From NCBI GenBank assembly GCA_937858715.1, contig CALLZY010000060.1, positions 1 to 32,776 of the forward strand: a stretch of DNA of 32,776 nucleotides. The letters are read 5' to 3'. Below are positions 1 to 32,776 of the stretch, one piece after another. Source of the DNA: an uncultured Chitinophagaceae bacterium (GTDB lineage: Bacteria > Bacteroidota > Bacteroidia > Chitinophagales > Chitinophagaceae). The first letter of the stretch is position 1. The number at the start of each line of letters is the position of its first letter. The position numbers were made by a program, and so were the translations under genes. The notes beneath the pieces were generated by a model. That model made no database searches. It worked only from the letters and a program-made list of their open reading frames with translations, and was not told where the DNA came from.

Positions 1-1260
1 CAGCAGGATCAACCACTTACTATGTAAGCCAGACGGTGAACGGCTGTGAGAGTCCAAGAGCCTCTGTTCAAGTTAATATTATTACTACGCCATCAGCCCC
101 GGTTGTAGTGTCGCCTATAAACTATTGCCAGGGAGCGGCAGCAGTGCCATTAACAGCAACAGGAACAGCATTGTTGTGGTACACCACCGCAACCGGAGGA
201 ACCGGCAGCGCCACAGCCCCCACACCATCCACTTCTACAGCAGGATCAACCACTTACTATGTAAGCCAGACGGTGAACGGCTGTGAGAGTCCTAGGTCAT
301 CAATAGTTGTAACAGTAAATGCGATACCGGCGGCTCCCGGCGTAACGACCCCGGTTACATATTGCCAGGGAGCAACAGCAGTGCCATTAACAGCAACAGG
401 AACAGCATTGTTGTGGTACACCACCGCAACCGGAGGAACCGGCAGCGCCACAGCCCCCACACCATCCACTTCTACAGCAGGATCAACCACTTACTATGTA
501 AGCCAGACGGTGAACGGCTGTGAGAGTCCTAGGTCATCAATAGTTGTAACAGTAAATGCGATACCGGCGGCTCCCGGCGTAACGACCCCGGTTACATATT
601 GCCAGGGAGCAACAGCAGTGCCATTAACAGCAACGGGAACAGCATTGTTGTGGTACACCACCGCCACCGGAGGAGCCGGCAGCGCCACAGCCCCCACACC
701 ATCCACTTCTGCAGCAGGATCGACCACTTACTATGTTAGCCAGACGGTGAATGGTTGTGAAAGTGCAAGAGCTGCAATTACTGTAACAGTTAACAGTACA
801 CCGTCAGCTCCCGGCGTAACAACCCCGGTTACATATTGCCAGGGAGCGACAGCAGTACCATTAACAGCAACAGGAACAGCATTGTTGTGGTACACCACCG
901 CAACAGGGGGTACAGGAAGCACAACTGCTCCAACTCCTTCAACTGCAAATGCAGGATCAGTTACTTATTATGTAAGTCAAACAACAGGTAGCTGCGAAGG
1001 ACCAAGGGCTTCAATTACTATTACAGTTACTCAGCTGCCCTCAGTACCTGTTGTAGCTTCTCCTATAACCTATTGTGTAAATGTTCCTGCCGTGCCATTA
1101 ACAGCAACAGGAACAGCATTGCTGTGGTACACCACCGCAACCGGAGGGACCGGCAGTGCCACAGCACCAACGCCAGCAACGGCTGCAGTCGGATCAGTTA
1201 ATTATTATGTGAGCCAAACAGTAAACGGTTGTGTTAGTCCCCGGGCACTAATTGTTGTAG
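1..1260 (+). repeat. Tandem 237-bp coding repeats
   Basis: Unit boundaries recur every 237 bp (starts near 1, 238, 475, 712, 949 and 1186), keeping the reading frame (79 codons). Units 238-474 and 475-711 differ at only about four bases by eye, while the later units (949 onward) are clearly more diverged. The most conserved stretch encodes PLTATGTALLWYTTATGG. The pattern indicates recent duplication or gene conversion inside the gene, and copy number may vary between strains or be collapsed in assemblies. Confidence 0.95.
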
Positions 1261-1838
1261 ATGTAACTTCGGGTCCGGCAGCCCCGGCGAATTTAACAGC
1301 AAGTTCAATTACGCTGACATCAGCAGTATTGAACTGGAATGGTTCATCTGGCAGTTATTATAAAGTGCAATATAAGCCTGCGTCATCCGGCACATGGATA
1401 ACGGTTGCAAATGGCATTACAGCCACAAGTTATTCTCTTGGCGGGTTAACCCTGGGAACAGTTTATGATTGGAGAGTTAGTGCAAATTGCGATCTGGCAG
1501 GAAGCAGTGTTGTTTTCACAAGTAGCCAGTTTACAACTACCTTCAGAAATACTGATATTAATAATATTCGGAATGGAATTGGGTTAAAACTAACTCCAAA
1601 TCCACTTCGCAATTCTGCGATTCTGGATTATATCGTTCCACAGGCCGGGTCTTTTACCATTACGATTTACACTGGCAGAGGCAGAAGGATAAATAGTTTT
1701 GCAGGTTCTGCCACAACTGCAGGAGCAAATACTATGGACATTAATAAAGGGCTGATTCAGCTTGCACAGGGTATATACATATTACGCCTTGAGCAAAATG
1801 GCAAATCAAACAGTATTAAGTTCTTTAAAGAACAATAG
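1..1838 (+). CDS. Secreted Ig-like repeat protein with T9SS sorting domain (5' end outside window)
   Basis: The open frame runs in from the left edge: the first full codon begins at base 3 and reads into the same repeat seen downstream, so the GTG at 36 is an internal valine, not a start. The visible part has one partial and five full Ig-like modules of about 79 residues. Each carries two cysteines, one in a YCQG-type motif and one in an NGCESPR-type motif, which probably form a disulfide. A fibronectin type III domain follows (about bases 1280-1540), then a C-terminal T9SS type A sorting domain (motif LTPNPLRN and an ending with GIYILRLEQNGKS). This architecture is typical of very large Bacteroidota surface or adhesion proteins exported through the outer membrane by T9SS. 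The ligand is unknown and no catalytic domain is visible. The gene lies upstream of the sugar locus, separated by a likely terminator. Confidence 0.88.
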   Translation, partial: AGSTTYYVSQTVNGCESPRASVQVNIITTPSAPVVVSPINYCQGAAAVPLTATGTALLWYTTATGGTGSATAPTPSTSTAGSTTYYVSQTVNGCESPRSSIVVTVNAIPAAPGVTTPVTYCQGATAVPLTATGTALLWYTTATGGTGSATAPTPSTSTAGSTTYYVSQTVNGCESPRSSIVVTVNAIPAAPGVTTPVTYCQGATAVPLTATGTALLWYTTATGGAGSATAPTPSTSAAGSTTYYVSQTVNGCESARAAITVTVNSTPSAPGVTTPVTYCQGATAVPLTATGTALLWYTTATGGTGSTTAPTPSTANAGSVTYYVSQTTGSCEGPRASITITVTQLPSVPVVASPITYCVNVPAVPLTATGTALLWYTTATGGTGSATAPTPATAAVGSVNYYVSQTVNGCVSPRALIVVDVTSGPAAPANLTASSITLTSAVLNWNGSSGSYYKVQYKPASSGTWITVANGITATSYSLGGLTLGTVYDWRVSANCDLAGSSVVFTSSQFTTTFRNTDINNIRNGIGLKLTPNPLRNSAILDYIVPQAGSFTITIYTGRGRRINSFAGSATTAGANTMDINKGLIQLAQGIYILRLEQNGKSNSIKFFKEQ

Positions 1839-1844
1839 AATTTA

Positions 1845-1891
1845 CATCTGGTGTTGCTCTTAACTATTGCAATGCCAGATGATTTTATCTT
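1845..1891 (+). terminator. Likely terminator after the Ig-repeat gene
   Basis: Arms CATCTGG (1845-1851) and CCAGATG (1875-1881) form a perfect 7-bp stem, extended inward by TTGC/GCAA after a 2-base internal loop. A T-rich tail (ATTTTATCTT) follows. It starts seven bases past the stop codon and ends before the next gene. Confidence 0.6.
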
Positions 1892-1915
1892 GTAATACGG
1901 ATAATATTAACCTTT

Positions 1916-2644
1916 ATGACTGAAAAAGAACTAAGATTGAAAACGGCCGAGATAGAAAAAATAAGTCACCTTGATTATTTTAATATTGGTATCTCTGTTG
2001 ACTGTGTGATTTTTGGTTACGATGAAAAGGATTTGAAAGTACTGCTGATAAAATCAGACCTTGAAGAATTTGAGGGATTATATTCTTTACTCGGCGATTT
2101 GGTAAAACCTGATGAAGATCTTGATACAGCCTCATACCGTATTTTAAAAGAAAGAACAGGTCTTGATGATGTTTACCTGGAACAGGTGCATGCTTTTGGC
2201 GGGCTTAATCGTCACCCTTCAGGAAGGGTAATTACTGTAGCCTATTATTCTTTGGTTGATATCAAGAATCACAGATTGCGGGTTGACAGCAACGAATTGC
2301 ATTGGCACTCGGTACAAACAATCAAAAATCTGGCTTTTGATCACAAACTTATCCTTGATACCTGCCTGGCAAGGTTGCAGCAACAGGTGATGGATTATCC
2401 TGTTATTTTCAACCTGCTGCCTGAGAAGTTTTCACTGCGGGAACTACAGGAATTATATGAAGCCATTTTGGGTGTAGAACTTGACAGGCGCAATTTCAGA
2501 AAGAAAATTGCCCTCAAAGACTGGCTGGTTGATACTAAGGAAATGGAGGAAAATGTACCCCACAGGCCCGGGAAATTACACCGGCTCAGGTCAGAGTACA
2601 AGAAAAAGAATGCTCAAAAAAGGTCAGCATTAATTTCTATGTAA
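1916..2644 (+). CDS. Nudix-fold sugar-responsive transcriptional regulator (AraR/NrtR type)
   Basis: This 242-residue protein has an N-terminal Nudix-like domain (about residues 20-155) and a C-terminal winged-helix domain (about 165-230, with FSLRELQELYEAILG and DRRNFRKKI). The Nudix box at residues 60-83 is degenerate: Glu67, Arg75, Glu79 and Gly82 are kept, but the expected REUxEE core reads RILKER, so two acidic metal ligands are lost. In NrtR-type regulators and the Bacteroides arabinose regulator AraR, such domains bind a small-molecule effector instead of hydrolysing a nucleotide. The gene sits directly before the SusC gene on the same strand, with a terminator and a palindrome between them, so it probably controls the galactan locus. 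The effector could be galactose, arabinose or a related sugar; this is inferred from position only. Confidence 0.85.
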   Translation: MTEKELRLKTAEIEKISHLDYFNIGISVDCVIFGYDEKDLKVLLIKSDLEEFEGLYSLLGDLVKPDEDLDTASYRILKERTGLDDVYLEQVHAFGGLNRHPSGRVITVAYYSLVDIKNHRLRVDSNELHWHSVQTIKNLAFDHKLILDTCLARLQQQVMDYPVIFNLLPEKFSLRELQELYEAILGVELDRRNFRKKIALKDWLVDTKEMEENVPHRPGKLHRLRSEYKKKNAQKRSALISM

Positions 2645-2679
2645 CTACCTGGTTTATAATTTTTTATAAAAAATATTTT

Positions 2680-2712
2680 AAGGGAGGCAACAAAACGCCT
2701 CCCTTCTTTGTC
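2680..2712 (+). terminator. Rho-independent terminator of the Nudix regulator gene
   Basis: Perfect 9-bp stem AAGGGAGGC (2680-2688) and GCCTCCCTT (2697-2705) with an 8-base loop, followed by a T-rich tail. It lies 36 bases after the regulator stop codon and separates the regulator transcript from the SusC operon. Confidence 0.85.
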
Positions 2713-2713
2713 T

Positions 2714-2809
2714 TGTACCAAGTACACATTGTTAAGAAAAATTAAAAATAAATTTTTTTTAAGGTTAAATTTGTTCTAACATTGTGTCTTAAATACACAT
2801 TGTGTATTT
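2714..2809 (+). promoter_or_regulatory. Operator-like palindrome and related half-sites upstream of susC
   Basis: A perfect 19-bp palindrome with 9-bp arms and a one-base centre lies at 2791-2809 (AAATACACA-T-TGTGTATTT), about 35 bases before the likely SusC start. Two partial copies sharing ACATTGT lie upstream: GTACACATTGT at 2722-2732 and CTAACATTGTGT at 2776-2787. A further small inverted repeat, TGTAC-CAA-GTACA, occupies 2714-2726. The cluster is between the Nudix regulator and the SusC gene, so it is the best candidate binding region for that regulator. No clean TAnnTTTG -7 word was found here, so the transcription start is undefined. Confidence 0.6.
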
Positions 2810-2843
2810 ACAAATCTGATTGCATAACATTTAATGATTGCTT

Positions 2844-5800
2844 ATGTTCTCCTCAAAAATTATGAAGGCCGCAGGTGTCTTTCTGCTGGCGTTTATTACA
2901 CAAATTTCATTTGCACAGAACAGGGTTGTAACAGGAAAGGTTACTGATTCCAAGGATGGCTCAGCCATGCAGGGAGTTACTGTTTCTGTAAAAGGTACGA
3001 AAACAGCTGTGACCACTGGTTCTGACGGTCTTTATAAGATTACAGTACCAGACGGGTCAACCACATTGGTTTTTTCATCTGTGGGGTTTACTCCGCAAGA
3101 ATTTGCCATCGATGGCAAAACCTCGGTGGATGTTGTATTGGCGGCTAATAACACACAACTTGGCGAGGTTGTGGTAATTGGTTATGGTTCTGCCAGGAAA
3201 AAAGATCTGACTGGATCTGTTACCCTGGTTACCTCAAAGGACTTTCAGAAAGGTAACATTACTACTCCCGAACAGCTGATTGCCGGCAAAGTTGCTGGTG
3301 TACAAATTACATCTAATGGTGGTGCACCTGGTTCCGGAAGTACAATCCGCATTCGTGGAGGTGCTTCTTTAAATGCCAGTAATAACCCGTTAATAGTAAT
3401 AGATGGTGTCCCTGTTGATAATGGCGGTATATCCGGTGCAGCTAATGCGCTGGCATTAATTAACCCAAATGATATTGAAACTTTCAACGTATTAAAAGAT
3501 GCTTCTGCTACCGCTATTTACGGTTCCAGGGCTTCCAACGGGGTAATTATAATTACAACAAAAAAGGGTAAAAGCGGAAAACCTAAATTCAGCTTTAGCA
3601 CTCAATTCTCATTGTCGACTTTGCCAAAACAGGCAGATGTGCTTTCTCCCGATGAATTCAGGGCATATGTAAATGCTCATGGAACGACTGCGCAAAAAGC
3701 CTTAATGGGCAATGCGAATACAAACTGGCAGGATGAAATATACAGCACTGCTTTTTCTACCGATAATAACATAAGTGTTGCAGGTGCATATAAGAAAGTG
3801 CCATACAGGGTTTCTTTAGGTTACATGAGTCAGGATGGTATTTTGAATACAGGTAACCTGAACAGAACATCATTATCGTTGAATCTCAGCCCTAAGTTTT
3901 TTAATGATTATTTAAAGGTTGATATTAACCTGAAAGGGTCTGTTAACAAATCAAGGTTTGCTGACGAAGGTTCAATTGGAAACGCAGTTCGGTTCGATCC
4001 TACCCAACCGGTTAAGACTTCTTCCGCCAGATTTGGCAGTTATTTTGAGTGGCTTGACCCTTCTTCAACCACAGGCTTGAGGAAACTGGCTCCAATTAAC
4101 CCCGTTGGCTTGTTAGAGCAAAGAACAGATAAGAGCACAGTGAAAAGGAGTATAGGTAATGTTCAGTTTGACTATAAACTGCATTTCTTTCCTGACCTCA
4201 GGGTTAATCTCAACCTGGGATATGATATAGCAAGAGGTGAAGGTACTGTATATATTCCTGACAGTGCTGCCTCATCTTACAAACGTTCTCCTGATGCCAA
4301 GCATGGTGGTGTTAACAACAGGTATTTGCAGGAAAAGTCAAATCTGCTAATGGAAACATACCTGAACTATGTAAAAGATGTGAAATCTATCAACAGCCGT
4401 TTTGATGTAATGGTAGGATACTCTTACCAGGATTTTTCTGCCACAAACTATAATGGCGAATTGGATCCTAATGGTATTTTAGTTGACAAAGATGGAAACA
4501 AATGGACTCCGTTCTCTGATTATACTACAGATGGTTTCCTTATCAGCAATTCTAAGTTCAGGTATGATAAACCACAAAACAGGCTGATATCTTACTTTGG
4601 AAGATTTAACTACTCTTATAAAGGAAAATACTTGTTGACTGGTACATTGCGCCGTGATGGTTCTTCCCGTTTCTCAGAAGATAACAGGTGGGGTTTGTTC
4701 CCTTCAGGAGCTTTTGCCTGGAGAATGAAAGAAGAAGGGCTGTTTAAGAATATAAATGTGTTAAGCGAATTGAAACTGAGAATTGGTTATGGGGAAACAG
4801 GCCAGCAGGATGGAATCGGAAACTATACTTATTTGCCTGTTTACAATGTGGCCAACAGTCAGGCACAATACCAGTTTGGCACTACTTTCTATGACCTTTA
4901 CAGGCCGGATGGGTATAATCCTAACCTGAAATGGGAGCAAACGGCTACCACAAACCTCGGCCTTGATTTCGGCTTTTTCAATGGCCGCATCACCGGTGCT
5001 GTTGACCTTTACCTGAAGAAAACCACAGATTTGTTAAGTGTAATCGATCAGCCTGCCGGCACCAATTTCTCCAATAAGATACTTGCCAATATTGGCAATA
5101 TGGAGAACCGTGGTATAGAAATAACTTTAAATACGCAGCCGGTTAAAACAAAAGAGCTGACATGGGATTTCGGTATCAATGCAACTTTCAATAAAAACGA
5201 AATCACTAAACTTACTTTCACAAACGATCCAACATTCCCCGGTAACCTGACAGGTGGCATCGCCGGTGGTGTTGGTAGCACTATTCAAATTCACTCTGTA
5301 AGCTATCCTAAGTCGTCATTCTATGTTTACAAGCAGGTTTATGATGCTTCTGGTAAACCAATAGAGAACCTTTTTGAAGACCTGAACCGTGATGGTCAGG
5401 TAAACATAAATGACCTGTATCGTTATAAGGCTCCGGATCCGGATGTATTCCTTGGAGCTTCCTCAAGTGTAAGCTGGAAAAAATGGACTGCCGGATTCCT
5501 GATGAGGGCTAACCTCGGAAATTATATGTACAATAACAGGTTCTCCAATACTGGCGTTAAGCGAAACATTATTGACCCGCTTGGTTTCTTAGCCAATGGT
5601 TCAAGAAATGTACTTGAAACTAACTTTACCGGTAATGGTGATAAATACCTGCTTTCTGATTATTACATTGAGAATGCATCGTTCCTGCGGATGGATAATA
5701 TCAATATCGGATATAACGCCGGAAGTATCGTAAGCAAAAACACGAATCTGAGGGTTGGTTTTAATGTACAAAATGTATTTACTGTTACGAAGTATAAAGG

Positions 5801-5888
5801 ACTTGATCCGGAAGTGCCTGGTGGTATAGACAACAATTTCTATCCAAGGCCAAGAAATTTTGTACTAAACCTGAATCTTGATTTTTAA
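2844..5888 (+). CDS. SusC/RagA-type TonB-dependent outer-membrane transporter
   Basis: About 1014 residues, the usual size for SusC proteins. It has an N-terminal signal peptide ending near SFAQ, a carboxypeptidase-D regulatory-like domain (about residues 27-105, with VTGKVTDSKDGSAMQGVTV), a plug domain beginning near VVVIGYGSARKKDLTGSV (about 110-235), and a beta-barrel ending in LNLDF, the aromatic-terminated last strand expected of outer-membrane proteins. I chose the ATG at 2844; a TTG at 2838 and an ATG at 2862 are in frame, and all keep the signal peptide. With the SusD protein downstream it should form the lidded pore that imports oligosaccharides using TonB energy. The flanking GH53 and GH2-GH53 enzymes suggest galactan-derived oligosaccharides. 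The substrate is inferred from context. Confidence 0.95.
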   Translation: MFSSKIMKAAGVFLLAFITQISFAQNRVVTGKVTDSKDGSAMQGVTVSVKGTKTAVTTGSDGLYKITVPDGSTTLVFSSVGFTPQEFAIDGKTSVDVVLAANNTQLGEVVVIGYGSARKKDLTGSVTLVTSKDFQKGNITTPEQLIAGKVAGVQITSNGGAPGSGSTIRIRGGASLNASNNPLIVIDGVPVDNGGISGAANALALINPNDIETFNVLKDASATAIYGSRASNGVIIITTKKGKSGKPKFSFSTQFSLSTLPKQADVLSPDEFRAYVNAHGTTAQKALMGNANTNWQDEIYSTAFSTDNNISVAGAYKKVPYRVSLGYMSQDGILNTGNLNRTSLSLNLSPKFFNDYLKVDINLKGSVNKSRFADEGSIGNAVRFDPTQPVKTSSARFGSYFEWLDPSSTTGLRKLAPINPVGLLEQRTDKSTVKRSIGNVQFDYKLHFFPDLRVNLNLGYDIARGEGTVYIPDSAASSYKRSPDAKHGGVNNRYLQEKSNLLMETYLNYVKDVKSINSRFDVMVGYSYQDFSATNYNGELDPNGILVDKDGNKWTPFSDYTTDGFLISNSKFRYDKPQNRLISYFGRFNYSYKGKYLLTGTLRRDGSSRFSEDNRWGLFPSGAFAWRMKEEGLFKNINVLSELKLRIGYGETGQQDGIGNYTYLPVYNVANSQAQYQFGTTFYDLYRPDGYNPNLKWEQTATTNLGLDFGFFNGRITGAVDLYLKKTTDLLSVIDQPAGTNFSNKILANIGNMENRGIEITLNTQPVKTKELTWDFGINATFNKNEITKLTFTNDPTFPGNLTGGIAGGVGSTIQIHSVSYPKSSFYVYKQVYDASGKPIENLFEDLNRDGQVNINDLYRYKAPDPDVFLGASSSVSWKKWTAGFLMRANLGNYMYNNRFSNTGVKRNIIDPLGFLANGSRNVLETNFTGNGDKYLLSDYYIENASFLRMDNINIGYNAGSIVSKNTNLRVGFNVQNVFTVTKYKGLDPEVPGGIDNNFYPRPRNFVLNLNLDF

Positions 5889-5913
5889 TAACGATTTGTA
5901 TAAAATTATGTAT

Positions 5914-7509
5914 ATGAAAAAAAGTATTCTAATTGCGAATAGTTTGCTTGCGGTGTTATTATTAGTAATAGCACAGTCTTGCAGCAAAAAACTGGATCTG
6001 ATGCCAACCAATGATGTAACATCAGAGACTGTTTATGCCACTCCGGCGGGATATAAGCAGGTACTTGGCAAAGTATATGGAAGTTTTGCGTTAACAGGTA
6101 ACCAGGGTCCTGATGGTAATGGTGATGTTCAGGGAATGGATGAAGGATTCTCTGATTTTTATCGTTTATTCTGGAAGGCACAGGAATTAAGCACCGATGA
6201 AGCTGTCATTAGCTGGGGTGATGTTGGTATTCAGGATTTTCACAACATGAACTGGACCTCAACCAACAGTTTTCTTACAGGTTTGTATTACCGCAGTTTG
6301 TACCAGATTACATTGTGTAACGACTTTATTAGGGAATCTTCGGACGAAAAACTTTCGGCTAGAGGAATTTCTGGAGCAGATGCAGATAACATCCGTCAGT
6401 ATGCAAGAGAAGCCCGGTTTCTCCGTGCTTTTCAATACTGGGTATTAATGGATTTATTCGGAAATCCTCCGTTCGCAACAGAAGCAACCGTTATAGGTGG
6501 TGCACCTCCTCCAAGAGCAACCCGGTCAGAAATCTTCAATTATGTTGAAACGGAACTTAAAGCCATTGAGCCTAATATGCCTGCCGCAAAGTCCAATGAA
6601 TATGGCCGTGCCGATAAAGGTGCAGTTTGGGCCTTATTAGCCCGCCTGTACCTGAATGCAGGTGTTTATACAACTACAGCAAGATGGGCAGATGCAATGA
6701 CATATTCCAAGAAAGTTATTGATGCCGGGTACACACTGATCACAGATTACACATGGCTGATGCGTGCCGATAATCACTTAAATACAAACGAGTTTATTTT
6801 CACGATTAATTATGATGGCCTGCATACACAAGGATATGGTGGAACAACCTTCCTGACTCATGCCTGCGTGGGTGGTTCTATGCCTGCTTCTTCTTTTGGT
6901 GTTGGTGGAGGTTGGAGCGGAACAAGGACAACAAAAAATTTGCCGCTTCTATTCCCTGATTTAACCGGAACCGCTGATAAAAGGTCACAGTTTTATACGT
7001 CTGGCCAAAGTCTCGAAATTACCGATGTTACAAGTTTTGTGAACGGCCTTGCAGTTACAAAGTATAAAAATTTAAAAAGGGATGGAAGCATTGGGCAAAG
7101 CCAGGATTTCTCTGATGTGGACATGCCATTGTTCCGTTTGGCTGAAATGTACCTGATTTATGCTGAAGCAGCATTACGCAGCAACGCTGATGTTACGGTA
7201 AAACAGACTGCACTGGGATATATAAACAATTTGCGTACAAGGGCATATGGAAATGCTTCAGGCAATATCACATTGGGACAAATGACAGAAGACTTTATAC
7301 TGGACGAAAGAGCCAGGGAACTGTACTGGGAAGGTTTCCGTCGTACTGACTTGATTCGCTACAATAAGTTCACAGAAGGTACTTATCTGTGGCCATGGAA
7401 AGGTGGTGTTAGTTCTGGAACAGGTGTTGCTTCATACAGGAAACTGTATCCAATTCCTTCCAGAGATATTAACTCCAACCTGAATCTTATTCAAAACCCA
7501 GGCTATTAA
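5914..7509 (+). CDS. SusD/RagB-type surface glycan-binding lipoprotein
   Basis: About 531 residues from the ATG at 5914, which gives a compact lipoprotein signal (MKKS..., lipobox IAQSC). The open frame extends upstream to overlap the SusC stop, but those codons look non-coding. The body shows the SusD layout: an N-terminal tetratricopeptide-like helical region (AREARFLRAFQYW, ALLARLYLNAG), and a conserved C-terminal SusD part (LAEMYLIYAEAALR, LDERARELYWEGFRRTDLIR) ending in the common LIQNPGY tail. It should sit on the outer leaflet as the lid of the SusC barrel and capture glycan before import. The gap after the SusC gene is only 25 bases, consistent with co-transcription. Confidence 0.95.
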   Translation: MKKSILIANSLLAVLLLVIAQSCSKKLDLMPTNDVTSETVYATPAGYKQVLGKVYGSFALTGNQGPDGNGDVQGMDEGFSDFYRLFWKAQELSTDEAVISWGDVGIQDFHNMNWTSTNSFLTGLYYRSLYQITLCNDFIRESSDEKLSARGISGADADNIRQYAREARFLRAFQYWVLMDLFGNPPFATEATVIGGAPPPRATRSEIFNYVETELKAIEPNMPAAKSNEYGRADKGAVWALLARLYLNAGVYTTTARWADAMTYSKKVIDAGYTLITDYTWLMRADNHLNTNEFIFTINYDGLHTQGYGGTTFLTHACVGGSMPASSFGVGGGWSGTRTTKNLPLLFPDLTGTADKRSQFYTSGQSLEITDVTSFVNGLAVTKYKNLKRDGSIGQSQDFSDVDMPLFRLAEMYLIYAEAALRSNADVTVKQTALGYINNLRTRAYGNASGNITLGQMTEDFILDERARELYWEGFRRTDLIRYNKFTEGTYLWPWKGGVSSGTGVASYRKLYPIPSRDINSNLNLIQNPGY

Positions 7510-7528
7510 TCTTCTAAAAAAAACGCAT

Positions 7529-8395
7529 ATGAAAAATATATTAAAACTTATTACCGGATCATTCCTTCTGGCAGTATTATTTTCTGCCTGCAAGAAGGAT
7601 GAGAATCAGGTTATTTTTGAGGGGGGTACCGCTCCGGTATTCAGTGTTTCTTCAACTGCTCCGTTAGTATTACTTAAGGCTAACAAGGATAATGTAGCTC
7701 TTGTATTCAACTGGACAAACCCCAACTACCGGTTTAATACGGGGGTAAGTTCGCAAGATGTTACTTATATCCTTCAAATTGACACGGCTGGTAAAAACTT
7801 TACCAGTGGAAATATTCAGGAAAAATCAATAGCAAATGATTTGTCATTTGCCCCAACTGTTAAGGAATTAAACACATTTCTGTCAAAGATGGAACTGGTT
7901 GCAGGAAGGCAATACAATGTAGAGTTGAGGATTAAGGCTACTCTGGCCGGAGGCACTGTTCCTCTTTATTCAAATGTGTTGCAAATCAAGATAACCCCTT
8001 ACCTCGACTTTGCAGTTGAACCGCCAGGTACAGAAGCAGGGGGATATCTGGATGCAGGTTTGTGGGTAATAGGTAATTGTTTTGGTGCGCCACACTGGAC
8101 TAATCCATTACCCTCTCCACAGGATGTGAAACATAAGTTTACAAGGATTGATGTTTTGCATTATGAGTTGATTATAGATTTTGTTGATCCCCCGGTTGGA
8201 CAAACGGGTGGTTACAAAATGATTCAAACGCAAGGCGTTTGGGGAACCCAGTATCATGCCATGACAGCCGGTGCTGCCTTGTCAGGCGAGTTTGAAAAAA
8301 GAGATGACGATCCTCAATTTGCTTCACCTGGTGCCGGAAGATATAAGATTGAAGTGAACTTCCAGACTGGCAAGTACAAATTGACTCCACAATAA
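7529..8395 (+). CDS. SusE-like surface lipoprotein
   Basis: A 288-residue lipoprotein (signal MKNILKLITGSFLLAVLFSAC, lipid-anchored cysteine at 21) starting 19 bases after the SusD stop. Residues of about 30-155 form a SusE-type N-terminal domain, with GGTAPVFSVSS and a FNWTNPNYR motif that recurs in the next gene. The C-terminal part (about 165-288, with WVIGNC, KMIQTQGVWGTQYH, and GRYKIEVNFQTGKYKLT) resembles the beta-sandwich glycan-binding modules of SusE/SusF proteins. It is shorter than classical SusE and appears to carry only one such module. It probably holds glycan at the cell surface and has no visible catalytic residues. The binding specificity is not readable from the sequence. 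Confidence 0.82.
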   Translation: MKNILKLITGSFLLAVLFSACKKDENQVIFEGGTAPVFSVSSTAPLVLLKANKDNVALVFNWTNPNYRFNTGVSSQDVTYILQIDTAGKNFTSGNIQEKSIANDLSFAPTVKELNTFLSKMELVAGRQYNVELRIKATLAGGTVPLYSNVLQIKITPYLDFAVEPPGTEAGGYLDAGLWVIGNCFGAPHWTNPLPSPQDVKHKFTRIDVLHYELIIDFVDPPVGQTGGYKMIQTQGVWGTQYHAMTAGAALSGEFEKRDDDPQFASPGAGRYKIEVNFQTGKYKLTPQ

Positions 8396-8419
8396 TCAGT
8401 ACAAATTAAAATACAGAAA

Positions 8420-9838
8420 ATGAAAAATATTAAAAAATACCTTTCTGTTGTTGCTGTTTTGATGCTGGTAATAACAGCATGCGACAAAGTGAAAGACCTG
8501 CCATATTATGGCAACGGAACTGCCCCTGCATTAAGTTCGTCTGTTACCTCAGTTGTTCTTGTGCCGGCAGACTCCATTCTCGACAAAGCAACGTTTAACT
8601 GGACCAATCCAATGTTTGAAACAGATTCGGCCACGTATAAGTATGTGCTGGAAGTAGATACTTCATCTGCATTTGTGGCGCCTAAAAACTTTACAGTTTC
8701 AGGATTAAGGAACCTGTCTTTGAAAGGCCGTGATTTCAATAATATGCTTGTTAATTGGGGAGTACCTTTTGGCACTGCAAAAGAACTGAGCATTCGTTTA
8801 AAAGCATCGTATGCTAATAATAACGATATGAAGCTGTCAAATGTGGTAAAAGTAACCGTTACTCCGGTTGCACTGCCTTTTAATTTTACTTCAACAACCT
8901 ATGGTACTTTTTTGCCTACAATAGGAAACAGGAATACGGAAGCTGCCTCTCTCAGTTGGGGAAAACCTGACTATGGAACGGCAAGGATTAAATATGAATT
9001 GCAGTATGATTCTGCCACAAAGAATTTCGCCAATCCAAAACTTATTCCAATTGGTGATGAGGTTTGGACGTACTCCATGACTTTCCTTACTGCCAATATT
9101 ATGGCACAAAACAGCGGAGTGGCAAATGGCGCTACCGGAACAGTTGATGCAAGGATTAAAGCAACAGTAATAGGCACCGGACAAGTCTCCTATTCAACCA
9201 CCCGCCAGTTTTCAATAAGGCCAACCTCAATGGTATTATACCTTTGGGTAGCCGGAGATTATCAGAAGTTTCCGCCATACGCAGCAAATTTGCCTGCTGG
9301 TAATACATGGGGCTGGGATCCGGCATCTGCACCAAAAATCGCATCAACTGATGGTGTAAATTATGATGGATATATCTATGTGCCGGCCGGCGGTTCCGGA
9401 GAATTTAAGCTTACTAGCCAGGCAGACTGGAATGGTACCAATTATGGAAGCGGTGGCGCTGGTTTAATTAGCGCAACTGGTGGTAACCTAAACTGGCCTG
9501 CAGGCACATATTTCAGGGTCCAGGTAAATACACAAGCTTTAACATGGAGTGCTACACCAATTACAACATGGGGAGTTATAGGTGATGGTACACCTGGTCA
9601 ATGGAACACCTCAACTCCGTTAACCTTTAACACTACCACATTACTCTGGACAGGCAGCGTAACTTTTAACGCCGGCAACTTTAAATTCAGGGCAAATAAT
9701 GGATGGGATATTAACCTGGGAGGTTTACAATCTGCCATGAATTATGGCGGAGATAACATTCCGGTTACATTGACAGGTGCTAGGACAGTAACTTTGGATT
9801 TAAGAAATGCTCCAAATTATACTTATACAGTTCTGTAA
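8420..9838 (+). CDS. SusE/SusF-like surface lipoprotein with tandem domains
   Basis: A 472-residue lipoprotein (lipobox VITAC, cysteine 21) that is a paralogue of the preceding gene: GNGTAPALSSS and FNWTNPMFE match its GGTAPVFSVSS and FNWTNPNYR. It has two successive SusE-type Ig-like domains (about residues 30-150 and 155-270), then two beta-sandwich modules (about 272-375 and 378-472, the second with WGVIGDGTPGQWNT and FKFRANNGWDINLGG) like the carbohydrate-binding modules of SusE/SusF. It should act as a surface glycan-binding protein helping the SusC/SusD pair. The gap from the previous gene is 24 bases and a terminator follows, so it probably closes the susC-led transcript. Confidence 0.82.
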   Translation: MKNIKKYLSVVAVLMLVITACDKVKDLPYYGNGTAPALSSSVTSVVLVPADSILDKATFNWTNPMFETDSATYKYVLEVDTSSAFVAPKNFTVSGLRNLSLKGRDFNNMLVNWGVPFGTAKELSIRLKASYANNNDMKLSNVVKVTVTPVALPFNFTSTTYGTFLPTIGNRNTEAASLSWGKPDYGTARIKYELQYDSATKNFANPKLIPIGDEVWTYSMTFLTANIMAQNSGVANGATGTVDARIKATVIGTGQVSYSTTRQFSIRPTSMVLYLWVAGDYQKFPPYAANLPAGNTWGWDPASAPKIASTDGVNYDGYIYVPAGGSGEFKLTSQADWNGTNYGSGGAGLISATGGNLNWPAGTYFRVQVNTQALTWSATPITTWGVIGDGTPGQWNTSTPLTFNTTTLLWTGSVTFNAGNFKFRANNGWDINLGGLQSAMNYGGDNIPVTLTGARTVTLDLRNAPNYTYTVL

Positions 9839-9861
9839 GCAAGTATAATATTTTATAAATG

Positions 9862-9892
9862 AAAAGCTGTCCTGCTCGGGGCAGCTTTTTTT
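9862..9892 (+). terminator. Rho-independent terminator after the SusE/F-like genes
   Basis: An 11-bp stem (AAAAGCTGTCC at 9862-9872 with GGGCAGCTTTT at 9879-9889, one G-T pair) closes a 6-base loop and runs into a T tract. It marks the end of the SusC-SusD-SusE/F unit. The GH53 gene starts about 30 bases later, so partial read-through is possible. Confidence 0.85.
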
Positions 9893-9920
9893 ATACCTTT
9901 AACTTTCAATTCTGTGCAAA

Positions 9921-10967
9921 ATGAAGTCTATCCCTTTTCGAGTAATTATCAGCAGTCTTTTGTTTTCATTTCTTTTTTTAGTCTTATCATCATCTTCCTG
10001 CAAAAAAACAAAGGAGCCTTATCCTGAACCTCCAATAGCAAGTCCGATTGCAAAAGGTGCAGACATAAGCTGGCTCACTGAAATGGAATCAACCGGAAGA
10101 AAATTCTACAATAGCTCAGGTACAGAACAGGACTGTATTCAGATTTTGAAGAACCTTGGTATGAATGCTGTCCGGCTCAGGGTTTGGGTTAATCCTGCTG
10201 GTGGATGGAACGGAGCGGCTGATGTGGTGGCAAAGGCTGTTCGTGCAAAAAACCTGGGAATGAAAATTATGATTGATTTTCATTACAGCGACTCATGGGC
10301 CGACCCAGGTCAGCAAACAAAGCCGGCAGCATGGGCTTCACAGGATTTTGCAACGCTAAAAAATTCTGTTTACAATCATACCTATGATGTACTGACATCT
10401 TTAAAGAACAACGGAGTAACGCCAGAATGGGTGCAGGTTGGTAATGAAACAAACGATGGCATGCTTTGGCCCGATGGTAAAGCGTCAACCAATATGGCAA
10501 ACTTTGCCGCATTGGTAAATAAAGGTTATGATGCTGTGAAAGCTGTTGATGCCAATATAAAAGTCATTGTTCATATTTCTAACGGACACGACAATAGTTT
10601 ATTCCGCTGGATTTTTGATGGACTGAAGAATAACGGTGGCAAGTGGGATGTTATTGGAATGTCGCTCTATCCTGAAGTATCAAACTGGTCAACAATGAAC
10701 TCTCAGTGCCTTTCAAATATTAATGACGTGATTGCCCGGTACGATAAACCGGTGATGATAACTGAAGTAGGCATGAGTTGGGACCAGGCCTCAGTTTGTC
10801 AGTCATTTATTGCTGACCTTATTAACAAGGTAAAATCAGTTGCTAACAATAAGGGTCTTGGGGTTTTTTACTGGGAGCCGCAGTCTTACAATAGCTGGAA
10901 AGGATATACAAAAGGTGCTTTTGATAACTCAGGAAAGCCGACTGTTGCGTTGAGTGCCTTTAATTAG
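9921..10967 (+). CDS. GH53 endo-beta-1,4-galactanase, lipoprotein
   Basis: A 348-residue protein with a lipoprotein signal (LSSSSC, cysteine 27) and a single GH53 (beta/alpha)8 barrel covering about residues 44-346. Family hallmarks are GADISWLTEME at the start, NAVRLRVWVNP, IDFHYSDSWADPG, the acid/base motif VQVGNETNDG (Glu176), the nucleophile motif MITEVGMSW (Glu282), and FYWEP near the end. GH53 enzymes cut internal beta-1,4-galactosyl bonds in type I arabinogalactan and pectic galactan. The lipid anchor suggests it works on the outer-membrane surface, releasing oligosaccharides for the SusC/SusD transporter just upstream. It is distinct from, but related to, the GH53 module fused in the next gene. 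Confidence 0.95.
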   Translation: MKSIPFRVIISSLLFSFLFLVLSSSSCKKTKEPYPEPPIASPIAKGADISWLTEMESTGRKFYNSSGTEQDCIQILKNLGMNAVRLRVWVNPAGGWNGAADVVAKAVRAKNLGMKIMIDFHYSDSWADPGQQTKPAAWASQDFATLKNSVYNHTYDVLTSLKNNGVTPEWVQVGNETNDGMLWPDGKASTNMANFAALVNKGYDAVKAVDANIKVIVHISNGHDNSLFRWIFDGLKNNGGKWDVIGMSLYPEVSNWSTMNSQCLSNINDVIARYDKPVMITEVGMSWDQASVCQSFIADLINKVKSVANNKGLGVFYWEPQSYNSWKGYTKGAFDNSGKPTVALSAFN

Positions 10968-11006
10968 TTCTGAAATTTTTTACTAAGCAATATTAATATC
11001 TGTTTT

Positions 11007-14000
11007 ATGAAACAGGCCGGATTAGTGGTTTTAGTAAGCCTGCTGGCAATCAGCAGCTATGCCCAAAGACAAAAAATCAATTTTGATAACGACTGGAAAT
11101 TTCAGTTTGGCCATGCTGCCAATGCTGAAAAGGATTTTAATTATTCTATTGCCACAATTTTCTCAAAATCGGGGGGTGCTGCAAACACAGCAATCGATCC
11201 AAAGTTTAACGACAGCAAATGGCGGACGCTAAATGTACCTCATGATTGGGCTGTAGAGTTGCCATTTGTTTACAAGGATATCCCGATAGCTATCGGGATT
11301 GACCTGATGGCTCATGGGTATAAGCCGGTTGGTGGTTTGTTTCCTGAAACGAGTGTTGGCTGGTATCGTAAACATTTTACAATTGCTGCTGCGGATTCCG
11401 GTCAGCGGTTTCAGCTTCAGTTCGATGGCATCTTCCGTGATGCAAATATCTGGCTGAATGGTTTTTACCTAGGCAATAACAAAAGCGGCTATGTAGGTGT
11501 TGCGTATGATGTAACCGACTATATCAATTTTGGGAAAAACAATGTATTGGTGGTACGGGCAGATGCTTCTCAATATGAAGGCTGGTTTTATGAAGGTGCA
11601 GGTATCTATCGCCATGTATGGCTGAATAAGTACAGCAATGTAAATATTGCAACTGATGGACTTTTTGCATGGTCTTCGGTAAAAGGGAATGTATCAACTA
11701 TAACAGTTGAAACAACTGTGAAAAACCAGGAACTTAACCCGGCTGGCTGCACTGTTTACACTTACATAGCTGACAGGAGCGGAAAGAAGTTGGTACAATC
11801 TAAAGAACAAGCTGCTTCACTATCGTTAAACGGAACAGCAACAGTTAAACAAAGCATGGCTATCGCAGGAGCGAGGTTATGGTCATTGGAAGATCCTTAT
11901 TTGTACAGGGTTGTTTCAATAGTAAAGCAAAATGGAAAAGTTGTTGACAGTATTAAGCAGCGGTTTGGCATTCGCACTATCGAAATAAAACCTAACGGTG
12001 TATTCATTAACGGAAAATATACTAAGCTCAAAGGAGTCAACAATCACCAGGATCATGCCGGTGTGGGCAGCGCAATGCCGGATTACCTGCAATACTATCG
12101 TATCAGTTTGTTGAAACGCATGGGGGTAAATTCGTACCGCACCAGCCACAATGCACCAACACCGGAGTTGCTCGATGCCTGTGACAGTCTCGGTATGCTG
12201 GTAATGGATGAACAACGTTTGTTAAACAGCAGTCCGGAGTATATTGACCAGTTTGAAAGATTAATAAAGAGGGATCGTAGCAGGGCATCAGTATTTATGT
12301 GGTCTATTGGAAACGAAGAAGGCTGGATACACACAAACAGTTTTGGAAAAAGAATTGCCCAAACATTAATCGCCAAGCAAAAAGAACTGGATCCAACAAG
12401 AACCTGCACTTATGCTGCCGACCTTGCTAATGTATATAAAGGAGTAAATGAAGTGATTCCTGTCAGGTCATTTAATTACCGGCATTTTGCTGTGGCTGAT
12501 TATCATCGTGACCATCCCAACCAGCCGATTATGGGTACAGAGATGGGCAGTACGGTTACCACCAGAGGTGTTTATGAAAAAGATACCATCCGTGGCTATG
12601 TCCCTGACCAGGACATAACGGCGCCATGGTGGGCCAGCAAGGCCGAAGACTGGTGGACATTGGCCGGCCCTAACGATTACTGGCTGGGCGGTTTTGTGTG
12701 GACAGGTTTCGATTACCGCGGCGAACCAACTCCCTATCAGTGGCCAAATATAAATTCGCATTTTGGAATCATGGATATGTGTGGCTTCCCCAAGAATATT
12801 TATTACTACTACAAAAGCTGGTGGACAGATAAGGATGTGCTTCACATATCTCCTCACTGGAATTTCAGGGATAAAGGACCGGGATGGAATAAACCAAAGG
12901 GAGATCCGGTCGATGTTTGGGTAAACAGCAATGCAGATAATGTAGAACTGTTTCTGAACGGAAAAAGTTTGGGTAAGAAAGAGATGCCCCGTAACAGCCA
13001 TCTGAAATGGACTGTTAATTACGAACCCGGAAAATTAGAAGCGGTCGCATATAAAAAAGGCAAACGTCTTTATAGGAAAGTTGAAACAACAGGAGTGCCT
13101 GCTGAGGTGGTGGTAACTCCATACAAAACCACAATACTTGCTGATGGAAAAGATGTGGCTGTGCTTAACATAACAGTGCTTGACAGAGATGGAAGAGAAG
13201 TGCCTGATGCCGATAACCTGATTAAGTTTGAAGTTGAAGGTCCTGGAAAAATTATTGGCGTTGGCAATGGCGACCCCAGCAGTCACGAACCGGATATTTG
13301 TGCCGATGGTGCCTGGCAAAGAACAGTGTTCAACGGTAAATGCCAGGTTATTGTTCAGGCAGGAACAAAGGCGGGCATGATTAAGTTTAATGCAAAAGCA
13401 ACCGGGTTGTGGTCTGGCGGAACGGATATACAAACCATTACTACAGAAAGTGTATCCAAAGTATCGGCTGATAACAATTACAAACTGACAGCCGAACAGG
13501 CAAAGCCAGCGGAAGTGGGTAAGATGCTTGGTGCAGATATATCTTTCTTGCCGGAATTAGAAGCAAGGGGCATGAAATTCACTGACAATGGTATAGAGAA
13601 AGATGCGGTACAAATATTGAAAGACCACGGCTTAAATTATGTAAGGCTCAGGATTTTTAATGACCCTGCAAGAGATAGTGGTTACTCACCCGGAAAAGGT
13701 TTTTGCGATTTGAGCAATACATTAAAAATGGCCAAAAGAGTAAAGGCTGCCGGAATGAAACTGTTGCTTGATTTTCATTACAGCGACTATTGGGCTGATC
13801 CGGGTAAACAATACAAGCCTGCTGCCTGGCGGAACTTGTCTTTTGATGAGCTGAAAAAAGCAGTTTATGATTTTACAAAAGATGTGATGCAGCAATTAAA
13901 AGCACAAGGAACCACACCTGATATGGTGCAGGTGGGCAACGAAATCAACCACGGCATTATCTGGCCGGAAGGCAACGTAAGTAATTTCGACGGGTTGGCT

Positions 14001-14426
14001 CAGTTGGTAAATGCCGGAACAGCAGCAGTAAAATCGGTTGACCCTTCTGTAATCATGATGCTGCATGTGGCGTTGGGTGGGCAGAATGATGAGTCGGTTT
14101 TCTTTATTGATAATATGGTTAGCCGTGGTGTTCATTTTGATGTGATAGGTGAATCGTACTATCCCAAATGGCATGGCACACTGGAAGACCTGGAAACTAA
14201 TCTGAATGATCTGGCAAAAAGATATAACAAAGATGTGATTGTGGTGGAATACTCAGCCCGCAAAGAAGATGTAAACAAGATAGCATTTGAAGTGGAAGGA
14301 GGCAAAGGAAAAGGCACCTGCATTTGGGAACCACTTAGTACCTGGGAGAAATTTTTTGATGAAAAAGGAAAGTCAAACGATTATCTGAAACTGTATGATG
14401 AAATAAGCAAAAAGTATATGAACTGA
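11007..14426 (+). CDS. GH2 beta-galactosidase fused to GH53 galactanase
   Basis: A 1139-residue bifunctional enzyme with a Sec signal peptide ending near SSYAQ. In order: GH2 sugar-binding domain (about 22-215), Ig-like domain (220-325), GH2 catalytic barrel (330-610) with acid/base Glu437 in WSIGNEEGW and nucleophile Glu512 in MGTEMGS, two further beta-sandwich domains (about 630-815), then a full GH53 barrel (about 838-1139) with acid/base Glu979 in VQVGNEINHG and nucleophile Glu1081 in VIVVEYSA. Both catalytic pairs are intact. GH2 enzymes of this kind remove terminal beta-galactose, while GH53 shortens the chain, so the fusion would convert imported galactan oligosaccharides to galactose, probably in the periplasm since no lipobox is visible. 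The gap from the GH53 gene is 39 bases. A 20-bp palindrome lies inside the coding frame at 11280-11299. Confidence 0.93.
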   Translation: MKQAGLVVLVSLLAISSYAQRQKINFDNDWKFQFGHAANAEKDFNYSIATIFSKSGGAANTAIDPKFNDSKWRTLNVPHDWAVELPFVYKDIPIAIGIDLMAHGYKPVGGLFPETSVGWYRKHFTIAAADSGQRFQLQFDGIFRDANIWLNGFYLGNNKSGYVGVAYDVTDYINFGKNNVLVVRADASQYEGWFYEGAGIYRHVWLNKYSNVNIATDGLFAWSSVKGNVSTITVETTVKNQELNPAGCTVYTYIADRSGKKLVQSKEQAASLSLNGTATVKQSMAIAGARLWSLEDPYLYRVVSIVKQNGKVVDSIKQRFGIRTIEIKPNGVFINGKYTKLKGVNNHQDHAGVGSAMPDYLQYYRISLLKRMGVNSYRTSHNAPTPELLDACDSLGMLVMDEQRLLNSSPEYIDQFERLIKRDRSRASVFMWSIGNEEGWIHTNSFGKRIAQTLIAKQKELDPTRTCTYAADLANVYKGVNEVIPVRSFNYRHFAVADYHRDHPNQPIMGTEMGSTVTTRGVYEKDTIRGYVPDQDITAPWWASKAEDWWTLAGPNDYWLGGFVWTGFDYRGEPTPYQWPNINSHFGIMDMCGFPKNIYYYYKSWWTDKDVLHISPHWNFRDKGPGWNKPKGDPVDVWVNSNADNVELFLNGKSLGKKEMPRNSHLKWTVNYEPGKLEAVAYKKGKRLYRKVETTGVPAEVVVTPYKTTILADGKDVAVLNITVLDRDGREVPDADNLIKFEVEGPGKIIGVGNGDPSSHEPDICADGAWQRTVFNGKCQVIVQAGTKAGMIKFNAKATGLWSGGTDIQTITTESVSKVSADNNYKLTAEQAKPAEVGKMLGADISFLPELEARGMKFTDNGIEKDAVQILKDHGLNYVRLRIFNDPARDSGYSPGKGFCDLSNTLKMAKRVKAAGMKLLLDFHYSDYWADPGKQYKPAAWRNLSFDELKKAVYDFTKDVMQQLKAQGTTPDMVQVGNEINHGIIWPEGNVSNFDGLAQLVNAGTAAVKSVDPSVIMMLHVALGGQNDESVFFIDNMVSRGVHFDVIGESYYPKWHGTLEDLETNLNDLAKRYNKDVIVVEYSARKEDVNKIAFEVEGGKGKGTCIWEPLSTWEKFFDEKGKSNDYLKLYDEISKKYMN
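11280..11299. repeat. 20-bp perfect palindrome inside the GH2 coding region
   Basis: ATCCCGATAGCTATCGGGAT reads the same on both strands. It encodes residues 92-98 (IPIAIGI) in the loop between PFVYKD and DLMAHGYKPVGG of the GH2 sugar-binding domain. No second copy of the full palindrome was noticed in the window. Confidence 0.9.
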
Positions 14427-14516
14427 TTTATCCGGGATGCTTTTTGTGGTAAATCTTGCCGGCTATTTTACACAAACAGTCGTTTGAATTGATTTTTATC
14501 AGTGATTTTATCAAGT

Positions 14517-14542
14517 CCCGGTTCTAATTTGCCGGGCTTTTT
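14517..14542 (+). terminator. Weak possible terminator before galK
   Basis: A 5-bp GC stem (CCCGG at 14517-14521, CCGGG at 14532-14536) with a 10-base loop is followed by CTTTTT. It lies 28 bases upstream of the galK start and might end the GH2-GH53 transcript, but the stem is short. Confidence 0.4.
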
Positions 14543-14569
14543 CACATATTTGAAAATAAAACAACCAAG

Positions 14570-15718
14570 ATGGGACAATACAAAATACCTGCACAGATAG
14601 AAAAATATGTAAATGCTGAAACTACTGTAGTGCGTTCGCCCGGCAGAATTAATCTGATTGGTGAACATACAGATTATAACAACGGATTTGTGTTGCCAGC
14701 TGCCATTGACAAAGCTGTTTATGTTGCTATTGAGAAAAATACAGGAGAATCCATTTTTCTTCACTCCATTGATTTTAATGAATCTGTTGAAACAACTGTG
14801 GCTGATATAAAACCAGCATTTGGTCATTGGTCAACTTATATACTCGGTGTAGCGGCTCAGTTTATAAAAAAAGGATTGACTGTTCCCGGTTTCAAACTTA
14901 CTGTTTATGGTGATGTGCCGCTGGGTGCCGGATTGTCTTCGTCTGCTGCTATTGAATGTGCCGTAGCTTTTGCACTGAATGAGTTGTTCGGTTTTGGTTT
15001 CGAAAGACGACAACTTTCATTGATTGCCCAACAGGCCGAGCATGAATATGCCGGAGTTAAGTGCGGTATCATGGATCAGTTTGCCAGTTTGTTTGGTAAG
15101 AAAAATAATGTAATAAGGCTCGACTGCCGTTCGCTGGAATACGAATATTTTCCGCTTGAGCTGAATGACTATACGGTTGTTCTTTTCGATACACAGGTTA
15201 AGCATTCATTGGCATCTTCTGAGTATAACGTAAGAAGAAGTCAGTGTGAAGCCGGAGTGGCAATAATTCAGCAGAAGTATCCCGCAGTAAAAAGTTTAAG
15301 GGACGCAACTATGCAAATGATTAACGAATGTATCAGCAAAGATGACCTTTCGTATAATCGTTGCAAATATGTGGTGGAAGAAATCACCCGTTTGCAAACA
15401 GCCTGTGAGGATTTGGTAAAGGGCGATGTTAAGGCTTTTGGAAAAGAAATGTTTGCCACACATGATGGTTTAAGCAGGGAATATGAAGTGAGTTGTAAAG
15501 AATTGGATTATCTTGTTGACTACGTAAGAGATAATCCGGCAGTAATTGGTGCGAGAATGATGGGCGGCGGATTTGGCGGCTGCACTATTAATATTATTCA
15601 TAAAGAGGCCGTGAATGAAATTGTGACGAGTCTGAGTGCAGCTTATTTGAAAGATATGGGCAAGGAACTGAAACATTATCTTGTAAATATCGAAGACGGA
15701 ACATCTGTTATTAAATAA
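14570..15718 (+). CDS. galK: Galactokinase
   Basis: A 382-residue GHMP-family kinase, the normal galactokinase length. The galactokinase signature PGRINLIGEHTDY is at residues 24-36, the phosphate-binding loop GAGLSSSAA at 119-127, the catalytic aspartate in KCGIMDQF (Asp170), and the third GHMP motif GARMMGGGFGGC near residue 330. It phosphorylates galactose to galactose-1-phosphate in the cytoplasm, the first committed step of the Leloir pathway. It is followed after 32 bases by a sodium:solute symporter, so uptake and phosphorylation are probably co-transcribed. It receives the galactose freed by GH53 and GH2-GH53. The next Leloir genes (galT, galE) are not in this window. Confidence 0.96.
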   Translation: MGQYKIPAQIEKYVNAETTVVRSPGRINLIGEHTDYNNGFVLPAAIDKAVYVAIEKNTGESIFLHSIDFNESVETTVADIKPAFGHWSTYILGVAAQFIKKGLTVPGFKLTVYGDVPLGAGLSSSAAIECAVAFALNELFGFGFERRQLSLIAQQAEHEYAGVKCGIMDQFASLFGKKNNVIRLDCRSLEYEYFPLELNDYTVVLFDTQVKHSLASSEYNVRRSQCEAGVAIIQQKYPAVKSLRDATMQMINECISKDDLSYNRCKYVVEEITRLQTACEDLVKGDVKAFGKEMFATHDGLSREYEVSCKELDYLVDYVRDNPAVIGARMMGGGFGGCTINIIHKEAVNEIVTSLSAAYLKDMGKELKHYLVNIEDGTSVIK

Positions 15719-15750
15719 ATATTTTCAATTTCATCTTTTAAAACAAACAA

Positions 15751-17478
15751 ATGAAAGAAGCTCTGTTTCATCTGCAATGGATTGATAAAGCTATCATGGC
15801 AATCTATTTTCTCTTTGTTCTCGGGATTGGCTGGGTGCTTAAAAAATACATGAAGGATGCCAACGCTTTTCTGGAAGCAGGCAGGTCTATGCCGGCCTGG
15901 GTGGCAGGCTTAGCCTTTATTTCGACTAACCTTGGTGCTCTCGAAGTAATGGGTATGACTGGTTCTGGTGCCAAGTACGGGATGCTAACCACACATTTTT
16001 ACTGGATTGGTGCCATTCCCGCTATGGTCTTCCTCGCCATCTTTATGATGCCTTTCTATTATGGCTCAAAGGCCCGTTCGGTGCCTGAGTACCTGAAGCT
16101 TCGCTTTGATGAGAAAACAAGGGGACTAAATGCCATCCTGTTCGCAGTGATGACAGTATTGGCTTCTGGTATTTCAATGTATGCACTGGCACTCCTGATG
16201 GAAAAGGTACTTGGCTGGGACTTTAATGTCAGCTTATGGTTATCTGCTGCCATTGTATTGGCTTATACTTATCTCGGCGGTTTGTCATCTGCTATTTATA
16301 ATGAAGTGTTACAGTTCTTCATTATTGTAATAGGACTGATGCCAATTGTATTCTTAGGTCTTCATGAGGTAGGGGGCTGGAGTGGTCTAAAAGAAAGTCT
16401 TGCGCCGATTGTGGCAGAAAAAGGATTTGCCGGAGATACATTTACCACAACCTGGAAATACACCGGTACTGCCGCAGGTAACCCAATGGGTGTGGAATGG
16501 TATGGAATATTGTTTGGTTTGGGCTTTGTATTGTCTTTTGGTTACTGGTGTACTAACTTTCTTATTGTGCAAAGGGCAATGGCTGCAGAATCAACAACTG
16601 CTGCCCGCAATACTCCATTAATTGGTGCTATACCGAAGATGCTTATTCCTTTCCTTATTATCGTTCCGGGTATTGTGGCCCTGGTGCTGATGAATAAAAC
16701 CGGCTCCGGGTTTACCATCATGGAAAACGGTAAAGCGAATTATGACCTTACTATCATCAAGTTGCTGGAATATTATTTGCCAACCGGTGTGCTTGGTTTG
16801 GGTATTACTGCGCTGCTGGCTTCGTTCATGTCGGGTATGGCTGGTAATGTTTCTGCATTCAACACTGTCTGGACATATGATATTTATCAGAGCTACATCA
16901 GGCCGGCTACCAACGATAAACAGGCCGATGCCAAACATTATCTGAAAGTGGGAAGGCTGGCAACTGTATTCGGTGTTTTAGTAAGTATCGCTGCAGCATA
17001 CCTTGCTGGTTTGTTTGGAAACATCATGGACTTTTTACAAACTATTTTCTCCATGATTAATGCACCGTTGTTTGCCGTTATCTTCCTTGGTATGTTCTGG
17101 AAGCGTACAACAGGGCATGGCGCTTTCATTGGTTTGTTAGGTGGTTTCTTCGTGGCGTTATTACACCATGGGCTTACTGTTCCTGCGGGTGCCACAACGC
17201 TGGTAAAAGGCGGCTGGATAAGTGTTGCACATACGTATCCTGTTGAAATGGCACAAAACTTCTGGACAGCTATTTTTGCCTGCGCTGCAGCCGCAATCAT
17301 TACTGTAGTAATATCGTTAGGAACTAAACAACAAAAAACGGATGATGAACTGCGTGGACTTGTTTATTCGTTAACGCCAAAAATTCAGGAGGACCATGTG
17401 GTCTGGTACAAACGCACCAACACACTGGCCATATTTGTGCTGGTAATGATGGTTATATTGTCAATCTTATTCTGGTAA
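15751..17478 (+). CDS. Sodium:solute symporter (SSS family), probable galactose uptake
   Basis: A 575-residue polytopic inner-membrane protein with about 13-14 hydrophobic helices. SSS-family features are an opening with FLFVLGIGW, DANAFLEAGRSMPAW (helix 2 entry), FISTNLGALEVMGMTG in the substrate/sodium region, RSVPEYLKLRFD, and the long mid-section ending with ASFMSGMAGNVSAFNTVWTYDIYQ, typical of SGLT-like transporters. It couples sodium entry to solute uptake. Its place directly after galK makes galactose (or a galactoside) the likely substrate, but this is inferred from context. The following 65-residue membrane protein is 19 bases downstream and probably made with it. Confidence 0.92.
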   Translation: MKEALFHLQWIDKAIMAIYFLFVLGIGWVLKKYMKDANAFLEAGRSMPAWVAGLAFISTNLGALEVMGMTGSGAKYGMLTTHFYWIGAIPAMVFLAIFMMPFYYGSKARSVPEYLKLRFDEKTRGLNAILFAVMTVLASGISMYALALLMEKVLGWDFNVSLWLSAAIVLAYTYLGGLSSAIYNEVLQFFIIVIGLMPIVFLGLHEVGGWSGLKESLAPIVAEKGFAGDTFTTTWKYTGTAAGNPMGVEWYGILFGLGFVLSFGYWCTNFLIVQRAMAAESTTAARNTPLIGAIPKMLIPFLIIVPGIVALVLMNKTGSGFTIMENGKANYDLTIIKLLEYYLPTGVLGLGITALLASFMSGMAGNVSAFNTVWTYDIYQSYIRPATNDKQADAKHYLKVGRLATVFGVLVSIAAAYLAGLFGNIMDFLQTIFSMINAPLFAVIFLGMFWKRTTGHGAFIGLLGGFFVALLHHGLTVPAGATTLVKGGWISVAHTYPVEMAQNFWTAIFACAAAAIITVVISLGTKQQKTDDELRGLVYSLTPKIQEDHVVWYKRTNTLAIFVLVMMVILSILFW

Positions 17479-17497
17479 TAATTAAAAATAGAAAACT

Positions 17498-17695
17498 ATG
17501 TTAGATATAAGAATTCCAATTGGCCTTTTGTTCACAGTATTGGGAGTGCTGGTAACCGCTTATGGTATCATCACCAATTCCGATACAGAACTTTACACCA
17601 AGTCATTTCAGTACAATGTAAACCTTTGGTCAGGTTTAGTGATGCTGGTGTTTGGTGTGGTTATGTTATTAACTGTAAAGAAGAAAAAGACATAA
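17498..17695 (+). CDS. Small two-helix membrane protein next to the symporter
   Basis: A 65-residue protein with two hydrophobic segments (about residues 6-26 and 42-60), a short polar linker (NSDTELYTKSFQYN) and a basic KKKKT tail. The start follows the symporter stop by 19 bases. Codon use and hydrophobic pattern look real, and a strong terminator lies downstream, so it is the last gene of this transcript. I do not recognise a named family. Small two-helix proteins beside SSS transporters may help their assembly or stability, but that is only suggested by position. Confidence 0.72.
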   Translation: MLDIRIPIGLLFTVLGVLVTAYGIITNSDTELYTKSFQYNVNLWSGLVMLVFGVVMLLTVKKKKT

Positions 17696-17767
17696 GGTAA
17701 ATGAATGGCCGGTTAGTCTGATTACAGGCATCCTGAATGATGGCCTGTATTTATAGCCTGCTGCTAT

Positions 17768-17809
17768 TTAATGAAAAGCCGCTTCAGACATGAAGCGGCT
17801 TTTCATTAA
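17768..17809. terminator. Strong bidirectional terminator
   Basis: A perfect 19-bp stem (left arm 17768-17786, right arm 17791-17809, core AAAAGCCGCTTCA/TGAAGCGGCTTTT) closes a 4-base GACA loop. The arms have A and T tracts at the outer ends, so it can work on both strands. It separates the plus-strand sugar locus from the minus-strand PKD protein gene, whose stop is 16 bases away. Confidence 0.93.
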
Positions 17810-17824
17810 TAATATTCTGTCCTT

Positions 17825-20155
17825 TTATTGCTTTATGAATACAGCACTGGCGAGCTGATTTGATGACTGCACTACCAGCGAATACATTCCGGGTAAAAGA
17901 TTACCCAGGTTAAAATCCCAGACATTTGTGCCTAATACTGCATTTTTTGTAAAGGTTAAAACAGCAATCCCTGTATTATTAAACACTTTAATTGTAACTG
18001 GTTCTGTAAACGCTGAGAGGAATTGCACATGCAGTGTGCTGATAACCGGGTTAGGCGATAAGGTTAGTATGGCCTGGTTGTTTCCCGGCACCATAATTTG
18101 TTTACAGATCTTTGTTTCGCACCCAAGTCTTGTTCTGATAAGCAGGCATACATTATAATTGCCTCCTTGTGTAAAACTGTGTGTAACTTCTCTTCCAACG
18201 GCCGAAGTGCCATCGCCAAAAGTCCAGTTAAAATACAGGGGTTCATCATTGGGTGAGTGAATACTTGTTCCTCTGAACAGGAATGTTCTTGGTGCAGCTA
18301 AAGAATCAGTCATAAAACCTCCGCAATGATTTGTTAGCGGCCGTATGATTATCTGCTGGCACTTGTAAGTAATACAACCATTTTGGAATATAACTTTAAC
18401 ACAAACATTATAAGTACCCGGGCCGGGATACCTGTGGGTCATATTGTAAACAGTTTGTGGCGGTTGAGTTGCTGACATTATTACACAGGTGTCTGTTCCG
18501 TCACCAAAGTTCCAGCAGATGCGTACTGGTTGTGATGGTGGATTTGATACTGGGGTTGCCTGAAAATGCCTTTCCAATGACGATATGGATGGCGAAATTT
18601 CAAACAATCCAACAGAGCAGGCAGGGGGAGGTGGAGGAGGTAATACAATTGGCCTGCATTTGTCTGATATACATCCGCCGTCGTATAGAATTTTCACACA
18701 CACATTATACTGGCCAGGCTGGTTATAGTGATGTATTACGTTATATAATCCATTATAAGATGCGGGATAGTTAATACAGGTATCTGTTCCATCGCCGAAA
18801 TACCAGCAGACTTTTATTGGTTTTTTATTGTTGCTATGCCATGGCAGAGCTTTAAGTGATACTGTTAAAGGCGTATTGGAAGTAGAGGGAATCGTTTCGT
18901 AGTCAGCCCTGCAACTGTCAATTGGCCCAATTTGTGTTTGTCGGCATAGGTTGGCTTCGCAACCACCATAGTAGCGAATTTTCACACACACAGAATAACT
19001 GCCCGGTTGCAAATAATTATGCGAAACGTAATATAGTCCGGTATAGTTTTCAGCATAATTAATACATGTGTCTCTGCCATCGCCAAACAACCAGCATACT
19101 TGTGATGGTTTTCTGTTTTGGCTGTTTTGGGGTATTGCTTTGAAAATGGCAGATAAAGGATTACCGCTGGTTGATGCCAGTTTTTCGAAATTTGCACTGC
19201 AGGATGTGACAGGCCCTGCCTGAATCAGCTTACACCTTGTTGAAAAACACCCGCCGGTATAATAGATTTTTACGCATACTTCATAATTACCTGGCTGCTG
19301 GTATGTATGTACTATATTGTATTGTCCGGTATAATTATTTTGGTAGCTGATACAAGTATTTGTTCCATCGCCAAAAGTCCAGCAAATTGTTTGTGGTTTC
19401 TTGTTGGCACTATGCCAGGGCAAAGCCTTAAAAGCAATTTGTAACGGAGAACCAGTGCCAGGCAACTGAATTCTTTCAAAATCAGCTTTACAACTATCAA
19501 CAGGGGGTGGTGGTGGTGTAAGTAAAACAACCTGTTTACATTTTTCGGCAATACATCCGTCCTGGTACTTTATGCGTACACAAACATTATAAGGCCCCTG
19601 CTGGTAATAATTGTGAGTTACGGCCAGGAGATTGGCAGGTGGGGTTGTTGCCGTGATATTAATACAAGTGTCTGTTCCATCACCAAAATTCCAGCAAACC
19701 TGGGTTACTGGTTTTTGCGTACTATGCGATGGAATAGCCCAGAACTTCACTAAGTGCCTCAGTGGCGAAGAATTTGTTAATAGTGAGTCCCGATATTCGA
19801 AATTGGCACCACATTGTGACTCTAAAATCACTGTTTTGCACACTTCTGATGATAATACCGAATCGTTGGTGTTAGAGAAATACCTGAAAATTTTGAGGCA
19901 TACATTATACACTCCTGTTTGCTGGTAATGGTGCTGTGTACCTGCCAAAGGAGGGGTTTGTGTAAATGTGCCATCACCAAAAAGCCAATAGGCTTTGCGG
20001 ATTCCTGGTTCTGTGCCGATTACCGAGTTATTGGTAAAGGCCACTTCGTTTGTGACATTATTTACTGCAAATGTGAAGTAAGCAATATCAGGGGTTGCTT
20101 TGATTGCTGTAAGAGCAAAAAACAAACCTGCAACTAAGGAGTATAATTTTTTCAT
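17825..20155 (-). CDS. Secreted multi-PKD, cysteine-rich protein with T9SS sorting domain
   Basis: About 776 residues from the start at 20155, which gives a clean signal peptide (MKKLYSLVAGLFFALTAIKA); the frame is open further upstream but that extension lacks signal character. Seven PKD-type domains are marked by FGDG motifs. The five central ones share a cysteine-rich consensus: CWxFGDGxxTC, then VCVKI, then a GGC/DGC...C pair, repeating about every 110-120 residues. This suggests several disulfides per domain. The C-terminus (LTLSPNPVISTLHVQF ... LLPGMYSLVVQSSNQ) is a T9SS type A sorting domain, so the protein should be exported and attached to the cell surface. No enzyme domain is visible, and a structural, adhesion or glycan-binding role is possible. 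Confidence 0.88.
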   Translation of the reverse strand: MKKLYSLVAGLFFALTAIKATPDIAYFTFAVNNVTNEVAFTNNSVIGTEPGIRKAYWLFGDGTFTQTPPLAGTQHHYQQTGVYNVCLKIFRYFSNTNDSVLSSEVCKTVILESQCGANFEYRDSLLTNSSPLRHLVKFWAIPSHSTQKPVTQVCWNFGDGTDTCINITATTPPANLLAVTHNYYQQGPYNVCVRIKYQDGCIAEKCKQVVLLTPPPPPVDSCKADFERIQLPGTGSPLQIAFKALPWHSANKKPQTICWTFGDGTNTCISYQNNYTGQYNIVHTYQQPGNYEVCVKIYYTGGCFSTRCKLIQAGPVTSCSANFEKLASTSGNPLSAIFKAIPQNSQNRKPSQVCWLFGDGRDTCINYAENYTGLYYVSHNYLQPGSYSVCVKIRYYGGCEANLCRQTQIGPIDSCRADYETIPSTSNTPLTVSLKALPWHSNNKKPIKVCWYFGDGTDTCINYPASYNGLYNVIHHYNQPGQYNVCVKILYDGGCISDKCRPIVLPPPPPPACSVGLFEISPSISSLERHFQATPVSNPPSQPVRICWNFGDGTDTCVIMSATQPPQTVYNMTHRYPGPGTYNVCVKVIFQNGCITYKCQQIIIRPLTNHCGGFMTDSLAAPRTFLFRGTSIHSPNDEPLYFNWTFGDGTSAVGREVTHSFTQGGNYNVCLLIRTRLGCETKICKQIMVPGNNQAILTLSPNPVISTLHVQFLSAFTEPVTIKVFNNTGIAVLTFTKNAVLGTNVWDFNLGNLLPGMYSLVVQSSNQLASAVFIKQ

Positions 20156-20185
20156 AAAGGCAATTTTTGGGAGATACAAAAAAGA

Positions 20186-20209
20186 AACCATACTGGCATA
20201 GTAATGGTT
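20186..20209 (-). other. Inverted repeat in the 5' region of the PKD-protein gene
   Basis: AACCAT (20186-20191) and ATGGTT (20204-20209), with inner arms ACT (20192-20194) and AGT (20200-20202), form a hairpin of about 9 bp with one bulge. It lies 30 bases upstream of the start on the minus strand and could be an operator or a leader hairpin. Confidence 0.4.
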
Positions 20210-20277
20210 CCAACGCCTTTGTGACTAAAGTTACCCGGCTGCGTTTAACAGAGAGTTAACTTTTTTTAATAGGAAAA

Positions 20278-20880
20278 CTACGATACTATCTTCTGGTGGT
20301 CAATAATGAACTGTATCAACTCTTCAATCGGTACATCAATTCTTGAAACAGCATCATTTATGTCTTCACGGCTTACCTGTGCTGCAAAAGATGGTGTTTT
20401 TAGTCTTTTCAGTACACTTTTTACTTCCAATCCTTCATACATGGTTGGCCTTATTAATGCTGCGGCATGTATGAACCCTGATAATTCGTCAATGGCGTAA
20501 ATCATCTTATCCATTTTGCTTTCCGGTTCCACGCCAAAAACTGATGGCCCGTGTGATGCAATACAGTGAATCACATCTGGGTCAATATTTCTTCTTTCCA
20601 GTTCTTCGATAATAATCCGGCAGTGGTCATCGGGATATTTTTCCCAGTCGGCATCATGCAGTAACCCTGCCTGCTCCCATTTTCTGGCAGTAAGTTCATC
20701 AGCACCTTCCTTTTCTATTGACCAGGCTTTCATGTTGGCTGCCACTTGTTTCATGTGCAGGCGGAGCCGTTCATTAGGAACCCAGTCCAGTAATAAACCG
20801 TTTGCTTCTTCGTACGAAAGCAGGTTGCCGGTATTGATTGTATCGCCAAATACAATGCGGCCAAGATTACGGGATGACAT
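20278..20880 (-). CDS. HD-domain metal-dependent hydrolase
   Basis: A 200-residue protein with the HD superfamily ligand pattern: His42 in RLHMKQ, the His-Asp pair at residues 75-76 in GLLHDADWEKYP, a later histidine in CIASHGPSVFG, and an aspartate in YAIDELSGF. Members hydrolyse nucleotides or other phosphoesters using one or two metal ions. This small single-domain type is common as an uncharacterised cytoplasmic HD hydrolase, and no second domain is present to suggest a signalling nucleotide. It lies about 120 bases upstream of the PKD gene on the same strand and is divergent from the OB-fold-like gene at 20950. The substrate is unknown. Confidence 0.8.
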   Translation of the reverse strand: MSSRNLGRIVFGDTINTGNLLSYEEANGLLLDWVPNERLRLHMKQVAANMKAWSIEKEGADELTARKWEQAGLLHDADWEKYPDDHCRIIIEELERRNIDPDVIHCIASHGPSVFGVEPESKMDKMIYAIDELSGFIHAAALIRPTMYEGLEVKSVLKRLKTPSFAAQVSREDINDAVSRIDVPIEELIQFIIDHQKIVS

Positions 20881-20949
20881 TTTGTTATTGATATTTAAAT
20901 TTTCCGGCAGTATTACTTAGCTAACTTTACCGGGCAGAAATGATTAATT

Positions 20950-21654
20950 ATGGAAGAAAAGATACTAAAGGGAACTATTTCATTTGTCAATTTCGAAAAA
21001 AAATTTGCAACTATTGAGTACGAAGCAGGGACAAAAAAGAAATCTGTCACTTTTAAAACCAATCCAGAAGCAACGGGCAAGAAGGCTCAGTTTTTCCGGC
21101 CGGGAGATACGGTGAGTTTTCAGTTAAAACTGACAGACAGGGGCGATAAACAGACTGCTTATAATGTTAAGTTTCTACACAACACACAGATAAGCCTGCT
21201 GGTACAGAAAGCGGCCATCGAAAACCGCTTTTCTGGCTATTTAAAAAAGGTGGACGATAAGTATTATGTAAAGGAATGGAACAGCTATATTTTTTTTCCG
21301 ATACAGCTATCACCATGGGAGGTGCCGCCTGTTGAAACAGCCGAAAATGAGGCCATTACTTTCAGGTTCATCAATCCGGAGAAGCCAAACAGCCTGGTGG
21401 CAGAACTTTTTTCTCATAACTATCTACCTGAATATAAAAAAGCTGTCCAGCATTATAAGAATGAGATTGCCATTGATACAGTGGTAAGCCGGGTTTTGCC
21501 ACATGGCATATACCTGAATTTATTTGGTGAGCAAATGCAGGCCAAGCTTCCCTATGATGCCGCAAAAGACAGCAATGTTAAACCTGGGGATATCATACCT
21601 GTTCTTATTACGCATTTAACAAATACAAGAGTTGTGGTGAAGCGGTGTTCCTGA
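20950..21654 (+). CDS. Putative nucleic-acid-binding protein with cold-shock/S1-like ends
   Basis: A 234-residue protein without signal peptide or membrane segment. The first 75 residues resemble a cold-shock-type OB fold (GTISFVNFEKKFATIEY, then RPGDTVSFQLKLTDRGDKQTAYNV). The last 65 (DTVVSRVLPHGIYLNLFG ... AKLPYD ... VKPGDIIPVLITHL) resemble an S1-type RNA-binding domain. The middle part is not recognised. A role in RNA binding or translation would fit its place upstream of the ribosomal block. It is divergent from the HD hydrolase gene across 69 bases. No exact family name is claimed. Confidence 0.6.
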   Translation: MEEKILKGTISFVNFEKKFATIEYEAGTKKKSVTFKTNPEATGKKAQFFRPGDTVSFQLKLTDRGDKQTAYNVKFLHNTQISLLVQKAAIENRFSGYLKKVDDKYYVKEWNSYIFFPIQLSPWEVPPVETAENEAITFRFINPEKPNSLVAELFSHNYLPEYKKAVQHYKNEIAIDTVVSRVLPHGIYLNLFGEQMQAKLPYDAAKDSNVKPGDIIPVLITHLTNTRVVVKRCS

Positions 21655-21853
21655 TATATGGTAATAATTGGTGACATTATTCAGTTCTCTAATTAAGGAA
21701 TTGACGGCCTTTAAGAGGATTTTTTATACGCAAATTCACCGTTGGATCTCATCAAATTTTTGAATAGTCAAAAAATTTATTGTAAATCAATTATTTATAA
21801 GGGTGCTTGTAAAATTACATCTCCGTTTCTTAGGTTAGAAAGTTGCTCAGCCT

Positions 21854-21861
21854 TACCTTTG
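21854..21861 (+). promoter_or_regulatory. Bacteroidota-type -7 element before rplM
   Basis: TACCTTTG matches the Bacteroidota primary sigma consensus TAnnTTTG exactly. The upstream -33 region holds TTAG near 21835 instead of a clear TTTG. Transcription would begin near 21868, leaving a leader of about 70 bases before rplM. Confidence 0.65.
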
Positions 21862-21863
21862 CG

Positions 21864-21925
21864 CTCCCTTAAGGAATCCTTTGGGGTAAATTTCTAAACA
21901 GGCTATTCGGGATAGCGGAGGCCGA
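21864..21925 (+). promoter_or_regulatory. Structured 5' leader of the rplM operon
   Basis: Between the -7 element and rplM there are two local hairpins. The first is CCC...AAGGA-A-TCCTT...GGG at about 21866-21886. The second is GCTAT-TCGGG-ATAGC at 21902-21916, enclosed by a possible GGC/GCC clamp (21901-21903 and 21921-21923). Autoregulatory leaders for ribosomal protein operons, including uL13, are known in several phyla. Whether this belongs to a described class could be tested with an Rfam covariance search. Confidence 0.45.
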
Positions 21926-21939
21926 TAAAACAAATCAAA

Positions 21940-22383
21940 ATGAGCAAACTACATTTCACTACCAAACATGCGAACGAGGCTACCGTTAAGCGCAACTGGT
22001 ACGTTGTGGACGGTACTAATCAAACCGTAGGTCGTATGTGTGCCAAAATTGCTGCGGTACTCCGTGGTAAAAACAAGGCATGCTACACCCCCCACGTTGA
22101 CACAGGCGATTACATCATTGTTATCAATGCTGAAAAAACAGTACTTACTGGTAACAAAATGGACCAAAAAATTTATGACCACTTTACCGGTTATCCTGGT
22201 GGCCGTAAAGAAGAAACTGCTTCCGATTTACAGAAGCGTCGTCCTGAAGTTATTATTGAAAGGGCTGTAAAAGGAATGCTTCCTAAAAACCGCCTTGGCC
22301 GCAAGATGTACAAAAAATTATTTGTGTACGTAGGTGCTGAGCATCCGCATAAAGCACAACAACCAAAAGAACTTAAATTCTAA
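21940..22383 (+). CDS. rplM: 50S ribosomal protein L13 (uL13)
   Basis: A 147-residue protein with uL13 features: [21 protein letters not shown] near the start, [26 protein letters not shown], then [12 protein letters not shown] and the conserved [29 protein letters not shown] near the end. It binds 23S rRNA early in large-subunit assembly. It leads the rplM-rpsI-rpsB-tsf-pyrH block and has its own promoter word and structured leader. The start ATG at 21940 gives the normal N-terminus. Confidence 0.97.
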
Positions 22384-22390
22384 ACCCCCA

Positions 22391-22409
22391 TCTCCTCCAA
22401 TAGAGGAGA
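22391..22409 (+). other. Hairpin in the rplM-rpsI spacer
   Basis: A perfect 7-bp stem, TCTCCTC (22391-22397) and GAGGAGA (22403-22409), with a CAATA loop. No T tract follows, so it is unlikely to be a terminator. It lies 15 bases upstream of the rpsI start and could act as an RNA processing or translation-control element. Its right arm is also purine-rich and ribosome-binding-site-like. Confidence 0.6.
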
Positions 22410-22424
22410 GTAAAAAAATAATAA

Positions 22425-22814
22425 ATGGAAAAGCAAAAAAACGGAGTTGGTCGTCGTAAAGAAGCTGTTACCAGGGTGTTTATCGCCAAAGGTGAAGGCA
22501 GCATTACCATAAACGACAAAGACTATAAAGTATATTTTCCGCTGGTGTATCTGCAAAACCAGGTGGAGCGTCCGCTGAAAACAATTGACGCTGCAGGAAA
22601 ATTTGATGTGAAGATTAACGCTGCCGGCGGCGGACTGAAAGGTCAGGCCGAGGCTGCTATGCTCGGTATCAGCCGTGTACTGGTTGAAATCAATCCTGAG
22701 TTTCGTCCTGCTTTAAAAGCTGCTGGATTGCTGAAAAGGGATCCGAGATCAGTTGAACGTAAGAAGTTTGGTCATAAGAAAGCAAGAAGAAGCTACCAGT
22801 TCTCTAAACGTTAA
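22425..22814 (+). CDS. rpsI: 30S ribosomal protein S9 (uS9)
   Basis: A 129-residue protein with clear uS9 signatures: GVGRRKEAVTRVFI at the start, INDKDYKVYFP, VKINAAGGGLKGQAEAAMLGISR, and the basic C-terminal tail (RDPRSVERKKFGHKKARR, QFSKR) that reaches the tRNA near the ribosomal P site. It follows rplM after 41 bases, the conserved bacterial pairing, and is co-transcribed with it. Confidence 0.97.
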   Translation: MEKQKNGVGRRKEAVTRVFIAKGEGSITINDKDYKVYFPLVYLQNQVERPLKTIDAAGKFDVKINAAGGGLKGQAEAAMLGISRVLVEINPEFRPALKAAGLLKRDPRSVERKKFGHKKARRSYQFSKR

Positions 22815-22853
22815 TCGAAGCAAACCATTTTTAAAAACGATCATTTATATACA

Positions 22854-23732
22854 ATGGAAAATAATACATCCTTACAACAGCAACTTCTTGAAGCAGGTGT
22901 TCACTTTGGTCACCTCAAAAAGAAGTGGAACCCCAAGATGTTACCTTACATCTTTGCTGAAAAGAAAGGCATTCACATCATTGACCTGAACAAAACAGTA
23001 GAGTGTCTGCAGGAAACTGCTGCTGCTCTGAAACAAATAGCCCGCAGCGGTAAAAAGATTTTGTTTGTAGGTACCAAGAAGCAGGCAAAAGATATTGTTA
23101 ACGAAAGTGCGAAGAAAGTAAACATGCCGTTTGTTACCGAAAGGTGGCTGGGTGGTATGCTTACCAACTTTAACACTGTTCGTAAGAGTGTAAAGAAAAT
23201 GCAGAGTATTGAAAAAATGCTCAGCGACGGTTCTTTCGACAGCATTACCAAGAAGGAGCGTCTTACCCTCAGCCGTGATAAAGACAAAATGGAGAAAGTA
23301 TTAGGTGGTATTGCCCAGTTGGGCCGTATTCCCGCTGCTTTGTTCATTGTTGATATCGGGCATGAGCACATCGCACTTGCTGAAGCAAAACGCCTGGGCA
23401 TTGCCACCTTTGGTGTTGTTGATACCAACTGCGATCCTAACAAAGTTGACTTTGCAATTCCCGCAAACGACGATGCTACAAAATCTATCGCTATCATCGT
23501 AAACTATATCACTGCTGCAATCGCTGAAGGTCTTGCCGAAAGACAAGCTGCGAAAGATGAAGAAGTGGATGAAATGACAGATGATGAAAAAGAAAGGAAA
23601 GCAGCAAAACTGCTTGCCGAAGCTGAAGCAGAAGGTGGTCGTGGCGGCAGGGGCCGTGGCGGTGCAGGCGGCGGACAAAGACGCCGTACACCAGCAGGCG
23701 GTGGCCGTGGACCTGGCGGTGGAAGGAGATAA
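22854..23732 (+). CDS. rpsB: 30S ribosomal protein S2 (uS2) with RGG-rich tail
   Basis: A 292-residue protein. The uS2 core covers about residues 1-230 (LLEAGVHFGHLKKKWNPKM, IHIIDLNKTVECL, FVGTKKQAKDIV, ERWLGGMLTNFNTVRKSV, NKVDFAIPANDDA). It is extended by about 60 residues: an acidic stretch (DEEVDEMTDDEKE) and then a glycine/arginine-rich end with repeated RGG/RGRGG. E. coli S2 is about 241 residues and lacks this tail. Such tails usually bind RNA non-specifically and are disordered. rpsB follows rpsI after 39 bases and precedes tsf, the usual gene order. Confidence 0.96.
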   Translation: MENNTSLQQQLLEAGVHFGHLKKKWNPKMLPYIFAEKKGIHIIDLNKTVECLQETAAALKQIARSGKKILFVGTKKQAKDIVNESAKKVNMPFVTERWLGGMLTNFNTVRKSVKKMQSIEKMLSDGSFDSITKKERLTLSRDKDKMEKVLGGIAQLGRIPAALFIVDIGHEHIALAEAKRLGIATFGVVDTNCDPNKVDFAIPANDDATKSIAIIVNYITAAIAEGLAERQAAKDEEVDEMTDDEKERKAAKLLAEAEAEGGRGGRGRGGAGGGQRRRTPAGGGRGPGGGRR

Positions 23733-23744
23733 TCCGGAAGCAGG

Positions 23745-23848
23745 AAGTCTGATGTCTGAAGACAGATTTCCAGAGAAGAATTTGTGTTTCATAATCAAGT
23801 TGTCAGGGTTGAGAATATTCCTACTTCAGATCTCAGACCGCTGACATC
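23745..23848 (+). repeat. Imperfect repeat cluster in the rpsB-tsf spacer
   Basis: The 128-base spacer holds related short words: GTCTGATGTCTGAAGACAG near 23747-23765, and CTTCAGATCTCAGACCGCTGACATC at 23824-23848 in pieces. GATGTCTGAAG (23751-23761) is complementary to CTTCAGA (23824-23830) plus GACATC (23843-23848) with a 12-base interruption. It looks like a decayed inverted repeat element; the origin is unknown. Confidence 0.45.
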
Positions 23849-23860
23849 AAATTTCAAACT

Positions 23861-24697
23861 ATGAGTACTGTAACTATAAGTGCACAAGATATTAATAAGC
23901 TTCGCCAGGCAACTGGTGCCGGCATGATGGATTGCCGCAAAGCTTTAACTGAAACAAACGGCGATTTTGAAGCGGCTATTGACTGGTTGCGTAAGCAAGG
24001 TCAAAAAGTGGCTGCAAAAAGAGGCGACCGTGAAGCAAAAGAAGGTGTGGTGATTGCAAAAACAACAGCCGACAACAAAGCCGGTATCGTTGTTTGTGTA
24101 AGTTGCGAAACTGACTTCGTTTCTAAAAATACTGATTTTGTTGCTTTCGGTCAGTCTATTGCTGATGCAGCAATTGCTAATAACGTTGCTACGCTGGAGC
24201 AACTGATGGAAGTTAAAATCGGTGATCTTTCAGTAAAAGAACTGGTGGACGAAAAACTGGCAACCATCGGAGAAAAAATTGGTATCACAAAGTTCGAAAG
24301 GGTTGATGCTCCTTTTGTGGCATCATACATCCACGGTGCATACAGAATTGGTGTATTGGTTGGAATAGATAAAGAAGCTGAAACTGCAGGAAAAGATGTG
24401 GCCATGCAAATCGCTGCGTTAAACCCCGTAGCTGTTGATGCGGCATCTGTTCCTGCCGATGTTATTGCCCGTGAAAAAGACATCATCATGGAAGTAATGA
24501 AGCAAGACCCGAAAATGGCAGGTAAACCTGATGAAATGCTGGCTAAGATTGCTGAAGGTAAAATGGGTGCTTTCTTTAAAGAGCAAACACTTACTGCACA
24601 GGCTTTCGTAAAAGATGGCAGCAAAACCGTTGAGCAATACCTGAAAGAAAGCGGCGATGTAAAAGTGCTTGGGTTTAAGAGGGTGGCTTTAGGCTAA
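23861..24697 (+). CDS. tsf: Elongation factor Ts
   Basis: A 278-residue protein with the EF-Ts N-terminal module (INKLRQATGAGMMDCRKALTETNGDFEAAIDWLRKQG) followed by AAKRGDREAKEG and the conserved CVSCETDFVSKNTDF motif used to contact EF-Tu. The central coiled domain follows, with the C-terminal motif FFKEQTLTAQAFVKD. It catalyses GDP release from EF-Tu. It lies 128 bases after rpsB and 147 bases before the preferred pyrH start, in the standard rpsB-tsf-pyrH order. Confidence 0.97.
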   Translation: MSTVTISAQDINKLRQATGAGMMDCRKALTETNGDFEAAIDWLRKQGQKVAAKRGDREAKEGVVIAKTTADNKAGIVVCVSCETDFVSKNTDFVAFGQSIADAAIANNVATLEQLMEVKIGDLSVKELVDEKLATIGEKIGITKFERVDAPFVASYIHGAYRIGVLVGIDKEAETAGKDVAMQIAALNPVAVDAASVPADVIAREKDIIMEVMKQDPKMAGKPDEMLAKIAEGKMGAFFKEQTLTAQAFVKDGSKTVEQYLKESGDVKVLGFKRVALG

Positions 24698-24712
24698 TTT
24701 TATTAAGCGATT

Positions 24713-24754
24713 ATATTATTAAGCGTTCTGGTTTTCCGGAACGCTTAATAATAT
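24713..24754 (+). other. Long hairpin between tsf and pyrH
   Basis: A 19-bp stem with one G-T pair: left arm 24713-24731 and right arm 24736-24754, core AAGCGTTCTGG/CCGGAACGCTT, closed by a TTTT loop. A second copy of the left-arm word TATTAAGCG starts about 18 bases upstream, so the right arm could pair with either copy. No T tract follows on either strand, so a classical terminator is doubtful. An attenuator, RNase site or partial terminator between tsf and pyrH is possible. Confidence 0.7.
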
Positions 24755-24844
24755 CATCATGCCTAAGTCAAGAACAAACCGGTGATTAAATCCCATCGGC
24801 AGCTTTATTCAAAACTCTTATCTTCGTGGCGAAACCTCCACACT

Positions 24845-25558
24845 ATGTTACCAAAATACAAACGCATCCTCCTCAAACTTTCCGGTGAAGCACTAATGGG
24901 CGACAAATCTTTCGGTTTTGATACCGATGTTATTGCCCAGTATGCACAGGATATAAAGGCGATAATAGATATGGGAGTGCAGGTGGCCATTGTAATTGGC
25001 GGTGGAAATATTTACAGAGGATTAAATGAAGCCGATACCGGGATAGAAAGGGCACATGGAGATTATATGGGAATGCTAGCCACAGTAATTAACGGCATGG
25101 CAGTGCAAGCTGGATTGGAAAGGGTAGGTATTTACACAAGGCTGCAAAGCGCCATAAAAATGGAACAAATAGCAGAGCCATATATACGCCGCAGGGCAAT
25201 ACGTCACCTCGAAAAAGGAAGAGTAGTAATATTCGGTGCCGGCACAGGTAATCCCTATTTTACAACAGATACTGCTGGTTCTTTACGGGCAATTGAAATA
25301 AATGCCGATGTTATCTTAAAAGGCACAAGGGTGGATGGTATTTATGATTCAGACCCGGAAAAAAATCCGGGTGCTACCAAATTCAACGTAATCACATTCC
25401 AGGAATGTCTTACTAATAACCTAAGGGTTATGGATATGACAGCCTTTACACTTTGCCAGGAAAATAATCTTCCGATAATTGTTTTTAATATGAACAAGGA
25501 GGGAAACCTGCGCCGTGTTGTCACAGGTGAAAAGGTAGGGACCCTGGTAAAGGGATAA
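24845..25558 (+). CDS. pyrH: UMP kinase
   Basis: A 237-residue protein from the ATG at 24845 ([19 protein letters not shown]), the normal UMP kinase length. An in-frame GTG at 24782 would add 21 residues with no family match, so it is rejected. Motifs include [10 protein letters not shown] (phosphate-binding loop), [13 protein letters not shown], and [17 protein letters not shown], the UMP/ATP-site signature of bacterial PyrH. It makes UDP from UMP in the cytoplasm and in other bacteria is regulated by UTP and GTP. TATCTTCG at 24819-24826 differs by one base from the TAnnTTTG -7 consensus and might give pyrH a separate promoter after the tsf hairpin. Confidence 0.96.
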
Positions 25559-25692
25559 ATACCAAGTATATTTACTACTATTTTTATTACAGCAACTACT
25601 ATCTTGCAGGCTGTACCCAAAGCACACCTGTGAAAAACTATTAATAGCTATTTACCCGATTTCTAATAGTTTCCTTACTCGATGTACTGTTT

Positions 25693-26715
25693 ATGGGGCC
25701 ACAACTCACCCTTTCGCTGATAGAAATAATTGTACTCATGGTGGGTGCCATCACTCTTGGCATCACTATCCACTTCTTCATTGCAAGCCGTAAATCTCTC
25801 AGGGATGCGAAAGATGAAATATCTGGTAAAACAGGTAAGGAGCTTAATGAATGGAAGTCAAAGTACTTCAATGTAACAGAAAGAAGGGATGCAGAGTTTC
25901 TTTTATTGAAGCAGCAAATTCAGGAGTTAAAAGAGAATAATAATATTCTGGAAATTGAGGCCGAAGAGATCAAAAAAATCAATAAAAAAATTAAAGAAGA
26001 ACTGGATGCTTTCAAAGCAACGTCAGCGGCTACCGAAACAAAAGGCCCTGGCTATATAGAACAGTTAAAAATGGCTCAGAACAGCCTGCTTGAACACAAT
26101 GAGAAGATAAACCAACTTCTGGGGCAGATTGAAATTGTAAAAGAAACTGAAGAAAAGCAAAAAGAGGTATTACGGAATAACGAGGAACTGAACAACCAGA
26201 TTGACGAACTAAAGTTTAAACTGTCGCAAAAAGAAAAGGAAATAAGCGGCATCAGGCAAAAAGAGAATCTTACAAGAGAGATGTCCTCTATGCTGGATAA
26301 TGCCTATAATGAATTTGGGTCTTTGCAGGAGAAAATTCAAAAACTGGAAGGCCAGGTTACATCTTCAAAACGAATAAATATCGAGCATGAAGATTTGAAA
26401 GAGGAGTATTATAAGGTATGTCAGGACTATGAAGAATTGAAGAGGAAGAATTTTGGTTTAAATGCAGAACATAAAGAATTAAAAGAAATACTTATTGAGA
26501 CTGAGGATAAACTGAAGGAGGCTAATTTTCAGCGTCAGCAATTGCAAAAAAAAGTGGCCTACCTGGAAGAACTTAATAACGACATGCAAAGCATGGCAGA
26601 AACAAATAGAAATCTCGAAACCCAGTTAAAACGGATAGGAGAACTGGAAAGTCAGTTAAATCTGCTTTCCGAAGAAAGAAATTTACTGATACAGCAAAAA
26701 ACAAAAGCCGGTTAG
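25693..26715 (+). CDS. Membrane-anchored long coiled-coil protein of unknown function
   Basis: A 340-residue protein with one N-terminal membrane helix (about residues 8-32, SLIEIIVLMVGAITLGITIHFFIA) followed by about 300 residues of nearly unbroken heptad-like sequence rich in Glu, Lys, Leu and Gln, with no other recognisable domain. The topology is probably an N-terminal anchor with the coiled coil in the cytoplasm, but orientation is not certain. It starts 134 bases after pyrH. Proteins of this shape are often called hypothetical or DivIVA/SMC-like by low-complexity similarity; I do not assign a family. A role as a scaffold at the membrane is conceivable. Confidence 0.75.
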   Translation: MGPQLTLSLIEIIVLMVGAITLGITIHFFIASRKSLRDAKDEISGKTGKELNEWKSKYFNVTERRDAEFLLLKQQIQELKENNNILEIEAEEIKKINKKIKEELDAFKATSAATETKGPGYIEQLKMAQNSLLEHNEKINQLLGQIEIVKETEEKQKEVLRNNEELNNQIDELKFKLSQKEKEISGIRQKENLTREMSSMLDNAYNEFGSLQEKIQKLEGQVTSSKRINIEHEDLKEEYYKVCQDYEELKRKNFGLNAEHKELKEILIETEDKLKEANFQRQQLQKKVAYLEELNNDMQSMAETNRNLETQLKRIGELESQLNLLSEERNLLIQQKTKAG

Positions 26716-26728
26716 CTTACATAACCAC

Positions 26729-26761
26729 AAACTGACAGACTGAAATGCAATCTGCCAGTTT
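26729..26761. terminator. Possible bidirectional terminator between convergent genes
   Basis: AAACTG-A-CAGA (26729-26739) pairs with TCTG-C-CAGTTT (26751-26761), with one internal mismatch. It lies in the 60-base gap between the coiled-coil gene and the convergent bTHX gene. The T tract is weak, so confidence is moderate. Confidence 0.45.
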
Positions 26762-26775
26762 GAAAGTATATATTC

Positions 26776-26889
26776 TTAGCTGCTCTTTTTAGCTGCTTTT
26801 TTTACGGCTGTTTTTTTAGCAGGACGGCTTTTGCCGAATGATCCTTTAAAGCGTTTTCCTTTTGCGGTTTTTTTATCACCTCTTCCCAT
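26776..26889 (-). CDS. 30S ribosomal protein bTHX
   Basis: A 37-residue highly basic protein encoded on the minus strand. It begins MGRGDKKTAKGKRFKGSFG and continues KSRPAKK, matching the layout of the Thermus THX peptide (MGKGD near the start, a GK..G.YGK..P.KK-type core), then has an Ala/Lys tail. In Thermus, THX lies in a cavity at the top of the 30S head and stabilises rRNA. It is 33 bases downstream of the HU gene on the same strand, so it is probably co-transcribed with it. Such short genes are often missed by gene finders. Confidence 0.85.
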   Translation of the reverse strand: MGRGDKKTAKGKRFKGSFGKSRPAKKTAVKKAAKKSS

Positions 26890-26922
26890 GTTGTTTAGTT
26901 TAGTTTTTAATGAATAATTTAT

Positions 26923-27246
26923 TTATGCGTTTTTCTTCTTTTTTGCAAGAAGCGGTTTAAGTTCCTTGAGCGAACCTTTCAGCACAGATGAAAGATCTTT
27001 GCCGGTCTTAAACCGGGCTACAATCTTTTCCTTAATATTAATTGTTGTTTTTGTTTGCGGATTGTGTCCTTTTCTTCCTTCACGGTAAGAAAGCAGGAAA
27101 GTACCAAAGCCTACGAGTGTAACTTTACCGCCCGATTTCAGGGTTTTGGTAACGGCATCGGTAAAAGAATCCAGAGCAGCATTGGCCTGTGTTTTGGTAA
27201 TACCGGCCTCTTCTGCAATTTTATCAATTAAATCTGCTTTGTTCAT
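26923..27246 (-). CDS. HU-family DNA-binding protein
   Basis: A 107-residue protein. Residues 1-90 form an HU/IHF fold: MNKADLIDKIAEEAGITKTQANAALDSF at the start, GGKVTLVGFGTFLLSYREGR, and the DNA-arm region GHNPQTKTTINI with the conserved Asn-Pro pair that intercalates DNA. A lysine-rich tail ends in AKKKKNA. It should act as a nucleoid protein that bends DNA. It is transcribed from a TAnnTTTG-type promoter word at 27278-27285 and probably carries the small bTHX gene downstream. Confidence 0.95.
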   Translation of the reverse strand: MNKADLIDKIAEEAGITKTQANAALDSFTDAVTKTLKSGGKVTLVGFGTFLLSYREGRKGHNPQTKTTINIKEKIVARFKTGKDLSSVLKGSLKELKPLLAKKKKNA

Positions 27247-27277
27247 GTTGTTTGGTTTGGTGTTTTGTCAGAGGCGA

Positions 27278-27308
27278 CAAATTTAGAGGCTTTTTCCTTT
27301 AGGAAAAA
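27278..27308 (-). promoter_or_regulatory. Promoter of the HU gene with an overlapping palindrome
   Basis: On the minus strand, TAAATTTG (27285-27278) is an exact TAnnTTTG -7 word, 32 bases from the HU start. Just upstream, TTTTTCCT-TT-AGGAAAAA (27291-27308) is a perfect inverted repeat with 8-base arms, covering the region where the -33 element should lie. It is a candidate operator or bent A/T-rich promoter element. Confidence 0.6.
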
Positions 27309-27393
27309 TAATTTTCTTCCGGAAAACAGATAATATTAATCTTTTAAAATCTGCTGTGGATAAGCATTTCAGCGAAAAGAAGTCGCAGAATGG

Positions 27394-27699
27394 TTAGTCT
27401 GCCAACTGCATTACTGTACGGAAAGAAATTATCCTGTTTCCCCATTTTTCTAATGTCTTTTTTCGCAACTCGTCAGAAAATTTCTGAATATAACGGTTGT
27501 AAAGGGCCTTGCTTTTGGCTTCATACTGAACAGCATAGGTAAGGCCATCGGCTTCATCCACTTCTATAAGTTGTAAAATACGGGCATTGGCAAAACAGCC
27601 TGTCGCTTTTATCTCAGGAATATGTTCTTCTTTCATCCATTGCAGCCAGCTTGCGGCAATACTATGATCAACTTTGGTAGTAACGTTGTAGATAATCAT
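27394..27699 (-). CDS. DUF4286-like small protein
   Basis: A 101-residue protein starting MIIYNVTTKVDHSIAASWLQWMKEEHIPEI and continuing with ATGCFANARILQL, TYAVQYEA, and FSDELRKKTLEKWGNRIISFRTV. This matches my memory of the DUF4286 family, a small dimeric ferredoxin-like fold common in Bacteroidota, of unknown function. Its start codon overlaps the stop of the exonuclease III gene by one base (TAATG), so the two are translated in tandem. No catalytic residues can be named. Confidence 0.75.
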   Translation of the reverse strand: MIIYNVTTKVDHSIAASWLQWMKEEHIPEIKATGCFANARILQLIEVDEADGLTYAVQYEAKSKALYNRYIQKFSDELRKKTLEKWGNRIISFRTVMQLAD

Positions 27700-28469
27700 T
27701 AATTGATTTTTATATCAAGATACACCGGGCAATGGTCGCTGTGTTTTACATCGGGATATATTTCAGCATCTTTCAGTTGCTTTTTCAAAGGTTCTGTAAC
27801 AGTGATGTAATCTATGCGCCAGCCTTTGTTGTTCAGTCTTACGCTGGGAAAACGCTGGCTCCACCAGCTATAGCGGTGCGGCTCCGTATGAAATTCACGG
27901 AAAGTGTCAATCCAGCCGCTTCCTAAAAACTTCGTCATCCACTCCCTTTCTTCGGGTAAAAAGCCGGACGAGTTTTTGTTGCCTTTTGGGTCGTGTATGT
28001 CAATTTCTTTATGGGCAATATTATAGTCGCCACAAAGTATAAGTTTCGGGTGTTTCTTTTTCAGTTTGTTCAGATAGACAAAAAAATCATCCAACCACAC
28101 ATATTTAAACTGCTGCCGTTCGTCGCCGCTGGTGCCACTTGGAAAGTAAGCATTAATCAGCCGCACATCACCAAAATCAACCTGTACCACACGGCCTTCA
28201 TCATCGGTTCCCGGAAAACCACAACCATACTCAACATGATCTGCTATTATCTTGCTGAAAATAGCCACACCACTGTATCCCTTTTTTTGTGCACTGAACC
28301 AATAATGATGGTAACCCAGCGCTTCAAACTGTTTAATATCCACATCGCCCTGAACGGCTTTTGTTTCCTGTACGCATATAACATCTGCCGGGTTTGTCTT
28401 CAGCCAGTCAATAAACCCTTTTTTAATAGCTGCTCTTATACCATTTACGTTATATGAAATAATTCGCAT
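27699..28469 (-). CDS. xth: Exodeoxyribonuclease III / AP endonuclease
   Basis: A 256-residue member of the exonuclease III family. Motifs are MRIISYNVNGIRAAIKKG (metal-binding Asn), CVQETKA (metal-binding Glu), YSGVAIFSK, INAYFPSG, CGDYNIAHKEIDIHDP (active-site Asp/Asn), RIDYITV, and HSDHCPVYLDI (catalytic His). It cuts DNA at abasic sites and removes nucleotides 3'-5' in base-excision repair. It is divergent from the LOG-family gene with 56 bases between them. The 3' end overlaps the DUF4286-like gene by one base. Confidence 0.95.
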   Translation of the reverse strand: MRIISYNVNGIRAAIKKGFIDWLKTNPADVICVQETKAVQGDVDIKQFEALGYHHYWFSAQKKGYSGVAIFSKIIADHVEYGCGFPGTDDEGRVVQVDFGDVRLINAYFPSGTSGDERQQFKYVWLDDFFVYLNKLKKKHPKLILCGDYNIAHKEIDIHDPKGNKNSSGFLPEEREWMTKFLGSGWIDTFREFHTEPHRYSWWSQRFPSVRLNNKGWRIDYITVTEPLKKQLKDAEIYPDVKHSDHCPVYLDIKIN

Positions 28470-28525
28470 TACTTTTATGGTTGATTTAGCGGCAATTTAT
28501 GTCAAATTGAAGAATATTTGTTTGT

Positions 28526-29311
28526 ATGGCATCAGGAAAGCACAAAAGGAAACACCTCCGAAAGTCAGATTTAAAAATTTCAAAACGAATTAAAGCTATA
28601 ATTCCTCCAATGGAACATGTGTACCTGGAAGGGCCGAAAAGCCGGGGGTATGAGTTCCTGTTTGCCTGGAGGGTGTTGCGGCAATTTATCAGGGGTTTTC
28701 GAAAACTGCATTTTATACGGCCATGCATTACAGTTTTTGGTTCGGCCCGTTTTAAGGAAGATCATAAATACTATGCTGCAGCAAAGGAGTTTGGCAAAAG
28801 GATAGCACAACTAGGGTTAACCACTATGACAGGCGGTGGTCCCGGAATAATGGAAGCTGCAAACCGGGGTGCTTTTGAAAATGGGGGACATTCGGTTGGA
28901 CTTAACATCAGGCTTCCTTTTGAACAAAAGGCAAATCCTTATTTGCACACTTCAATCACATTTGAACATTTTTTTGTTAGGAAAGTGCTGCTGGTAAAGT
29001 ATTCTTATGCGTTCATTATCATGCCTGGTGGTTTTGGTACACTGGATGAGTTTTTTGAAACACTTACCTTAGTCCAAACAGATTCAATCACGGATTTTCC
29101 TATTGTGCTTTATGGAAAGGAGTTTCATCAGCCGCTGCTTGAGTATATCGACCATATGGCTGAACAAGGCACTATATCCAAAGAAGATTTAAAGTTGGTA
29201 CTGGTAACGGATGATATTGATGAAGCTATGGAGCATATCAGCAACTATATCAGCACCAATTATAAAGTAAAATATAAGAAGCGTTTCTGGTGGCTATTTG
29301 AAAAGAGTTAA
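28526..29311 (+). CDS. LOG-family protein (TIGR00730-type Rossmann fold)
   Basis: A 261-residue protein. A basic N-terminal segment of about 70 residues (GKHKRKHLRKSDLKISKRIK) precedes a LOG-type Rossmann domain with VFGSARF, TGGGPGIMEAANRGAFENGG, and the diagnostic PGGFGTLDEFFE motif. LOG proteins with this motif can act as cytokinin-riboside monophosphate phosphoribohydrolases, or more generally as nucleotide 5'-monophosphate glycosidases. The bacterial role is usually not known. It lies just before the GH97 gene, which may have its own promoter in the short gap. Confidence 0.88.
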   Translation: MASGKHKRKHLRKSDLKISKRIKAIIPPMEHVYLEGPKSRGYEFLFAWRVLRQFIRGFRKLHFIRPCITVFGSARFKEDHKYYAAAKEFGKRIAQLGLTTMTGGGPGIMEAANRGAFENGGHSVGLNIRLPFEQKANPYLHTSITFEHFFVRKVLLVKYSYAFIIMPGGFGTLDEFFETLTLVQTDSITDFPIVLYGKEFHQPLLEYIDHMAEQGTISKEDLKLVLVTDDIDEAMEHISNYISTNYKVKYKKRFWWLFEKS

Positions 29312-29316
29312 TGCAA

Positions 29317-29333
29317 TGTGTACTTTTTACACA
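29317..29333 (+). promoter_or_regulatory. Inverted repeat upstream of the GH97 gene
   Basis: TGTGTA (29317-29322) and TACACA (29328-29333) are separated by CTTTT. The words are the same as in the palindrome before the SusC gene (TACACA-T-TGTGTA), but in reversed order. The repeat lies 33 bases before the preferred GH97 start and after the LOG stop, so it is a candidate operator. Confidence 0.4.
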
Positions 29334-29365
29334 AAAGTTATAACTTCACACAAAATTATTGTGCC

Positions 29366-31534
29366 ATGTTACCTAAAAGATTGCTCCTGTCAGTAGTTTC
29401 AATGTTTTTTGTTTTCTTAGCTAAAGCCGATATGACTTATACAACATTGTCTCCCAACGGAAATATTAAATTGGAAGTATTGCACCGCCAAAATGGCGAT
29501 GTAGTGTACCGTGTGTTTTACAAAGAAAAAGCAGTGATAACCCCGTCCGGCCTTGGCATAAAATTTAAAGTACCGGAAGTAACGCTTACAAAATTCAAAT
29601 TGCTTGCTGTCGATTCTTCGGTATTTGACGAAATATGGAACCCGGTTTGGGGCGAAACAAAAACTATTCGTAATAATTATAAACAGCTGGTGCTGAAACT
29701 TGCCGATAAAGGAACTTCAGGAATTGAAATGGCGATAACATTTCGTGTGTTTGATGACGGAGTTGGTTTCCGGTATTCTTTTCCGCAGCAAGCGAAACTG
29801 AATCATTTTATTGTAGCTGATGAGCTTACACAATTTGGCATGAGCGGCGACCACAAGGCATTCTGGATTCCCGGTGATTATGATACAAACGAGTACGGAT
29901 ACTATACAAGTAACCTGAGTAAAGTGGATGCCTCCGGCGGTGGATTTGCCCAGGAAATACATGCTAAAACTTCGTTTGATAATAATGCAGTGCAAACCCC
30001 GCTGATGATGAAATCGGCTGATGGCCTTTATATCAATCTGCATGAAGCAGCATTGGTTAATTATCCAGCCATGAACCTGGTGCTGAATAAGGAAACCATG
30101 ACTTTCAGTTCTCATCTTGTTCCTGATGCAGTAGGTAATAAAGCTTATTTGCAAGCGCCGGCACAAACACCCTGGAGAACCATTATCGTAAGTGATAAGG
30201 CTCCTGAAATCCTGATGTCGAAAACAATACTAAACCTTAATGAGCCTTCAAAAATTGCTGACCCGTCATGGATTAAGCCTGTTAAATACGTAGGTGTATG
30301 GTGGGAAATGCATGTGGGCAAAAGCAGTTGGGATTACAGCGGCGGACAAGTGGGTAGTCAGCAGGCGAGTAAAGTGCCGCATGGAGCTAATACGGACAAC
30401 GTAAAAAGGTATATTGATTTTGCCGCACAGCATGGATTTAGCGGTGTATTGGTAGAAGGATGGAACACCGGCTGGGAAGACTGGTTCGGCCAGTGGAAAG
30501 AAGATGTGTTTGATTTTGTAACTCCTTATCCTGATTTTGATGTGAAGGGACTGCAAAAATATGCAGCACAAAAAGGTGTGAAACTGATAATGCACCACGA
30601 AACATCAGCATCAGTTACCAACTATGAAAGGTGGATGGATACGGCTTACCGTTTTATGAAACAGTACGGCTATGATGCAGTTAAGACAGGTTATGTAGGA
30701 AGAATCATTCCCCGTGGCGAGCACCACGATGGCCAATGGATGATTAAGCATTATGAAAGAGTAGCGGCGAAAACAGCCAGTTATAAAATTATGCTCAATG
30801 CACATGAGCCTGTTCGCCCAACAGGTCTGCACCGCACTTACCCCAACTGGCTGGCCTGCGAAGCAGCAAGAGGAAATGAATTTAATGCCTGGAGTCATGG
30901 TAATGAGCCCGATCATGAAACCATACTTCCGTTTACACGGATTATGGGCGGGCCGATGGATTATACGCCAGGTATTTTCAAAATAAAAATGAGTTATTAC
31001 AATCCCGAAAAGAAAGAGCAGGTGCATACAACACTTACCAAACAAATGGCACTGTATATTACCATGTACAGTCCGTTGCAGATGGCGGCTGACCTGCCGG
31101 AGAATTATGAGGCAAAAATGGAAGCCTTCCAGTTTATTAAAGATGTGGCAGTTGATTGGGATGAAACCAAAGTACTGGATGCAGAGCCTGGTGATTATAT
31201 TCTTACAGCAAGAAAAGGAAAAGGGTCTGATAACTGGTTCATCGGTGCTATTACAGATGAAAATGCAAGGAGCCTTTCTGCTGAATTATCTTTCCTTGAT
31301 GATGGCAAAGTGTACCAGGCGATTATTTACAGGGATGCAGATAATGCCGACTGGAAGAGCAATCCTGAAGCATATACGATAGAAAAGAAATTAGTCAATA
31401 GAAACTCTGTATTGGGTTTAAAACTGGCACCCGGCGGTGGTGCGGCTATAAGCATTATGCCGCTTACTGCCGAACAGCAATTGCAGATGAAGAAAGAAAT
31501 AAAGGCACTTCCTAAAACTAAAAAGAAAAAATAA
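29366..31534 (+). CDS. GH97 alpha-glucosidase (SusB-like, inverting type)
   Basis: About 722 residues from the ATG at 29366, which gives a signal peptide (MLPKRLLLSVVSMFFVFLAKA); a GTG at 29318 would put 16 polar residues in front and is unlikely. The N-terminal beta-sandwich (about 25-275) precedes the (beta/alpha)8 barrel. Glu412 in MHHETSA, Glu481 in NAHEPVRPTG and Glu505 in ARGNEF have the same spacing (69 and 24 residues) as the base pair and acid of Bacteroides SusB. The position used as nucleophile by retaining alpha-galactosidases of GH97 reads VKTGYVG, with no aspartate. It is therefore predicted to be an inverting alpha-glucosidase, probably periplasmic. Its stop overlaps the SemiSWEET start by one base (TAATG). 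Confidence 0.92.
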   Translation: MLPKRLLLSVVSMFFVFLAKADMTYTTLSPNGNIKLEVLHRQNGDVVYRVFYKEKAVITPSGLGIKFKVPEVTLTKFKLLAVDSSVFDEIWNPVWGETKTIRNNYKQLVLKLADKGTSGIEMAITFRVFDDGVGFRYSFPQQAKLNHFIVADELTQFGMSGDHKAFWIPGDYDTNEYGYYTSNLSKVDASGGGFAQEIHAKTSFDNNAVQTPLMMKSADGLYINLHEAALVNYPAMNLVLNKETMTFSSHLVPDAVGNKAYLQAPAQTPWRTIIVSDKAPEILMSKTILNLNEPSKIADPSWIKPVKYVGVWWEMHVGKSSWDYSGGQVGSQQASKVPHGANTDNVKRYIDFAAQHGFSGVLVEGWNTGWEDWFGQWKEDVFDFVTPYPDFDVKGLQKYAAQKGVKLIMHHETSASVTNYERWMDTAYRFMKQYGYDAVKTGYVGRIIPRGEHHDGQWMIKHYERVAAKTASYKIMLNAHEPVRPTGLHRTYPNWLACEAARGNEFNAWSHGNEPDHETILPFTRIMGGPMDYTPGIFKIKMSYYNPEKKEQVHTTLTKQMALYITMYSPLQMAADLPENYEAKMEAFQFIKDVAVDWDETKVLDAEPGDYILTARKGKGSDNWFIGAITDENARSLSAELSFLDDGKVYQAIIYRDADNADWKSNPEAYTIEKKLVNRNSVLGLKLAPGGGAAISIMPLTAEQQLQMKKEIKALPKTKKKK

Positions 31535-31794
31535 TGACAGCAGTCGATATACTTGGTTACGCAGCCGGTGCCGTTACGGCATTCACCTTTTTGCCACAGG
31601 TTATTAAAACATGGCAGTCGAAGTCTGCAAAGGATATTTCTCTGAACATGTTCATTATTGCATTTGTCAATGAAATAATGTGGCTGGTATATGGCATCAT
31701 GCTGAACAACTGGGTGATAATCTCAACAAATGCTGTAATGCTGATAATGTCGGGGGTAATGATAATGCTGAAACTGAAATATAACCACCGCTGA
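31534..31794 (+). CDS. SemiSWEET sugar transporter
   Basis: An 86-residue protein with three membrane helices and the PQ-loop signature FLPQVIKTWQSKSAKDISL in and after helix 1, followed by NEIMWLVYGIMLNNWVIISTNAVML. Bacterial SemiSWEETs form homodimers that let mono- or disaccharides diffuse across the membrane. Here it overlaps the GH97 gene by one base and the HAD gene by one base, so all three are probably translated from one message. The pairing suggests that it moves glucose released by the GH97 enzyme. The direction of transport depends only on the gradient. Confidence 0.9.
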   Translation: MTAVDILGYAAGAVTAFTFLPQVIKTWQSKSAKDISLNMFIIAFVNEIMWLVYGIMLNNWVIISTNAVMLIMSGVMIMLKLKYNHR

Positions 31795-32405
31795 TGAAGA
31801 TTGATACTATTGTCTGGGATTTGGGAGGTGTACTTATTGACTGGAATCCAGGTTATGTTTTTACCGATAGTTATTTTGGTTCAGCAGAGAAAAAGCAATT
31901 CTTCTTTGAGCATGTTTGCACCCACGACTGGAACGAAAACCAGGATGCTGGTTATCCATTAGCAAAAGCAACTGATGAATTGGTGGCTGAATTTCCTGAT
32001 TGGGGAAAAGCTATCCGTGATTTTTATGGCCGGTGGGAAGAAATGCTCGGCGGGCCTATAGAAGGCAACGTGGAAATTTTCAGACAGCTAAAACAAAATG
32101 CCAGCCTGAAGTTTTATGCACTTACCAACTGGAGTGCAGAGCTGTTTCCCATTGCAATGCAGCGTTATGATTTTCTAAAATGGTTTGATGGTATTTTAGT
32201 AAGCGGAGCTGAAAAGACAAGAAAACCCTTTCCAGAGATCTATGAGCTGTTGATTAACCGTTTTTCCATCGAACCGGCTCAAGCATTGTTTATTGATGAC
32301 AATAGCAGGAACATTGATGCAGCGCAAGAATTTGGCTTCAAAGCTATACACTATCTGAATGTTGATCAGCTAAACAAGGAGTTGAAAGCAGTTGATGTCT
32401 TATAA
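31794..32405 (+). CDS. HAD-superfamily hydrolase (YihX-like sugar phosphatase)
   Basis: A 203-residue HAD hydrolase of the small-cap subclass I type. Motif I is WDLGGVLIDW, where the second aspartate of DxD is glycine, as in YihX (DLGNV). Motif II is ALTNWS, motif III lysine lies in RKPFPEIY, and motif IV is FIDDNSRNID. A small helical cap spans about residues 15-90. YihX acts on alpha-glucose-1-phosphate, and a sugar phosphate would suit the GH97-SemiSWEET context, but this is not proved; other HAD members with this motif include dehalogenases. The start overlaps the SemiSWEET stop (TGATG). The stop abuts the metH stop on the other strand with no base between. Confidence 0.85.
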   Translation: MKIDTIVWDLGGVLIDWNPGYVFTDSYFGSAEKKQFFFEHVCTHDWNENQDAGYPLAKATDELVAEFPDWGKAIRDFYGRWEEMLGGPIEGNVEIFRQLKQNASLKFYALTNWSAELFPIAMQRYDFLKWFDGILVSGAEKTRKPFPEIYELLINRFSIEPAQALFIDDNSRNIDAAQEFGFKAIHYLNVDQLNKELKAVDVL

Positions 32406-32776
32406 CTATTCCAAAACCGGTCGCAGCCATTTCTCTGCCTCTTCCAAACTCATTTGTTTTCGTCTTGCATAGTCTTGTAACTGGTCGTTACGTATTTTGC
32501 CAAGCCCAAAGTAATGACTTTCGGGGTGGGCAATATACCAGCCGCATACTGAAGCCGGAGGATTCATGGCAAGACTTTCGGTTAATTTAATGCCGATGTT
32601 CTCTGTAACGTTCAGTAATGAAAAAAGTTTCAGCTTTTCTGTATGATCAGGGCAGGCAGGATAACCCGGCGCAGGACGGATGCCTTTATATTCTTCTTTA
32701 ATTAGCTGGCTGTTTGAGAGGTTCTCTTCTTTAGCATAGCCCCAGAATTCTTTTCTTGTTTTTTCATGCAGGCATT
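32406..32776 (-). CDS. metH: Methionine synthase, C-terminal activation domain (5' part outside window)
   Basis: The open minus-strand frame runs to the right edge and ends with TAG at 32408-32406. The 123 visible codons match the MetH C-terminal AdoMet-binding reactivation domain: EFWGYA, then [19 protein letters not shown] (the [11 protein letters not shown] signature), [31 protein letters not shown], and a final [22 protein letters not shown]. Full MetH is a B12-dependent enzyme that makes methionine from homocysteine, and this domain binds S-adenosylmethionine to reactivate oxidised cobalamin. The frame is intact here. Its stop is directly adjacent to the convergent HAD gene. Confidence 0.93.

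What the first reader, a model, noticed from the sequence alone, without database searches (positions are those of the whole stretch)
11007..14426. GH2-GH53 fusion that could take galactan oligosaccharides to galactose in one enzyme
Both domains keep complete catalytic pairs (Glu437/Glu512 in GH2, Glu979/Glu1081 in GH53), and a separate GH53 lipoprotein lies just upstream. GH53 (endo) and GH2 (exo, beta-galactosidase) normally occur as separate proteins. A fused protein would hand fragments from the endo site to the exo site, while the free lipoprotein acts on intact polymer outside. The two GH53 copies would then be specialised for different places.
Basis: partly seen in the sequence, partly recalled or inferred. 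Interest (0 to 1): 0.7.

Follow-up and report, generated by a model that had tools for sequence, protein, structure and literature searches.

The report
Two-in-one galactan-digesting enzyme, conserved fusion
A bacterium carries one protein that joins an enzyme predicted to cut galactan chains to one predicted to release single galactose units; the fusion is real, shared by many related bacteria and seems to have arisen at least twice, but no test of its activity was found in the papers searched.

Summary
Window 11007-14426 is one open frame of 1139 aa: signal peptide, GalA-type GH2 beta-galactosidase, 35-aa linker, GH53 endo-beta-1,4-galactanase, with all four catalytic glutamates in place. 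It is not a sequencing error: 94 distinct ORFs in fetched loci carry both domains in this order, and 46 of 244 sampled genomes of its family hold it in one frame, a lower bound. It sits in a galactan PUL (SusC/D/E, free GH53, galactokinase, SSF symporter).

The free GH53 is a probable lipoprotein related to the B. thetaiotaomicron enzyme. The fused GH53 belongs to another clade, follows a plain signal peptide and has a very short 7th loop, which suggests trimming of short imported oligosaccharides. Hand-over between sites was not tested.

New here: a second GH2-GH53 fusion of independent origin (G406; one origin rejected, p-AU 1.6e-5, post hoc), a GH35-GH53 fusion (G314), and apparent loss of the GH53 half in Flavobacterium-type relatives. 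Repeated fusion hints at selection for exo/endo coupling. Verdict: a conserved, apparently uncharacterised variant of a known kind, the multicatalytic CAZyme.

The parts
1916..2644 (+). Nudix + NrtR/AraR-type winged-helix regulator, possibly the local sugar-responsive regulator
   Evidence: Pfam NrtR_WHD 84.8 bits, NUDIX, AraR_C; role inferred from position
2838..5888 (+). SusC-like TonB-dependent transporter
   Evidence: Pfam Plug, CarbopepD_reg_2, beta-barrel
5878..7509 (+). SusD-like surface glycan-binding protein
   Evidence: Pfam SusD_RagB 113.3 bits
7529..8395 (+). SusE-like protein 1
   Evidence: Pfam SusE 69.4 bits
8420..9838 (+). SusE-like protein 2
   Evidence: Pfam SusE 80.5 bits
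9921..10967 (+). Free GH53 endo-beta-1,4-galactanase, like the B. thetaiotaomicron enzyme, probable lipoprotein (Cys27 by eye; residues -3 to -1 are SSS, so not a strict lipobox)
   Evidence: Pfam GH53 350.8 bits; best PDB match 6gp5, E 8.3e-92; tree
11007..14426 (+). GH2-GH53 fusion, 1139 aa, N-terminal signal peptide without lipobox (by eye)
11085..13415 (+). GH2 (GalA-type beta-galactosidase) half, residues 27-803; catalytic Glu437 (12315-12317) and Glu512 (12540-12542)
13416..13520 (+). Interdomain linker, residues 804-838 (35 aa in 45 of 76 aligned rows, 28-65 overall)
13521..14423 (+). GH53 half, residues 839-1139; catalytic Glu979 (13941-13943) and Glu1081 (14247-14249)
14570..15718 (+). 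Galactokinase GalK
   Evidence: TIGR00131 298.3 bits against cut-off 226.65; Pfam
15751..17478 (+). Sodium:solute symporter (SSF), probable galactose uptake across the inner membrane
   Evidence: Pfam SSF 184.7 bits; substrate inferred from position

Best explanation
The protein is a bifunctional periplasmic enzyme of a beta-1,4-galactan (pectic galactan) utilisation locus. The free GH53 lipoprotein cuts polymer at the cell surface (inferred). SusC/D brings galacto-oligosaccharides into the periplasm (inferred from the B. thetaiotaomicron model). There the GH53 half of the fusion cuts them further, and the GH2 half removes galactose from the non-reducing ends. An SSF symporter and galactokinase take up and phosphorylate the galactose. 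The fused GH53 is a separate clade with the shortest 7th beta/alpha-loop among the rows compared and a short tail after beta8, so it probably lacks the distal -3/-4 subsites and works on short chains, yielding galactose and galactobiose for the partner. Shown: architecture, catalytic residues in place, conservation, two GH53 clades, loop lengths, gene context, independent re-invention. Inferred: localisation, substrate, product size, any benefit of linkage.
For: Domain matches. Catalytic Glu kept in every row with a letter at the site: 93, 93, 93 and 91 of 94 distinct ORFs, the rest being contig-truncated rows or one X. Fused GH53s form one clade (100/99) apart from the clade that holds the free copy. 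Free copy matches B. thetaiotaomicron 6gp5 at 8.3e-92; fused GH53 matches IaGal 7osk best, 3.4e-69. 25 residues lie between nucleophile and beta8 Trp in 31 of 31 fused rows, against 35 in 5 of 5 chosen rows of the free type and 54-58 in 6 of 6 other chosen solo GH53s. PMC8447715 (passages) ties an extended loop with -3/-4 subsites to failure to cut galactotriose, and says fungal enzymes and BtGal degrade galactan down to galactobiose. No lipobox-like motif in 65 of 67 full-length fusions (simple pattern). PUL with galK and SSF; GH53 BT4668 acts before import and GH2 BT4667 in the periplasm of B. thetaiotaomicron (PMC8002723, passages). Independent second fusion in the same operon order.
Against: No activity data. 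GH2 specificity cannot be read from sequence: nearest solved relatives (7cwd, 5t98/5t99) are only 31-33% identical. In 33 of 54 long loci no SusD resembling the window's was found in the fetched stretch, and for L053, L070, L086 and L092 the one or two neighbours scanned were not carbohydrate genes, so the enzyme is not tied to this PUL. Trp1113 in the 8th loop is kept in 89 of 91 covering rows and could supply a distal sugar platform. Flavobacterium-type relatives appear to have lost the GH53 half, so fusion is not essential. One genome (G637) has the halves in two overlapping frames.
Confidence: 0.7

Rival explanations
1. The fusion acts outside the cell or at the surface and turns polymer into galactose there; the GH53 half is a general polymer-cutting galactanase.
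For: Some other GH53 proteins of the phylum look exported: L236 passes and L233 just misses the Pfam cut-off for a type IX sorting tail. One fusion (L090) starts with a possible lipobox (WSCNQQ) seen by eye.
Against: The window protein shows no sorting tail in Pfam or NCBIfam and no lipobox by eye; 65 of 67 relatives lack a lipobox-like motif (the pattern flagged L065 and L110 and missed L090, so the count is approximate).
Confidence: 0.12
2. One half is catalytically silent or has drifted to another substrate, so the protein is in effect a single enzyme with a binding domain.
For: GH2 is a family of several specificities, and the model has low confidence in stretches of the GH2 barrel such as 515-542 and 570-585.
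Against: Catalytic Glu in both halves kept in every row with a letter at the site; mean column conservation alike, 0.77 and 0.79; GalA cut-off passed.
Confidence: 0.12
3. The fusion is close to neutral: two neighbouring genes joined and stayed so, with no gain from linkage beyond equal amounts of both enzymes. This is compatible with the best explanation except for any benefit of linkage.
For: GH53 and GH2 occur as neighbouring separate genes in G036, G293 and Flavobacterium loci; apparent losses of the GH53 half; reported absence of synergy in some multicatalytic CAZymes (PMC8417218, passages).
Against: Independent second GH2-GH53 fusion and a GH35-GH53 fusion; long conservation of the first fusion.
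Confidence: 0.3
4. Sequencing or assembly artefact joining two genes.
For: None found.
Against: Same architecture in 75 distinct other loci and 46 of 244 family genomes, several loci being from named isolates.
Confidence: 0.005

Closest known systems
B. thetaiotaomicron galactan PUL BT4667-BT4673 (GH2 BT4667 + GH53 BT4668)
   Same: SusC/D, a surface glycan-binding protein, a GH53 that cuts polymer and a GH2 beta-1,4-galactosidase in the periplasm (PMC8002723 and PMC5238430, passages); the window's free GH53 is closest to the B. thetaiotaomicron GH53 structure 6gp5 (that 6gp5 is BT4668 is recalled)
   Different: GH2 and GH53 are separate proteins there; the window adds a second GH53 of another clade fused to GH2; no HTCS among the window proteins scanned, a Nudix/NrtR-type regulator instead
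IaGal (7osk) and BlGal (1r8l), GH53
   Same: Nearest solved relatives of the fused GH53 domain, catalytic Glu aligned; Trp of subsite -2 kept (W929, 94 of 94; its match to IaGal Trp115 counted by hand from the alignment)
   Different: Fused clade has only 25 residues between nucleophile and beta8 Trp, so no room for the long 7th loop and its calcium bridge to loop 8 described for these two (PMC8447715, passages)
GH2 beta-galactosidases: GalA family (NF041462), BuGH2A (5t98), B. circulans enzyme (7cwd)
   Same: Profile match over the cut-off, same fold, catalytic pair aligned with 5t98
   Different: Specificity of the fused GH2 untested; identity to these structures only 31-33%
Multicatalytic CAZymes (CE15-GH8, CE6-CE1, ChiA exo/endo chitinase, CelA)
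   Same: Two catalytic domains in one protein; ChiA and CelA also pair exo and endo (PMC8417218, passages)
   Different: Other substrates and families

Membership tests
GH53 (Pfam PF07745) | Profile score over the curated cut-off | tested here: met
   323.1 bits, cut-off 24
GH53 (Pfam PF07745) | Acid/base Glu on beta4 and nucleophile Glu on beta7 | tested here: met
   E979 and E1081, kept in all rows with a letter there
[quoted passage not shown]
   needs assay
GH2, GalA type (NF041462) | Score over curated cut-off | tested here: met
   1035.9 bits, cut-off 900
GH2, GalA type (NF041462) | Catalytic Glu pair | tested here: met
   E437, E512 aligned with Glu of 5t98
GH2, GalA type (NF041462) | Beta-galactosidase activity | not testable with these tools
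   needs assay
Galactan PUL of the BT4667-4673 kind | SusC/SusD pair with GH53 and GH2 galactosidase genes | tested here: met
   cell locations inferred from sequence only
Galactan PUL of the BT4667-4673 kind | Hybrid two-component regulator (HTCS) in the locus | tested here: not met
   none among the 20 window proteins scanned with Pfam (10, 10), which include the large gene-like ORFs; a Nudix/NrtR_WHD regulator instead. The rest of the genome was not searched for one.
Multicatalytic CAZyme | Two complete catalytic domains in one polypeptide | tested here: met
Multicatalytic CAZyme | Intramolecular synergy (seen in some members, not in others) | not testable with these tools
   needs full length versus mixed halves

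The most novel reading that the evidence does not exclude
Bacteroidota have repeatedly fused an exo-beta-galactosidase (GH2 twice, GH35 once) to a C-terminal GH53, and the fused GH53 of the largest group is a distinct clade reshaped (minimal loops 7 and 8) from a polymer-cutting galactanase into a periplasmic oligosaccharide cutter that works as one unit with its exo partner.
Probability: 0.45. Interest if true: 0.55.

Novelty: new variant of a known kind. Interest (0 to 1): 0.38.

Why it matters
If both halves work, the fusion would convert imported galactan fragments to galactose in one protein, and its independent re-invention gives a natural experiment on whether linking exo and endo enzymes pays. 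The fused GH53 clade has no close solved relative (best match 7osk) and could have its own product range, of use for making or removing galacto-oligosaccharides. The carriers include many Chitinophagaceae, often found on plant matter (recalled).

Tried and rejected
Sequencing error: rejected by conservation. Single origin of all GH2-GH53 fusions: rejected (p-AU 1.61e-5, 17 rows against 30); the group was named after the quick tree had been seen, and L229 has a long end branch (1.08), so the p-value flatters. The independent GH2 placement points the same way.

Papers: one search found 0 papers with the strings 'GH2-GH53', 'GH53-GH2' or 'GH2 GH53', and one search found 0 for its terms. Searches (19 papers; 14; 6; 20 of 25 listed; 20 of 89 listed; 12 of 13 listed; 14) listed none whose title or abstract start described such an enzyme. 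Two that looked closest were opened (passages): PMC4730625 and PMC5457731 have GH2 and GH53 as separate genes, and the 'GH53' genes there are annotated as lac repressor or GGDEF/inner-membrane proteins. PMC11739564 (passages) concerns GH35; PMC11784079 (passages) describes a Segatella galactan PUL with a GH53 gene and a GH2 gene; PMC3243724 (passages) gave only growth and induction data. CAZy, PULDB and most subscription journals could not be searched. The second structure job, Rfam, RNA-model, viral, phage and plasmid searches were not used.

Weak points: tree sets are cluster representatives (107 GH53 rows; 47 chosen by hand; 56 GH2 rows, quick and without the mixture model). Loci from the genome search and from the named collection can be one species twice; distinct counts removed only identical C-terminal ends. 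Lipobox counts rest on a simple pattern; no signal-peptide predictor was available. In one search at most 3 candidates per genome were scored (G473 has a 1121-aa GH53 frame that one search does not list), so 46 of 244 is a lower bound.
Full report
1. The observation. The frame 11007-14426 encodes 1139 aa. Pfam finds a complete GH2 chain of domains (residues 28-802) and GH53 (841-1084, 323 bits). NCBIfam names the first half GalA, 1036 bits against a cut-off of 900. Glu437, Glu512, Glu979 and Glu1081 are present and align with Glu residues of solved relatives.

2. Surroundings. From left to right: a Nudix/NrtR-type regulator, SusC, SusD, two SusE-like proteins, a free GH53, the fusion, galactokinase and an SSF symporter. 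This is a galactan utilisation locus of the kind known from B. thetaiotaomicron (PMC8002723 and PMC5238430, passages), but with a different regulator type and an extra GH53.

3. How common it is. Of 113 loci held, 80 carry both domains in one ORF at 50% identity or more; after removing 2 of the window's own and 3 duplicates, 75 are distinct, 67 of them full length. With later loci the number is 94 distinct, counting the independent G406 fusion; in all 111 ORFs before removing repeats the GH2 part is N-terminal. In the window's own genus, 8 of 35 genomes searched (own included) hold the whole fusion and 4 more hold pieces cut by contig ends. In a sample of 244 genomes of the family, 46 hold the fusion in one frame, two of them cut at the N-terminus (lower bound), while 122 hold any GH53. 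In a sample of 395 genomes of the phylum, 91 hold a GH53; the fusion spans one frame in 4 (G000, G446, G090, G347), all in this family, plus the diverged G406 (E up to 1e-150, at most 2 candidates scored per genome). Named carriers include Lacibacter, Flavisolibacter, Pinibacter, Puia, Longitalea and Flectobacillus isolates and some Bacteroidales MAGs. So the fusion is widespread in its family, not a rarity.

4. Both halves look alive. Over 94 distinct ORFs, the four catalytic positions are Glu in 93, 93, 93 and 91 rows; the others are gaps in contig-truncated rows (L013, L014, L083, L099) or an X (L081). Mean conservation is 0.77 for GH2 and 0.79 for GH53, against 0.54 for the linker.

5. Two different GH53s. 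The free GH53 is closest to the B. thetaiotaomicron structure 6gp5 (8.3e-92). The fused one is closest to IaGal (7osk, 3.4e-69; 6gp5 5e-46). In the 107-row tree and in the careful 47-row tree, fused GH53s other than G406's form one clade (100; 100/99) that also holds two solo rows: L238 from G036, a free 340-aa GH53 beside a separate GH2, and L234 from G155, a 505-aa frame with a remnant GH2 C-terminal domain. The number of residues between nucleophile and the beta8 Trp is 25 in 31 of 31 fused rows, 35 in 5 of 5 chosen rows of the free type, 35 in G406's fusion, 45 in the GH35-GH53 protein and 54-58 in 6 of 6 other chosen solo rows; the tail after that Trp is 28-41 residues in 30 of 31 fused rows and 334 in one (L100). 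In 6gp5 I count 28 from the alignment printed. According to PMC8447715 (passages), an extended loop gives BlGal its -3 and -4 subsites and keeps it from cutting galactotriose, BtGal has a much shorter 7th loop, and fungal enzymes and BtGal go down to galactobiose. By analogy the fused GH53 should accept short chains; this is inference, and Trp1113, kept in 89 of 91 covering rows, is a caution.

6. Location. The fusion starts with a plain signal peptide; 65 of 67 full-length relatives show no lipobox-like motif (the pattern missed a possible one in L090). Of 100 fused ORFs with at least 1.2 kb of upstream sequence, 44 have a solo GH53 directly upstream; 33 of these 44 match a loose lipobox pattern, and the other 11 show a Cys after a hydrophobic run by eye (some loci are repeats). 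The window's own free GH53 has Cys27 preceded by SSS, so lipidation is likely but not certain.

7. Repeated invention. G406 holds a GH2-GH53 protein of 1157 aa, again behind a free GH53 gene. Its GH53 is 47% identical to the window's free GH53 and 36% to the fused one and groups with its own neighbour and that of G293 (96/87), as a local duplication would; its GH2 groups with the unfused GH2 of G293 (100), which lies beside a separate GH53 gene. Holding all fusions together costs 93 log units, p-AU 1.61e-5 (post hoc). G314 holds a GH35-GH53 protein of 1225 aa with the same order, exo enzyme first; its place in the tree is unsure (end branch 1.6-1.9). In the GH2 tree, unfused GH2s L096 (standing also for L098, L102, L108 and L113), L107, L105 (standing for L106 and L109) and L095 lie inside the fused clade, which reads as loss of the GH53 half; the forks concerned have support of 84-96. 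Loci L098, L102, L107, L108 and L113 (5 of 5) have two separate GH53 genes just upstream; L096 has one; L095, L105, L106 and L109 have none in the fetched stretch.

8. Limits on the reading. In 54 loci of 10 kb or more with a fusion ORF over 3 kb, 21 have a SusD and 20 a free GH53 resembling the window's. L042 sits among GH28, GH43 and GH92 genes and a SusC; L044 is followed by a FecR-like and a distant SusC-like protein; L050 lies beside galactokinase and SSF; L046 beside SSF; for L053, L070, L086 and L092 the one or two neighbours scanned were not carbohydrate genes. So the enzyme is found in several settings and sometimes may stand alone. G637 carries the two halves in two frames whose matches overlap by 16 bases, a natural split or a sequence error.

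9. Verdict. A real, conserved, probably bifunctional galactan enzyme, apparently not described in the papers searched, of a known kind (multicatalytic CAZymes; PMC8417218, passages, reports synergy for some and none for others).

Noticed in passing
L229:902-4372 (-), genome G406: Independent GH2-GH53 fusion behind a free GH53 gene, same operon order as the window but from other GH2 and GH53 clades.
   Followed up: yes
L231:906-4580 (+), genome G314: GH35-GH53 fusion of 1225 aa, a third exo/endo galactan architecture.
   Followed up: partly
L098, L102, L107, L108, L113: Flavobacterium loci with unfused GalA-type GH2 preceded by two separate GH53 genes of different clades; the GH2 tree (L096 and L107 as representatives) suggests loss of the fused GH53.
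   Followed up: partly
window 1916-2644: Nudix domain plus NrtR/AraR-type winged helix upstream of SusC; possible galactose-responsive regulator where the B. thetaiotaomicron locus has an HTCS.
   Followed up: no
G000:C5:25944-28169 (L030): Second GalA-like GH2 in the same genome, 48% identical, 961-aa frame with a longer C-terminal part; similar 940-990-aa frames occur in other genomes of the class and phylum.
   Followed up: no
L235:1424-5974 (+), genome G071: GH2 with about 560 extra N-terminal residues and a C-terminal F5/8C domain, 1517 aa.
   Followed up: no
G637:C14:31486-34841: The two halves match in two frames (865 and 377 aa) that overlap by 16 bases: natural split or sequence error.
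   Followed up: no
window 29318-31534: GH97 glycosidase downstream, apparently unrelated to the galactan locus.
   Followed up: no
window 10965-11007: The free GH53 and the fusion are in the same reading frame, 39 bases apart, separated by two stop codons (TAG, then TGA).
   Followed up: no
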